From the NCBI RefSeq assembly GCF_009905545.1, contig NZ_JAAALB010000040.1, positions 1 to 57,637 of the forward strand: a stretch of DNA of 57,637 nucleotides, given 5' to 3'. The position numbers were made by a program, and so were the translations under genes. How positions within the stretch are numbered: the stretch's first letter is position 1; every line of letters begins with the position of its first letter. This stretch comes from Cellulophaga sp. BC115SP. Lineage in GTDB: Bacteria; Bacteroidota; Bacteroidia; Cytophagales; Spirosomataceae. Of the stretch, positions 1 to 57,637 are shown in pieces. Below the pieces are notes generated by a model. The model was not told where the DNA came from and made no database searches. It saw nothing but the letters and a program-made list of their open reading frames with translations.

Positions 1-573
1 TAGCAGGCCGCTATTGTGGACATAATCAAAAATCGGGAGTAACATTTTCTGGAAACTTTTGAGCGTTTTGTTGCCAGTAATTTCATAGAGCTTCCCATGA
101 AAATTTATTTCGTGTTCAATGTTGAACAAATGCGATTCGCTAGAAGTAGGTTCGTTTTTGACAATTTCCTTCAACTCATCGATATCCTTTTGCGTGATTT
201 TTTGAAAAATCAAATCAGCCATACCGATTTCCAAAACCAGGCGCAACTCAAAAATTTCACGCAAAGTATCCTCATCCAGAATGTAAGGATTCATGCTTTT
301 GCTCATGATGCTTACAATGTCGGGGCTTGTAATTACTGAACCTTTTTTCTTTTTGGATTCGATAATTCCCATGGTTCGAAGTCGAGTAATCGCTTCACGA
401 ATTACGGTTCTACTCACGCCCAAGAGTTCGACTAATTCCACTTCTTTGGGAATTACATCACCAACTTTAAGTTTTCTGCTTTGGAGCAACTCTACCAAAT
501 TGGCCTCAACTTTATCTACCAACGAACTATTATCTACTGCGATAAAGCTATCGCTAAAGTCTTCATTTGTCAT
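1..573 (-). CDS. FadR/GntR-family regulator, N-terminal part (gene crosses the circle join)
   Basis: The gene starts at ATG 573, runs leftward off base 1 and continues at 57560 down to stop 57423, giving 236 residues on the circle. Residues about 15-80 form a GntR winged helix (EVELVELLGVSRTVIREAIT is the recognition region). Residues about 95-225 form an FCD ligand-binding domain with its metal-type histidines in NFHGKLYEITGN, VSHKGL and RNHLENH. It is divergent from the SusC gene and the sialic acid genes, so it is probably their sialic-acid-responsive repressor, comparable in role to NanR. That role is inferred from position and family. A near-palindrome GTCATAATATGTATTAC (569-585) overlaps its start codon and may be an autoregulatory site. 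Confidence 0.9.
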   Translation of the reverse strand, partial: MTNEDFSDSFIAVDNSSLVDKVEANLVELLQSRKLKVGDVIPKEVELVELLGVSRTVIREAITRLRTMGIIESKKKKGSVITSPDIVSIMSKSMNPYILDEDTLREIFELRLVLEIGMADLIFQKITQKDIDELKEIVKNEPTSSESHLFNIEHEINFHGKLYEITGNKTLKSFQKMLLPIFDYVHNSGLL

Positions 574-927
574 AATATGTATTACTTATTTTTATAAAAG
601 TAGTATAATCTATCGAATTTGAAAAGCAAAAACCATGAAATTTAGACCTGAAAGGCATTTAATAGCCATTTTATTATTTTGTCTAACATGAAGTATATAT
701 TTTTTGATAAATCAACTATTTTGTATAAATAAATCCTCATAGTTGTACTTATAAGTATTACATGTTATTGAATAAAATACATGAAAGTAAGTAGTAATGC
801 CTCAATAAAGTAAGTATTTACTACTAAGTTAAAATAATTTATAAAAATTTTACTAAAAACTTGCATAAATGATTCGCTAGTCTATACCTTTGTTATGTCA
901 TACATAATACATTAACTAAGCTATATT
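574..927. promoter_or_regulatory. Divergent regulatory region between regulator and susC
   Basis: This is an AT-rich gap of 354 bp with no gene. It holds the susC promoter (TTG 861-863, TACCTTTG 885-892), an inverted repeat TTATGT-cat-ACATAA (893-907), a perfect 12-bp palindrome TACTTATAAGTA (746-757) and AGTAA/TTACT arms near 810-825. The symmetric elements are candidates for binding by the FadR-type regulator. Confidence 0.6.
861..907 (+). promoter_or_regulatory. susC promoter with overlapping candidate FadR-type operator
   Basis: TTG at 861-863 lies 21 bp before TACCTTTG (885-892), matching the Bacteroidota -33/-7 pattern TTG...TAnnTTTG. The expected start site is near 898. A perfect inverted repeat TTATGT-cat-ACATAA spans 893-907. 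Its inner TGT-N3-ACA resembles the GT-N3-AC core of FadR-type operators. A repressor bound here would cover the transcription start. This is pattern-based inference. Confidence 0.55.
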
Positions 928-3900
928 ATGAAAAACATTTATCAGAGAGTGGGTTTACTCATGATTTGCATTTTGTGGACATTTGTTTCATGGGGGCAAA
1001 GCAAAAAAGTGAGCGGAAAAATTACCGCCTTAGAAAGTGGCGAAGCGCTGCCCGGTGTTTCGATTCTCTTGAAAGGGAAAACACAAGGTGCCAGCACTAA
1101 CGAAAAAGGAGAGTTTGCGTTGGTGGCTTCAGAAGGAGATATTTTGGTGATTAGCTATGTGGGATATATCAAGGAGGAAATCAAAATAGGAACTGCAACA
1201 AATCTGAGCATTCAGTTGCGTTCGGATGTTACTTCTTTGGGAGAGGTAGTGGTGGTAGGTTATGGCACACAATCGAGACGAAATATTACGAGTTCGATTG
1301 GAAAGCTTGAAAAAGATATATTGGCGAATGCTCCAAGGGCTAACCTTGGGACAGCCTTACAAGGATCTTTGGCAGGTTTGCAAGTCATCAACCGTTCAGG
1401 AACGCCAGGCGCTGCACCTACTATTTTGCTTCGTGGGGGAGCTTCAATCAACAGCCCTGGAGCGCCGCTAGTGGTAGTTGATGGTGTCATTAGAGCACTT
1501 AATGACATTGCTCCAGACGATATTGAATCGATGGAGCTTTTGAAAGATGCAGCCTCAACAGCCATTTATGGAGCAAGAGCCAACAATGGGGTTATTTTGA
1601 TTACTACCAAACAAGGAAAAGCAGGTGTGGCAAGAGTGAATTACAAATTTACCTTGGGTTACAACCAAAATCGAGAAGGATATAAGTACATGAATGCTCG
1701 TGATTATATCTATTACAATCGTTTGGGAAATTTGAACTCAGGTAGAACATTGGCGCAAGTTAATGCCACTCGTGGGTATGGCTTATTGACGGATGTTGCC
1801 AATTTAGGCTTATTTGATATTCGTGCCAATACGCCTGCCAATGCGGGTTTGCTAGCGCAAGGTTGGCAATCGATGGACGACCCTTATGGTGGTTCAATTT
1901 TATACAAAGATCATGGTGGCGAAATTGAGAATTTGATTTTTAGAAATACCTATACGCAAGACCATTACCTGAGTGTAGAAGGTGGCAATGATAAAGGAAA
2001 GTACTTTGCAAGTTTTGACTATTACAACGAACAAGGTGTCATTGTGGGTTCTGATTACAAACGCTATACGGGAAATCTGAATGGTTCTTACAAAGTAAGA
2101 CCTAATTTAGAAATTTCGACGGGAGCAACGTTTTCAACTTCGTCTCAAATCGGAACGCTTGGCTCTGAAGCCAATACTTTGTACAGAAGTTTAGCCATTT
2201 GGCCAACGATGAATCCTTGGTTAGACTCTTTGAAAACTCAGCCAAATCCTGGCAATGGAGTTACGGATGGAAATCCGCTGTATTGGTTACAGAAAACAAA
2301 GCGTGAAAATGAGGTAAATCGTATTACAGTTAATGCTTCGGCGAAGTATGATATTACCAAAGATTTGTATTTGAAAGTCTCAGGCAATGCGTATTTGTTT
2401 GAGTCACTGAATAACTCATTTAGTTTAGCCACTCAAAACTATACAAACTTGTACACTAATCCAGTGTCGTATAGTAATACTACTAGAAATGCGTCATCGC
2501 TATTCTCTCGTTCGTTCCAACAGCAATACAATGCGATTTTGAATTACCAGAAAAATCTTGGAGATAAGCATCATTTGACTGCCATGATTGGTACGGAATA
2601 TTTCAAACAAAAAACTTTTGAAATGCAAGTTTTAGGTCAAAATGCACCAACCGATGACATTGAAACCGCCAATGCTTCGACCACATTTGCTGCTGGAAGT
2701 AATTATTCTTATAAAGATGAATATCGTATTTTCTCACAATTTGGTCGTTTGAACTATGATTTTGATGAACGCTATTTGTTGAATTTTGTGGTAAGAAGAG
2801 ATGGTATTTCAAGTTTGGCTTCGGATAATCGATTTGGTATTTTTCCGGGAATGTCGGCAGGTTGGAATTTACACAAAGAGGAGTTTTTTAAAAATAGTAG
2901 TTTGAGTGATTACGTGAGTTCGGTAAAACCAAGATTTAGTTACGGGGTAAACGGTAACGTTGCAGGTATTGGAAATTATGAAGTGCAAGGAGTTTATGGT
3001 TCTCAAGGAAATTATAATACCAATTTGGGCTTTTTGAGTACAAGTATTATTAACACAGGCTTGCGCTGGGAGAAAAGTACTACTTTGGACGTTGGTGTAG
3101 ACGTTGGTTTACTCAAAAATCGTATCAGCTTGATGGTGGATTATTATGACCGTCGTACCAGCGATTTGTTGACCAACTTGACCCTACCAAGTTATACAGG
3201 ATACAGCTCTGTACGTACCAATTTGGGAACGTTCCAAAACACGGGGTTAGAATTGACTTTGAATGCAACAATTCTACAAAAACCAAACGGATTAGTTTGG
3301 AATGTAGGAGGTAATGTTTCATTTGTTGCAAACAAAATTTTACAACTTCCATACAACGGCAATGAAAATAATCGCCAAGGCGGATTGCAAGTGTATGACC
3401 CTGCACAAGGAAAAGTAGTGTGGGTAGGAGGTTTGCAAGAAGGTCAGCCATTGGGTGCTATTTATGGCTACAAACAAGTGTCGATTTTCAAAAATGATGA
3501 AGAAGTAGCTCGTATTGCGGGTAATAGAGTAGATAATATCGCAGGAATTGGCGGTCCATCGACAACGATGACTAATAAAATTGCCCCAGGAGATGTCAAT
3601 TGGCTCGACGTAGATAACAACAATATCATCGACTCTCGCGACCAAGTGTATTTGGGCAATGTTAATCCCAATGTCATAGGAGGATTTACTTCAACCTTGT
3701 CTTACAAGCGTTTTTCTCTCTTTACCAGATTTGATTTTGCATTAGGACATACAATTTATAATGACCTTGTGGCTCGTACACTGGGTAACTATCAGGGAAC
3801 TTTCAACTATCTCGAATTGCAGAAAAATGCTTGGTCACCAACCAATACCGATACTGATATTCCAAAAGTGTATTATGCAGATCAAGTAGGAGCACCAGCA

Positions 3901-4200
3901 GGAAAGAAAAACTATACGAGAGCCAATAACGCTGGAGCGGTTTTGAATGGCAACAATTCAAGATTTTATGAAAAAGGTGATTACTTAGCTTGCCGTGAAA
4001 TTACGCTTTCTTATGATTTGTCAAAAAGTACCATCGTGAATAAACTATTCTCTCAAGCTCGTATTTACGCCAACTTCAATAACCTTTTCTATATCACGAA
4101 GTTTAGCGGTCCTTCGCCAGAGCCAGCTTCAGGAGGAATCTATTCGGGTACGTATCCAACGCCAAGAACTGTTGTGATGGGAGTACAAGTGTCATTTTAA
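928..4200 (+). CDS. SusC/RagA-family TonB-linked outer-membrane transporter (NanO-like)
   Basis: A 1090-residue TonB-dependent outer-membrane porin that would import sialic acid or sialo-oligosaccharides with its SusD partner. It has a signal peptide (residues 1-23), a CarboxypepD_reg-like domain (about 27-105, GKITALESGEALPGVSILLK), a plug (about 112-225, with the SusC-typical VVVGYGTQ and LLKDAASTAIYGARANNGVI) and a beta-barrel to the end, closing with aromatic-rich VVMGVQVSF. SusD follows after 18 bp. Substrate is inferred from the downstream lyase, sialidase and mutarotase genes. The equivalents in Tannerella and Bacteroides fragilis are NanO/NanU. Family call is very firm; substrate is likely. 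Confidence 0.93.
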   Translation: MKNIYQRVGLLMICILWTFVSWGQSKKVSGKITALESGEALPGVSILLKGKTQGASTNEKGEFALVASEGDILVISYVGYIKEEIKIGTATNLSIQLRSDVTSLGEVVVVGYGTQSRRNITSSIGKLEKDILANAPRANLGTALQGSLAGLQVINRSGTPGAAPTILLRGGASINSPGAPLVVVDGVIRALNDIAPDDIESMELLKDAASTAIYGARANNGVILITTKQGKAGVARVNYKFTLGYNQNREGYKYMNARDYIYYNRLGNLNSGRTLAQVNATRGYGLLTDVANLGLFDIRANTPANAGLLAQGWQSMDDPYGGSILYKDHGGEIENLIFRNTYTQDHYLSVEGGNDKGKYFASFDYYNEQGVIVGSDYKRYTGNLNGSYKVRPNLEISTGATFSTSSQIGTLGSEANTLYRSLAIWPTMNPWLDSLKTQPNPGNGVTDGNPLYWLQKTKRENEVNRITVNASAKYDITKDLYLKVSGNAYLFESLNNSFSLATQNYTNLYTNPVSYSNTTRNASSLFSRSFQQQYNAILNYQKNLGDKHHLTAMIGTEYFKQKTFEMQVLGQNAPTDDIETANASTTFAAGSNYSYKDEYRIFSQFGRLNYDFDERYLLNFVVRRDGISSLASDNRFGIFPGMSAGWNLHKEEFFKNSSLSDYVSSVKPRFSYGVNGNVAGIGNYEVQGVYGSQGNYNTNLGFLSTSIINTGLRWEKSTTLDVGVDVGLLKNRISLMVDYYDRRTSDLLTNLTLPSYTGYSSVRTNLGTFQNTGLELTLNATILQKPNGLVWNVGGNVSFVANKILQLPYNGNENNRQGGLQVYDPAQGKVVWVGGLQEGQPLGAIYGYKQVSIFKNDEEVARIAGNRVDNIAGIGGPSTTMTNKIAPGDVNWLDVDNNNIIDSRDQVYLGNVNPNVIGGFTSTLSYKRFSLFTRFDFALGHTIYNDLVARTLGNYQGTFNYLELQKNAWSPTNTDTDIPKVYYADQVGAPAGKKNYTRANNAGAVLNGNNSRFYEKGDYLACREITLSYDLSKSTIVNKLFSQARIYANFNNLFYITKFSGPSPEPASGGIYSGTYPTPRTVVMGVQVSF

Positions 4201-4218
4201 TATTAAAGAAACCGATTT

Positions 4219-5754
4219 ATGAAAAAGATATTTAAGATAACCTTTTTAGGAATAGCGATAGGTTTGGGAATGACTGCTTGTAATACAAGTCTCGATCTAG
4301 CGCCCATCAGTAGCATCAGTGACGCTAATTATTGGAAAACAGCCGATCAATTCGATGCTTTTATTTCAGGAGTTCATTCAAGACTAAGAAGTCATAATGC
4401 CAATATTCAAGCTTTGGGCGAAATGCGCTCTGATATATTTGGTACTGAAGCTAATAGTGCCAGTACCTTCACGGGTGAGGCCACACAAGGCTTAGAAAGA
4501 ATGTGGCAACATACCCTCGATTTAGACAATTCAGGCGTGAGCAATTTTGGAGGATTTTATACCAATATTGTGCAGTTGAATTTATTGATTAGTAAGTTAA
4601 ATACGACCAATATCGTAAGTACTACCAACAAGAATTACTATTTGGGCATAGCCTACGGTATGCGTGCCTATTACTACTTCCATTTGTATCGTACATGGGG
4701 AAGCGTAGTGATTCAGACTGAGCCAGTTTTGTCCATTGATATTGCCAACTTGGCGAAGGAGGCTTCTCCAGAATCAGCAGTGATGGATTTGATAAAATCA
4801 GATATTGATAAATCTATTGCTAGTTTTGGTAGCGATTATTCTTTCAGAAATAATAAAGGCTATTGGTCAAAAGCCGCTTCATTGATGCTCAAAGCAGAAG
4901 TATCATTATGGAATAGTCAAAGAGGTGGTGGCGTAGCCGATGCTACAACAGCATTGAATGCTTTGAACGAAATCAGAACCAATATCCCAAACCTTACGCT
5001 GTTGCCAAGTTTTAGCAATGTTTTTGCCTCAAATAATAAAGGTAATAACGAAATCATTTTTGCTATTCGCTATGTGTTGAATGAAGCAAGTATGGGTTTT
5101 GTATCAAGTAGCTTTGTTCCACAAACAGGCTTAATTTCAAACTTTTATGACTTGAATGGCTCTCGCCAGTTCAACGTAAATGTTGACAACTGGAGTGGCT
5201 TATTGCGTGCCCCTGTGCGTATTGCCACATTCAAAAAATTTGATGAAGCTGATACTCGTCGTTTGTCTTCGATTCAGCCAGCTTTTGAGAAGCGTAGCAC
5301 AGGTTTTGAGCTAGTAGGCTGTTTTACCAATAAATTCCAAGGCGAGCAAAATGCAGGCTCACGTGTATATACTAACGATTATCCGATTTATCGTTTTGCT
5401 GATTTGTTGTTACTTACTGCCGAAGCGAAAATACTGTTAGGTCAAGATCCTTCTACCGAAATCAATCAGGTGCGTGCTAGGGCTTTTGGGGCTAATTATG
5501 TGGCTAGTAAATATGGCTTTCCGAATCAAGCCAGAGATAAAGACCCTAAAAATGCTATCTTAGATGAACGTTTGTTTGAGTTCATTTTTGAAGGAAAACG
5601 TTGGTACGACCTTCGTAGATTTGGTAATAGCTATGTTTTTGCCAATACGACTTTATCAAGCAACGAAGCTTATAAAGTGCTATGGCCAATCGACCGTAAC
5701 TCATTGACAAATAACCGTTCGTTGGTACAAACAACGGGGTATCCAAGCTTTTAA
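4219..5754 (+). CDS. SusD/RagB-family glycan-binding lipoprotein (NanU-like)
   Basis: A 511-residue surface lipoprotein that caps the SusC barrel and captures the glycan. It has a lipoprotein signal (residues 1-21, MTAC with acceptor Cys), the SusD helical TPR-like core with MRAYYYFHLYRTWGSVVIQT (about 149-168), and the conserved C-terminal RagB stretch RLFEFIFEGKRWYDLRRFG (about 451-469). It begins 18 bp after susC and is surely cotranscribed. An inverted repeat at 5786-5833 separates it from the lyase gene, so the importer pair and the catabolic genes may be expressed at different levels. Confidence 0.93.
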   Translation: MKKIFKITFLGIAIGLGMTACNTSLDLAPISSISDANYWKTADQFDAFISGVHSRLRSHNANIQALGEMRSDIFGTEANSASTFTGEATQGLERMWQHTLDLDNSGVSNFGGFYTNIVQLNLLISKLNTTNIVSTTNKNYYLGIAYGMRAYYYFHLYRTWGSVVIQTEPVLSIDIANLAKEASPESAVMDLIKSDIDKSIASFGSDYSFRNNKGYWSKAASLMLKAEVSLWNSQRGGGVADATTALNALNEIRTNIPNLTLLPSFSNVFASNNKGNNEIIFAIRYVLNEASMGFVSSSFVPQTGLISNFYDLNGSRQFNVNVDNWSGLLRAPVRIATFKKFDEADTRRLSSIQPAFEKRSTGFELVGCFTNKFQGEQNAGSRVYTNDYPIYRFADLLLLTAEAKILLGQDPSTEINQVRARAFGANYVASKYGFPNQARDKDPKNAILDERLFEFIFEGKRWYDLRRFGNSYVFANTTLSSNEAYKVLWPIDRNSLTNNRSLVQTTGYPSF

Positions 5755-5785
5755 TTTGAATTAAGAAAACTATAAAAAAGGCAAT

Positions 5786-5833
5786 TATAGAGGTACAAGT
5801 GAAAAGATTTTAGTGTGAAACTGTACCTCTATA
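5786..5833. other. Inverted repeat (12-bp perfect arms) between susD and nanA
   Basis: The arms TATAGAGGTACA (5786-5797) and TGTACCTCTATA (5822-5833) are perfectly complementary around a 24-base loop. No T-run follows, so it is not a classic terminator. It may protect or attenuate the susCD mRNA, or act as a protein-binding site. Its right arm overlaps the possible nanA -7 box TACCTTTG at 5832-5839. Confidence 0.6.
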
Positions 5834-5839
5834 CCTTTG
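5832..5839 (+). promoter_or_regulatory. Possible internal promoter for nanA (-7 box TACCTTTG)
   Basis: TACCTTTG is the same octamer as the susC -7 box and lies 32 bp before the nanA start codon. No TTG sits at the expected -33 distance, so the promoter is weak or needs an activator. Confidence 0.35.
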
Positions 5840-5870
5840 ATTCATTATCCCAGAAATAAATAATACTAAT

Positions 5871-6800
5871 ATGAAAATAGCTCATCTTCAAGGACTTATT
5901 GCTGCTCCTTTTACTCCTATGCACTCAAATGGAAGTTTGCATCTGGAATTGATTGAAGAATATTACCATTTGCTCAAATCCAATGGTGTGACAGGTGCCT
6001 TTATTTGTGGCTCAACAGGCGAAGGGGTTTCGTTGACGCATACCGAAAAACGAGCGGTTGCTCAGGCTTGGGCGAACGCAACTTTAGGTGATCCAGATTT
6101 TAAAGTAATGCTTTTTTTGGGCGGTACAAGTATTGCCGATTGTAAAGAGTTGGCGCTATATGCTCAAGAATTAGGCTTGTATGCTATTTCGTTTACTTCG
6201 CCCTTTTATTTTAAACCAAGTTCTGTAGAAAAGCTTGCAGAGGTTTGTCAAGAAGTAGCTTCTGTAGTGCCTGAGATGCCTTTTTACTATTACCATATTC
6301 CTGTGTTGACTGGCGTTAACTTTGCCATGTATGATTTGTTGAAAGCCATAGATGGAAAAGTACCCAATTTTGCAGGAATCAAATATACGCATGAGGATTT
6401 CATGGATTATCAGTCATGTCTAGAATTTCAAAGCAGGAAATATGATATGCTTTGGGGGCGCGATGAAAATATGCTGGCGGCTTTGAGTTTAGGGGCAAAA
6501 GGTGCCGTAGGAAGTACCTTCAACTATGCCGCACCTTTGTACCATGATTTGATTGAGGCTTTTGACAAAAATGATTTACCTAAAGCTAGAGCCTTACAAA
6601 TGCAATCTATCGAAATGATTCGTTTGTTGGGCAAATATGGAGGAATCGCAACAGGAAAAGCCTATATGAAATTAGTTGATATGGATTGCGGAACGTTTAG
6701 GCTACCCGTTAGAAATATGACAGATACTCAATTCGAACTTTTCAAGAAGGATGTTGAAGCATTGAATTTCTCTGTATTTTGTTCAAAAATGCATGCTTAA
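5871..6800 (+). CDS. nanA: N-acetylneuraminate lyase (DHDPS/NAL family)
   Basis: A 309-residue cytoplasmic class I aldolase that splits N-acetylneuraminate into pyruvate and N-acetylmannosamine. Visible family motifs are GSTGEG (47-52, carboxylate binding), the catalytic tyrosine in YYYHIP (139-144) and the Schiff-base lysine K171 in AGIKYTHED. The length matches the NAL subgroup. Dihydrodipicolinate synthase (DapA) shares the fold, but the neighbours (mutarotase, epimerase, sialidase, SusCD) favour sialic acid lyase. The mutarotase gene begins 3 bp after the stop. Confidence 0.9.
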   Translation: MKIAHLQGLIAAPFTPMHSNGSLHLELIEEYYHLLKSNGVTGAFICGSTGEGVSLTHTEKRAVAQAWANATLGDPDFKVMLFLGGTSIADCKELALYAQELGLYAISFTSPFYFKPSSVEKLAEVCQEVASVVPEMPFYYYHIPVLTGVNFAMYDLLKAIDGKVPNFAGIKYTHEDFMDYQSCLEFQSRKYDMLWGRDENMLAALSLGAKGAVGSTFNYAAPLYHDLIEAFDKNDLPKARALQMQSIEMIRLLGKYGGIATGKAYMKLVDMDCGTFRLPVRNMTDTQFELFKKDVEALNFSVFCSKMHA

Positions 6801-6803
6801 ATT

Positions 6804-7946
6804 ATGAAAAATTTACTTATGTCTACGATTATTTCTTGTATAGGATATACCAACGATGTGCTGAGTGATGTACCGCCTCAAATTCAGTGGTCGGTATTAC
6901 ATTCATTGCCAGTAGCCAATGGACATACCAAACAAGCGGGTTTGGCTGGACCAATCGTTGGGGTATCTCAAAATGTGTTGATGATAGCTGGTGGAGCTAA
7001 TTTTGAAGATGCTTTGCCTTGGGAGGGTGGAAAAAAGAAGTATTTCGATGACATTTATGTATTACACAAAGATACTAACAGGGCGCTTTTCTGGCATTCT
7101 CAAACTTTTCGACTGCCTCAAAAAATGGCTTATACGACCACCGTTCAGTCTTCTCAAGGGCTGATTTGCATCGGTGGTGAAGACCAAGAAGGTTATCGAA
7201 AAGAGGTTTTTGTTCTCAAATGGAATCCGCAGAAGGAACAACCAGCCATAGAATCTTTACCTGATTTACCACAAGGAATTAGTAATGCGGCAGCCACCAT
7301 AGTTCATGATTCGGATATTTACTTGGCTGGTGGCGAAACCCCAACGGGTGTTTCGAATCAATTACTCAAATTAGATTTGAAACACATATCACTTGGTTGG
7401 CAACTCGTTGCAGTGCTTCCTGTGCGTCTTTCACATTCTTTACTGTTTAATCTCAACCATCAATTATATCTAGTTGGCGGACGCCAAAGGCAAGCCAATG
7501 GCATAAGCGACTTTTACGATTCTTGCTATTTTTTTTATAGTCATAAAAAAGCTTGGACTGCACAGAAATCTTTGCCTTATGCTATTTCGGCAGGAACTGG
7601 GGTTGTGGTAGGCAAAAATCAATGTATGTTATTTGGTGGAGATAAGGGCGAAACATTTCATCAGGTAGAAATTTTGTTGGCACAAATTGCCCAAGAATCA
7701 GACCCTGAGAGGAAGGCTAAACTCATTGCCCAAAAAAATAATCTACAGGTCAATCACCCAGGTTTTAGTCGAGAAATATTACTGTTTGATTCCCAGAAAA
7801 ATACATGGAAAAAGCTTGGGAAAATTCCTTTTTCTGTGCCAGTAACCACTACGGCAATTATTTGGGATAACAAAGTCATTATTCCCTCAGGCGAAATAAA
7901 AGCAGGAGTAAGAAGTGTAGGAATATTAGTAGGAGAAATCAAATAG
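6804..7946 (+). CDS. nanM: N-acetylneuraminate epimerase/mutarotase (Kelch repeats)
   Basis: A 380-residue Kelch-type beta-propeller of the cyclically permuted mutarotase group. It converts alpha-sialic acid released by sialidase to the beta form, speeding uptake. Kelch-type Gly-Gly motifs recur: IAGGANF (about 57), CIGGEDQ (about 117), LAGGETP (about 171), LVGGRQR (about 220) and LFGGDKG (about 274). A weak hydrophobic N-terminus (MKNLLMSTIISCIGYTN) suggests export to the periplasm, as for E. coli NanM. It is 3 bp downstream of the lyase, so translational coupling is likely. Confidence 0.85.
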   Translation: MKNLLMSTIISCIGYTNDVLSDVPPQIQWSVLHSLPVANGHTKQAGLAGPIVGVSQNVLMIAGGANFEDALPWEGGKKKYFDDIYVLHKDTNRALFWHSQTFRLPQKMAYTTTVQSSQGLICIGGEDQEGYRKEVFVLKWNPQKEQPAIESLPDLPQGISNAAATIVHDSDIYLAGGETPTGVSNQLLKLDLKHISLGWQLVAVLPVRLSHSLLFNLNHQLYLVGGRQRQANGISDFYDSCYFFYSHKKAWTAQKSLPYAISAGTGVVVGKNQCMLFGGDKGETFHQVEILLAQIAQESDPERKAKLIAQKNNLQVNHPGFSREILLFDSQKNTWKKLGKIPFSVPVTTTAIIWDNKVIIPSGEIKAGVRSVGILVGEIK

Positions 7947-8060
7947 GGTTTTAGAAAAGGTATGTGTTAGTGATGAGTTATGAATTGTGAGTGGTGATTT
8001 AAAGTGTTAGTAGTCAGAATATTATATTTAAAAATCAATGCTAATTAAAATCGAAGTTCC

Positions 8061-8110
8061 TAGTTCAAGACTTAGTCTTGGACTCACTATTTTAAACAGT
8101 TTAAAATTGT
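8061..8110 (+). repeat. Dispersed palindromic repeat, copy 1
   Basis: About 50 bp made of two nested palindromes: CAAGACTTAGTCTTG and an imperfect ACAGTTTAAAATTGT. A near-identical copy lies in the opposite orientation at 30033-30082. It sits in the 227-bp gap between nanM and the permease gene, which otherwise holds only AT-rich filler. Confidence 0.75.
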
Positions 8111-8173
8111 TTTTCATAAAACACAATACCGAGGTTGATGTCCGCAATCAGAAATCCAAAATCACCAATTAAA

Positions 8174-9394
8174 ATGTTATCGAATTCCAAAAACTATAAA
8201 TGGCTTGTTGTAGCGCTACTTTGGGTGGTAGCATTGCTCAACTATCTCGACCGACAGATGCTTTCGACCATGAAAGCAAGCATGCAGGTGTCGATTGTTG
8301 AGCTTCAGACTGCTACAAATTTTGGGCAATTAATGGCCATTTTTCTTTGGATATATGGGCTTATGAGTCCTATCTCAGGATTGGCTGCCGACCGGATTAA
8401 TCGCAAATGGATTATTGTCAGTAGCTTGTTTGTATGGTCTGCTGTGACATTATTGATGGGTTTTGCTCAAAATTTTCCTCAATTATTGGCTCTTCGGGCA
8501 TTGATGGGCTTTAGCGAATCGTTGTACATTCCTGCCGCTTTGTCGCTTATTGCTGATTATCATGATTCTAAAAGTCGTTCAATTGCCATTGGCATTCACA
8601 TGACGGGCTTGTATATAGGTCAATCGCTCGGTGGATTTGGAGCAACGATTGCAGCATCTTTTTCATGGCAAGCAACTTTTCAACTATTTGGTTTTGTCGG
8701 TGTGGGATACGCCCTTTTACTAATGGTTTTATTAAAAGAAAATCGAAAAAAAATAGAAGATAGTAGTATTGAATTGTCAGAAAATCAGATAGTTAATAAT
8801 TTGAAAAGCTTGTTTGGGAATACCGCTTTTATCTTGTTATTACTTTATTTTACGATTCCTAGTTTGTCAGGCTGGGGTATCAAAAATTGGCTTCCTACGC
8901 TATTTTCTCAAAGTCTCAGTATTGATATGGCTCAGGCGGGTCCACTGTCTACCATCACCATGGCATTTTCCTCTTTGGTTGGCGTTCTTGCAGGAGGATA
9001 TTTATCTGACCGATGGATACAAACGCATATTCGAGGACGAATTTTTGTGAGTACCATAGGTTTGGGACTCACGATTCCTGCCTTGTTTTTACTCGGTTTT
9101 GGTACGGAAGTTTGGCATTTGGTAGGAGCTGCTATCTGTTTTGGGTTAGGATATGGCATGTTCGACGCCAACAATATGCCTATTCTTTGTCAAATCGTTT
9201 CCGAAAAACAACGCGGTACTGCCTACGGACTTATGAATATGTGTGGGGTATTCGCAGGAGCATTGATTACCAATATTCTAGGAAAATCTACCGACCAAGG
9301 AAATCTAGGATATGATTTAGCGAGTTTGGGAGGCTTAGTTTTTATCGCCTTAGGGATTTTTCTAGCATCAATAAAGCCCAAAATAGCAAAGTGA
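8174..9394 (+). CDS. MFS transporter, probable sialic acid permease
   Basis: About 406 residues with twelve predicted membrane helices of the major facilitator superfamily. LLNYLDRQMLS in helix 1 and GLAADRINRKWIIV in the 2-3 loop are typical of the anion:cation symporter/hexuronate-type branch. Its place between mutarotase and epimerase suggests it imports N-acetylneuraminate over the inner membrane, the role of NanT in Bacteroides. The frame opens at TTG 8135, but ATG 8174 (MLSNSKNYKW) directly precedes helix 1 and is the better start; ATG 8138 is an alternative. Substrate is inferred from context. Confidence 0.82.
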   Translation: MLSNSKNYKWLVVALLWVVALLNYLDRQMLSTMKASMQVSIVELQTATNFGQLMAIFLWIYGLMSPISGLAADRINRKWIIVSSLFVWSAVTLLMGFAQNFPQLLALRALMGFSESLYIPAALSLIADYHDSKSRSIAIGIHMTGLYIGQSLGGFGATIAASFSWQATFQLFGFVGVGYALLLMVLLKENRKKIEDSSIELSENQIVNNLKSLFGNTAFILLLLYFTIPSLSGWGIKNWLPTLFSQSLSIDMAQAGPLSTITMAFSSLVGVLAGGYLSDRWIQTHIRGRIFVSTIGLGLTIPALFLLGFGTEVWHLVGAAICFGLGYGMFDANNMPILCQIVSEKQRGTAYGLMNMCGVFAGALITNILGKSTDQGNLGYDLASLGGLVFIALGIFLASIKPKIAK

Positions 9395-9506
9395 AAATTG
9401 GATAGTTATGGACAAAGAGAAGAGCGATTGATTACCTGATGTGTACATGCTTCATCAAGGTAAGGCTCTCCCTTTTCTTTCAATTTCTAAAAATATACAA
9501 TCCAAA

Positions 9507-10691
9507 ATGAACATCCAACGACTTACAACATTAAGAGATTTTTATAAAAAACAATTACTAGAAGATACCATACCCTTTTGGTTTCCTCGAAGTATAGATT
9601 GGGAATATGGCGGTTATCTGCTCATGAGAGATCAAGATGGATCGCTCATCGACGATGATAAAGCTGTTTGGATTCAGGGAAGGGCAAGTTGGACACTTTC
9701 GACTTTGGTGAATACTTTTGGCGAAAATGAAATGTGGCTCAATGGTGCCAAAAATGGGATAGATTTTCTGAACAAACATTGCTTTGATACCGACGGACAA
9801 ATGTTTTTTCATGTAACTCGACAAGGCGAAGGTATTAGAAAACGTCGTTACTATTTCTCTGAAACTTTTGCTGTAATTGCTCACGCTGCTTATGCCAAAG
9901 CATCGGGCGATGAGGCTGCGGCTCAAAAAGCTCGTGAGTTATTTGGTAAATGTTTGGAGTACGCTACCAATCCAACCTTACTACCAGCAAAGTTTACAAA
10001 TACTCGTCCAACGCGAGGTATAGGTGTACCGATGATTATGATGAACACCGCCCAGCAACTTCGTGAAACCATTGGTGATGAACGCTGTGATGTTTGGATT
10101 GAAACTTGGATTCAGCAAATAGAACAGTATTTTGTCAAAGACGATATTCGCTGTGTGATGGAAAGTGTGGCGCTCGATGGTAGTATTATCGACCATATCG
10201 ACGGGCGTACTCTCAACCCTGGACATGCGATTGAAGGCGCTTGGTTTATTTTGCACGAAGCTCAATACCGTCACAACGACCCACATCTGATTGAATTAGG
10301 TTGTAAAATGCTCGATTATATGTGGGAAAGAGGTTGGGATAAAGAACATGGTGGTATTTTGTATTTTAGAGATGTTTACGACAAACCTGTACAAGAATAT
10401 TGGCAAGATATGAAGTTTTGGTGGCCACATAACGAAACCATTATTGCCACTTTATTGGCTTACTTGATGACAGGAAACGAAAAATATGCACAGTGGCATC
10501 AAATGGTACATGACTATGCCTACCAGCACTTTCATGACCCTATTAATGGTGAATGGTATGGGTATTTACACCGTGATGGAAGCCTTGCGCAAACTGCCAA
10601 GGGTAATTTGTTTAAAGGACCTTTTCATTTACCTCGCCAAGAATGGTATTGTTATAAAATTTTGAATGACTTTTTAGAAAAAAGAGGATAG
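9507..10691 (+). CDS. N-acylglucosamine 2-epimerase (AGE/RnBP family)
   Basis: About 394 residues, (alpha/alpha)6-barrel, converting N-acetylmannosamine to N-acetylglucosamine after the lyase step. Signature stretches include YYFSETFAVIAHAAYAKASG, the catalytic-region histidine in LNPGHAIEGAWF and the late WWPHNETIIA. The length fits the 390-400 residue family. Bacteroides uses this epimerase instead of the NanK-NanE order of E. coli. The start was moved from 9441 to ATG 9507 (MNIQRLTTLR), as the extra residues have no family match. No GlcNAc kinase is on the plasmid, so the product must be phosphorylated by a chromosomal ROK kinase. Confidence 0.88.
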   Translation: MNIQRLTTLRDFYKKQLLEDTIPFWFPRSIDWEYGGYLLMRDQDGSLIDDDKAVWIQGRASWTLSTLVNTFGENEMWLNGAKNGIDFLNKHCFDTDGQMFFHVTRQGEGIRKRRYYFSETFAVIAHAAYAKASGDEAAAQKARELFGKCLEYATNPTLLPAKFTNTRPTRGIGVPMIMMNTAQQLRETIGDERCDVWIETWIQQIEQYFVKDDIRCVMESVALDGSIIDHIDGRTLNPGHAIEGAWFILHEAQYRHNDPHLIELGCKMLDYMWERGWDKEHGGILYFRDVYDKPVQEYWQDMKFWWPHNETIIATLLAYLMTGNEKYAQWHQMVHDYAYQHFHDPINGEWYGYLHRDGSLAQTAKGNLFKGPFHLPRQEWYCYKILNDFLEKRG

Positions 10692-10721
10692 AACATCAGC
10701 GTTAGATATTTAACTATAACT

Positions 10722-11876
10722 ATGAAAAAAATACTAGTAATCATTCTGAGTGTCTTGTTGACAAGTCAATTGTGGGCGCAAGTGCCTGTTTTTACCTCAG
10801 GACAAGAGGGACATAAGTCTTTTAGAATACCTGCCATAATTGGTTTACCTTCGGGTGAATTATTGGCTTTTGCCGAGGGGAGAGTCAACGGAAGTGGTGA
10901 TTTTGGAGATATTAATATTGTTCTGAAACGTAGCAAAGACCAAGGAAAAACATGGGGTAATATCGAAGTTGCTATCAATTATGATTCTCTTCAAGCGGGT
11001 AATCCTGCGCCAGTCGTTGACCTTACCGACCCAAAGTATCCGCAAGGACGTATTTTCTTGTTTTACAATACTGGAAATAACCACGAAGGAGAAATTCGAA
11101 AAGGGCATGGAATTAGAGAAGTTTGGTTTGTAACCTCTGTTGATGCAGGTCACACGTGGTCGAAGCCTCAGAATATCACCACGCAAGTACATAGACCTAA
11201 CCAACCGAAGATTAATCCTGCCTATCAGTTTCAGGAAGATTGGCGTTCGTATGCCAATACGCCTGGGCATGCTACACAGTTTTTGAAAGGCAAATACAAA
11301 GGGCGTATCTATGTGGCTGCCAATCACTCGCAGGGCGAACCACAGGCTCATTTTGTAGATTATTTTGCGCACGGATTTTATAGCGATGACCACGGAAAAA
11401 CTTTTCATTTGAGCGAAACCATCAACATTGCAGGAGGGAATGAAGCTACAGCAGCTCCTTTGTCAGGCAATAAATTGATGTTTAATGCTCGTAATCAAAA
11501 AGGAGATATTCGTCAGCGAATTGTAGCGATTAGTAACGATGGGGGACAACATTGGCACGATACCTATTTTGACCCAAACCTTCCAGACCCTGTATGCCAA
11601 GGAAGTATTCTGAGCTTTACAGAAGGCAAAAGGACTATTCTTGCTTTTTGTAATGCCGCAGATACCAAAAATAGAGATAACCTTACATTAAGAATTAGTT
11701 ATGACGAAGGAAAAACGTGGGTGAAAAATTGGGTTATCGACAAAGCCGAAGCAGGGCATTCACGCGACAATGCCGCCTATTCGGATATTGTGCCAGTGGG
11801 AAAAAATCAAATTGGGATTTTGTACGAAAAGGACAACTATAAGCAAATTATTTTTCACACTGTGTCATGGAAGTAA
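10722..11876 (+). CDS. nanH: Secreted exo-sialidase (GH33, BNR/Asp-box)
   Basis: A 384-residue six-bladed propeller sialidase releasing terminal sialic acid from glycoconjugates. It has a signal peptide (1-19, ending LWA), the FRIP motif at 34-37 whose Arg binds the substrate carboxylate, and five Asp-box-like motifs: SKDQGKTW, SVDAGHTW, SDDHGKTF, SNDGGQHW and SYDEGKTW. ARNQKGD and a late Tyr (LYEKDNY) fit the catalytic apparatus. There is no extra lectin domain. Its last 10 bp overlap the start of the hexosaminidase gene. Function call is firm. Confidence 0.92.
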   Translation: MKKILVIILSVLLTSQLWAQVPVFTSGQEGHKSFRIPAIIGLPSGELLAFAEGRVNGSGDFGDINIVLKRSKDQGKTWGNIEVAINYDSLQAGNPAPVVDLTDPKYPQGRIFLFYNTGNNHEGEIRKGHGIREVWFVTSVDAGHTWSKPQNITTQVHRPNQPKINPAYQFQEDWRSYANTPGHATQFLKGKYKGRIYVAANHSQGEPQAHFVDYFAHGFYSDDHGKTFHLSETINIAGGNEATAAPLSGNKLMFNARNQKGDIRQRIVAISNDGGQHWHDTYFDPNLPDPVCQGSILSFTEGKRTILAFCNAADTKNRDNLTLRISYDEGKTWVKNWVIDKAEAGHSRDNAAYSDIVPVGKNQIGILYEKDNYKQIIFHTVSWK

Positions 11877-13822
11877 GATTGATAATGGTAAGCTTGTGGA
11901 TGTTCTTGAGCCATTTTTTTGCTTTGAGTCAAACACCACAGTATCCAAGTTTGATTCCTTTGCCCAAACAATTGACTTGGACAACACAAGCATTTGATTT
12001 GACTCAGGCAATGGCCGTTTACTACAATGATAAAAGTTTAAAATCCGAAGCAATTTTTTTACAGAAACAGCTTTCAAAAAAGGGATATAAGCTAAAAGTT
12101 CTTTTTCAAAAAAATGCTCCTCTACAAGGCATCAGTTTGAGTTTAGGTCAAGTTATTGCCAGCCATTTACCTGAAGAAGCTTATCAACTTGAGGTGTTTT
12201 CTCAAAAAGTGATGCTAAAAGCTAATACCTCGCACGGGGTTTTTAATGGTATACAAACCTTTTTACAGCTACAAAAAAACAAGGAAATTCAGGGTTGTTC
12301 TATCAAGGACAGCCCAGCTTTTGCATGGCGAGGCTATTTGGTAGATGTTGGTCGTAACTACCAATCTATGTCACAGCTGAAAGAGCAAATCGACGTGATG
12401 ACCAGTTATAAGCTCAACGTTTTTCATTTTCATCTGACCGAAGATGTGGCTTGGAGATTAGCGATAAAAAAGTATCCCCAACTTACCGATGCCAATACGA
12501 TGTTGCGTCAAAAAGGGAATTTTTATCGTATTTCTGACATGATGCAATTGATAGATTATTGTAAAGAACGACATATCGAATTTGTTCCTGAAATAGATAT
12601 GCCCGGTCATAGTCAGGCATTTGAACGAGCGATGGGTGTATCGATGCAGAGTACAGAAGGCGTAAAAATTGTCAAAGAAATTATCAAAGAAGTTTGTCAA
12701 ACGTATCCGATTAAGCATTTTCATATTGGGGGCGACGAGGTAAAAATCACCAATCAAGACTTTTTGCCTGAAATGACTCAATATGTCAAAAGTTTTGGAA
12801 AAAAAGTAATTGGCTGGTCGCCTGGGGGGAATTTACCCCAAAATACCATCAGACAATTATGGATGGGACACGAGTCTATTCCTGAGGGAGAAGTTTATAT
12901 CGATTCTCGACATTTGTATATCAATCATATAGACCCGCTGGAGGTTGTAACAACACTTTTTCAACGAAAAATTGGCGATCGTTCACAATCAGACCAGCAG
13001 GTAATAGGCGCCACTTTGTGTCTGTGGCATGATAGAAACATTCGCCAAGAAAAAGATTTATTAACCATGAATGCCGTATATCCTAGTATGTTAGCTTTTG
13101 CGGAACGAACGTGGGTAGGAGGGGGACAAACACAATGGGTGACAAACATCGATGTGAAAGAGGTAGATGCTATTGCTAAATTTGACAATTTTGAAAAGAG
13201 ATTACTTGTACAAAAAATACAAAATTTTCGAGATAAACCTTTTCCCTATCATCCTCAAGGACATATTCGTTGGCAATTATTTGGTCCATTTTTTAATCAA
13301 GGAAAACTTGATAGCACTTTTGTTCCAGAACAGACTAATTTTCTAAATCATAACCCAATACCTAACCAAGAAGCACTAGGCGGTACGGTCGTTTTACGGC
13401 ATTGGTGGTCACCCGTTGTTAAAGGAATATTATCTAATCCACAAGAAAACACCACTTGGTATGCTATCCAAAAAATCTGGATGCCTACCGATACTACTGC
13501 CTATTGCTGGATAGGATTCAATAATATTTCTAGGTCGATGGCTACCAATGTTCCGCCTCTGTCTCAATGGGATACTCGTGCGAGTAAAATTTGGGTCAAT
13601 GATCGACTCATAGAAGCTCCTTTATGGACGAATGCAGGGCAAAATCCTACATTGGAACAACCCCTAACTGACGAAGGATATGAGTATCGCCAACCAATTA
13701 GGATTCAACTACATAAAGGTTGGAACGAAATAAAAGTTAAAGCTCCTGTAGGTACTTTTAAAGGAAGTGATTGGCAAAATCCCGTGAAATGGATGTTTAC
13801 AGTTTTGCCATTTTTTGAATAA
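11867..13822 (+). CDS. Secreted beta-N-acetylhexosaminidase (GH20)
   Basis: A 651-residue GH20 enzyme that removes terminal GlcNAc or GalNAc once sialic acid is gone. It has a signal peptide (about 1-22), a GH20b domain (about 25-145) and a catalytic TIM barrel starting near FAWRGYLVDVGRNYQ, with the catalytic pair D290-E291 in HIGGDEVK (the Asp orients the 2-acetamido group, the Glu is the acid/base). About 200 extra C-terminal residues form a probable accessory beta domain (WIGFNN...IWVNDRLIEAP). The start ATG overlaps the sialidase stop. ATG 11885 is an alternative start. Confidence 0.9.
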   Translation: MEVRLIMVSLWMFLSHFFALSQTPQYPSLIPLPKQLTWTTQAFDLTQAMAVYYNDKSLKSEAIFLQKQLSKKGYKLKVLFQKNAPLQGISLSLGQVIASHLPEEAYQLEVFSQKVMLKANTSHGVFNGIQTFLQLQKNKEIQGCSIKDSPAFAWRGYLVDVGRNYQSMSQLKEQIDVMTSYKLNVFHFHLTEDVAWRLAIKKYPQLTDANTMLRQKGNFYRISDMMQLIDYCKERHIEFVPEIDMPGHSQAFERAMGVSMQSTEGVKIVKEIIKEVCQTYPIKHFHIGGDEVKITNQDFLPEMTQYVKSFGKKVIGWSPGGNLPQNTIRQLWMGHESIPEGEVYIDSRHLYINHIDPLEVVTTLFQRKIGDRSQSDQQVIGATLCLWHDRNIRQEKDLLTMNAVYPSMLAFAERTWVGGGQTQWVTNIDVKEVDAIAKFDNFEKRLLVQKIQNFRDKPFPYHPQGHIRWQLFGPFFNQGKLDSTFVPEQTNFLNHNPIPNQEALGGTVVLRHWWSPVVKGILSNPQENTTWYAIQKIWMPTDTTAYCWIGFNNISRSMATNVPPLSQWDTRASKIWVNDRLIEAPLWTNAGQNPTLEQPLTDEGYEYRQPIRIQLHKGWNEIKVKAPVGTFKGSDWQNPVKWMFTVLPFFE

Positions 13823-13828
13823 GCAATC

Positions 13829-15370
13829 ATGAAAAAATATCTTTTTACACTTCTATGCAAATTGCTGTGCTTGAGTCAATTGGCGCAAGCACAGCTTGAA
13901 TTACCCGCTATTTTTAGCGATAATATGGTATTGCAGCAGAAAATGGCTATTCCTGTTTGGGGAAAGTCATGTCGAGGTTGTGAGGTGAACGTTTCGTTTG
14001 ATGGTTTTTCCCTAAAAACTAAAACAGATAAGAATGGTCATTGGAAAGCCAATATGCCTGCTCATACTGCGGGCGGTCCTTTTCAATTACTGGTTACTTC
14101 TCAAAAGCAGCGACTAGTTTTTCAAAATATTCTAGTGGGCGAAGTGTGGCTTTGTGCTGGTCAGTCCAATATGGAATTTCGTTTGGAACAAACCAAAAAT
14201 GCCAAACAAGAAATATCTCAAGCCAATAATGCTCAAATTCGATTGTTTCGCATGACACCCCGTGCTGTGGCTCGTCCCTTGGCTAAGGTGGTATTTAGTG
14301 ATAGTCTTTTGTCTGATTTACAAGCAGGTAAGTTTTATGAGCCAACGAGCTGGCAACTATGTACGCCCGAAACAGCTGCTAAGTTTTCGGCGGTGGGTTA
14401 TTATTTTGGTAAACAATTACAGCAAAAGCTCAATGTACCAATTGGGCTAATTTGTAATGCCGTTGGCGGTACTACTACCCAAGCTTATATCGATTCGGCA
14501 AGTTTGGCTTCGCATCCTCAATTACAGCAGTTTGTGGATAAAGATTGGTTACCAAAAGCCCAAGATATTCATCCTTGGGTATTGGAGCGGAGCAATGAAA
14601 ATTTGGCTCTTGTGTTACAAGATGCTACGCCCAATCGTAAATTATTACATCCATTTGCAGGTTCTTTTTTGTTTAATAATGGGATAAAACCTCTAGCGCC
14701 CTTTGCCATCAAAGGCGTGATTTGGTATCAGGGCGAATCCAATGCCACACATCCCGAAATTCACAAGCCTTTGTTTGAAGCTTTGGTAAAAAGCTGGCGA
14801 AAAACATGGAATCAAGGTGATTTTCCTATTTATACAGTCCAGCTTCCTGCTATTGCTAATCGTTCTGGCTGGCCTGCTTTTCGTGCAAGTCAGTTTGAGT
14901 TGAGTCAAAAAATTAATAACGTTGGAATGGTTGTGAGTATCGACACAGGGGATTCATTGGATGTTCACCCGACTGATAAAAAACCTATTGGCGAGCGACT
15001 GAGTTTATTAGCTTTGGCCAAAACCTATCAGTTATCCCTTGATTATTCAGGACCTATTTTTAAAGAATATCAGCAAAAAGGAAATACTATTGAACTTAGC
15101 TTTGACTTTGCCAGACAACTGCAAACCAGTGATGGATTAAATCCCAGAGGCTTTATCTTGCAAGGATTTAATCTAGGAGGAACAGAAGCATCTTTCTTTT
15201 ATCCTGAAAAAATAACGCTCTTTTCTGATAAAATAATCCTTACCTTGCCTTCGGATAAACAGGTTACCCAAATCAATTATGCATGGCTTCCTAATCCAAA
15301 ATGTAATATTGTCAACGAGGCTAATTTACCATTGATGCCATTTAAAATAGAATTGAATGGGAATTTTTAA
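13829..15370 (+). CDS. Sialate O-acetylesterase
   Basis: A 513-residue secreted SGNH-type esterase that removes O-acetyl groups from sialic acid so that sialidase and lyase can act. It has a signal peptide (1-21, ending AQA), an N-terminal beta domain (about 22-100, IFSDNMVLQQ typical of the SASA family), nucleophile Ser113 in CAGQSNMEF, the oxyanion motif VIWYQGESNA, and His380 in LDVHPTDKK. It is comparable to NanS of Tannerella. It begins 6 bp after the hexosaminidase. Confidence 0.9.
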   Translation: MKKYLFTLLCKLLCLSQLAQAQLELPAIFSDNMVLQQKMAIPVWGKSCRGCEVNVSFDGFSLKTKTDKNGHWKANMPAHTAGGPFQLLVTSQKQRLVFQNILVGEVWLCAGQSNMEFRLEQTKNAKQEISQANNAQIRLFRMTPRAVARPLAKVVFSDSLLSDLQAGKFYEPTSWQLCTPETAAKFSAVGYYFGKQLQQKLNVPIGLICNAVGGTTTQAYIDSASLASHPQLQQFVDKDWLPKAQDIHPWVLERSNENLALVLQDATPNRKLLHPFAGSFLFNNGIKPLAPFAIKGVIWYQGESNATHPEIHKPLFEALVKSWRKTWNQGDFPIYTVQLPAIANRSGWPAFRASQFELSQKINNVGMVVSIDTGDSLDVHPTDKKPIGERLSLLALAKTYQLSLDYSGPIFKEYQQKGNTIELSFDFARQLQTSDGLNPRGFILQGFNLGGTEASFFYPEKITLFSDKIILTLPSDKQVTQINYAWLPNPKCNIVNEANLPLMPFKIELNGNF

Positions 15371-15411
15371 AACGGATTTTACGATAAACGAACATATTTA
15401 ACATTTCATCT

Positions 15412-16095
15412 ATGAAAATCAGATTTGCAATAGGCTGTGTATTCGGCCTATTTTTTGCCTTTATGGCACAGGCTCAACAAGTAAAGTATCGTTTTCCAGA
15501 TTCTTTATTTTCAACCTATTACCATCAAAGAGTAGCTCTTTTTAAAGTTTTGCCCAAGACCTCAAAAGATATCATTATGTTGGGCAATAGTATTACCGAC
15601 GGCGGAGAATGGTCTGAAATGTTTCAAAATCCTCATATTAAAAACAGAGGTATCAGTGGCGATATTAGCGCAGGAGTATTGAACAGAATCGATGAAGTAG
15701 CTGAAAGAAAGCCAGCCAAAGTATTTTTGTTAATAGGCACAAATGATTTGGCAAGAGGTATTTCACCTGATAGTGTGGTCAAAAATATTCGTCAGATTGT
15801 GGCAATTTTGCATGAAACATCGCCTAAAACGCAGATTTTTGTACAAAGTATTTTCCCTGTGAATGAATCTTTCAAGAAATTCGGGGGACATACTAGTAAA
15901 AAAGCTGAAATCATTCAAGTAAATCAGTCTTTGAAAAGTTTGAGCGAATCAATGCCATTTGTCTACGTTGATGTATATACAAGTTTGGTAGACGAAACAG
16001 GTCGTATGAATCCAAAATTTACCAATGATGGACTTCATTTGTTAGGAGAGGGATATTTAGCATGGAAAAAAGTGATTGAAAAGTATCTCAAGTAG
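15412..16095 (+). CDS. SGNH/GDSL-type esterase, secreted
   Basis: A 227-residue SGNH hydrolase with signal peptide (1-21). Block I is MLGNSITDGGEW with nucleophile Ser60, block II is the Gly in RGISGDI, block III is GTNDLA with its Asn, and block V is TNDGLHLLGEGY with Asp and His. The family includes sialate 9-O-acetylesterases and platelet-activating-factor acetylhydrolase-like enzymes. Lying last-but-one in the sialic acid operon, it may be a second O-acetylesterase with different position preference. The substrate is inferred. Confidence 0.85.
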   Translation: MKIRFAIGCVFGLFFAFMAQAQQVKYRFPDSLFSTYYHQRVALFKVLPKTSKDIIMLGNSITDGGEWSEMFQNPHIKNRGISGDISAGVLNRIDEVAERKPAKVFLLIGTNDLARGISPDSVVKNIRQIVAILHETSPKTQIFVQSIFPVNESFKKFGGHTSKKAEIIQVNQSLKSLSESMPFVYVDVYTSLVDETGRMNPKFTNDGLHLLGEGYLAWKKVIEKYLK

Positions 16096-16117
16096 AAATT
16101 AATAATAGCTCATTTAT

Positions 16118-16759
16118 ATGTTGCCCGAAGAGAAAATTTATAACTATCTAAATAAACGTTGTGTCCCTCAACATCCCGATTTTATATTGGTATTGGGAAG
16201 CAGTGATTTGCGTGTACCGAAGTTTTCGGCCGAGTATTTTTTACAAAATCCTGTAAGTTATATCGTCGTTTCAGGTGGTTTGGGAAAAGTCACCAATGAA
16301 ATCTGGACGGAGACAGAAGCACAAAAGTTTTCCCAAGTCATGATAGATTTGGGCGTTCCATCTGAGAAAATCTATTTAGAAGAAAAGGCCTCTAACACAG
16401 GTGAAAATATTCTTTTTTCCAAAAAAATTATTGAACAACACGGCTTACCACATCATGAAGGTTTGTTGATTGCCAAACCTTATATGACTCGCCGAGCTTA
16501 TAATACTGCTTCTCAACAGTGGACTGAGGTAAAATGGTCGACCGCAGCCGAACCACTGACTTATCATGAATATTTAGAATTGGTAGACGATCAAGAAACC
16601 TTTATTCACTTGATTGTCGGTGATTTGCAACGTATAAAAGTATATGGAGAATTGGGCTTTCAGATTCCAGAGCAAGTTCCTGAAGATGTTTGGTTTGCAT
16701 TTGAAGAGTTAGTCAAAAGAGGGTATAATCGATATGTTTTCCGTCAAGAAAGTAGGTGA
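16118..16759 (+). CDS. YdcF/SanA/ElyC-like protein (DUF218)
   Basis: A 213-residue protein of the YdcF-like family. It shows DFILVLGSSDLRVPK near the N-terminus, IVVSGGLGKVTNEIWTETEA (the nucleotide-like Rossmann loop), LEEKASNTGENI and LLIAKPYMTRRAY. There is no signal peptide, so it is probably cytoplasmic, unlike the membrane-anchored SanA and ElyC. It follows the esterase by 22 bp and ends the operon. The biochemical role of the family is not settled; E. coli YdcF binds S-adenosylmethionine. A role in sialic acid use is unproven. Confidence 0.75.
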   Translation: MLPEEKIYNYLNKRCVPQHPDFILVLGSSDLRVPKFSAEYFLQNPVSYIVVSGGLGKVTNEIWTETEAQKFSQVMIDLGVPSEKIYLEEKASNTGENILFSKKIIEQHGLPHHEGLLIAKPYMTRRAYNTASQQWTEVKWSTAAEPLTYHEYLELVDDQETFIHLIVGDLQRIKVYGELGFQIPEQVPEDVWFAFEELVKRGYNRYVFRQESR

Positions 16760-17727
16760 ATAATATAACATTACTACCAAACTTCACCAGTAATGGAATG
16801 ACAATAAAGTGGTTAGTCTCTTTCCCTTTTCTGATGACTTTATCGGAAACTGCTTTTACTTTTTGACTCCTACTGCAAGACAGATTGGATTAAAGTCGAG
16901 TTCTCGTGAAATATTGCTGAATGAAAAGCTCAAATCGACATCGATACGTTTCTTAATAAGCCAAGAGTGAGAATCTTGATTATTAGAAATTTGTAGAATA
17001 AAATATAATAGTTATGGCATGCTAAGAATAAAAAACGCTGGTTTTCGGATACAGCTCATTCAATTACTATCAAGTTCTAAAAACGTTTAAAATACATATC
17101 ATAAACTTGTACCAATAACAAAGTATTTTTTATGGCAAATAAATTAGGTAAAAGGTACAATATACAGTCATTTGATATCAAGATGATCAAAAGGCATCTG
17201 TGCTGGAGACAAGTGTAGAAAGCTGATATTTTATACTGCAACTTTATCAGTGTTAATTATAAATTTTGCCTAGATTCGTTGGAGGAATAGTTTCTATTTC
17301 TCAATCTATCTTTTCATGGTATGTCATAGGTCTTCTTATTACTCTCACAGCAGTTGTAATCTTGAGTATGGTGCTGATGATTTAAGGAAATCTCATTGAG
17401 TGATTACTCGTTTACTTTTCATCAAACATGAGTCATTCCTAATTTAGCGATTGAATGAATGATTAATTTAAAATTTGTATTCTGGTAGTAGAGACGCAAT
17501 GATTGCGTCTTAAGCTGAGTAAAATCTAGCATAGTAGCATCAAAAAAGCAGTCGGAAAATATTTTCCGACTGCTTTTTTGATGAAAACTTAGAGAATAAC
17601 CCCAATCTTAAAATTCGGGATGACTCATGTTTGATCCTATATTTCGAATGACATCTCTTTAGACGTAAAGCATTACATCTCTACAAGTAAAATCAATCAC
17701 TCATTCACTCAACCACAAATCACTCAA
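16760..17727. other. 968-bp gene-free gap between convergent operons, with decayed sequence and repeats
   Basis: No credible gene. Bases about 17275-17385 (plus) encode an open stretch ending in WYVIGLLITLTAVVILSMV then stop, like the last helix of a lost membrane protein, but no family can be named. Repeats present: inverted arms 17421-17439 and 17617-17635 (18 of 19 bases match), palindrome AGACGCAAT-g-ATTGCGTCT (17492-17510) and the 46-bp palindrome at 17538-17583. Bases 17428-17500 and 17680-17727 resemble the repeat at 51116-51305. Confidence 0.6.
17538..17583. terminator. 46-bp perfect palindrome, bidirectional terminator
   Basis: Two 23-base arms are perfectly complementary with no spacer. 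The inner part is GC-containing (GCAGTCGG/CCGACTGC) and is flanked by six A on the left and six T on the right. On either strand the RNA would form a stem followed by U-rich sequence. It lies between the plus-strand sialic acid operon and the minus-strand efflux operon, as expected for a shared terminator. Confidence 0.8.
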
Positions 17728-18870
17728 TTACTTTAATTTAACAGGAAAACCATTTCTGATTTCTTCACTGGCGGTTTTTACAAGCTTATCGCCTTCTTTT
17801 AAGTCTCCAAAAATTTCGATTTTGCCATCTGATTCACGACCTTTTTCTACGTCTATCCACTCGGCATTGCCATTGACAATCTTGATGATAAAAACTCTTT
17901 CTGGCGCACTTACTACCGCAGATTTTGGCACCACAAAAGTAGGAACTTGCGAAGGCATATTCAAATTGACTTCCGCAATCATGCCTGGAAGTAGTTTCTT
18001 ACTTGAATTATCAATATCCATCTCAATGCGTTCTGCACGGAGTTTGGTGTCCAATGCTCCTGCTACACGTTTGATTTGTGCTTTGAATAGTTCATTTGGG
18101 CGAGATCTTACTCTGAAACTAATCGTACTCTGTGGTGATAAATAGGCAGTGTACATTTCAGGAATTGCTACAGCCAAACGAAGCACTTTTTGATTTTGTA
18201 AGAAAAACATCGGTTTGTCCGACCCTTTGCCCGATGGACCTACATAGGCGCCCAAACTAATATTACGCACCGAAATCGTACCATCAAACGGAGCACGAAC
18301 TTCTAAGTAGTTCTTGGTATCTGCAATTTCTTTGTAATTGGCTTTTGCTGCTTCTAACAAAGCAAAATCAGCATTTTTGCGTGCCAAAGCTTGATCTAAT
18401 TCGTTTGGTGAGATAGTCCCAGGGGTTTGGGAGGTATGATACAAACGATCATAATTGGCCTTGCTAGCAATATAAATAGCTTCTTGTGATTTTAAACGAG
18501 AAGAAGCTGCTGTCAACTGCGCTGTGATTTCTGGTGCGTCCAAGCTTGCCAATAATTGTCCTGCACGTACTTCAGAACCTACATCGACAGTCATTTGGCG
18601 CACAAAACTGTTGACTTTTGCATAAAGTTCTACGTCTTGCTTGGCAGTTAGCTCACCCGGCAATTGTAGAGAAGCAGTCATTTTTTCTTTTGCTAAAGAA
18701 AAGCCTTCTACGGTGGGAATCGTTGGAGCTGAAGCCGTTTTTTCTTTATGCTCAGATTTGGCTTCAGACTCGCCACAACTTGTAAATATCACAGAACTTA
18801 ATACTAATCCCGTGGCAAAAAGAGTATATCTAAAAACAGTTGGATAATTCATAACTTTTGTCAGTTGCAT
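17728..18870 (-). CDS. RND efflux periplasmic adaptor (membrane fusion protein)
   Basis: A 380-residue HlyD/AcrA-type adaptor that links the RND pump to the outer-membrane channel. It has a lipoprotein signal (SVIFTSCGES; acceptor Cys at about 32), a barrel-sandwich hybrid first half (VNSFVRQMTVDVGSEVRAGQLLASLD), a helical hairpin (about 110-175), a second lipoyl half (EVRAPFDGTISVRNISLGAYV), and a beta-barrel with LLPGMIAEVNLNM. It is the last gene of the operon, 9 bp after the pump. ATG 18852 is an alternative start with a shorter n-region. Confidence 0.9.
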   Translation of the reverse strand: MQLTKVMNYPTVFRYTLFATGLVLSSVIFTSCGESEAKSEHKEKTASAPTIPTVEGFSLAKEKMTASLQLPGELTAKQDVELYAKVNSFVRQMTVDVGSEVRAGQLLASLDAPEITAQLTAASSRLKSQEAIYIASKANYDRLYHTSQTPGTISPNELDQALARKNADFALLEAAKANYKEIADTKNYLEVRAPFDGTISVRNISLGAYVGPSGKGSDKPMFFLQNQKVLRLAVAIPEMYTAYLSPQSTISFRVRSRPNELFKAQIKRVAGALDTKLRAERIEMDIDNSSKKLLPGMIAEVNLNMPSQVPTFVVPKSAVVSAPERVFIIKIVNGNAEWIDVEKGRESDGKIEIFGDLKEGDKLVKTASEEIRNGFPVKLK

Positions 18871-18879
18871 GTTGGAATC

Positions 18880-21800
18880 TTATTTTGATTGATAGATAGT
18901 CGGGATAAAATGCTTACTTTCCTCATCTTCAGGGTCGAGTGAAACCGATTCAGTCGTGGTTGTTTCTTGGAACCAAGCAAAAACCAATGGTAAAAATACC
19001 AAGGCAGCGAAAGTCGAAGCCAATAGCCCTCCAATTACAGCACGTGCTAAAGGTGAGGTTTGGTCTCCCCCTTCGCCCAAACCCGAAGCCATTGGAATCA
19101 TACCAACAACCATCGCTACACTGGTCATCAAAATCGGACGCAGACGCAATGACGCCGCCTCACGTGCAGACTTGAGCGCATTGCCATTATGTTTACGCAA
19201 ATGCTCCGCATTGGTAATCATCAATACAGCATTGGCAATAGATACCCCCACCGACATAATAATTCCCATATATGATTGCAAGTTCAGGGTCGAGCGAGTC
19301 ATTACTAGCATGAGCAATGCTCCTAAAATTACCGCAGGAACCGTTGTAAGTACCACGAAAGATACCTTGAACGATTGAAAATTAGCGGCCAACATCAAGA
19401 AAATTACCACAATGGCTACTAACAAACCCGACTGTAAACTATCTAGTGTTTCAGTCAATACTTTACTTAAACCTACTGGCTCAATCGTCAAACCACGAGG
19501 AAGTTCACCAAGGGAATCCAAAGCTTTGGTTACGCCTGTAGTAGCTGTACCCAAATCAGTTTTGTACAAATTGGCAGTAACCGAAATCACTGGAACTGCA
19601 CCTAAGTTATCATTTTCGCCATACGTTTTACTTGGTGTAATCGTAGCCACATCACTCAATACAGGTCGGCTAGCGTTTCTTGTAATAGGAATCTCGCCAA
19701 TATCCTGAATACTTTTAAGCTGATTTTCAGGGACTTGAACTTGAACACTATAAGTCTGGTTTGATTTTTCATCTACCCAAACACTTTTATCTGTATAGCG
19801 CGACGACGAAGTTGAGGCTGTAATAGAACGAGATATTTCGGCAATATCAATACCCAATTGTGCTGCACGAACACGGTCGATAGAAATATTGATAGCAGGA
19901 TAGTTGGTTGATTGACCGATTTGGACATCTCTCAAATAAGGTAGCTCATTCAATTTCTCTATGACCTTTTTGGCATACTCTTCGTTATTTTTCTTATTTC
20001 TTCCCGAAATTCGAACCTCAATTGGCGTTGGCGAACCTTGACTTAATATCTTATCTGTCAATTCAATAGGCTCAAATGACAGTTGAATATCAGGCACTTT
20101 TGCTTTTACTTTTTCTCGAAGCTCTTCTTTTAAATCTTCTAAATTCACTTTATAGTGCTCTTCCAGTTGCACTTGTAAAACCGCCTCGTGTGGTCCACTC
20201 ATAAACAAATAGATAGGACTGGTTGAAAATAACCCAGGGTGTTGTCCCACAAAAGCCGAAGTAATAGAAATGTTTTCTCGACCTACCATTTGTTCTAAAA
20301 TACTCACCGTCTGAATCAATTTTTGCTCTGTGCGCTCAATACGAGTACCTTCTTTGGCACGAATACGTACCTGAAACTGACCGCCATTGGCTCTTGGCAA
20401 TACATCACGACCAATATTTTTGAGTAAAAAGAACGCCGCCACACTTGCCAACACTAAATAGCTACCTACAACCAATTTGCGATGCGGTAATAGTCTATCC
20501 AGAAAAGCCATAAAACGAGTTTTGAATCGGTCAAACACTCCTAATTTAGTAGGTTTTGGTTCTACTAATACTTTTTTCTGATTCAAAGTATCTTTTTCTG
20601 ACTCAGGACTTAAACCTGTCATTTGGAACTCCTCATCTTCTGTTATAGGATGACCCGCTTGTTTGGCATGGGCTTTAGCATGACCTTTCATCATCCAGTT
20701 GGCCATGATTGGGACAAAAGTTTGAGAAAGTAAAAACGAAACCAACATTGAGAAACCAATGGCTAACGATAAAGGCAAAAACAAAGCACCTGGAATACCT
20801 TTCATAGTAAAGGCTGGTGCAAAAACCGCCAAAATACAAAAGAGAATCAGCAATTTTGGAAAAGCAATTTCTTTACAAGCATCCCAAATGGCTAGTGCTT
20901 TAGGTTTGCCCATGTCCAGATGCTGGTGAATATTCTCAATCGTTACGGTAGACTCATCTACCAAAATACCAATCGCTAGTGATAAACCACTCAATGTCAT
21001 GATATTGATGGTTTGTCCACTCAAATACAAAAATAGAACGCCTGAAATAATCGAGGTCGGAATGGTCATAATCACAATCAAAGCACCACGGGTATCTCCC
21101 AAGAAAAGTAATACCATCAAACCCGTCAAAACCGCACCGATGGCGCCCTCGCTCATCAAGCTTTTTACGGCATTCATTACATATACACTTTGGTCAAATT
21201 CGTAAGACAACTGTACATCTTCAGGCAATTGACTTTTGAATTTGGGAAGATTCTTTTTCAAATCTTGGACTACATCCCAAGTCGACGCATCAGCCGATTT
21301 GGTAATAGCCATATATACGGAGCGCTTGCCGTTGACCAAAGCGTAACTAGTAGTAATATCCGCAGCATCTTCCACCTTTGCTACGTCACGTAGGTACAAG
21401 TTGGCAACGCCTCCTTTAAAAATTGGAATATCCTGAAAATCTTCAATCTTTTTAATGGTTGTATTCACTGGCGTAATATAATTGACATCGCCAATACGAA
21501 CGTTTCCAGAAGGTGAAGTTTGGTTGTTGAGTCGAATAGCTTCGACAATTTGATCAGGCGTAATATTGTGTGCCCGCATCAACTCAGGATCGGCTTTTAT
21601 TACCACCGTTCGGATATTACCTCCAAATGGTGGTGGCGCCACCAACCCTGGGATTGAAGTAAACGACGAACGAATGTAAGTATTTGCCAAATCGAGCAAT
21701 TCGTTATTTGACCGAACATCACTGGTCAACACCAACTGTCCAACGGGCAAAGTAGAGGCGTCAAAACGCAAAATAAAAGGAGGTTGTGAACCAGGAGGAA

Positions 21801-22155
21801 ATATGGCTTGAGCACGGTTACTAAACGCCGATACTTCGGCGGCAGCTTGCGCCATATTAGTACCCTGATAAAAGGTCAACTTCATTAGGGTAAGTCCCTG
21901 AATGTTTTTGGTTTCGATACTTTTTACCCCCGAAACATACAATAATAAGTTGACATACTGCTTACCAAAAAAAGCCTCCATTTGAGTAGGAGTGTATCCA
22001 CCAAAAGGGTGCGAAATATAAATAACAGGCAAGTTCATATCTGGAAAAATATCCACTTTAATATTGCGGACTGCATTTATTCCAAAAAAGACCATACCTG
22101 CCACCAATACCAAAATAGTAATGGGTTTGCGTAGGGCTGTTCTAATTAAGTTCAT
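18880..22155 (-). CDS. RND-family efflux pump, inner-membrane transporter
   Basis: A 1091-residue AcrB/CusA-like proton antiporter with twelve helices and two large periplasmic loops. The N-terminus IRTALRKPITILVLV is canonical. The helix 4 proton relay reads GILVDESTVTIEN, so the usual Asp-Asp pair of drug (HAE1) pumps is D400-E401. A hydrophilic cytoplasmic linker (about 492-545) sits between the halves. It lies between the channel and adaptor genes and is divergent from a two-component system. The substrate is unknown; drug, dye or metal are all possible. Confidence 0.92.
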   Translation of the reverse strand: MNLIRTALRKPITILVLVAGMVFFGINAVRNIKVDIFPDMNLPVIYISHPFGGYTPTQMEAFFGKQYVNLLLYVSGVKSIETKNIQGLTLMKLTFYQGTNMAQAAAEVSAFSNRAQAIFPPGSQPPFILRFDASTLPVGQLVLTSDVRSNNELLDLANTYIRSSFTSIPGLVAPPPFGGNIRTVVIKADPELMRAHNITPDQIVEAIRLNNQTSPSGNVRIGDVNYITPVNTTIKKIEDFQDIPIFKGGVANLYLRDVAKVEDAADITTSYALVNGKRSVYMAITKSADASTWDVVQDLKKNLPKFKSQLPEDVQLSYEFDQSVYVMNAVKSLMSEGAIGAVLTGLMVLLFLGDTRGALIVIMTIPTSIISGVLFLYLSGQTINIMTLSGLSLAIGILVDESTVTIENIHQHLDMGKPKALAIWDACKEIAFPKLLILFCILAVFAPAFTMKGIPGALFLPLSLAIGFSMLVSFLLSQTFVPIMANWMMKGHAKAHAKQAGHPITEDEEFQMTGLSPESEKDTLNQKKVLVEPKPTKLGVFDRFKTRFMAFLDRLLPHRKLVVGSYLVLASVAAFFLLKNIGRDVLPRANGGQFQVRIRAKEGTRIERTEQKLIQTVSILEQMVGRENISITSAFVGQHPGLFSTSPIYLFMSGPHEAVLQVQLEEHYKVNLEDLKEELREKVKAKVPDIQLSFEPIELTDKILSQGSPTPIEVRISGRNKKNNEEYAKKVIEKLNELPYLRDVQIGQSTNYPAINISIDRVRAAQLGIDIAEISRSITASTSSSRYTDKSVWVDEKSNQTYSVQVQVPENQLKSIQDIGEIPITRNASRPVLSDVATITPSKTYGENDNLGAVPVISVTANLYKTDLGTATTGVTKALDSLGELPRGLTIEPVGLSKVLTETLDSLQSGLLVAIVVIFLMLAANFQSFKVSFVVLTTVPAVILGALLMLVMTRSTLNLQSYMGIIMSVGVSIANAVLMITNAEHLRKHNGNALKSAREAASLRLRPILMTSVAMVVGMIPMASGLGEGGDQTSPLARAVIGGLLASTFAALVFLPLVFAWFQETTTTESVSLDPEDEESKHFIPTIYQSK

Positions 22156-22159
22156 AGAA

Positions 22160-23551
22160 TTATCTAGCTTGTTTCATGAGTAAATCGGCATCACCAGAAC
22201 TGGCTGCTTTGAGCAATAAGGCTTGCCATACATTGGCATAAGCTACGTTGATATTGGTTTCGGCTCTGTTCAATACAAAAAGCGCTTGAGTTAGGTCGAT
22301 GATATTCGACAAACCGTTTTTGTATAATAATGCCTTTTGATTATAGGCAGTACGTGCCGCCTCCAACTGAATAGGTGCTTCGTGATAACTTGCCAACGCA
22401 TTTTGGATACGCTGATCTGCCAAAACAACCTGATTTTGCAACTGCAAACTCATTTGTTCGTATTCATAGCGTAACCCTTCACGTAATAATTTTTGTGCCT
22501 CTATTTGCTTGTTGATTTTGGTTGGAGCCATAAAATTCCAGAAAATCCCTGCACCTACTAAAAAGTTGCTTCTAGTTGGTACAATGCCTCCAAAGTAAGA
22601 ACCATCAATATGATGATTATCAGGTGTGTAGTCATTTTTAAAACCAGAGCCTTTGGTCTGAAAAGCACCAAAAAGATTTACTGTAGGAAGCTTATTTCTT
22701 TCATATAAAACTTGTTGTTTTTCGGCTAGAGTGATTCTTGAAGCATACCATTGAAGGGTTGGATTTTGCTCGATAGACTGAGACGTTTCCAAGCTTTTGG
22801 GAATACTGATAAAATATAAACTGTCCAAATCAAAGGCTTGAGGAGATTTGTTGAGAAATTGTGCCAACTGTGCATTTGCCTGAACTTCAAGGTTTTTGGC
22901 ATCAATAATCCCCTGACGAGCATTAGATACTTCGGCATTAGCTATTGATGAATCAACCCCAGCATTCAAGCCATTTTTGGCACGTGCTTTTACTACATCT
23001 TGTAAAGCAGTAACACGTTTGAGATTTGCCTGACTGACTTCTACAAATTTTTGTGCGGCCAATACATTAAAATAAGCTGCACCGATTTTCATGCTGTGCG
23101 CAAATTTTTCTTGTAGTACATCCAACGAATCACGCGCTACCTGCGACTTTGCCAAGTCGAGCGTAGCATTCAAACGCCCAAAAGAATATGCCTCCCAGTT
23201 GATATTAGTAGCATAAAGCGCCCCAAAAGCGGTGTTCCAGTTTTGGGAAGTTGAACTTGGTCCTGAAGCCGCTATACCTACACCTTTATACGAGTACAGC
23301 GGACCAAATTGTCCGTTGGCTGTTCCGTAGTTTTGTTGAATGGCAGTGTTTACATCAGGCAAAAATTGTCTTCTGGCATTTTCAACCATAACAGTTGAAG
23401 CACCCTGATAACTCTTTTTAGCCTTGATAGAATTATAATTTTGTAAACCCGTTTGGATAGCTTCCGAAAGAGTAAATACTGGTTTTTGTGCAAAAGCTGG
23501 CCGAAGCAAGCAAAAGCAACACAAAAACATGAACAAGGATTTTAGAGACAT
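22160..23551 (-). CDS. TolC-like outer-membrane efflux channel
   Basis: About 463 residues of the OEP family. It has a signal peptide (MSLKSLFMFLCCFCLLRPAFA), then two long helical repeats with coiled-coil character (ARRQFLPDV..., LVAAQKFVEV..., and in the second half YEYEQMSLQLQNQVVLADQ... and LYKNGLSNIIDLTQALFVL, a typical OEP ending). The frame opens at GTG 23590, but ATG 23551 directly starts the signal peptide. It is first in the efflux operon; the pump begins 4 bp after its stop. Confidence 0.9.
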   Translation of the reverse strand: MSLKSLFMFLCCFCLLRPAFAQKPVFTLSEAIQTGLQNYNSIKAKKSYQGASTVMVENARRQFLPDVNTAIQQNYGTANGQFGPLYSYKGVGIAASGPSSTSQNWNTAFGALYATNINWEAYSFGRLNATLDLAKSQVARDSLDVLQEKFAHSMKIGAAYFNVLAAQKFVEVSQANLKRVTALQDVVKARAKNGLNAGVDSSIANAEVSNARQGIIDAKNLEVQANAQLAQFLNKSPQAFDLDSLYFISIPKSLETSQSIEQNPTLQWYASRITLAEKQQVLYERNKLPTVNLFGAFQTKGSGFKNDYTPDNHHIDGSYFGGIVPTRSNFLVGAGIFWNFMAPTKINKQIEAQKLLREGLRYEYEQMSLQLQNQVVLADQRIQNALASYHEAPIQLEAARTAYNQKALLYKNGLSNIIDLTQALFVLNRAETNINVAYANVWQALLLKAASSGDADLLMKQAR

Positions 23552-23867
23552 AGTTTTATAAGAAATTAACGACTTTGGTATCTTTGCCACAAAGCCTCAT
23601 ATCATTAATAATTGTTGAGAAAATGGACGAATTAACGCTTGATTAATTCAAATTTTCAGCAAGATTTTGAGGAGATTTTGAAGTTTCAACAAAATTAAAC
23701 AGTTTTTATACTGTGTCCTGTTCTATAGTACCAATATGATACAATAATTGTAGTATTTTAAGAAGAAGGAATTTGATTCGTTAAAGGAAAAGGATAAAAT
23801 CAAGAAAATATTGATACCGTTGGAACTTCAAATTTGCTTCAAAAAGAATTTTCTATTTTAGGCACTT
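23552..23867. promoter_or_regulatory. Divergent promoter region of efflux operon and two-component system
   Basis: A 316-bp gap between divergent genes. TATCTTTG (23579-23586, plus) fits the TAnnTTTG -7 pattern but would leave a leader of about 280 bases for the response regulator. The rest is AT-rich with short unexplained symmetries. The response regulator probably binds here, but I see no clear direct repeat for it. Confidence 0.4.
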
Positions 23868-24551
23868 ATGAAAATATTAATCGTAGAAGACCATCCTGAA
23901 CTGGCTCAAAATATTTTCCAGTTTCTCAGCAAAGAAGGCATTGTATGTGAACTTTGCGCCACTGCCCAACAAGCCGAAGACCGCTTGCTGGGTTTTGAAT
24001 ATGATTGTATTGTATTAGATATTATGTTGCCTGATGGCAATGGTTTAGATATACTCCGTTTTATCAAACGGAATAAGATTCAAAGTTGCGTACTGATTAT
24101 TTCTGCCAAAAACTCCTTAGACGATAAAATCACAGGATTAGAAATTGGAGCAGACGATTATCTCACAAAACCCTTTCATTTGTCGGAGCTATTGGCCAGA
24201 TTACGAGCACTTTATCGTAGAAATCATTTAGGAGGTGACAACGTGGTGACCTTCAATGAAATAACCATTAACACCACTACCTACGAAGTACAGGTAAACC
24301 AACAAACTTTAGATTTGACCAAAAAGGAGTTTGATTTATTGGTTTATTTTTTAGCGAATAAAAACAGAGTTATTACTCGCCAGTCTATTGCAGAGCATCT
24401 TTGGGGAGATTATACAGATACTTTATCTAATTTTGATTTCGTTTACCAACATGTAAAAAACCTGAGAAAAAAGATAAGCAATTTTGGCGGAAACGATTAT
24501 ATTTCAACGGTTTATGGTCTTGGATATAAGTTTGATACAAATGTAAAATAA
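23868..24551 (+). CDS. OmpR-family response regulator
   Basis: A 227-residue two-domain regulator. The receiver has the acidic pair in VEDH (7-8), phospho-acceptor D51 in CIVLDIMLPDG, and conserved K101 in DDYLTKPFHL. The C-terminal winged helix includes LTKKEFDLLVYFLANKNRVITR and ends YISTVYGLGYKF. It is divergent from the RND efflux operon, which it probably controls, and is followed by its sensor kinase after a 173-bp gap holding the 16-bp perfect palindrome GCATTAAGCTTAATGC (24582-24597). Confidence 0.92.
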   Translation: MKILIVEDHPELAQNIFQFLSKEGIVCELCATAQQAEDRLLGFEYDCIVLDIMLPDGNGLDILRFIKRNKIQSCVLIISAKNSLDDKITGLEIGADDYLTKPFHLSELLARLRALYRRNHLGGDNVVTFNEITINTTTYEVQVNQQTLDLTKKEFDLLVYFLANKNRVITRQSIAEHLWGDYTDTLSNFDFVYQHVKNLRKKISNFGGNDYISTVYGLGYKFDTNVK

Positions 24552-24724
24552 AATTAGTGGGCTTTAGACTGTAAGCTGTAGGCATTAAGCTTAATGCTCG
24601 TTGTAGGCAAGAAGATGGGTAAAGCATTAAACTTTCAGCAAAAAATATTTTAAAACTATCTGCCTAATGCCTCTTGCCTGATAACTCACATATTACACAA
24701 TCCTTTTTGTTGCTACCAAACATT

Positions 24725-26026
24725 ATGAAACTCATCAATAAATTCACTTCTTGGTATTTGGGTATTTCGGCCTTTGTATTTTTGGTCGGAGGCATACTGA
24801 CTTTTTATAGTTTTGAATCTCATATCGAAATAGCCCAAGCGAAAGAACAAGAAAAGCTTTTGCGCCATATTTGTCAAAAAATTGAGAATGGCGTTCCTTA
24901 TGAAAAACTGGTAAGAGAACAATTACACATTGCTGAAATTCCATACAATTCTCAGATCAAAAAGGTTTCGCTTTCGGATACTTTGGCATGGAGTCCACAA
25001 CTACAACGTATTGACCGTCAGATAAAAGCCTCAGCATCGTACAAAATCAATGGGCATCATTATGATATTTCTGTGTACAATATGATGATTAATACCGACG
25101 ATGTTACCAAAGTGGTGTTTGAGTCGATGGCGGGTATTTTCCTATTGCTCATTGTGCTTTTGTGGGTTTTTATCAGGTTAGGTTCAGAAAGAATTTTAGC
25201 GCCTTTTCATAATACTTTAGCAGAAATACATCGATTTTCTTTGAAAAATAAACAAGCCATTCACCTTCCTGAAACTAGCACCAATGAGTTTAATCGATTG
25301 AATCATTTTCTGGAAAAAATGATGAACAAAGCCATTTGTGATTATAATTCCTTGAAAGAGTTTTCTGAAAATGCTTCTCATGAGTTGCAAACGCCTTTAG
25401 CGATTATTCAAGGAAAATTGGAGTTGCTCATGCAATCGCCTATAAGTGATGAACAAGCAGGTTTAATATTATCTTCCCTAAATGCCCTCGACAAACTCAA
25501 CAAAACCAATCAATCGTTGATTTTATTGACAAAGCTCGAAAATCAAGAATATGAAAGTATCGAAGAAATCAATTTTTCGCAATTGGTCAATGAAACGCTG
25601 GAAGGCTTTGAAGAACTTTTAGAGATGAAATCTATTACGCTTCAAAAACAAATCGAACCTCATATTTCGCTCAGACTACATCCTGTGTTGGCTTCTATTC
25701 TTTTGAATAATCTTTTTAGCAACGCCATCCGACACAACATTTGTAATGGAACAATATCCGTAACCTTAACGCCTAAAAAACTTTATATAGAAAATACAGG
25801 TAAAGCCCCAAGTATGCCAACCGAAGAGCTTTTCAGACGATTTAAGAAAGAAAACCCTGACTCTATCGGTTTAGGGCTATCCATTGTGAAACAAATTTGT
25901 GAACTACATTTTTTTGAAATTACTTACAAATACATCGACTACCGCCATGCGTTTGTGGTGTGTTTCAAAAATGCCAAAACTCAAAAAGAAGCTGAATATA
26001 TGGAGGTAGCATCATCGGGCGGATAG
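24725..26026 (+). CDS. Sensor histidine kinase
   Basis: About 433 residues. It has two membrane helices (about 11-29 and 136-151) bracketing a 105-residue periplasmic sensor, a short linker, an H-box with H219 in FSENASHELQTPLA, an N-box LFSNAIRHN and a G-box DSIGLGLSIVKQI. The ATPase lid is short. The frame opens at TTG 24674, but ATG 24725 (MKLINKF) precedes helix 1 and is preferred. Partner of the preceding OmpR regulator. Confidence 0.9.
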   Translation: MKLINKFTSWYLGISAFVFLVGGILTFYSFESHIEIAQAKEQEKLLRHICQKIENGVPYEKLVREQLHIAEIPYNSQIKKVSLSDTLAWSPQLQRIDRQIKASASYKINGHHYDISVYNMMINTDDVTKVVFESMAGIFLLLIVLLWVFIRLGSERILAPFHNTLAEIHRFSLKNKQAIHLPETSTNEFNRLNHFLEKMMNKAICDYNSLKEFSENASHELQTPLAIIQGKLELLMQSPISDEQAGLILSSLNALDKLNKTNQSLILLTKLENQEYESIEEINFSQLVNETLEGFEELLEMKSITLQKQIEPHISLRLHPVLASILLNNLFSNAIRHNICNGTISVTLTPKKLYIENTGKAPSMPTEELFRRFKKENPDSIGLGLSIVKQICELHFFEITYKYIDYRHAFVVCFKNAKTQKEAEYMEVASSGG

Positions 26027-26179
26027 CTACTTTTTCTTTACAATATCATGCCTTGATCAATTACCTAAACCCTAAATGAGTTCCTATGGACCAATATCTG
26101 ATTCTATAAAGATATTTCCCAATAATAGATCACTTGGTGGCGCTTCTGATTCTTATCAAGTAATGTTAGCCATGAGGGG

Positions 26180-28327
26180 TTAGTTGAAAAACACTTCATC
26201 AATAAATACCCATCCTGGTTGACCTTTGCCATTATGCCAACTAGGTAATTTGGTTACGGGACGAGCGATGATTTTGACAAATGCATAGTTCCCCGCTCTC
26301 AAAGTAGTCTCTATTGGATCTATTCGCACAGGTTCATCTTTCGAAGGCTGAACAGGATTGATTTTCTGTACTAATTGCAAACTGCTTTTACTATTGCCAG
26401 CCCATATTTCTACAGAAGTAGGAGGAAAAATAAAGCCTCCTATATTTCTTCCGAGACTAAGCATTACCGATTTGATTGGAGTTGGTGTGTCAAAGGTAAA
26501 AAGTGCTTCAAAAGGTTTTTCACGATAACCCAACCATGCCTTATTTTTAAAGTCATTGGCATCGCCTTTTTTCAAATTAATGAGTGTGTTTCCTCCTTCA
26601 CCCATGTATTGAGGGTTGGGTTGATTGATTAGCTCTACACTTTTAGGATGATATTTTCCTTTAAAAAAGACATATTCAACCATATCACTGGCATACCAAT
26701 GTGCTTTGACGGCCTTTGCTTTGAGTACAGTATAAGTATTGAGCTCGAACGGCTTTTGGTACGCAGGTGAACTCAGTGAATCGGGTTGTTGACCGTTGAT
26801 AGTATATCGAATGGTAACACCCTTCAATGGATGTTTAAATGAAATGAGCGTAGGTTTGCTCAACACAAAATCTTCATTCTCAAGAATTGGAGGGGTAAGC
26901 TTGAGCATTTCTGTATCGGTTGGAATATACCCTTTTTCAAAGCGAATCGATGGAAATTGTTTCTGTATTTCATTCACTTCTACTTCGGTAAGTGAAGTAT
27001 TCCAAACGAATACCTGCTTGAGAGCTGGTAATTTTGCCAACTGAGCAAGGGAGTTTTTAGTCTGCTTTGTACCAGATAAAGACAAAGATTTTAAGTTGGT
27101 CAAACTTTGTAGGCTAGATAAATTTTCGCCAGTGATGTCGGTATTATTTAAGACAAGTTTTTCTAAATGTGCAAATTGCCCTATGGTTTTTAGGTCTTCA
27201 TTTTTGATGGGCATATTTGATAAATTAAGAACGACCAATTGTTCTTTAATTTCTGTTAATTCTGCTAGTTGCTCAGGTTTAAAAGCTTGACGCACAAAGA
27301 AATCCGCTTGCAAGGCAGGAGAGCCATTTGCCAATGGAAAAATCACTCTAAAAGGAGTGTTGAGCTTCTGGCGCGTTTGTTCATTTGCTGGTTCAAAGTC
27401 GTAAGAAATCTCAGGAGTGGAAGAATGGCTCTTTTTATTTTTCTCCCAATATGCTTTTATAGGACTATTGACAGCCAATTGTTTAAGTGTCTTTTGTGTA
27501 TTGGTTCCATCGTTAATCCAAGCGCTAAGTACCGCAATTTCTTCAGGAGTAAGCTGAGTTTTCCCCTTGGGTGGCATGTGCTTTTTGTCGTCAAGAGGCA
27601 AATTGGCACGTTCAATCAAATGACTTTGAAGTGCGTTACCACTCATCCAGATAGGTCCGTTTTTGCCTCCTTTTTTTAAGCCATCGAGAGTTGTCATCAG
27701 TAAGCCACCTTTAGTTTTTTGTTCATTGTGGCATTGATAACACTTTTCTTTTAAAATAGGCTGAATGACAGCTTCGAAAATGGGTGAATCTTCTGTAAAT
27801 ACAATGTCAGCTTCTACTTTATTATTAGGAAATAAATAATCCTCGCCATGAGTCAAACTTGCGCCATAATGCCCTGTAATCAATAGAACGGCAATACTCA
27901 ATACTAAAGCTGAAGTAAAAATGCGTGGTTTGGTTGAGGGTTGATCAATGAGCCAAAGTCCATAACATAAAAAACTTAATACTATGCCAGCATATTTGTG
28001 CCAAGTGAGCAAGCTTGCCGTATAACCTTCTTCTTTTGACAAAAAGAAACCCATTAGTGCTGCAATATTGGCCGTAAAAGCTGTAATTGCTAAGACAAAC
28101 TTCAAGAGCTTCTCAAAATTTTCCCCTTCAAATTTTTTCTTAAAAAACCAAAATAAACCCGCTACTAATAGCAATCCAATAGGCAAATGTAAAACCATAG
28201 GATGCATCCGACCTATGGTTTGTAAACCAAGAGGGATATTTACTTTTTCTTGAAAAACTAGCAAGAATAACAACAAAACATGCAGTGCAAAAAGTAAATA
28301 AGAAAGTATATGCTGAAAACGAGACAT
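26180..28327 (-). CDS. DUF2231 membrane protein fused to Planctomycete-type cytochrome c, LRR and chitobiase-C-like domains
   Basis: A 715-residue multidomain protein. Residues 1-150 carry about four to five membrane helices with MHPMVLHLPIG (DUF2231 type). Residues about 185-285 form a Planctomycete-type cytochrome c with heme motif CYQCH and KKHMPPKGKTQLTPEE (Met ligand region). Residues about 355-480 form leucine-rich repeats (LVVLNLSNMPI, LEKLVLNNTDI, LKSLSLSGTKQ, LKQVFVWNTSL). A chitobiase/FN3-like segment (VTIRYTINGQQPDS) and a discoidin-like C-terminus follow. It is the last gene of the operon, 120 bp after DUF1501. Function unknown; sugar binding coupled to electron transfer is only a guess. 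Confidence 0.82.
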   Translation of the reverse strand: MSRFQHILSYLLFALHVLLLFLLVFQEKVNIPLGLQTIGRMHPMVLHLPIGLLLVAGLFWFFKKKFEGENFEKLLKFVLAITAFTANIAALMGFFLSKEEGYTASLLTWHKYAGIVLSFLCYGLWLIDQPSTKPRIFTSALVLSIAVLLITGHYGASLTHGEDYLFPNNKVEADIVFTEDSPIFEAVIQPILKEKCYQCHNEQKTKGGLLMTTLDGLKKGGKNGPIWMSGNALQSHLIERANLPLDDKKHMPPKGKTQLTPEEIAVLSAWINDGTNTQKTLKQLAVNSPIKAYWEKNKKSHSSTPEISYDFEPANEQTRQKLNTPFRVIFPLANGSPALQADFFVRQAFKPEQLAELTEIKEQLVVLNLSNMPIKNEDLKTIGQFAHLEKLVLNNTDITGENLSSLQSLTNLKSLSLSGTKQTKNSLAQLAKLPALKQVFVWNTSLTEVEVNEIQKQFPSIRFEKGYIPTDTEMLKLTPPILENEDFVLSKPTLISFKHPLKGVTIRYTINGQQPDSLSSPAYQKPFELNTYTVLKAKAVKAHWYASDMVEYVFFKGKYHPKSVELINQPNPQYMGEGGNTLINLKKGDANDFKNKAWLGYREKPFEALFTFDTPTPIKSVMLSLGRNIGGFIFPPTSVEIWAGNSKSSLQLVQKINPVQPSKDEPVRIDPIETTLRAGNYAFVKIIARPVTKLPSWHNGKGQPGWVFIDEVFFN

Positions 28328-28447
28328 GTAAACGAATCAATATTTAGAAAGAAAATTGGTTTTAGAATAGGATAAAATTGATGAGATAAAGTATTAGTAA
28401 TCATTAAATTACACTTAAATCTCATCACTCACAATTGAGCACTCATA

Positions 28448-29905
28448 CTAAGCCATTAAGCCTGGTAATACTTTCCCTGCTAAATCGGTAAGTCGGTAAC
28501 GACGCCCAAGGTGCTTGTATGTGAGTTTTTCGTGATTAATCCCCATCAAGTGCATCACAGTCGCATGGAAGTCATTGATATGTACGGGGTCTTTGACAAT
28601 ATTATATCCAAAATCATCCGTTTCGCCATAGACAGTACCTGGTTTTACGCCACCACCAGCCATAAACGTACAATAGGCTCTTGGATGGTGATCTCGCCCA
28701 TAGTTATCTTTTGAGGCTGTTCCTTGTACATAATTGGTACGTCCAAATTCGCCACCCCAAATCACGAGTGTTTCGTCGAGTAAGCCCCTTTGTTTGAGGT
28801 CAGTAATCAAGGCAGCTGAAGCACGATCTGTGTCCATGGCTTGCATCGGCATTTCACCAACCAGATTACCGTGTTGATCCCAACCCTGATGATAAAGTTG
28901 AACGAAACGAACTCCTGCCTCAGAGAGCTTTCGAGCTAAAAGACAATTAGCTGCAAAAGTTCCAGGAACAAGACATTCAGGGCCATACATTTTGACAATA
29001 TAGTCAGGCTCTTTACTTAGGTCGGTTAGTTCAGGAACAGCTGTTTGCATGCGATATGCCATTTCATATTGCTGTACTTTAGCTTTAATTTCAGGGTCGC
29101 CAAAATCGTCATAAGCCATGTTGTTGAGCTCTGCAAGATGATCTAACATTTTACGATGCGAAGCTCTATCAGAATTAGCAGGGTTATTGAGATACAAGAT
29201 AGGATCCTCGCCGCTACTAAATACCACACCTTGATGGGTTGAGTCTAAAAATCCATTCGACCAAAGCTTAGAATATACCCCTTGTCCATTCCCTTTTCCT
29301 CTTGACAGCAAGACTGAAAATGCTGGTAGGTTTTTATTTTCACTCCCAAGACCATAGCTTACCCATGCACCCATACTTGGACGATTACCCTGTTGTGCAC
29401 CTGTTTGCATAAATGTGAGGGCGGGGTCGTGATTAATGGCCTCAGTATGCATGGTTTTAATCATACAAATATCATCTGCAATATTGGCAATATTGGGAAA
29501 CAACTCACTCATCCACATACCCGATTGACCATATTGTGCAAATTTAAAGTAAGACCCAACCAATGGAAATTTAGCCTGACTAGCCGTCATTCCCGTTAGG
29601 CGTTGCCCCATACGAATAGAGTCAGGCAATTCTTGACCAGCCATTTTGTTGAGTAAAGGTTTGTACTCAAAACTTTCGTATTGTGAGGGAGCACCATTTT
29701 GAAACAAATAAATAACACGCTTTGCTTTTGGGGCGAAATGGGCTATCCCAAGAGGTAAACCTTCAGCATCATCAGCCGAACCTCTAAACAAATCGGGCAC
29801 CAACAAAGAGCCTAGTGCAAGTCCACCAATACCCGCAGCCATTTTTCCCATGAAGTGTCTGCGGTTAATATTCAGACGATTTTCTATAAATTCATTCTTA
29901 TTCAT
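28448..29905 (-). CDS. DUF1501 protein (sulfatase-like fold), Tat-exported
   Basis: A 485-residue DUF1501 protein with an N-terminal twin-arginine-like signal (NRRHFMGKMAAGIGGLALGS). Typical family stretches are RVIYLFQNGAPSQYESFEYKP, MIKTMHTEAINHDPA, FVQLYHQGWDQHGNL, LVIWGGEFGRT and GRDHHPRAYCTFMAGGGVKPG. The fold is related to alkaline phosphatase/sulfatases, but substrate and activity are unknown. DUF1501 genes nearly always pair with DUF1549/DUF1553 cytochrome genes, as here, which suggests a joint periplasmic function. Confidence 0.88.
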   Translation of the reverse strand: MNKNEFIENRLNINRRHFMGKMAAGIGGLALGSLLVPDLFRGSADDAEGLPLGIAHFAPKAKRVIYLFQNGAPSQYESFEYKPLLNKMAGQELPDSIRMGQRLTGMTASQAKFPLVGSYFKFAQYGQSGMWMSELFPNIANIADDICMIKTMHTEAINHDPALTFMQTGAQQGNRPSMGAWVSYGLGSENKNLPAFSVLLSRGKGNGQGVYSKLWSNGFLDSTHQGVVFSSGEDPILYLNNPANSDRASHRKMLDHLAELNNMAYDDFGDPEIKAKVQQYEMAYRMQTAVPELTDLSKEPDYIVKMYGPECLVPGTFAANCLLARKLSEAGVRFVQLYHQGWDQHGNLVGEMPMQAMDTDRASAALITDLKQRGLLDETLVIWGGEFGRTNYVQGTASKDNYGRDHHPRAYCTFMAGGGVKPGTVYGETDDFGYNIVKDPVHINDFHATVMHLMGINHEKLTYKHLGRRYRLTDLAGKVLPGLMA

Positions 29906-30269
29906 CTTATATGATTGGGTGCTTTATTCTGTTGAGTATTAGTATAAAAGTAGGAAGACGTTATTAGTTAATAGTCTGATTACTGGACAAAACGAGAAAA
30001 GGTATTTAGACTTTTTCAATGAATGTTTAAATACAGTTTAAAACTGTTAAAAAAATGAGTCCAAGACTAAGTCTTGAACTAGTAAATTCAATTTTGTCCA
30101 GTAATAAGGTTAATAGTATGTTGGTCATTTAAAGGCATTCATATTCAAAAGGTTATAGTCAAATTACACCTCAGATATACTATTAATTTAATCTTTCCAA
30201 TTACTTAAAGGATATTTATCAGAGGTATCAAAGGTGAATATTTTCTGCCGTATGCCCATAGCCGACAGC
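29906..30269. other. 364-bp gap with inverted dispersed repeat copy 2
   Basis: The gap lies between the DUF1549/1553 gene and the DUF1501 gene. The only structure I see is the palindromic repeat at 30033-30082, the inverse copy of 8061-8110. The rest is AT-rich. The gap is long for an operon, so DUF1501 may have its own promoter, but I cannot point to one. Confidence 0.5.
30033..30082 (-). repeat. Dispersed palindromic repeat, copy 2 (inverted relative to copy 1)
   Basis: On the minus strand it carries the same TAGTTCAAGACTTAGTCTTG start, then GACTCA, T-rich filler and an ACAGTTTTAAACTGT-type palindrome, differing from copy 1 at only a few positions. The pair is about 22 kb apart and in opposite orientation. 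Confidence 0.75.
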
Positions 30270-32660
30270 TTATTTCATAATTGCCTCTTCGAGATTATAC
30301 ATCATAAGTACCGATTGCATGAGGGCTGCGGCAGTAGGACGTAAATTGGTCTTATCCTGCGTTTTTGCCGATGCTAACAAGGACGGCTTCTCTCCTACTT
30401 TCAAGAGTTTCAGTGCTTTTTGAGGATTTTGACTAAATACTTCTTTTTCATTGGTAAAATATTTTTCAAATATTGTCAGCTCTTTTTCTTTTCCATTTCG
30501 ACAAAGAACCGTGCGGAAGGCCTTTTTGATTTTATCCTCATCCGTAGTATTTTCAAGCGCTATTTTTTCTGCTAATACTCTAGCCGATTCTAAAATGACA
30601 GGGTCATTTAGCATCACTAATGCTTGTAATGGCGTATTGGTTCTTGAACGTTTTACTTCGCATTGATCTCGATTTGAAGCATCAAAAATCAACATAGAAG
30701 GTGGTGGAACAGTACGTTTGATAAATACATACATTCCTCTTCGGTAAAGACTATCTCCGTGGTCTTGGATATAACTTTTGAGGCTTCCTCTGCCAGAGGT
30801 GGCTACTTCCCAAAGACCTTTAGGCTGGTACGGTTTTACGCTTGGTCCACCAATCACAGGGCTTAACAAGCCACTAGTAGTGAGTACAAAATCACGTACC
30901 AACTCGGCTGAGAGACGCATACGAGGTGCACGAGACAGCAAAATATTTTCGGGATCTTTGGCTAAATGTTCTTTGGTGATAACAGCCGATTGTTTGTAAG
31001 TAGCTGACATGACAATTTGTTTCACCAAGCGCTTGATATTCCAGTGATTGGTACGAAAATCTACAGCAAGCCAGTCGAGTAACTGAGGGTGAGACGGCAA
31101 CTCGCCTTGCATACCAAAATCCCCTACAGTTTTGACTATCCCACGAACAAAAAACTCTTGCCATATTCGATTGACAAAAACTCTTGCCGTAAGAGGATTT
31201 TTCTCATCTGTAAGCCATTGAGCTAAACCAAGGCGGTTTTTCGAATATTTCTTTTGATTAAATGGCAGTAAAAAATTAGGCATTTGAGCCTCAACAAGCT
31301 CAGAAGGCTGGTCATAATTCCCACGACTCAGTACATGCGTTTTTCGCAGGGTATCCGCATCTTGCATTACCATTACCGAAACATCGGCGGTATCTCTTTT
31401 ATTGATAAATCTCAGAATGCTTTTTATGTCCTTAGTTGTTAACTTAAGGTTGGGAGGATCGGCAAAAGAGGCATCAATGGTACCAAACAGACCTTTTTCG
31501 GGCACTTGATTGAAAAAGGCAAACGCGCTGTAATAGTCTTTTTGTTTGATAGGATCATATTTATGGTCATGACATTTGGCACATTCGTAAGTGAGGGCCA
31601 AAAAGGTTTTACCAAAGGTATTGGTACGATCAGTCACATATTCGACACGGTATTCCTCATCAATTACGCCACCTTCTTGTGTAATTTTATGGTTGCGGTT
31701 GAAGCCAGTAGCCAACACAGCCTCTTTCATGCGTGGATTTTGGAGATTACCTTTTTGATTTTTGACAATGATATCTCCAGCCAATTGCCATGTCAAAAAT
31801 TTACTATAACTATAATTTTTATTGAAAGCATGAATAACCCAATCGCGCCAAGGCCACATGGTACGTAGTCCATCATCCTGATAGCCATGTGAATCGGCAT
31901 AACGTGCAACATCTAGCCAAGAAATCGCCATTTTTTCACCATAGTGTGGCGAAGTAAGTAATTCATTGACTACTTTTTCGTAGGCATTTGGGGAAGGGTC
32001 ATTCAAAAAATGTTCTTGTAGTTCGAGTGAAGGAGGAAGCCCTGTAATATCTAAACACACCCTTTTTAAGAGTCTTTCTTTATCCGCTTCTTCGTTGGGC
32101 TTTAGGCCATTTTCTTCCATTTTTGCTAAAGTAAAATAATCGATAGGGCTTTGAGGCCAATCGGTATCATTTACTTTGGGTAATTGAGTTTTTTGAGGTG
32201 CTGTAAATGCCCAATGAGGTTTGTATTTTGCCCCTTGTTTAATCCACTTTTCAATCAAGGTGATTTCTTGCTCTGTCAGTTTGAGGTTCGAGTTTAATGG
32301 AGGCATTATATCAGCAGTATCTTTTGTAACAATGCGTAACCACACAGCCGACTCATGGGGTTTTCCTGGTACAATAGCATGAAATTTGGGATTATCCTTA
32401 AGACCAGCGTAGGCAGCTTCTTCGGTATCTAGACGTAAATTAGCTTCTCTTTTGTTGGCATCGGGACCATGGCACTGAAAGCAGCGATCGGAGAGAATGG
32501 GGCGAATATGATAATTATAATCTACCTCACCCGCAACAGTATCAGTCGACGCACTGCTTCCATTTCTCAGAAAACAAGCCGAAGTGATACAACACAAAGA
32601 CACGAATAAGATTAGTAAAAGCTTGTTAGCCAACAAGTATGTCAATAGTTTGTTGTTCAT
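30270..32660 (-). CDS. Planctomycete-type cytochrome c / DUF1549 / DUF1553 protein
   Basis: A 796-residue exported protein. It has an N-terminal signal with possible lipobox (SLCCITSACFL), a PSCyt1 cytochrome domain (about 45-145) with heme motif CFQCHGPD and DIMPPLNSNLKLTEQE, DUF1549 (about 170-375, DYFTLAKMEENGLKPNEEA and a second Cys pair CAKCHDHKYDPI, a possible extra heme site), and DUF1553 (about 480-740, GLAQWLTDEKNPLTARVFVNRIWQEFF). It is first in an operon with DUF1501 and the DUF2231-cytochrome. The enzymatic role is unknown. Confidence 0.88.
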   Translation of the reverse strand: MNNKLLTYLLANKLLLILFVSLCCITSACFLRNGSSASTDTVAGEVDYNYHIRPILSDRCFQCHGPDANKREANLRLDTEEAAYAGLKDNPKFHAIVPGKPHESAVWLRIVTKDTADIMPPLNSNLKLTEQEITLIEKWIKQGAKYKPHWAFTAPQKTQLPKVNDTDWPQSPIDYFTLAKMEENGLKPNEEADKERLLKRVCLDITGLPPSLELQEHFLNDPSPNAYEKVVNELLTSPHYGEKMAISWLDVARYADSHGYQDDGLRTMWPWRDWVIHAFNKNYSYSKFLTWQLAGDIIVKNQKGNLQNPRMKEAVLATGFNRNHKITQEGGVIDEEYRVEYVTDRTNTFGKTFLALTYECAKCHDHKYDPIKQKDYYSAFAFFNQVPEKGLFGTIDASFADPPNLKLTTKDIKSILRFINKRDTADVSVMVMQDADTLRKTHVLSRGNYDQPSELVEAQMPNFLLPFNQKKYSKNRLGLAQWLTDEKNPLTARVFVNRIWQEFFVRGIVKTVGDFGMQGELPSHPQLLDWLAVDFRTNHWNIKRLVKQIVMSATYKQSAVITKEHLAKDPENILLSRAPRMRLSAELVRDFVLTTSGLLSPVIGGPSVKPYQPKGLWEVATSGRGSLKSYIQDHGDSLYRRGMYVFIKRTVPPPSMLIFDASNRDQCEVKRSRTNTPLQALVMLNDPVILESARVLAEKIALENTTDEDKIKKAFRTVLCRNGKEKELTIFEKYFTNEKEVFSQNPQKALKLLKVGEKPSLLASAKTQDKTNLRPTAAALMQSVLMMYNLEEAIMK

Positions 32661-32981
32661 GAAATGACAGAAATAGTTTGATATTGATGAACATTATTAC
32701 TTCTAAAGGCCAAAACAATATCGTAATACCCAAACACTTTTTTAGATAAAATTAAATTCTATCTAGGAATTGTAATACTGTTTTATCCTGAATCCCTAGT
32801 AATAGTCTCTCTCATTTCTATGAATCTGTTCACTTCTTATCTCATTTTAGCAAATCTCTTTTACTTTTGTAACCTGCCTTTAGCTCTAGGTGTTATGCCG
32901 TAGGCTTCTTCATGAAATAGTAGAAGCTGTTCTGCATAATGCCTACGGCTTATAGCCCAAAGCGCATTAATACAATTTTAC
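32661..32981. other. 321-bp divergent gap with an imperfect cruciform
   Basis: The gap lies between the cytochrome gene (minus) and the methyltransferase gene (plus). GCCGTAGGC (32897-32905) pairs with GCCTACGGC (32941-32949), with GCTTCT/AGAAGC pairing inside, making a cruciform-like element about 30 bp before the ogt start. Similar GTAGGCATTAAGC wording occurs at 24577-24597, suggesting a dispersed repeat family. Confidence 0.5.
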
Positions 32982-33494
32982 ATGAAAGAATACAAACAGC
33001 TGTTTTTTAAAGATATACAGTCACCCGTAGGAGAAATTAGGTTGGTAGCAACAGGCGAAGGGCTTACAGCTATATTATGGGAGGGGGAAGATTATCAACG
33101 AACCAAACTGCCTGTTCCTGAAAGAGATGATGCGAATCCAATTCTTTTACAAACAGAATTACAACTGGCAGAATATTTCGAGAAAAAAAGAACGACATTC
33201 GATATACCACTGGATTATTACGGAACAGACTTTCAAATGAGTGTTTGGAATGCCCTGCTTACAATACCCTATGGCGCAACAAAAACATACGGTGATATTG
33301 CTCGTTTATTGGGTGACATAAAAACCGTGAGAGCAGTTGGTGGAGCACTGAATAAGAATCCGATTTCGATTATTGTTCCTTGCCATAGAGTAGTTGGAAC
33401 ATCTGGAAAGCTGGTAGGTTTTGCAGGAGGATTGAGAAATAAATCTTTGTTACTCGATTTGGAAAGTAGCCTCAGAACTCCAATGCTTTTTTAG
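32982..33494 (+). CDS. ogt: Methylated-DNA-protein-cysteine methyltransferase
   Basis: A 170-residue O6-methylguanine-DNA repair protein that transfers the alkyl group to its own Cys. The active site is C134 in IIVPCHRVVG, the helix-turn-helix region is PYGATKTYGDIARLLG, and the family C-terminal GFAGGLRNKSLLLDLE is intact. The N-terminal ribonuclease-like domain spans about 1-80. It stands alone and is convergent with the next gene across a hairpin terminator. No Ada-type regulatory domain. Confidence 0.93.
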   Translation: MKEYKQLFFKDIQSPVGEIRLVATGEGLTAILWEGEDYQRTKLPVPERDDANPILLQTELQLAEYFEKKRTTFDIPLDYYGTDFQMSVWNALLTIPYGATKTYGDIARLLGDIKTVRAVGGALNKNPISIIVPCHRVVGTSGKLVGFAGGLRNKSLLLDLESSLRTPMLF

Positions 33495-33517
33495 TACATC
33501 CATGTCAAACTAATTTG

Positions 33518-33570
33518 TTACACCTTATGATAGAGTTTGCTGTCATACAAAACTCTATCATAAGATGTAA
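33518..33570. terminator. Hairpin terminator between convergent ogt and glycosidase-like gene
   Basis: Arms of 21 bases (33518-33538 and 33550-33570) match at 20 positions around an 11-base loop. The hairpin lies 23 bp after the ogt stop and 15 bp after the stop of the minus-strand gene. There is no long T-run, so termination strength is uncertain. It may serve both strands or protect 3' ends. Confidence 0.6.
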
Positions 33571-33584
33571 TACTGTCTTACAGA

Positions 33585-35741
33585 TTATTCTATCACTAAC
33601 CAAGTGTAGCCTTCTGCAGGTATTTTTACTTTTACCTGAATTTCATGGTTTTGGTTCAATAAATATACCTTTGAGGAGCCTTCTTTTTCTCTGACTTTTG
33701 CTTCTTTAGTCAAGCCCGAATAGTACAAAGGAAGCGTAATAGTTCGCTCAATATCTTCTTTATTAGGATTATACAACATTGCTAGCCCTTTTTGTAGTAG
33801 CGTACTCGATACATGCAATAGTCCATCCCAATCCCGTCCATCGGCACGACGAAGCTGAATCATGTCGGCATTCAAAATGTCTCGATATTTTTTGTACCAG
33901 CTAATTGTTTTCTGAACTACTGCTTTTGTAGCGTCTGTATCATACAAGCGTGGTCCTCGATAGCAGGCTTGTACACCAGCTCCATAGTAAATCATCATCA
34001 ATTGCTCATAATCGCTAAGATGCTCATTGAGAGGCTCTAAGATTGCACTTTCATCGCCACCTTGGTATTTTGTTAATGGTACAAATCCCCAACTCATTGC
34101 ACTCGTTTTTTCGATTGTGCCATCATGAATATTTTGTCTATTGAGGATACGTTGTTGTTCTCTACTTAGAGAGAAATTTACCTCACGATACCCCAAGGCT
34201 ATTTTATGAGTTCCATCCAAAAAATACCAATCAGGCGCATTGATATATACGCCTCTTTCGTTTAACCAACGATAAAGCTCTTTTTGAATATTCATCTGTT
34301 TCCATTGAGAATCAGCCAATCCTTCATGACCAGGGTGCTGTGTAGAAGCACAGACATCGCCAGGATAAGGGCCATCATTTTCCCATATATCAAAATGGGT
34401 TACTTCAAAAAATTGCTTGATTTTATCTCGATAATTAAGTCCCCATTTACTCCCAAAACAAGGAGCATTACCAAAAAATGCGTGCCCAGTTTTTCCCGTA
34501 ACTGGGTCAACAACATCATTTTCGTCATCGATTCGTCGGCTACTAAATAGAGAATATCCTCCCAACAAAATTCCTTTGCTATGTGCATAATCAGCCAGTT
34601 TTTTCCAGCGAGTCAAATTCGTTTCGCTAACATCTTCCATATTGAGGTGACTCCCAAAACTCAAAATCAGCGCTTCGTATCCTGTTGATGCGCACTGATT
34701 AATACAATTAATGACTTGTTCATCATTTTGACTAACTAAGTGCATAAAAATCGGATTTTGAGTAGTCCAAGGAGCGATGGTTCTATACATTTTTCGAATC
34801 ATCATACCTCTACGCTGACGATCATACGAATCCATTAAGAGCTCATGCGTGCGCACTGATTTGAAGCTTTCACCATGAACAATCTTGATATGGGATACTT
34901 TTTCTGGATATACCTCAAACAAACATGGGGTTTCGTAATTATAATTTACCTGAGAGGTATAAGTCGAATCTGTTAGCCAATGGGTGGTTTGATCGCTAAT
35001 GTCATAGCGCATAGCATTGTTAAAAGCATAATTGGTTTCGAAATATATACCATGTTGTTTTTTCATCTGAGTAGGGCTTCCTACAACAGCACTTTCTTCC
35101 TCTACAAGACCCAATATTTCATTGACTACCCTATCAACATATATCGTCTTACCAGTTTGGTTCTCTATCTCTACCCATTTGATAATCAATGGAATATTAT
35201 CGTATATCTCATAGTTGACTTGTACTTTTATCCCTTGCAAACCTTGGTCTTGAGGCACAAAACTTAGTTTCAATCTTTTACCTTCGAGACGCTTCGTATT
35301 GGGTACCCAAGTATTAGCTTTCCAATTAACAAAAGGCTCTACGGGTTTTACTTCAAAAGATTGATAAACAAAATCCGATGTACCCTTTTTCAAATCTTTC
35401 AACCATTCTTTCTTCAGATAAGCGTTTTCTTTTTGTCCCTGTAGACCCCCTACTTGATATATTTTACCATTGATTGTCACACGAGCTTCGGGTTTGACAG
35501 ACCGAATCAATTGTTGCTGAGTACTTTGATTAAAATAGTCATAACAGGCCAAGTTTTCACCTAGAAAAAAGCTTCGTCGAACCAACCCGTTATCTAGCAC
35601 TATTTCAGAATTCGTAATGTTGACTTGGGATTTTTGGGGAATAGAGCCGACAAGCCAGTCTTTGACAAGAGCTTGATGTTGAGCCAATAAAGAAATTGTT
35701 GCTTTCGCCAAGAAAGCAATAATTAAGATGATTTTTTTCAT
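33585..35741 (-). CDS. Secreted glycoside-hydrolase-like protein (GH36/alpha-galactosidase-like, uncertain)
   Basis: A 718-residue secreted protein with signal peptide (1-20). Residues about 40-290 form an N-terminal beta-sandwich like those of GH36-clan enzymes (IPLIIKWVEIENQTGK). The middle half looks like a TIM barrel: YEALILSFGSHLNMED, GILLGGYSLFSSRR, HFDIWENDGPYPGD (candidate nucleophile Asp), YINAPDWYFLDGTHK and ACYRGPRLYDTD. A C-terminal beta domain ends the protein. GH36, GH97 and GH101 share parts of this layout. I cannot assign family or substrate firmly. It lies alone between ogt and the LysR gene. Confidence 0.65.
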   Translation of the reverse strand: MKKIILIIAFLAKATISLLAQHQALVKDWLVGSIPQKSQVNITNSEIVLDNGLVRRSFFLGENLACYDYFNQSTQQQLIRSVKPEARVTINGKIYQVGGLQGQKENAYLKKEWLKDLKKGTSDFVYQSFEVKPVEPFVNWKANTWVPNTKRLEGKRLKLSFVPQDQGLQGIKVQVNYEIYDNIPLIIKWVEIENQTGKTIYVDRVVNEILGLVEEESAVVGSPTQMKKQHGIYFETNYAFNNAMRYDISDQTTHWLTDSTYTSQVNYNYETPCLFEVYPEKVSHIKIVHGESFKSVRTHELLMDSYDRQRRGMMIRKMYRTIAPWTTQNPIFMHLVSQNDEQVINCINQCASTGYEALILSFGSHLNMEDVSETNLTRWKKLADYAHSKGILLGGYSLFSSRRIDDENDVVDPVTGKTGHAFFGNAPCFGSKWGLNYRDKIKQFFEVTHFDIWENDGPYPGDVCASTQHPGHEGLADSQWKQMNIQKELYRWLNERGVYINAPDWYFLDGTHKIALGYREVNFSLSREQQRILNRQNIHDGTIEKTSAMSWGFVPLTKYQGGDESAILEPLNEHLSDYEQLMMIYYGAGVQACYRGPRLYDTDATKAVVQKTISWYKKYRDILNADMIQLRRADGRDWDGLLHVSSTLLQKGLAMLYNPNKEDIERTITLPLYYSGLTKEAKVREKEGSSKVYLLNQNHEIQVKVKIPAEGYTWLVIE

Positions 35742-35884
35742 GAGTTAAATATATCTAAGGTTTGAAAATTGGGATTAAAGGGAGCGAAACAAAAGGTTAT
35801 TTCTTTCCTTTTAACTTTTAGAAAAGAAGAACGCTAGAAAAAATACCCTTTGTTGGTAGTCAATTTACACAGCAAAATGGGGTT

Positions 35885-36778
35885 CTAGTTAATCATCTTT
35901 TTGATTACCTCCAACAATAGCGGAATCCCTGGATTTCGATTATCCTTGTTCCAAACCAATGATAACGTAGTTCGCTGTGGAATATCAATTAAGTCTAAAA
36001 ACTCCACATTGATGTTATAGCCGTTCTTGAGTGAAGAAGGTACAATAGCAACCCCTAATCCTTCTGACACTAAATTGAAGATACTCAGCGCATTGACGGT
36101 TCTTAATGTTACGTTTGGACTAAAATCATAATCCTTGAAAATACTCATCACCAAGTCATAATATGAGGTACTGTATTGTCTAGAAAAAAGAATGAATGAC
36201 TCCTCTTTAAAATCCAGTAAATCAACGGGCACTTTATTTTTTAGGGGGTGGTCTTTAGGAACTACCAGTGAGAAGTGTTCTTTCGAAATAGCTACCGAAT
36301 TGATATGCTCATGCGATTCGCTGATGCGTACAAAACCAAAATCAAGTTCTTTTCGCTGTAGCATTTCTATTTGTATTTCATTACTCAGCTCGTTGAGTGT
36401 GATATCTATCAAAGGTTGCTTATGTTTTAGTTCAACCAATAATTGTGGGAGAATAGTCTGAACTGCCGAACCAATAAAACCAAGCTTTAGGGAGGTAATT
36501 TTTCCCTCTGTAATTTTTTCAACCTGCGATTGAATATTATCTATTTGGGTAAAAAGTAAATCTACTTCTTGTTTCAGATACGCGCCAGCGGGCGTTAATG
36601 CTACAAATCTTTTGCCTCTTTCAAACAAGGTAGCGTGATAAATTTCTTCCATTTGCTTGATTTGTCGAGTCAGCCCAGGCTGCGAAATACAGAGTCGCTC
36701 AGCGGCTTTTCGAAAATGTAATTCCTCTGCTAATATCTTAAAATAAAGAAGATGACGAAGTTCTATTTGATAATTCAT
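35885..36778 (-). CDS. LysR-family regulator, probable hut activator
   Basis: About 297 residues. The N-terminal winged helix is ELRHLLYFKILAEELHFRKAAERLCISQPGLTRQI, typical of LysR/CynR types. The C-terminal inducer-binding domain spans about 90-290 (LKLGFIGSAVQTILPQLL). The frame opens at TTG 36787; ATG 36778 is the better start. It is divergent from hutH with 75 bp between, so it probably senses urocanate or histidine and activates the operon. Most hut systems use HutC (GntR) or HutP, so this would be a different control scheme. The ligand is inferred. Confidence 0.85.
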   Translation of the reverse strand: MNYQIELRHLLYFKILAEELHFRKAAERLCISQPGLTRQIKQMEEIYHATLFERGKRFVALTPAGAYLKQEVDLLFTQIDNIQSQVEKITEGKITSLKLGFIGSAVQTILPQLLVELKHKQPLIDITLNELSNEIQIEMLQRKELDFGFVRISESHEHINSVAISKEHFSLVVPKDHPLKNKVPVDLLDFKEESFILFSRQYSTSYYDLVMSIFKDYDFSPNVTLRTVNALSIFNLVSEGLGVAIVPSSLKNGYNINVEFLDLIDIPQRTTLSLVWNKDNRNPGIPLLLEVIKKMIN

Positions 36779-36829
36779 AGTTATCAATTATTGACAAAAT
36801 TGGTATTTCTAATTATTAAAGATAGAATA

Positions 36830-36837
36830 TACATTTG
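36830..36837 (+). promoter_or_regulatory. Candidate hutH -7 box TACATTTG
   Basis: TACATTTG matches the Bacteroidota TAnnTTTG element and lies 16 bp before the hutH start codon, giving a very short leader. No TTG sits at the usual 19-21 bp upstream, which fits a promoter needing an activator such as the divergent LysR protein. Confidence 0.4.
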
Positions 36838-36853
36838 TGAAAGACTAAAACTT

Positions 36854-38422
36854 ATGGAACATTTTCATTACGGAGACGATTTTTTGAAGAGCTCCACCGC
36901 ATTACATATTGCCCAAGGTAAAGTAAAGGGTATTTTGAAGGAATCAACCAAGGAAGGTATCAGACAAAGTGCTGAATATGTGGCAACTATTGTCGAATCA
37001 GGAAAGGTTGTTTACGGTATCAATACAGGATTTGGCTCGTTGTGTACCACGATCATCAATCCAAAAGACACACATCGATTACAAGAAAATATCTTAAAAA
37101 GTCATGCTGTAGGCGTTGGCGAACCCATCGAGGAATCCTTGTCCAAATTGATGCTGATTTTAAAAGTTCATGCCCTAAGTAAAGGCTTTTCAGGGGTACA
37201 ACTTAGCACCATTGAGCGGATTATTTGGCATATCGAAAACGATGTAATTCCTGTTGTTCCCAAACAAGGTTCTGTCGGAGCTTCGGGTGATTTGGCGCCT
37301 TTATCGCACTTGTTTTTGCCTTTAATTGGTTTAGGAAAAATATTTTTCAACGGAAAAATGCAAGATACAGCCTCTGTCCTTCAACTATTTGGCTTAGAAC
37401 CAATAGCCTTGCATGCGAAGGAGGGTCTAGCCCTTATCAATGGGACACAATTTATGGCAGCCCATGGCATTAAGGCAGTTGTTGAAATGAATCGCTTGAT
37501 GGATAACGCCGATTTGATTGCAACGCTTATGGTAGAAGGGCTAAACGGTTCAATGAAACCTTTTTTCCAAGAAATTCATCAATTACGACCTTACAAAGGA
37601 AATGTTTTTGTAGCCAGTACGATCTATAATCTCCTTCAAGGCTCTTCTATTGTGGCTTCGCATGCACATTGCTCTCGTGTACAAGACCCCTATTCTTTGC
37701 GTTGTATTCCGCAAATTCATGGCGCATCACGAAATGCTTGGTTACATCTCAAGGAAGTTATTGAAATAGAAATCAATTCGGTGACTGACAATCCTATCGT
37801 CATTAATGATGAACTGACCATCAGTGGGGGCAATTTTCATGGTCAACCTATTGCTATGCCAATGGACTACGCTACGCTAGCAAGTTCAGAATTAGGAAAT
37901 GTCTCTGACCGACGTGTGTATCTATCTCTGGAAGGCGCAACTAATGGCGTACCTAGGCTATTGATGAAAGATACAGGGCTCAATTCGGGTTTCATGATTT
38001 TGCAATATACAACCGCTGCGTTGGCGAGCGAAAACAAAAGTCTGTGTTTCCCTGCCAGTGCAGATAGTATTCCTACATCGATGGGACAAGAAGACCATGT
38101 GAGTATGGGTTCTATTTCGGGTAGAAAACTTTTGCAAGTTATTGACAACGTCGACAAAATCATGAGTATAGAATTACTCTGTGCAGCACAAGCCAAAGAT
38201 TTTCATACGCCGCTGACTTCTACGCCTATCATCGAAGCTATTCATGCGCATATTCGCCAGTCCATTCCACATATTGAAGAAGACCAACCTATGCAGGAGC
38301 TTTTAGACAAGGCTTTAGTATTGATAAAATCAGGCGTTTTGGTTGAAGTGGCAAAACAAACCGCACAAAAACAGCAAATCGAGTTTTGGGGTACAGGGGT
38401 TGAACATTTTGAAAACTTCTAA
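36854..38422 (+). CDS. hutH: Histidine ammonia-lyase
   Basis: A 522-residue enzyme that deaminates L-histidine to trans-urocanate, the first step of histidine use. The MIO cofactor tripeptide A143-S144-G145 lies in GSVGASGDLAPLSHLFLPLIG, at the canonical position. INTGFGSL and NGTQFMAAHGI and QDPYSLRCIPQIHGASR complete the family pattern. The open frame extends upstream to 36752 over the LysR promoter; ATG 36854 (MEHFHYGDDF) is the real start by family length. First gene of the hut operon. Confidence 0.95.
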   Translation: MEHFHYGDDFLKSSTALHIAQGKVKGILKESTKEGIRQSAEYVATIVESGKVVYGINTGFGSLCTTIINPKDTHRLQENILKSHAVGVGEPIEESLSKLMLILKVHALSKGFSGVQLSTIERIIWHIENDVIPVVPKQGSVGASGDLAPLSHLFLPLIGLGKIFFNGKMQDTASVLQLFGLEPIALHAKEGLALINGTQFMAAHGIKAVVEMNRLMDNADLIATLMVEGLNGSMKPFFQEIHQLRPYKGNVFVASTIYNLLQGSSIVASHAHCSRVQDPYSLRCIPQIHGASRNAWLHLKEVIEIEINSVTDNPIVINDELTISGGNFHGQPIAMPMDYATLASSELGNVSDRRVYLSLEGATNGVPRLLMKDTGLNSGFMILQYTTAALASENKSLCFPASADSIPTSMGQEDHVSMGSISGRKLLQVIDNVDKIMSIELLCAAQAKDFHTPLTSTPIIEAIHAHIRQSIPHIEEDQPMQELLDKALVLIKSGVLVEVAKQTAQKQQIEFWGTGVEHFENF

Positions 38423-38426
38423 GCAA

Positions 38427-39671
38427 ATGGATAATACTTTTTTAATAGGACCTTTCAAGCAATTATTGACTTTGCAAAACCTCCCGATCAAAGGAGCTTT
38501 GAGAGATGATGATTTGGAAATACTAGATAACGGAGGTTTGTATATAAAAAATGGTTTGATTGAAGAAGTAGGTAATTGGGGTGTATTAAATCAAACGCTT
38601 TCTCCAGATATTCAAAGAGTTGCTATTGATGAAAATAGCATTTGCTTACCTTCTTATATCGACTGTCATACACATATTGCTTTTGGAGGAAACAGAGCCA
38701 ATGATTTTGCCATGCGCAATGCAGGTCGTTCTTATTTAGAAATTGCCGAATCAGGTGGTGGTATTTGGAGTACCGTTCAGCATACACGTGCTTGTTCACA
38801 AGAAGAACAAACGCAATTAATTCTAGAAAGAGCGTACCAGCTATTACAGCAAGGAATTACCACCATTGAGGTAAAAAGTGGTTATGGATTAAGTATCGAA
38901 GAAGAACTTAAAACGCTTCGAGCTGTTCAAAAAGCCCATCAACGTTCTAGTGTCGATCTGATAGCTACTTGTTTGGCGGCGCACATCAAGCCCAAAGATT
39001 TTGATGGTACTTCTGAGCAGTATTTACAGAAAATCGCCCATGTGTTGTTTCCCATTCTACAAGCTGAAAATCTTTGTCATAGAATAGATGCTTTTGTAGA
39101 AAAAAGCGCCTTTTCGGCTCAAGAGATTTTGCCCTATTTACAAAAAGCCAAAGTACTTGGTTTTGACATAACCCTTCATGCCGACCAGTTTACAACCTCT
39201 GGTTCACAAGTTGCCATCAACCTAGGAGCATTGTCAGCCGACCATCTTGAAGCCTCAGGAGACATTGAAATACAAAACCTTGCCAACTCCAATGTCGTAG
39301 CCGTGGCATTGCCCGCAGCATCGTTGGGATTAGGCTGTGATTTTACCCCTGCTAGAAAACTACTTGACGCAGGCGCGTCGCTAGCCATTGCAACAGACTG
39401 GAATCCTGGTTCGGCACCGATGGGGCAGCTAATCGCTTCGGCAAGTATTCTGGCAACGATGCAAAAACTTAGCAATGCCGAAATTTTGGCAGGGATTACT
39501 TTTCGTGCAGCCAAAGCTTTAGGATTGGCGGATAGAGGTAGGTTGCAAAAAGGGTATCTCGCTGATTTTGTCTTGTATCAAACCAATCATTATCAACAAA
39601 TTATCTACCAACAAGGGCGTTTACAGCCTTTTGAGGTATGGAAAAATGGTCAAAGAATTTTCAATAAATAA
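38427..39671 (+). CDS. hutI: Imidazolonepropionase
   Basis: About 414 residues; amidohydrolase-fold metalloenzyme that opens 4-imidazolone-5-propionate to N-formimino-L-glutamate (step 3). Metal-binding CHTHIAFGGNRANDF, SGGGIWSTVQHTR, VKSGYGLS, and the catalytic stretches LHADQF, SADHLE and ATDWNPGSAPMGQL are present. The start was set at ATG 38427, 4 bp after the hutH stop, since the longer frame only overlaps hutH. Confidence 0.95.
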   Translation: MDNTFLIGPFKQLLTLQNLPIKGALRDDDLEILDNGGLYIKNGLIEEVGNWGVLNQTLSPDIQRVAIDENSICLPSYIDCHTHIAFGGNRANDFAMRNAGRSYLEIAESGGGIWSTVQHTRACSQEEQTQLILERAYQLLQQGITTIEVKSGYGLSIEEELKTLRAVQKAHQRSSVDLIATCLAAHIKPKDFDGTSEQYLQKIAHVLFPILQAENLCHRIDAFVEKSAFSAQEILPYLQKAKVLGFDITLHADQFTTSGSQVAINLGALSADHLEASGDIEIQNLANSNVVAVALPAASLGLGCDFTPARKLLDAGASLAIATDWNPGSAPMGQLIASASILATMQKLSNAEILAGITFRAAKALGLADRGRLQKGYLADFVLYQTNHYQQIIYQQGRLQPFEVWKNGQRIFNK

Positions 39672-39710
39672 AGTAGTTTTTTCTGATAGACTAATAAAAT
39701 ACTTTTCCAA

Positions 39711-41717
39711 ATGACTGATTTTCAAAGACATATTCTTCAAGGTATTCCAGCTACATTACCTCCCAAGGCAGTTTATGACCCTTCTGTGAGTCATGCGCCT
39801 AAGCGTAAAAGTATTTTGACAAAGGAGGAAGAAAAGTTAGCCATTCGCAATGCGCTTCGCTATTTTCCGAAAGATTGGCATATCGAACTAGCCACAGAAT
39901 TTTTGGAAGAATTACGTAGCTATGGACGAATTTATATGTATCGATTTCGTCCTCAATACCCCATGTATGCTCGTCCCATAGAGGAATATCCTGCTCAATC
40001 TCAGCAAGCTGCGGCTATCATGTTGATGATTCAAAATAATCTCAATCCTGCGGTAGCACAACATCCGCACGAGCTTATTACTTATGGTGGCAATGGGGCT
40101 GTTTTTCAAAACTGGGCTCAATATTTACTGACCATGCAGTATTTATCCTCCATGACCAACGAACAAACCCTACATATATACAGTGGTCATCCAATGGGGC
40201 TTTTCCCCTCATCTCAAAATGCCCCTCGAGTTGTGGTAACCAATGGCATGATGATTCCCAATTACTCAAAACCTGACGACTGGGAAAGGTTTAATGCTTT
40301 GGGCGTAACGCAATATGGGCAAATGACCGCTGGTTCGTATATGTATATAGGTCCTCAGGGAATTGTTCACGGCACAACGATTACGGTCATGAATGCGTTT
40401 CGTAAAACACTTCCAAAAGGGGAAAATCCCCAAGGAAAAGTCTTTGTAACTTCAGGTTTAGGCGGTATGAGTGGTGCACAACCCAAGGCTGGCAATATTG
40501 CGGGGTGTATTACTGTTTGTGCTGAGGTAAATGCAGTTGCTGCTCATAAAAGACATCAACAAGGTTGGGTAGATGAACTCATCGACAATATGCCCTCCCT
40601 CCTATCTCGTACCAAACAAGCCATTGAGCAACAAGAAGTTGTATCCATTGCCTATGTTGGAAATATTGTAGAAGTATGGGAATCTTTTTACGAAAACGAT
40701 ATTTTTATTACCCTCGGTTCTGACCAAACTTCTTTACACAATCCTTGGTCGGGCGGTTATTATCCAGCAGGATTATCGTTTGAAGCAGCAAACAAAATGA
40801 TTGCTGAAAGTCCTGATATTTTTGTTAAAAAAGTAAAAGAATCCCTCGTAAGACACGTACAAGCTATTAATAAACACACAGAACGAGGAACCTATTTCTT
40901 TGATTATGGCAATGCTTTTTTGTTGGAAAGTAGTCGAGCTGAGGCTGACATTTGGGCAACAGATGGCATTAGTTTTAAATATCCTTCCTATGTACAAGAC
41001 ATTTTAGGGCCCATGTGCTTTGATTATGGCTTTGGTCCTTTCAGATGGGTATGTACCTCTGGAAAAGAGGAAGATTTACTAACAACAGACCAGATTGCCC
41101 TTCAAGTATTAACCCATTTGCGCAAAGAAGCTCCTGAAGAAATCACCCAACAAATGGATGATAATATCAAATGGATTACTGAAGCTGCCAAGAACAAATT
41201 AGTGGTCGGCTCGCAAGCCAGAATTTTGTATGCCGATGCCATAGGTCGAATCTCTATTGCCCAAGCATTTAACCAGGCTGTAAAAGATGGTATTCTGAGC
41301 GCACCAGTGGTATTGGGTCGCGACCATCATGATGTAAGTGGAACCGATTCGCCCTACAGAGAGACCAGCAATATTTATGACGGCAGTAGATTTACGGCAG
41401 ATATGGCAATTCATAATGTGATTGGAGACAGCTTTCGGGGTGCTACTTGGGTTTCTATTCACAACGGTGGTGGCGTTGGTTGGGGCGAAGTAATCAATGG
41501 AGGTTTTGGAATGCTGTTGGATGGCTCAGAACAGTCTGCTGAAAATCTGCGAAAGATGCTATTCTTCGACGTCAACAATGGTATTGCTCGCAGAGCATGG
41601 GCACGCAATAAAGAAGCCATGCAAGCCCTTGAAACAGAGCTTGCACGTACTTCTTCACTCAAAGTAACAAAAGCCCATTTGGTAGATGATGAGGTAATCA
41701 ATTACCTTTTCGAGTAG
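39711..41717 (+). CDS. hutU: Urocanate hydratase (long form)
   Basis: A 668-residue NAD+-dependent enzyme that hydrates urocanate to imidazolonepropionate (step 2). Family stretches are YRFRPQYPMYARPIEEYPAQ, ITYGGNGAVFQNWAQYLL, SGHPMGLFPS, VTNGMMIPNYS, GLGGMSGAQPKAGNIAGCI (NAD loop) and SIHNGGGVGWGEVINGG. It is about 110 residues longer than the common 550-residue HutU, as seen for the longer Bacteroidota type. Confidence 0.94.
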   Translation: MTDFQRHILQGIPATLPPKAVYDPSVSHAPKRKSILTKEEEKLAIRNALRYFPKDWHIELATEFLEELRSYGRIYMYRFRPQYPMYARPIEEYPAQSQQAAAIMLMIQNNLNPAVAQHPHELITYGGNGAVFQNWAQYLLTMQYLSSMTNEQTLHIYSGHPMGLFPSSQNAPRVVVTNGMMIPNYSKPDDWERFNALGVTQYGQMTAGSYMYIGPQGIVHGTTITVMNAFRKTLPKGENPQGKVFVTSGLGGMSGAQPKAGNIAGCITVCAEVNAVAAHKRHQQGWVDELIDNMPSLLSRTKQAIEQQEVVSIAYVGNIVEVWESFYENDIFITLGSDQTSLHNPWSGGYYPAGLSFEAANKMIAESPDIFVKKVKESLVRHVQAINKHTERGTYFFDYGNAFLLESSRAEADIWATDGISFKYPSYVQDILGPMCFDYGFGPFRWVCTSGKEEDLLTTDQIALQVLTHLRKEAPEEITQQMDDNIKWITEAAKNKLVVGSQARILYADAIGRISIAQAFNQAVKDGILSAPVVLGRDHHDVSGTDSPYRETSNIYDGSRFTADMAIHNVIGDSFRGATWVSIHNGGGVGWGEVINGGFGMLLDGSEQSAENLRKMLFFDVNNGIARRAWARNKEAMQALETELARTSSLKVTKAHLVDDEVINYLFE

Positions 41718-41765
41718 CGATTAGACATTTCCTACCATATTTTTATTTACTCTTTCCCATAGATT

Positions 41766-42563
41766 ATGGACATTTTTCATATCATCAAACCTACAGCGCC
41801 AGTTGTACCCATGGTCATCAGCTGTCCGCATGTGGGAACTTATATTCCTAATTTCATTCAAACAAAGTTAAACCCTGAAGTATTATTTCATTTGGATGAT
41901 ACCGATTGGTTTGTGCATCAATTATATGATTTTGCTCCAGCGTTGGGCATCACAACGATAATGGCAACTCATCATCGTTGGGTAATAGACCTCAACCGTG
42001 ACCCTAACAATCAGGCATTGTATAACGATGGTCGAGTCATAACGGGCGTAGCTCCTACTACAGATTTTAATGGAAATCGTTTATACCAAGCTAACCAAGA
42101 GCCTAATGATGATGAAATACAAAAACGAGTAGAACAATTCTTTATTCCTTATCATCAGAAATTAGAGGTGCTTTTACAACAACTAAAAAAACAATTTGGT
42201 CATGTATTATTGCTCGATGCCCATTCTATCCGTAAACAAGTATTAGGTATTCAGTCTTCGCCATTTCCTGATTTAATTTTAGGAAATAACGATTCTCTAA
42301 CTTCTACTTTGGCTTTGGATGTGTCGGCACAAGCCATTTTGTCGGGCAGCGATTATTCTTTTTCATATAATCATCCTTTTAAAGGGGGTTACATTACAAG
42401 AAGTTTTGGAAAACCAGCGCAAGGTTTTTATGCTCTTCAATTAGAAATGGCTAAAACAAATTACATGGATGACTCCGAAATAAAATATGACGAAGCTCGT
42501 GCAGACAAAATCAAAGTACTTTTAAAAACCCTTTGTGAACAACTTTTGGAACAATTGAAATAA
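41766..42563 (+). CDS. hutG: N-formylglutamate amidohydrolase
   Basis: A 265-residue metal-dependent enzyme that hydrolyses N-formyl-L-glutamate to glutamate and formate, the last step when HutF is used. Motifs are MVISCPHVGTYIP, HLDDTDWFVHQLYDFAP, THHRWVIDLNRDPNNQALY, LLLDAHSIRKQV and NHPFKGGYITRSFGKP. It is not the arginase-like formiminoglutamase that some HutG proteins are. The HutF gene follows after 10 bp, which confirms this pathway branch. Confidence 0.92.
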   Translation: MDIFHIIKPTAPVVPMVISCPHVGTYIPNFIQTKLNPEVLFHLDDTDWFVHQLYDFAPALGITTIMATHHRWVIDLNRDPNNQALYNDGRVITGVAPTTDFNGNRLYQANQEPNDDEIQKRVEQFFIPYHQKLEVLLQQLKKQFGHVLLLDAHSIRKQVLGIQSSPFPDLILGNNDSLTSTLALDVSAQAILSGSDYSFSYNHPFKGGYITRSFGKPAQGFYALQLEMAKTNYMDDSEIKYDEARADKIKVLLKTLCEQLLEQLK

Positions 42564-42573
42564 TAATTCATGT

Positions 42574-43953
42574 ATGAAAATCCAAAAATATCTATTCAAA
42601 GCCCTTCTCTCTCCAGAAGGTTGGTTAGAACAGGCAGTCGTAACAGTTGATTCGTTGGGAAAAATAGAATCTATCAAACAATATATTGCTGATGAAACCA
42701 TTGATGAGCGGGTAAAAGGATATGTTTTACCCGGTTTCCAAAATGCTCATTCTCATGCTTTTCAATATGCTATGGCGGGTTTGGCTGAGTATCATGAAGG
42801 GCAAACTGATGATTTTTGGAGCTGGCGCAATGCCATGTATGATTTGGCTCTGCGTGTTTCGCCAGAACAACTCGAAGCCATTGCGACACAACTATATGCT
42901 CAAATGGCCTGCATGGGCTATACTGCTGTAGCCGAATTTCATTATTTACATCATCAACACAACGGAAAGCCTTTTGAAAATACCTCAGAAATGGGACAAA
43001 GTCTCATGCGGGCAGCACAGCGAGCGGGACTTCATTTGACTTTAATACCAATTCTGTATCAACAAGGTGGTATTCATCAGCCTCCAACTGAAAAACAAAG
43101 GCGGTTTATTCATGCAGAGATAGAAGATTTTTTTACCCTAATCGAATCTTCAAAACAAGCATCATCAACATTCGAAAGAGTGAATATTGGCATTGGTGCT
43201 CACTCGATTCGGGCGGTTAATCTAGAAAATTTAAGAAGGCTTGTCGCCTATCGTTTGCCTAATCAAGCATTTCATATTCATATTGCCGAACAGCTCAAAG
43301 AAGTAGAAGATGCACAAAGAAACCTAAAGCAGCGACCTGTAGAATGGCTTTTTTCAAATATCGAAGTAGACCAGCATTTTCATTTAGTACATGCTACCCA
43401 TATTACAGCAAAAGAAATGGAGATGATTTCGACCTCACAAGCCAACGTCGTGATTTGTCCCTCTACAGAAGCCAACTTAGGAGATGGGATTTTTCCTTTT
43501 AATGCTTTTTATGCTAAAAATGGGAATTGGAGCATCGGTACTGATAGCCATATTGGGCTCAATCATTTAGAAGAATTACGTTGGCTCGATTACGGACAAA
43601 GGCTTATCCATCACCAGCGCACTTCCTTTATTCATCAAGGTCAGCCAGATGGTGCACAAAATGCCTTAATAAGTAGCTGGAAAGGCGGAAGAAATGCAAT
43701 GGGCTTATCTGCAGCACATTTTTTTGAAATAGGGGATTATTTCGATGCCGTCGTGATAGATGCCTCTGAGCCTTTAATTGCGACTACCTCTTTGAAACAC
43801 CTTTGTAATACTGTACTTTATGCTCAAAATCAAAGTATGATTTACGGGACTATTTCAGCAGGAAAATGGATTGTGAAACAAGGAAAACACCAACATGCAG
43901 AATCTATTAACAAGAATTTTGTTGAAACTATTCGTAAAATGGCTAATCGATAA
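42574..43953 (+). CDS. hutF: Formimidoylglutamate deiminase
   Basis: A 459-residue amidohydrolase-fold enzyme that converts N-formimino-L-glutamate to N-formylglutamate and ammonia (step 4). Motifs are GFQNAHSHAFQYAMAGLAE (metal site), DFWSWRNAMYDLA, VAEFHYLHH, IGIGAHSIRAV, HIHIAEQ and IGTDSHIGLNHLEELRWLDYGQR. It is the last gene of the hut operon, and a hairpin terminator begins 14 bp after the stop. Confidence 0.94.
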   Translation: MKIQKYLFKALLSPEGWLEQAVVTVDSLGKIESIKQYIADETIDERVKGYVLPGFQNAHSHAFQYAMAGLAEYHEGQTDDFWSWRNAMYDLALRVSPEQLEAIATQLYAQMACMGYTAVAEFHYLHHQHNGKPFENTSEMGQSLMRAAQRAGLHLTLIPILYQQGGIHQPPTEKQRRFIHAEIEDFFTLIESSKQASSTFERVNIGIGAHSIRAVNLENLRRLVAYRLPNQAFHIHIAEQLKEVEDAQRNLKQRPVEWLFSNIEVDQHFHLVHATHITAKEMEMISTSQANVVICPSTEANLGDGIFPFNAFYAKNGNWSIGTDSHIGLNHLEELRWLDYGQRLIHHQRTSFIHQGQPDGAQNALISSWKGGRNAMGLSAAHFFEIGDYFDAVVIDASEPLIATTSLKHLCNTVLYAQNQSMIYGTISAGKWIVKQGKHQHAESINKNFVETIRKMANR

Positions 43954-43966
43954 ATCTGTTTTCTAA

Positions 43967-44023
43967 AAAATATTGCTCGAATAAAGAATCAAGGTAATCA
44001 ATTCTTCATTCAAGCAATATTTT
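43967..44023 (+). terminator. hut operon terminator hairpin
   Basis: Arms of 23 bases (43967-43989 and 44001-44023) match at 21 positions around an 11-base loop, and the right arm ends in a run of five T. It starts 14 bp after hutF. This is a clear factor-independent terminator closing the hut transcript. Confidence 0.82.
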
Positions 44024-44201
44024 TGTGGGCTTAACAAATGTTCATAAAAAAATAAGTATAAATACCCTATCTATTTCCTTTGTGGTTATATTTCCAATAA
44101 AATGTAATAGATTTAAAAATATTTACATTTTCTCGTTAAACAGACATATACTTCTCTTCCAATTAACCACATTATTAATATCTTATTTAGCCTTATTATA
44201 A

Positions 44202-44564
44202 ATGAGTCAATTGTTGTTATTGGATAGTTATAGCTCAGATACTGGTGATTTAACCGTTTTTGAAAGAATCTTTCCCGAACACATCAAAAGAGTGTGTTTT
44301 ATTCAAGGAGATGACAATATCACTTATGGGGGATATCGTCATAAATCCACTAAATTAGCATTAGTTTGCCTTTCTGGAAACTGTCGCGTCAATTGCAAAA
44401 ATACCTCTGTACAAGAACAATTTGTGTTGGATTCAGCACAGAAATGCTTGCTTTTATGTCCAGATGACTGGTTTTTAATTGATTATTTTTCAAATGATGC
44501 CAAACTTCTTGTCATAGCTAATCAGCCCTATTGTACCGAAGAGCTGGTTCATGAGCCTTGTTAA
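44202..44564 (+). CDS. FdtA/QdtA-like cupin (dTDP-sugar 3,4-ketoisomerase family)
   Basis: A 120-residue single-domain cupin. VFERIFPEHIKRVCFIQGDDNITYGGYRH fits the FdtA/WxcM-C family, as do LALVCLSGNCRVN and PDDWFLIDYFSNDAKLLVIAN. In characterised FdtA the loop reads G-H-A-H-K; here it is G-Y-R-H-K, so the first His is replaced by Tyr. No dTDP-sugar synthesis genes are nearby, so it may be inactive as an isomerase or have another role. It is convergent with a dehydrogenase remnant; the stop codons overlap. Confidence 0.7.
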   Translation: MSQLLLLDSYSSDTGDLTVFERIFPEHIKRVCFIQGDDNITYGGYRHKSTKLALVCLSGNCRVNCKNTSVQEQFVLDSAQKCLLLCPDDWFLIDYFSNDAKLLVIANQPYCTEELVHEPC

Positions 44565-44671
44565 AAAGATTTCATATCTACAACAAAACGATATTTGATG
44601 TCTCCTTTTTCCAGACGCTCAAAAGCCTCATTGATTTGCGATACACCTATCAGTTCAATAGTTGTACCCAT
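44561..44671 (-). pseudogene. C-terminal remnant of zinc-type NAD(P)-dependent alcohol dehydrogenase
   Basis: A 36-residue frame (MGTTIELIGVSQINEAFERL followed by EKGDIKYRFVVDMKSF) matches the extreme C-terminus of YahK/AdhC-type alcohol dehydrogenases, which end with an INEAxERL...DVKYRFVIDM pattern. The rest of the gene, about 310 residues, is missing; the sequence upstream is the end of the cyclophilin-like gene. It is best read as the scar of a deletion or recombination. Confidence 0.65.
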
Positions 44672-44682
44672 ATTTTTTCTTT

Positions 44683-45159
44683 TTATTTTATGTCAAAATG
44701 AATCGTTACATCACTATTTCCCACAGCAGAGGCAAGTCCAGAGGTATCAATGATACTGCCAAGTTTGGTATAGCTATAGGTAGTTGATAATGGTTGGTAA
44801 AAAAGTACGAATGTATTGGCACCATACATCATCAAATCACCAGTACTAATACCTGAGGGAACAGTTGGAGTAATAGGTAAGTTTTTAGGGAGACTAGCAT
44901 ATTTTTCATTGGCATTAAGCTCTGTCATCTTCAAGGTCAAAGGCAATAGCGCTTTAAATGACTTTGCTGTTTCATTATTCAAAAGAACAGCCGTAAATGA
45001 TTGATTACCAATCTTCACTACAATGCTATCTTCTTTCATGCTAATTGAATCTTTGGGAGCTTCTTCTAAAACGATACTCTTATTGGGGAGTGTAGCACTT
45101 TTCTCACACGCAATACCACCTGCCAAGATGCTTCCTATCAGTACTATTTGTTTTATCAT
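44683..45159 (-). CDS. Cyclophilin-like fold lipoprotein
   Basis: About 158 residues. The N-terminus MIKQIVLIGSILAGGIAC is a lipoprotein signal. The rest (about 50-158) is a cyclophilin_like domain: VKIGNQSFTAVLLNNETAKS, LPLTLKMTELNANEKYASLP, STGDLMMYGANTFVLFYQPLSTTYSYTKLGSI. The domain family has no known enzymatic role. The start was moved to ATG 45159, because the longer frame overlaps the cupin gene and would bury the signal peptide. It lies 11 bp after the cupin, so the two are likely cotranscribed. Confidence 0.8.
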   Translation of the reverse strand: MIKQIVLIGSILAGGIACEKSATLPNKSIVLEEAPKDSISMKEDSIVVKIGNQSFTAVLLNNETAKSFKALLPLTLKMTELNANEKYASLPKNLPITPTVPSGISTGDLMMYGANTFVLFYQPLSTTYSYTKLGSIIDTSGLASAVGNSDVTIHFDIK

Positions 45160-45170
45160 GATAAGTATGA

Positions 45171-45584
45171 TTATGAAGCCTCCTGATTTACCAAAGCGTA
45201 CTCCTCTGCTGTTACTGGCTGTAGCCATGTTACTTGGACACCTTCTTTAAAGTTGGTAATAGCAATATGCGTCATTGCTGAACTGTTTGAAGCGCCGTGC
45301 CAGTGTTCAATATTTTCAGGGATATTCACAACATCTCCTTTGGTAATTTTACGAGCAGGGTTTCCTTTTTCTTGATAAAATCCTTCTCCTTCAATGACGA
45401 TAAGCACTTGTCCTTTGGGATGTGTATGCCAGTTGGTTCTGGCGCCAACTTTGAAAGTTACACTCCCTGCCGAAAATTCGTTGTTATGGTCTTGTCCGAC
45501 CAATAGAGTTAAAAATGCTTCCCCTGTAAACCAGTCTTGTGGCAATGGTTGTCCCAAGGGAAAGAGGCTATTTTCTGCTGACAT
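45171..45584 (-). CDS. Cupin-domain protein
   Basis: About 137 residues; a single small cupin barrel with metal-binding motif TNWHTHPKGQVLIVIEGEGFYQEKG and second motif IPENIEHWHGASNSSAMTHIAI. This type is common beside alcohol dehydrogenases, AraC regulators and carboxymuconolactone decarboxylase genes in Bacteroidota. The reaction is unknown. ATG 45584 (MSAENSLFPLG) is preferred; ATG 45617 adds 11 residues without family support. Confidence 0.82.
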   Translation of the reverse strand: MSAENSLFPLGQPLPQDWFTGEAFLTLLVGQDHNNEFSAGSVTFKVGARTNWHTHPKGQVLIVIEGEGFYQEKGNPARKITKGDVVNIPENIEHWHGASNSSAMTHIAITNFKEGVQVTWLQPVTAEEYALVNQEAS

Positions 45585-45719
45585 TTTCGTAGATGTTTTC
45601 GTGAAAGATATTTGCAAAGGTAGGTTGAGAAAGGCTCTACTATTTTATAAAAAATACGGTTTTCATTACCAATTTTACCGAAGTATTTCCCATTATTGAC
45701 TAGCAGATTAATCGTAAGG

Positions 45720-46292
45720 TTATTGTTCAAAGCTTTTAATTACCCTCGCAGGAACTCCTGCTACCACGGTATTGTTAGGAACGTCTTTACTCACGACTGC
45801 TCCAGCAGCAACAACAGCGTTTTCGCCAACCGTTACGCCAGGTAAAATAGTTGCCGCAGCCCCAATCCAAGCATTTTTCTTGATATGTACCTTTCCTAAT
45901 ACCAATGCTTTTCGTTCACTCGGATGCAACGGATGACTTTCAGAAATAAGACTTACTTTAGGAGCGATCATGACGTCATCTTCGATAATAATTCCTCCCA
46001 AATCCAGAAACGTACAATCGTGGTTGATAAAAACATTTTTCCCTAGCTGGATAAACCCACCAAAATTGGTATGAAAAGGAATAAACACAGTGGTGCTCTC
46101 ATCTATGTTTATTCCTATAATTTGAGAAAGTGTTTCTCTTGCTTGTTGTATATCAGTGGCGGTATTTAGTTTTGCAGACAGTTGCATTGTTTGCGATACT
46201 TTTTCCATGATTTTAGGATATTCTGGGTCATGGAAAGAAATCGTCTCGCCTGCGAGCATTCTTGTGAAAATATCGTTTGAGGATGTATTCAT
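45720..46292 (-). CDS. Hexapeptide-repeat sugar O-acetyltransferase (maltose/galactoside acetyltransferase family)
   Basis: A 190-residue left-handed beta-helix acetyl-CoA transferase of the Maa/LacA/NodL group. It has an N-terminal helical Mac domain (FTRMLAGETISFHDPEYP), hexapeptide repeats with the catalytic His in LISESHPLHPSERK, and WIGAAATILPGVTVGENAVVAAGAVVSKDVPNNTVVAGVPAR-type turns at the C-terminus. The acceptor sugar is not known. It stands 135 bp upstream of the cupin gene on the same strand. Confidence 0.88.
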   Translation of the reverse strand: MNTSSNDIFTRMLAGETISFHDPEYPKIMEKVSQTMQLSAKLNTATDIQQARETLSQIIGINIDESTTVFIPFHTNFGGFIQLGKNVFINHDCTFLDLGGIIIEDDVMIAPKVSLISESHPLHPSERKALVLGKVHIKKNAWIGAAATILPGVTVGENAVVAAGAVVSKDVPNNTVVAGVPARVIKSFEQ

Positions 46293-46342
46293 TTTAAAAG
46301 ATTTTGTGAATCATAGGTTGGTAGTAAGTGTCAAAGATAAAT

Positions 46343-46513
46343 TGTGAGTTAGGACTGTACGAAGGATTTCAAACTATTGCGGATTTGAGATTTCTGATTT
46401 CGGAAATGAAGCAAAATACTTTTATTTTTTACAAAATATAGAAGCTTACACTTCCGAAATCCAACATCCGAAATAAAAAGTTTTTATAACCTTTCGTACA
46501 ACCCTAACCCTCA
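46343..46513. repeat. Possible small inverted-repeat element (MITE-like)
   Basis: Imperfect inverted arms of about 18-24 bases (46343-46365 and 46490-46513; shared words GTTAGG, TGTACGAA) enclose about 125 bp that has inner symmetry of its own (TTTCGGAA near 46413 and TTCCGAAA near 46452). It fills most of the 300-bp gap downstream of the molybdenum hydroxylase gene. No transposase is present. Confidence 0.4.
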
Positions 46514-46592
46514 ATTCATCATTAGCATATTGGAATAGCTTGACGAATAACAGCTCATAAACTAATGCCTAACAACTTACCCCTATTTCGTA

Positions 46593-48770
46593 CTAACTTA
46601 AGTTATCTATATCAAATGGCATTTTACGTACACGGATACCTGTTGCCGCAAAAATTGCATTGGCTAGTGCTGGCGCTACAGGAGGCAGACCGGGCTCTCC
46701 AACACCTTTGATTGTTTTACCACCTTCTGCCAAGATATGTACCTCTATTTGAGGAACTTCGTTTATTCTTAGTACAGGATTATCATGAAAATTGCTTTGT
46801 TCTGTTTTCCCTTCAGCAAAGGATATTCCGTTTTTGATAGCGGCCGTAATACCCATTATCACGGCTCCTTCCATTTGTGCTTTTACAGTATCTGGATTTA
46901 CTACTGTTCCTAAATCTATTACAACATAGACTTTATCAATCTTTACAGCCTTGTTTGATAGTTTTGTTACCTCTACGACGTGTCCACCCAAACCTGCAAA
47001 AAACTCCCATTGAGCTATACCACGTCCTTTACCTTTAGGAAGAGGTTTTTCCCATTTGGATACTTCTTTTAATTTGAGTAATAAACGTTTAGTATCCGAT
47101 TCCTTGGTCAACATTGCTAATCTAAACTCCAAAGGGTCTTTACCTGCTGCGTGTGCCAGTTCATCAATAAAGCACTCGTGTGAAAAAGCCAAGGTCGAGC
47201 TGGTTACCGAACGCCACCAAAAAATAGGAACATGAATATCTGAATACACGAAAGTGTTTTTCATATTCGGAATTTCATATTGCTGGTGACTAATGCCTTC
47301 AGTCATATTTTGGTCAAGTTTCGTTTTGTCATGATTTGGGTCTAAAAATGACATAATGGTTGGCGAAATAACTTTATGTTGAAAAGCCACCAATTTACCA
47401 TCTTCCGAAATAGCGCCTTTCATCGCCGAGAAGGTAGGCGGACGGTAAGGGCCAAACTGCGTATCGTCTTCTCTTGTCCAAATGAGCTTGACAGGCTTTT
47501 GAATAGATTTAGATAAATTGACCGCCTCAATAATAAAATCGATAGCTAATCTACGTCCAAAACCACCACCACTCAGTTGGCTATGCAAGGTAATTTGCTC
47601 TTCTTTTAACCCATATCTACCTGTCAAATCTCGTATAATATCAGAAGGTACTTGCGTTGATACCCAAATTTCTAAGGTATTGTTCTCTTTCCAATGTGCC
47701 GTACAATTCATTGCCTCCATCGGCGAGTGCGACACAAAAGGAGTTTCATAGAAAGCTTCTAATTTTTGGGAAGTGTTTTGATAGGTCTCATCAAATTTTC
47801 CCACATTAGCGTCTTCTACTCCTTCTTTTTGGGCTAATTGATGCAAAGAGTCTGTATAATCTTTTGAACTAAATGTTTCTTTTCCTTTATAATCCCAAGA
47901 AATTTTCAGGGCTTTTCTTCCTTGTAAAGCTGCCCAATAGTTTTTGGCGACTACGGCAACTCCTGTAGATTTATATACCCCAAATATGCGTTCTACTTCT
48001 ATTACCTGCTCCACTCCTGCTATGTTGAGTGTTGCGGTTTTATCAAAGCTTTTTAGACTTCCTCCAAAAACAGGACAGCGTTCTACAGAGGCATATACCA
48101 TATTTGGCACTTCTACGTCTATTCCGAACACTGCTTTGCCTGTCACCTTCAATGGAACATCTTGACGCTTGATGGATTTACCAAGTATCTTAAAGTCTTT
48201 GGCATCTTTCAAAGTTGGATTTTTAGGAACTTCCAATTTTGATGCTGTTTCTACTAATGCCCCATACTTTAAACTTTTACCTGTTGGTTTATGAAAAACC
48301 TGCGCTTTTTCGGCATAACATTCCGTAATAGGAACATTCCACTGCTGACTTGCGGCGGTAATCAGCATTTCGCGCGCAGCGGCTCCCGCTTTGCGCATAT
48401 CAAAATAACTCGAACGTACCGAAAAGCTACCTCCCGAAAACTGAGCAGGACCAAACTTACTTTCTCCTCCTGTTTGTTGGACAATATATTGCTCTGGAGA
48501 AACTTCCAATTCTTCCGCAATCAAGGCTGTAATGGACTGATAGGTACCTTGTCCAATTTCTGGTTTGGAATTAAAAATGGTAATTTTTCCTGTATCCTCG
48601 ATAATAATGTATGGTGTGAAATTGTAGGGTGTCGATGCTACATCCAGAGATGTCATTACCTCTAATTCTTGAGCTTTTGCTGAAGAATTAGAAACACCCA
48701 AAATAATTGCCGCTCCCGATAAACCTGCATATCGTAAAAAATCACGGCGCTGAATCTGTTTAGATGACAT
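46593..48770 (-). CDS. Molybdenum hydroxylase large subunit (isoquinoline 1-oxidoreductase beta/aldehyde oxidase type)
   Basis: A 725-residue molybdopterin-binding subunit of the xanthine oxidase family, probably oxidising aldehydes or N-heterocycles in the periplasm. The N-terminus [18 protein letters not shown] is a Tat signal. Family stretches are [55 protein letters not shown] and [18 protein letters not shown] with the catalytic Glu. It is the second half of a two-subunit enzyme with the 2Fe-2S gene 11 bp upstream. Substrate unknown. Confidence 0.9.
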
Positions 48771-48781
48771 AGTTGTAAAGT

Positions 48782-49300
48782 TTAGCGAGTGTTTGAAGGG
48801 CGTTTAGTAGTACCTTTTTCTGTTTTCAACTCCTTAGCAGCTGAATGAATAGCCTTACGGATACGCTCGTAAGTACCACAACGACAAATATTCCCCGCCA
48901 TATAGGTATCAATATCTTCATCTGATGGATTAGGATTGGCTTTTAATAAAGCCACAGCTGACATTATCTGACCTGACTGACAATAGCCGCATTGAGGCAC
49001 TTGTTCTTCAATCCATGCTTTTTGTACCACATGATCGATTTTGGCGGCGTGGAGTCCTTCCGAAACACCTTCGATGGTAATAATTTTACTACTTGCTTTT
49101 ACGGTAGAAATTGGCGTTTGACAAGAACGAATCGCCTGTCCATCTACGTGAATTGTACACGCCCCGCACAAGCCCATACCACAACCAAACTTGGTACCTT
49201 TCAAACCAACATAGTCACGAAGTACCCAAAGCATAGGCGTTTCAGGTTCGGCTTCGACTTTAATCGTTTTGTTGTTGACAGATAATGTGTAAGTTTTCAT
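48782..49300 (-). CDS. 2Fe-2S subunit of the molybdenum hydroxylase (IorA/CoxS type)
   Basis: A 172-residue electron-transfer subunit with two 2Fe-2S clusters: a plant-ferredoxin type ([18 protein letters not shown] and the later Cys in IRSCQ) and a C-terminal helical type ([15 protein letters not shown] with [15 protein letters not shown]). It has no signal peptide, as expected if it is carried through the Tat pathway by the large subunit. It begins 3 bp after the preceding gene. Confidence 0.93.
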
Positions 49301-49303
49301 TTC

Positions 49304-50068
49304 TTATTTCTGATTAAAGTTTTTACTAAAATTATAACTTAACATTACATTCCACATAAATTGTTTATTATCTGGAATAGTAGAAGTAAATGTCTGATTT
49401 ATTGTTGATTGTATGGTAAAAGGACTCTCTTTTTTTGATAAAATACCTGTTAATGAGAGATATTTACCTGTGTAACCATCGGTATTCAAAAAATAGAAAG
49501 ATGGTACAAGCTGGAATCTCAAATCACCTCCCAATTTTATGTTAGAAATACTGGTATTCAGAAACAAAACTTTGGTTTCTTGTGGTCCATGCAATTGTAG
49601 CGCATTTCCTTGCAAGTAAACAGCACTCACACTCCAATTGGATGTAATTTGATAATTGGGCATAATTTCATAGGCCAAAAATCTCAACATTTCCGTAATT
49701 TCTTGCGACGCAGTGTTATCTGAAACAATTCTTTTGACAAGCGTAAAAGCTGGATGTGCACTTACGCGTAAGCTAAACTTTTTTTGTTCGACTAATTGGT
49801 ATCTCAACCAAAAAATCATTCCTCCTTTGCTGGCATCCGACACTAATCTTATGTCAGGATTGAAACTAAATCGGTTTTTACGCCATGCGAAATTGGTTAC
49901 TACCGCTGGTCGATTTAAAGAGAAGGTTGGAATAATCGAAAAACCATTATTGGTCACTCCCACAAAACCGCTAAAGGTATTAACCGTTTTGGTACTGTCC
50001 TGTTGCCCATAAACGAGCCTACCCATGAGAGCAAATGCCATCAGGGTACATAATTTCATCAAGTTCAT
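49304..50068 (-). CDS. Hypothetical secreted beta-rich (outer-membrane-like) protein
   Basis: A 254-residue protein with signal peptide (1-21, ending VYG). It has alternating amphipathic beta strands and a C-terminal aromatic-rich strand (QFMWNVMLSYNFSKNF), as in small outer-membrane barrels. I do not recognise a named family. It is the first gene of the operon with the molybdenum hydroxylase subunits, so it may be a channel for the enzyme's substrate. That is inference only. Confidence 0.7.
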   Translation of the reverse strand: MNLMKLCTLMAFALMGRLVYGQQDSTKTVNTFSGFVGVTNNGFSIIPTFSLNRPAVVTNFAWRKNRFSFNPDIRLVSDASKGGMIFWLRYQLVEQKKFSLRVSAHPAFTLVKRIVSDNTASQEITEMLRFLAYEIMPNYQITSNWSVSAVYLQGNALQLHGPQETKVLFLNTSISNIKLGGDLRFQLVPSFYFLNTDGYTGKYLSLTGILSKKESPFTIQSTINQTFTSTIPDNKQFMWNVMLSYNFSKNFNQK

Positions 50069-50099
50069 TTATATTGTGTTTTTGGATAATGTAAATCAG

Positions 50100-50121
50100 T
50101 TTCAAAATTATACTTTTGAAA
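50100..50121. promoter_or_regulatory. Shared divergent promoter/operator palindrome
   Basis: TTTCAAAA (50100-50107) and TTTTGAAA (50114-50121) are perfect arms around six bases. Inside lie two opposed -7-like octamers, TACTTTTG (50111-50118, plus) and TAATTTTG (50103-50110, minus). The site sits between the AraC gene and the molybdenum hydroxylase operon and could fire both ways under AraC control. Confidence 0.45.
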
Positions 50122-50231
50122 GTCTAGTTTTTTTATAAATTTTACGGTTTTACTTACCACTTTTACTGGTCTATGCCTTACGAATATTTTTCTTCCATAA
50201 TTTAGAAGTATCAACAAAATGGAAAAAGACC

Positions 50232-51116
50232 ATGGTTATTTATGATACCGTCAAGCAGTATAGTCAGACATTCAACAACTCGGCGTTCCATCCTCTGATT
50301 AGTTTAGTCGATTTGGGAAAATCGAATCCCTTACCCCGTAGCAAATTCAAAATGGGAATTTATGCTATCATTATTAAGGAATCCAAATGTGGTGACTTGC
50401 GTTATGGCAATACTTATTATGATTATGACGAAGGGACTATTGTATTTTTTGCTCCTGAACAAATCATTTCAACTGAGCCAGAAGGAGAAATGCATCAGCC
50501 CTTTGGCACTGCTTTGGTTTTTCATCCAGACTTAATTAAGGGAACATCTTTGGGGCGACAAATTCATGAGTTTAATTATTTTTCGTATCAGTCAAACGAA
50601 GCATTACACGTATCTGAACGAGAAAAAGAAACTATCATGAATTGTATCGAAAATATTTCTTCTGAAATCAATCAAAATATTGATAGACATAGCAAAAAAC
50701 TCATTATTGCTAATCTTGAGCTATTATTGAAATACTTTTCAAGATTTTATGACCGACAGTTTATCACTCGAGAGGAAGTTCATCAAGGTATCCTTTTGCA
50801 ATTTGACCAACTACTGACCGATTATGTATATGGGAAAGATTTGGCGACGAAAGGGCTTCCATCGGTAGCATATTTTGCAGACTGCCTGCATTTATCCGCT
50901 AATTATTTTGGAGATTTAATCAAGAAGGAGACGGGGAAAACGGCACTAGAATATATCCAATTAAAATTATTGGATTTCGCAAAGGAACGAGTTTTGGATA
51001 CCACCAAATCGCTAAGTGAGATTTCGTATGAATTGGGCTTTAAATATCCCCAACATTTTACCCGATTTTTTAAGCAAAAACTAGGTGTTACACCATTAGA
51101 ATATCGTTTAAATTAG
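50232..51116 (+). CDS. AraC-family transcriptional regulator
   Basis: A 294-residue regulator with an N-terminal cupin-like ligand domain (about 20-130) and C-terminal double helix-turn-helix: SVAYFADCLHLSANYFGDLIKKETGKTALEY then LSEISYELGFKYPQHFTRFFKQKLGVTPLEYR, a canonical AraC ending. It is divergent from the molybdenum hydroxylase operon (163-bp gap) and likely controls it and perhaps the cupin/cyclophilin-like genes beyond. Ligand unknown. Confidence 0.9.
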   Translation: MVIYDTVKQYSQTFNNSAFHPLISLVDLGKSNPLPRSKFKMGIYAIIIKESKCGDLRYGNTYYDYDEGTIVFFAPEQIISTEPEGEMHQPFGTALVFHPDLIKGTSLGRQIHEFNYFSYQSNEALHVSEREKETIMNCIENISSEINQNIDRHSKKLIIANLELLLKYFSRFYDRQFITREEVHQGILLQFDQLLTDYVYGKDLATKGLPSVAYFADCLHLSANYFGDLIKKETGKTALEYIQLKLLDFAKERVLDTTKSLSEISYELGFKYPQHFTRFFKQKLGVTPLEYRLN

Positions 51117-51131
51117 CCATGAGCCATTCTT

Positions 51132-51300
51132 AATTGAGTGAATTGAGATTGAGTGAATGAATGATTATTTTCAAATTAGGATTGTATTCCAATTTTTTGA
51201 TAATACAATACTGGATGACACAATTTTATTACGTCTTCACAGGTGAAATATTTATTTTTAAAAAAAACCACTAAATCATTCAATCTCAATTCACTCAATT
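51132..51300. repeat. Inverted-repeat element between convergent genes (MITE-like)
   Basis: Perfect 21-base inverted arms (51132-51152 and 51280-51300; word AATTGAGTGAATTGAGATTG) enclose about 127 bp. The left flank and arm share wording with 17428-17475 (CATGAGYCATTCYTAATT, then GAATGAATGATTA), so the two regions look like members of one dispersed family. It lies between the stops of the AraC gene and hipT and may also end transcription. Confidence 0.6.
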
Positions 51301-51308
51301 CAAGCTTT

Positions 51309-52313
51309 TTATTTATTCAGACTATTCCTTCGAGTATTATACATTTGCCAATAGCCTCGTCTATTATTTTCATTCAAAAAAGAATGATTGATTAGGGTTT
51401 CAACTAATGGTTGTTTCTCTAGAAATGGCATAAGTATTTTTTCTATTCTGCTTTCCAATACGCCTATTCTTTTACCTAATTCCACAAAATCTGCTTTTGC
51501 TGGGTGCCCTGATTTTTTGAATTCTACGCTTTGAAAATCATCTATGAATAGCCCTCTATCCAAGGCAAAATCAGTATCATCGACATGAAGTCTTGTATTG
51601 ATTAAATCATAAGCGGGACTCAACAGATAATCTCCGCCGGAAGATTCAAGCAAGGAAAAGTTTTTCAAATGGGCATCGCCGTTGCTAAACAAATAATTGA
51701 ATACCACCAACACAAAATACTTTTCAATCTCTACACGCCACGCTGGTACGTACTGTTTTATGAGTGCGCCAATTTCTTCATAGCTATATTCATATTTGAA
51801 ATTAGCACCCGCATTATCTTTTGTTTTTCCAGCCAAGGTTGCAAAATCCTCCTTACCCCATTTTCCTCCATCTTTCTTTACATCAAATCTTTTGGTGATA
51901 TAGGCTGGCGAGCCATCTTTAAAAAATATCAAGGCATTTTCTGCTGTATTGAGTCCGTACACTTGTTTAGCAATTTGCATGGTCAAATGCTCATTTGCAG
52001 GCACTTGATCAACTTTCTTTAAATCTCTCGGAATTGGTTTCAAAATATAAGTACCTTGTTCTCCTTGATGTGTTAAGCGAAGTTGATTTTTTTCGAGTAC
52101 CAAACTCAATTTTTCTTGTACCCCCGAAATAGAAATGCGTTTACGATTTTCTATAAATAACTCGGCGACTTCCTCATTTTGCTGAGCTTGTTCATAAGGC
52201 AAAATATGGTTTACTTTTTTGCCATTAAACATATTTCTCAAGCAACTCGGACTGTAAGTGTTAAATCCTTCCGCTAATGTTCCAGGGCAATATGTTAATT
52301 CATGTAGATTCAT
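51309..52313 (-). CDS. hipT: HipT-like toxin kinase (HipA C-terminal domain)
   Basis: A 334-residue HipA-type Ser/Thr kinase lacking the N-terminal subdomain, which is encoded by the preceding gene. The glycine-rich loop reads RISISGVQEKLSLV with two serines, S61 and S63, as in HipT of the E. coli O127 HipBST system. Catalytic D213 and N218 lie in FSNGDAHLKNFS, and the DFG-like D236 in SPAYDLINTR. Such kinases phosphorylate aminoacyl-tRNA synthetases (HipA GltX, HipT TrpS). Its ATG overlaps the preceding stop (ATGA), so translation is coupled. Likely plasmid stabilisation toxin. Confidence 0.87.
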   Translation of the reverse strand: MNLHELTYCPGTLAEGFNTYSPSCLRNMFNGKKVNHILPYEQAQQNEEVAELFIENRKRISISGVQEKLSLVLEKNQLRLTHQGEQGTYILKPIPRDLKKVDQVPANEHLTMQIAKQVYGLNTAENALIFFKDGSPAYITKRFDVKKDGGKWGKEDFATLAGKTKDNAGANFKYEYSYEEIGALIKQYVPAWRVEIEKYFVLVVFNYLFSNGDAHLKNFSLLESSGGDYLLSPAYDLINTRLHVDDTDFALDRGLFIDDFQSVEFKKSGHPAKADFVELGKRIGVLESRIEKILMPFLEKQPLVETLINHSFLNENNRRGYWQMYNTRRNSLNK

Positions 52314-52639
52314 TTTTCTATCAAGGGTTTTACCGTTACGGCTCCGATGGTATCGCTTTGGGCTGTCGCCATCAATAGACCAAAACTATCGTCTTCATCT
52401 ATGCGTAATTGTGTGCTTTGTAGTTTACGATTTACCCCTTCACTGAGCATATTAAAAAAGAAAGGGAACAGCACCTCACTAGTGTATTCTTGCTGGCTCT
52501 TAGGAAGCGTCAGACTTATAGCTGGCATTTGGGAGTCATCGAAATAATTTTTATCGTATTTGAAAACAAACTGCTTTCGATTTTCCTCTATGAGGATTCC
52601 TGCAAAAATACCATTTCGATAGACCGCTACTTTTCTCAT
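52310..52639 (-). CDS. hipS: HipS-like protein (HipA N-terminal subdomain)
   Basis: A 109-residue protein equal to the HipA N1 subdomain (couple_hipA family): VYRNGIFAGILIEE at the start, AISLTLPKSQQEYTSEVLFPFFFNMLSEG in the middle. In HipBST the separate HipS is the true antitoxin of HipT. It starts 3 bp after hipB and overlaps hipT by 4 bp. A frameshifted full-length hipA is unlikely, because each piece has its own start, natural end and coupling overlap. Confidence 0.83.
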   Translation of the reverse strand: MRKVAVYRNGIFAGILIEENRKQFVFKYDKNYFDDSQMPAISLTLPKSQQEYTSEVLFPFFFNMLSEGVNRKLQSTQLRIDEDDSFGLLMATAQSDTIGAVTVKPLIEK

Positions 52640-52642
52640 TAT

Positions 52643-52852
52643 TTACGCATTTTTTTTAATGTCCATGGATAAAACCAAACCAAGTACTTCTGCCAATTTA
52701 TTGAGAACCTCTAAAGAAGGATTTCCCTGTCCTCGTTCGAGTTTATACAGAGTGTTTGTACTTATACCTGCCAATTCAGCCAAATGTGGCTGAGTAATTT
52801 TCAACTCCTTTCGTCGTGTCTTGATGATATTTCCTAAATCCTGAACTAACAT
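52643..52852 (-). CDS. hipB: HipB-like XRE-family repressor
   Basis: A 69-residue helix-turn-helix protein: LGNIIKTRRKELKITQPHLAELAGISTNTLYKLERGQGNPSLEVLNKLAEVLGL is a complete XRE/Cro domain. First gene of the hip operon, it should bind the three CACA-N6-TGTG-like sites at and upstream of its start codon. In HipBST it is the autorepressor and augments HipS. Confidence 0.88.
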   Translation of the reverse strand: MLVQDLGNIIKTRRKELKITQPHLAELAGISTNTLYKLERGQGNPSLEVLNKLAEVLGLVLSMDIKKNA

Positions 52853-52984
52853 TATATTGTGATTTTTATGTAAAAATATCTTTTTTCAGCAGAAATTCAA
52901 GCACAAAATCACATTATAATATGATTTATACGTAATTTCTATTTCAAATGCTTATTCATTAAATAAAACACACATTATATTGTG
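52848..52984 (-). promoter_or_regulatory. Three HipB operator candidates at 61-62 bp spacing
   Basis: The near-identical 14-mers at 52848-52861, 52910-52923 and 52971-52984 (consensus CACATTATATTGTG, arms CACA/TGTG) recur at 62 and 61 bp, about six helical turns. The first overlaps the hipB start codon. The even phasing fits cooperative autorepression by HipB with DNA looping. Confidence 0.65.
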
Positions 52985-53127
52985 ATTTTATCGTTATTTC
53001 CAGTATCATCAATCTATTAAATAAGTTGATGTTGTACTCAAAAACAGACATTTTACTAAACTGAAAAACGACTTTTATAGGGATTTTTACTTTCCAAAAA
53101 CCCCTATACACTTCATATTGCCCAAAA

Positions 53128-53526
53128 GGACAAAATGTCCGCTTGCATAAAAGCTTACTCCAAACCTTCAATTAAAAACGACTTTTATGGGTATTTTAAA
53201 AATGGAGTTTTTGAAAACACTTACTCAAAATACACCAAGAGGACAAAATGTCCGCTAGGTATTCTTTATTGAGAATTTTATACCGTGCACAGATTTAACC
53301 TCAAAATTTTCATGTTATGGTTTTAGTATTTTTCTCAAGCGGACATAATGTCCTCTTGGGAAAAATACCACTTTGAGTCATTTTAATAACGACTTTTATG
53401 GGGTCTTTAACAATAAATGAGCTATTGACATTATCTTTTAAAACTATAAAAAATACAATTTTATTTATATAAAAACATTGTAAAACTCAAACTATTAAAA
53501 TAATAGCCCAAGCGGACAAAATGTCC
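53128..53526. repeat. Four parS-like palindromes
   Basis: The cores GGACAWAATGTCC at 53128-53140, 53241-53253, 53341-53353 and 53514-53526 are flanked by CCAAGM on one side and KCTTGG on the other, with few deviations. They adjoin the parAB operon, the usual place for a centromere. They do not resemble the chromosomal parS TGTTTCACGTGAAACA. ParB binding is inferred. Confidence 0.65.
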
Positions 53527-53541
53527 ACTTGGGCTATTATT
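53499..53541 (-). terminator. Hairpin after parB containing one parS-like core
   Basis: Arms of 20 bases (53499-53518 and 53522-53541), one mismatch, three-base loop. On the minus strand the stem is followed by TTTTAATAG. It starts about 20 bp after the parB stop, so it should terminate the par transcript, and its tip is the fourth parS-like palindrome. Confidence 0.7.
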
Positions 53542-53560
53542 GAAAAAAGGACTTTATTAT

Positions 53561-54439
53561 TTAATCAATCATGAAGCCTTCGAGTGAATTTACCAATTGC
53601 TTGAGCTGGTCAAAATGAGTTTTTGATTTGGATGCTTGAACCGTCTTTAGCATAGCGTTAATATCCTTGAACACTTTATCAGGAGTAGCTTCTGACGAAG
53701 AAGTAGACAAAGAAGCTGGCTGTGACACTACCGAATCCAAGGCTGCAATACTCGAAATAGGTTGCTCCACAACAGCTTTGCTCAATTGTTGAATAACTTT
53801 TTTGGGTACCTTTACTTCTCCTGAGAGGACTTGTTTGCGAAGATCAATATCCAATTTTTCAAGACCGCTGGCAAAGTCACCATCTCTACGAATAGTTTTT
53901 TCATCAACTTTAAACTGTTGCGCTATTTTTTCAGAGGTTTTTAATTCCATTCCCTCTGTTGAAAAATTAGATTCCTTGCTTGTCAATTTTTCAGCATTGT
54001 ATCTCAATCCACGGTAATAGGCCATCTGTGTCGGGCTCAAATTGCGACGCCCCATTTGAAGGTCAAGCATATAATTACGAGCTTCAAGGATGGTCTCAAA
54101 AAACATCAGCACAATATTGAAAGGCAGATTATGTTTTTGACAAATCAAGTATCTATTGTGACCATCTACCAATACAAATAGCTCTTGGTCAGTCTCCGAA
54201 TTGGGATTGACTTTCTGCTCGGTAGTTTGCCAAATCACTAAAGAGTCCTTACAACCATTAGCCAAAATATTAGCTTCAAGTCCTTCTAATTCTTCTGTTT
54301 GTAAGGGTTGAATCAAGTCTTTGAGTTCGTCCAAAATCGTGATTCGCTGCTTTATATTCTCATTCGAAATTAAACCAGAAGTTACAGTCTTAGTAACGTT
54401 CGATTTCATTTGAGCCTTAAAATCTATCTTCTTAGCCAT
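53561..54439 (-). CDS. parB: ParB-like plasmid partition protein
   Basis: A 292-residue partition protein. The ParB/sulfiredoxin-like N-terminal domain (about 35-130) has IQPLQTEELEGLEANILANG and LVDGHNRYLICQKHNLPFN. A helical DNA-binding middle (LSPTQMAYYRGLRYNAEKL, KTSEKIAQQFKVDEKTIRRDGDFA) and a C-terminal dimerisation part follow. Its ATG lies directly after the ParA stop. It likely binds the palindromes just downstream and activates ParA. Confidence 0.9.
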   Translation of the reverse strand: MAKKIDFKAQMKSNVTKTVTSGLISNENIKQRITILDELKDLIQPLQTEELEGLEANILANGCKDSLVIWQTTEQKVNPNSETDQELFVLVDGHNRYLICQKHNLPFNIVLMFFETILEARNYMLDLQMGRRNLSPTQMAYYRGLRYNAEKLTSKESNFSTEGMELKTSEKIAQQFKVDEKTIRRDGDFASGLEKLDIDLRKQVLSGEVKVPKKVIQQLSKAVVEQPISSIAALDSVVSQPASLSTSSSEATPDKVFKDINAMLKTVQASKSKTHFDQLKQLVNSLEGFMID

Positions 54440-55408
54440 CTATTTCGAATTACGTTTTGAATTAATATTATTGAGAAGTTCTAGCGCCAACTCATCATAC
54501 GATTTGGCAGCGGCAGAGTTTTTATCAAAATCAAAAATTGGCGCTTTCAAAGCTTGTGCTTTTTTAATTTCAATGCCTTTTTTGATTTCAGTATCAAAAA
54601 TATTGACGCTTTGATAGTTTTCTCTAACTGCTTCTTTCATACTGGTATGCACAGTGTTTTTTTCAACTATCGTAAACAAAATACCTTCAATATGTAAAGT
54701 TGGATTTGAGAAAATTTGTGTCTCATAAATTACTCCAAAAAGTGAGTTAAGACCATTTACCGCATTCATTTCTGGTTGCATAGCCACAATGCACGAGTTG
54801 GCCGCATTTAATGCATTGAGAGTCAAAACCGATAGGGAAGGAGGACAGTCTATTAAGATAAAGTCATATACATCCAGAAATGGAACTAACGCTCTTTGCA
54901 AACGCTGTTGGCTAGCTGGAGCTGAAAGTAGCGTTTGTTCAGCTTTTTGAAGTTCTAAGTCAGAGGGAGCAATATGTAAGTGTTCCGTAACTTCTTCGAT
55001 ATGCAATGGAATGGTATAGTTGACCAAGGAATTAAACACTTGTCCATTCTCGGTAGTCACATTGAATATCTGACTTAAGTTGCCTTGAGAGTCAAGGTCA
55101 ATTAATAATACCTTCAAACCACGATTCGATAAGGCTTCACCCAAGTAAGCAGTTGTGGTTGTTTTTCCAACTCCTCCTTTATTATTGGCAATGGCAATGA
55201 CTGTAGCTTTAAGATTGAAAGCTTCATTATAACCATATTTCATCAGAACAGGCAACAATTTGCTACGTTGCTTATCGGTAAGTTCGCGCTTAAGAGAGAT
55301 AATTTGAGTGAGCGAGCGAATCGCCATGCCAGCTTCTTTTTCTATACCCGTGATGGTAAGGGCTGGATTTCTATTGAGAAAACGAATTAGTAAGTCTGTA
55401 GTAAGCAT
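54440..55408 (-). CDS. parA: ParA-type partition ATPase
   Basis: A 322-residue Walker-type ATPase that moves plasmids over the nucleoid. The deviant Walker A is NNKGGVGKTTTT (75-86), Walker A' is LLIDLDSQGNLSQIF (102-116), Walker B is FILIDCPPSLS. About 65 N-terminal residues look like a small DNA-binding domain (TITGIEKEAGMAIRSLTQIIS), as in type Ia ParA proteins that repress their own operon. An inverted repeat at 55416-55463 upstream is a candidate operator. Confidence 0.93.
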   Translation of the reverse strand: MLTTDLLIRFLNRNPALTITGIEKEAGMAIRSLTQIISLKRELTDKQRSKLLPVLMKYGYNEAFNLKATVIAIANNKGGVGKTTTTAYLGEALSNRGLKVLLIDLDSQGNLSQIFNVTTENGQVFNSLVNYTIPLHIEEVTEHLHIAPSDLELQKAEQTLLSAPASQQRLQRALVPFLDVYDFILIDCPPSLSVLTLNALNAANSCIVAMQPEMNAVNGLNSLFGVIYETQIFSNPTLHIEGILFTIVEKNTVHTSMKEAVRENYQSVNIFDTEIKKGIEIKKAQALKAPIFDFDKNSAAAKSYDELALELLNNINSKRNSK

Positions 55409-55415
55409 AAAAAAG

Positions 55416-55463
55416 CATTTATTGTGTAAATATAATATTTGTATTTTATCTATACAATAAATG
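55416..55463 (-). promoter_or_regulatory. Candidate par operator (inverted repeat)
   Basis: CATTTATTGT (55416-55425) and ACAATAAATG (55454-55463) are perfect inverted arms 28 bp apart in the 69-bp gap between rep and parA. The site is well placed for autorepression by ParA or ParB. Confidence 0.5.
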
Positions 55464-55477
55464 TCATTTTTTATATC

Positions 55478-56836
55478 TTATAAAACTAAGCCAAATTCTT
55501 TTGCTTTGGGAAGATAAGGATCCTTAATTTTTTGAAAATCTGCAATAAAATGACTTTTACACCAAGTTACAACAAAACTCGTTACCATAAACTGCTGATT
55601 CTGAATCGCTCCATAAAATTTCATGGGAATAGAGCTTTCATTTGAGGCTAATATATATTCCCAAACTAGCTCGTCGGTAACTGTTTTGGGTCCATTTTCT
55701 ATTTTGTTTTTAAGCTCATTATAAATCGCAACTCCCACAGTAGGATCAAACCTCAATAAATGAATCGCATATTCCAAACAGTCATCGTAATAGGCCTTGA
55801 GTAATGAATCTTTTTGATAAGTAATCGATTTTTCTTGAACTTTGATATTCTCTGTAATAATCAGTTGTTCTTGGTGAGCTCGAATCTTTAGCTCTTTCGT
55901 TTCTTGCTGTTTGACAATGTCTTCGGCACTCACCATCTTTTGTAAGTAACGAGCTGGATCTTGTACTTTTCCTTGTTTTATTTCTTTAAGCGTATATTCT
56001 ACTCCTGCCAAAATTTGGGCGTAAGGGTATTTCTTAAACCAAGTATTCACCACTGCTTCTGTAACATACTCTTTCACAAGTGTATGTATCTCCACAATTT
56101 GAAGTTGCAAACTTTCATCCACTTTTGTCTTTTGGCGATTTTCAATAATGATAAAACGCAAACGAATAACTTTTTTCCCTGATTTAATTTCTTCAAAATC
56201 AAAATATAAATCCGAACTACTTTCCAATTCTGTTCTGGCTTGTTGCAGGACTTTGAGCTTGAAATCAAAATAGTTTTTGTATCTGGTCGAAAGCCCTAAA
56301 CGATCTTTCAAGTCTTCAACATCTAACTCAAACGAGCCAAATCTTTCATACTGTTTACAGAATTCATAAAATCGAATAGCGTAGATACTATCTAAAAAAA
56401 GTAGATTACGTATATCTAATACCGTAAAATTTTCTTTAATCTGTAAAAGGAAGGGCTTGAGCTTATTAGAAAACTCAAAAATGAATTTTGCCTGAACTTT
56501 ATCGTAAACGATTGAACTAAAGAAGTTTGCTTCTAATTTGATTTTATCATCTTCGTAATAAATATCTTTTTTACGAAGCTTGGTCAATTCTTCTTGTAAG
56601 TATTTTAATAAGTTTTTGGTTTTGCCACCCACAAAGTTTTGAAATTCTTTCAGAGAAATCTGCACGTCAGGCAAATCATCATTGCTCTGATCGACAGATG
56701 CAATGACTTTCAGAAAAACTTTCATCTGTACTGCAGTAATGTCAAACTTAGCATTGATAATTGGATTGGTCTTGACTAATCTGTTGGGATCTCTTGAAAT
56801 AACTTCAATGGCTTTTTCTCTATGCTCTTTACTCAT
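55478..56836 (-). CDS. Replication initiator, Rep_3/RepB family
   Basis: About 452 residues. The N-terminal half (about 15-245) has the two winged-helix domains of RepE/RepA-type iteron-binding initiators: NPIINAKFDITAVQMKVFLKVIA at the start, then FSNKLKPFLLQIKENFTVLDIRNLLFLDSIYAIRFYEFCKQY and DLKDRLGLSTRYKNYFDFKLKVLQQA. The C-terminal 200 residues are a helical extension. The frame opens at TTG 56851; ATG 56836 (MSKEHREKAI) is preferred. It lies beside the iterons and reads away from them. A half-iteron inverted repeat precedes it. Confidence 0.9.
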   Translation of the reverse strand: MSKEHREKAIEVISRDPNRLVKTNPIINAKFDITAVQMKVFLKVIASVDQSNDDLPDVQISLKEFQNFVGGKTKNLLKYLQEELTKLRKKDIYYEDDKIKLEANFFSSIVYDKVQAKFIFEFSNKLKPFLLQIKENFTVLDIRNLLFLDSIYAIRFYEFCKQYERFGSFELDVEDLKDRLGLSTRYKNYFDFKLKVLQQARTELESSSDLYFDFEEIKSGKKVIRLRFIIIENRQKTKVDESLQLQIVEIHTLVKEYVTEAVVNTWFKKYPYAQILAGVEYTLKEIKQGKVQDPARYLQKMVSAEDIVKQQETKELKIRAHQEQLIITENIKVQEKSITYQKDSLLKAYYDDCLEYAIHLLRFDPTVGVAIYNELKNKIENGPKTVTDELVWEYILASNESSIPMKFYGAIQNQQFMVTSFVVTWCKSHFIADFQKIKDPYLPKAKEFGLVL

Positions 56837-56866
56837 GGACGATTTGGGCAACGATTTAGATGGTAG

Positions 56867-56892
56867 AACGACTAAGTATTTGTTTAGTCGTT
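56867..56892 (-). promoter_or_regulatory. Rep operator: inverted half-iterons
   Basis: AACGACTAA (56867-56875) and TTAGTCGTT (56884-56892) are perfect 9-bp arms with 8 bp between. The arm shares AGTCGTT with the iteron core. In RepE, Pi and RepA systems dimers repress rep at exactly such inverted half-iterons while monomers bind iterons; the same is inferred here. Confidence 0.65.
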
Positions 56893-56978
56893 TTTACGAA
56901 ATTAGTAGCTCTAAGTCACAAAAAAAAGTAAAAACGACACATTTTATCCACAGTCGTTTTTACAAAATGTGGATAATT

Positions 56979-57101
56979 CCCTATAAAAGTCGTTATTGAC
57001 CCATAAAAGTCGTTTTAATATCCCATAAAAGTCGTTTTATGACCCATAAAAGTCGTTTTACATCCCATAAAAGTCGTTTTATGACCCATAAAAGTCGTTT
57101 T
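56979..57101. repeat. Six tandem 17-bp iterons
   Basis: The repeats begin at 56979, 57000, 57022, 57043, 57064 and 57085, a period of 21-22 bp or two helical turns. The consensus is CCCATAAAAGTCGTTTT. The first is divergent (CCCTAT and CGTTA). A seventh copy is at 57276-57292. They are the binding sites expected for the adjacent Rep protein. Confidence 0.9.
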
Positions 57102-57422
57102 TAGCATACTTAAAATATTGAAAATCAAATAGTTATGAAGCCTGAAAGAATAGAAAGAAAAGGAAAGAAATGAAAGTATTTGACAAACAGCGTTGATTTT
57201 TTTTTATTTTTTTAAAAGTTTAAAAATAAGGATTTTTTCATTCAGTGATTTAGAAAGGATTGTCTATTGCGGTGCCCCATAAAAGTCGTTTTTCTTTGCT
57301 CGGTGAAAGAAGAAAAACAAAAAAGAAATCATGTGAAAATTTGAGGTATTACTGTAATTCTAAAAAAGCTCTCATATTTTGATTTTAAGCGCTCAAAATA
57401 TGAGAGTAAGGTGAATTGTTGT
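57102..57422. other. 321-bp gene-free stretch between iterons and regulator gene end
   Basis: It holds an AT-rich tract with runs of nine and seven T (about 57189-57215), the seventh iteron (57276-57292) and the terminator of the FadR-type regulator (57362-57406). No coding potential beyond short chance frames. Confidence 0.7.
57362..57406 (-). terminator. Factor-independent terminator of the FadR-type regulator
   Basis: CTCTCATATTTTG (57369-57381) and CAAAATATGAGAG (57394-57406) are perfect 13-bp arms with a 12-base loop. On the minus strand the stem is followed by CTTTTTT. It begins 16 bp after the regulator's stop codon and shields the origin from read-through. Confidence 0.82.
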
Positions 57423-57637
57423 CTATTCAGCAAAAAGTCTCGCAAAATGATTTTCTAGGTGGTTTCTCATGCCATTGCGGAAAAGTTCTGGCGAGCCATT
57501 CTCCAAAATATCTACTAAACCTTTGTGAGAGACAAACTTCCGATGAGGCAAATCTTTTTTTAGCAGGCCGCTATTGTGGACATAATCAAAAATCGGGAGT
57601 AACATTTTCTGGAAACTTTTGAGCGTTTTGTTGCCAG
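57423..57637 (-). CDS. FadR/GntR-family regulator, C-terminal part (continues at base 77 and lower)
   Basis: This is the 3' end of the regulator that begins at 573. Bases 57561-57637 duplicate bases 1-77, so the reading frame here joins directly with the frame at the left end. The part unique to this end encodes the last part of the FCD domain, including VSHKGLVDIL and MRNHLENHF, then stop TAG at 57423-57425. Read alone, the segment would look like an independent 60-residue gene starting at 57605, which it is not. A factor-independent terminator follows at 57362-57406. Confidence 0.88.
   Translation of the reverse strand, partial: GNKTLKSFQKMLLPIFDYVHNSGLLKKDLPHRKFVSHKGLVDILENGSPELFRNGMRNHLENHFARLFAE
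57561..57637. repeat. Terminal 77-bp direct repeat identical to bases 1-77 (circular contig overlap)
   Basis: The last 77 bases repeat the first 77 exactly, and an open reading frame passes through the join. A 77-base end overlap is what a de Bruijn assembler leaves on a circular contig at k-mer 77, so this is best read as an assembly overlap and not a biological repeat. Removing it leaves a 57,560-bp circle. Confidence 0.93.

What the first reader, a model, noticed from the sequence alone, without database searches (positions are those of the whole stretch)
53065..53526. Second, inverted iteron set interleaved with parS-like palindromes 3.6 kb from the origin
Three iterons in inverse orientation alternate with four GGACAWAATGTCC palindromes: iteron, palindrome, iteron, palindrome, palindrome, iteron, palindrome. 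Replication-control and partition sites are normally separate loci. Interleaving them suggests that Rep-bound and ParB-bound complexes touch, so that origin handcuffing and centromere pairing are linked. I know of no described system with this layout.
Basis: partly seen in the sequence, partly recalled or inferred. Interest (0 to 1): 0.75.

Follow-up and report, generated by a model that had tools for sequence, protein, structure and literature searches.

The report
Plasmid copy-control sites inside its centromere
In a Flectobacillus plasmid, spare binding sites for the replication starter protein sit between the sites where the segregation machinery probably grips the plasmid; the layout is real, kept in a sister species and uncommon among relatives, and it could let segregation influence replication, though that link is untested.

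Summary
Confirmed exactly: three iterons identical in core to the origin's, but inverted, alternate with four GGACAWAATGTCC palindromes. In F. longus (ParB 87% identical) order and spacing (within 1 bp) recur; iterons are 55/57 and palindromes 86/92 bases identical, spacers 208/316. Both site types look selected.

The palindromes are best read as parS: such 23-bp palindromes lie beside parA/parB in 56 of 102 ParB clusters and track the ParB HTH (ParA almost as well); the ParB model resembles ParB/Noc/KorB. The iterons match the plasmid's own Rep3, not those of its ParB relatives.

Interleaving is not the family's rule: 4 of 35 clusters by program (one spurious) against 10.9 ± 2.5 for random placement. 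It occurs in the window pair, an L051/L102/L124/L153 lineage and L186. The alternation itself is unremarkable (7/35 orders). V. cholerae rctA, with parS2-B inside RctB-binding control DNA, is a precedent.

Best reading: a composite inc/centromere locus where ParB occupancy probably modulates Rep titration or handcuffing; the coupling is inferred, not shown.

The parts
53068..53081 (+). distal iteron 1 (ACGACTTTTATAGG), inverted relative to the origin array
   Evidence: conserved in F. longus
53123..53145 (.). parS-like 23-bp palindrome 1
   Evidence: conserved
53178..53191 (+). distal iteron 2 (ACGACTTTTATGGG)
53236..53258 (.). parS-like palindrome 2
53336..53358 (.). parS-like palindrome 3 (within a longer inverted repeat, 53326-53368, arms 21 nt, 90% complementary)
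   Evidence: (I18)
53389..53402 (+). distal iteron 3 (ACGACTTTTATGGG)
53509..53531 (.). parS-like palindrome 4, nearest parB (within a longer inverted repeat, 53499-53541, arms 20 nt, 95% complementary)
   Evidence: (I19)
53561..54439 (-). parB: likely centromere-binding protein, 292 aa
   Evidence: no Pfam hit on its own; AlphaFold model, mean pLDDT 76.5, pTM 0.66, matches ParB/Noc/KorB, best over the N-terminal domain; HTH distance tracks palindrome distance
54440..55408 (-). parA: Walker-type partition ATPase, 322 aa
   Evidence: Pfam AAA_31 2e-45
55478..56851 (-). rep: Rep3 initiator, 457 aa
   Evidence: Pfam Rep3_N 1.7e-25, Rep3_C 2.6e-13
56867..56958 (.). rep upstream region with inverted half-iterons (AACGACTA..TAGTCGTT and AACGAC..GTCGTT), possible Rep-dimer operator
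   Evidence: D8, I8; repeats also in F. longus (D9); operator role by analogy, recalled
56980..57098 (-). origin: six tandem iterons, 20-22 bp spacing
   Evidence: a stretch 75% identical to this array lies upstream of repM in A. pittii pApW20-4
57276..57289 (-). seventh, isolated origin-side iteron

Best explanation
A composite maintenance locus. Four ParB-binding parS palindromes form the plasmid's centromere just downstream of parB, and the plasmid's sparse, inc-type set of Rep iterons has been placed among them instead of next to the origin, its place in most mapped relatives. Inferred mechanism: Rep bound to the three distal iterons titrates initiator and pairs (handcuffs) with the origin array 3.6 kb away or on a sister copy, holding initiation back. 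ParB loaded at the four parS sites covers the roughly 0.5-kb locus and weakens Rep's hold on these iterons, so that replication restraint depends on the state of the partition complex, as ParB2 does at V. cholerae rctA. Shown here by sequence: the sites, their conservation, the match of the iterons to the plasmid's own Rep, the association of the palindromes with this ParB family. Inferred: Rep and ParB binding, inc activity, and the coupling.
Against: No binding, copy-number or stability data. ParA distance, which has no reason to read parS, correlates with parS distance almost as well as the ParB HTH (r 0.429; 0.275 given the HTH), so part of the covariation is joint inheritance of the module. 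No parS was assigned in 46 of 102 ParB clusters, among them L121 and L142, whose ParBs score highest against the window after F. longus. Interleaving is rarer than random placement in the family, so it is not generally required. Alternation has P = 0.20 given co-location. The exact composite is known from only two Flectobacillus genomes (2 of 390 sampled genomes of the order). The constant spacing proves little: the neighbouring hip promoter gap, equally diverged, also differs by 1 bp only. Whether this ParB binds CTP or spreads is not known. The distal iterons are 3.6 kb from the origin, whereas rctA lies at the edge of the ori2 region.
Confidence: 0.46

Rival explanations
1. Two independent functions share one non-coding gap. 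The iterons are an ordinary inc-type copy-control array and the palindromes ordinary parS; both work, but do not influence each other.
For: Both site types are conserved while spacers drift. The rep-parA gap is only 69 bp, so the gap downstream of parB is one of few sizeable non-coding stretches of the replicon. The order is compatible with random mixing (7/35). Mapped relatives mostly keep the sites apart.
Against: Four parS within about 410 bp would place ParB on the iterons if it spreads as related ParBs do (recalled; fold match). In the two well-mapped replicons with a detached set it lies in the parS gap (window, L186), though n is 2.
Confidence: 0.35
2. One reading: Rep-mediated handcuffing and ParB-mediated centromere pairing cooperate, the two complexes holding sister plasmids together until partition.
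For: The sites are adjacent and a detached array could bridge origin and centromere. The inverted orientation of the distal set is compatible with looping (inference).
Against: In the studied analogue ParB relieves initiator-mediated inhibition. Sparse copies all opposite to the tandem array are not general (one replicon with three or more, L086).
Confidence: 0.1
3. The distal iterons are a non-functional remnant of an inversion or duplication of origin DNA.
For: Inverted orientation and rarity of the layout.
Against: 55 of 57 iteron bases are identical between species while spacers are 66% identical.
Confidence: 0.05
4. The palindromes are transcription terminators or operators of a regulator other than ParB.
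For: Two palindromes lie in inverted repeats with arms of 20-21 nt, one of them directly after parB. The hip operon promoter region is nearby. ParA distance predicts palindrome distance almost as well as the ParB HTH.
Against: No terminator-like site (hairpin plus T run) found at 52800-53620. The operator-like repeats before the hip genes are a different sequence at 52843-53000 (D4). Relatives carry up to 10 copies, near parA/parB, and the sequence keeps tracking the ParB HTH after control for ParA.
Confidence: 0.04

Closest known systems
Vibrio cholerae chromosome II rctA with parS2-B (PMC3141006, PMC3688505, PMC6090056; passages read)
   Same: A parS site lies inside the initiator-binding negative control region; ParB2 binding or spreading there counters the inhibition by RctB.
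   Different: One parS in rctA at the edge of the origin region, and distinct inhibitory 39-mers; here four parS alternate with three copies of the origin's own iteron, 3.6 kb away, on a Rep3 plasmid.
inc/copy-control iteron arrays of plasmids P1 (incA) and F (incC) (recalled; no passage read on their layout)
   Same: Extra copies of the origin iterons outside the origin, thought to restrain replication by titration and handcuffing.
   Different: There, as recalled, the array and parS/sopC are separate; here they are interleaved.
Other Rep3-ParABS replicons of the same bacterial family (L051/L059/L069, L102, L124/L153, L186)
   Same: Some parS-type sites lie among sparse iterons of the cognate Rep.
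   Different: In the L051-type replicons the mixed region is on the far side of the origin array, in L186 downstream of rep; other iteron sequences.
Deinococcus radiodurans cisII/cisMP (PMC7671480; passages read)
   Same: Replication-origin and parS-like functions in one repeat region.
   Different: One repeat region is proposed to serve DnaA and ParB; no separate Rep iterons and palindromes are described in the passages read.

Membership tests
Type I ParABS partition locus with palindromic parS | ParA Walker ATPase gene next to the gene of the centromere-binding protein | tested here: met
   AAA_31 2e-45; parA and parB adjacent
Type I ParABS partition locus with palindromic parS | ParB/Srx-type N-terminal domain in the centromere-binding protein | tested here: met
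Type I ParABS partition locus with palindromic parS | HTH DNA-binding domain after it | tested here: inconclusive
Type I ParABS partition locus with palindromic parS | Inverted-repeat sites near parAB that go with the ParB | tested here: met
   56 of 102 clusters; HTH partial correlation 0.302 given ParA; ParA itself correlates at 0.429
Type I ParABS partition locus with palindromic parS | ParB binds the sites; the locus stabilises the plasmid | not testable with these tools
   needs gel shift and stability assay
Iteron plasmid inc (copy-control) locus | Additional copies of the origin iterons outside the origin, matching the cognate Rep's iterons | tested here: met
Iteron plasmid inc (copy-control) locus | Extra copies cause incompatibility or lower copy number | not testable with these tools
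   needs mini-replicon assays
V. cholerae rctA-type composite control site | parS within an initiator-binding control region | tested here: met
   at the level of predicted sites
V. cholerae rctA-type composite control site | Control region lies at the origin | tested here: not met
   3.6 kb away, beyond rep-parA-parB
V. cholerae rctA-type composite control site | ParB relieves initiator-mediated inhibition | not testable with these tools
   reported for V. cholerae

The most novel reading that the evidence does not exclude
The locus is a dedicated replication-segregation switch: ParB assembly on the four parS sites evicts Rep from the three interposed iterons and so breaks the origin handcuff, licensing the next round only once a partition complex has formed. 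Plasmids of this family can build such a switch by moving the sparse iteron array into the centromere.
Probability: 0.25. Interest if true: 0.75.

Novelty: new variant of a known kind. Interest (0 to 1): 0.5.

Why it matters
How replication is tied to segregation in low-copy replicons has its best direct example, of those I found, in V. cholerae chromosome II. This locus offers a small plasmid case with seven defined sites, a conserved sister copy, and natural relatives where the same modules are separate. It also exposes a family of replicon-specific parS-type palindromes that go with one ParB family, in a genome that carries nine Rep3 genes and eight ParB genes of this family, its own included.

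Tried and rejected
Spacing as evidence: all six site-to-site distances agree with F. longus within 1 bp (58/58, 52/53, 61/61, 100/101, 50/50, 123/124), but I do not build on it. Two gaps elsewhere on the contig changed length (192/166 and 163/150), yet the neighbouring gap between iteron 1 and hipB, as diverged as the spacers (66.5%), also differs by only 1 bp. Helical phase: distances/10.5 are 5.67, 4.81, 5.95, 9.52, 4.62, 11.86; no pattern claimed.

Alternation as statistics: rejected (7 of 35 orders).

Interleaving as a family rule: rejected. Of its 4 program-called clusters, L175 was dropped after inspection because its two in-array 'palindromes' are poor A+T-rich matches. In L186 the outermost iteron hit (4931, score 10.7) is weak, so only those at 5033 and 5354, between two perfect parS, are counted. 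L092/L161 looked interleaved at a loose threshold (L092) but not at a stricter one and is left open. L102, L124 and L153 have asymmetric parS: the program assigned none to L102 and L124, and L153 did not pass its quality filter; all three were read by hand, L124 with iterons found only by the looser scan.

The null places parS anywhere non-coding, which ignores that parS tends to lie near parB; it shows only that interleaving is not enriched. One search counts for the window include one weak iteron hit (55454, rep-parA gap) that I do not count as a site. The parS centre rule (A at arm position 10) was imposed, so its 100% frequency there is not a finding. Without that rule, 86 of 90 perfect arm-10, spacer-3 palindromes end in CA or AA; spacers 5, 7 and 9 score about equally (94, 89, 88 sites), as expected if many arms are longer than 10 bp. 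No parS was assigned in 46 of 102 ParB clusters.

Profile search of the PDB and Pfam by sequence did not identify this ParB; the fold comparison did. No Rfam family at 50000-57637 at gathering score. In the plasmid collection 79 records matched the 4.5-kb core, none over 80% of it. No viral contig held the composite pattern. Paper searches: among the titles and abstract starts shown, which for the larger searches are a small part of the matches, none describes this layout or this parS family. Passages only were read, of PMC3141006, PMC3688505, PMC7671480, PMC6090056 and PMC5016525.

Full report
Setting. The window is a whole 57,637-base contig (C142) of a 7.08-Mb, 206-contig assembly; its nearest named relative found is Flectobacillus longus. 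Its right end carries rep (Rep3), parA and parB, all on the - strand, with an iteron array upstream of rep. Nine Rep3 matches and eight ParB genes of this family, its own included, lie in the same assembly.

Observation. In the whole assembly the palindrome core occurs only at these four places. The iteron core occurs 12 times, 10 on this contig; the two others fall within long open frames elsewhere. The rep upstream region contains inverted half-iterons, and a stretch 75% identical to the array lies upstream of repM in A. pittii plasmid pApW20-4. Both support the repeats being Rep3 sites.

Conservation. In F. longus (L001; ParB 87%, Rep 97%, ParA 99% identical) the locus has the same order, and all six site-to-site distances agree within 1 bp. 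In the alignment of 53065-53531, iterons are 55/57 and palindromes 86/92 identical, spacers 208/316, with 7 gap columns. Selection on both classes is therefore visible. The spacing may also be held, but an equally diverged neighbouring gap keeps its length too. Two further conserved blocks of unknown role lie at about 53090-53122 and 53437-53463.

What the distal iterons are. Of 62 Rep3 replicons with a tandem array, 51 have at least 2 further sparse copies of the same iteron, the pattern of inc-type control iterons (family knowledge, recalled). At least two such copies in a gap other than the origin's occur in 4 of 62 (window, L053, L094, L186). L053's are isolated strays and parS is unmapped in L094; in window and L186 the detached set lies with parS. 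Among 14 loci compared, window Rep is nearest L125 and L116 (51, 48%), which keep the sparse copies on the origin side. Window ParA and ParB are there nearest L144 and L122, whose Reps are only 18-19% identical and whose iterons differ. The modules have been reshuffled, yet the iterons at this parS match this Rep.

How general is interleaving. In 35 clusters with at least 3 iterons and parS mapped, the program found 4 with a parS flanked by iterons (window group, L051 group, L175, L186); L175 is spurious on inspection. Random placement gives 10.9 +/- 2.5, range 5-20. Hand reading adds L102 (I P I P I I P I), L124 and L153; the ParBs of L051, L102 and L124 are 60-67% identical to each other. 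So interleaving is seen in at least two, probably three, lineages but is the exception. The exact composite of the window is in 2 of 390 genomes sampled from the order, both in the window's genus.

Mechanism. The V. cholerae precedent is direct: parS2-B lies in rctA, RctB binding there inhibits replication, and ParB2 relieves it (PMC3141006, PMC3688505, passages); the review PMC6090056 describes spreading from parS2 and handcuffing by 39-mers (passages). By analogy, ParB on four parS sites would reduce Rep's occupancy of the three iterons between them. The main rival, two uncoupled functions sharing one gap, cannot be excluded and is rated 0.35. The alternating order gives no support by itself (P = 0.20).

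Verdict. Real, conserved, uncommon; a new variant of a known kind of replication-partition cross-talk site, with the coupling untested.

Noticed in passing
102 ParB clusters, loci L001, L049-L201: A family of parS-type palindromes (10-bp arms, 3-bp spacer, mostly CA NNN TG centre) with replicon-specific arms that go with the ParB HTH (and with ParA); the ParB family is largely invisible to Pfam ParB_N (2 of 37).
   Followed up: partly
window 53561-56851 against L001: ParB is only 87% identical to F. longus while Rep is 97% and ParA 99%, and the parS-side spacers are 66% identical against 88-94% in the rep-parA and origin gaps: the ParB/parS end evolves much faster or was exchanged.
   Followed up: no
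window 51309-53000: Three-gene hip-like toxin-antitoxin operon (HTH 52643-52852, HipA N-domain protein 52310-52639, HipA_C kinase 51309-52313) with three operator-like repeats at 52843-53000, directly beside the composite locus.
   Followed up: no
window about 53090-53122 and 53437-53463: Two blocks between the sites are nearly identical to F. longus although they are neither iteron nor palindrome; the first holds an inverted CCCTATA half-iteron facing distal iteron 1.
   Followed up: no
L186 4961-5590; window 53326-53368 and 53499-53541: Several parS-type sites are embedded in longer inverted repeats (arms of about 20 nt or more), three of the four next to gene ends.
   Followed up: no
L102 4685-4941, L124 9808-9931, L153 5807-6063: Asymmetric parS-type sites with two different half-sites (for example CAAAGTATCA and CAAAAGCTCA), in arrays with 33-39 bp spacing in L124 and L153.
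   Followed up: partly
L232 (A. pittii pApW20-4) 1501-1626: A stretch about 75% identical to the window origin array lies upstream of repM in a gammaproteobacterial plasmid; 76 of 79 matching plasmid records are Acinetobacter, of which one was opened.
   Followed up: partly
L072 5919-6829: A degenerate parB (stops in frame) beside an open parA frame and retained parS-type sites.
   Followed up: no
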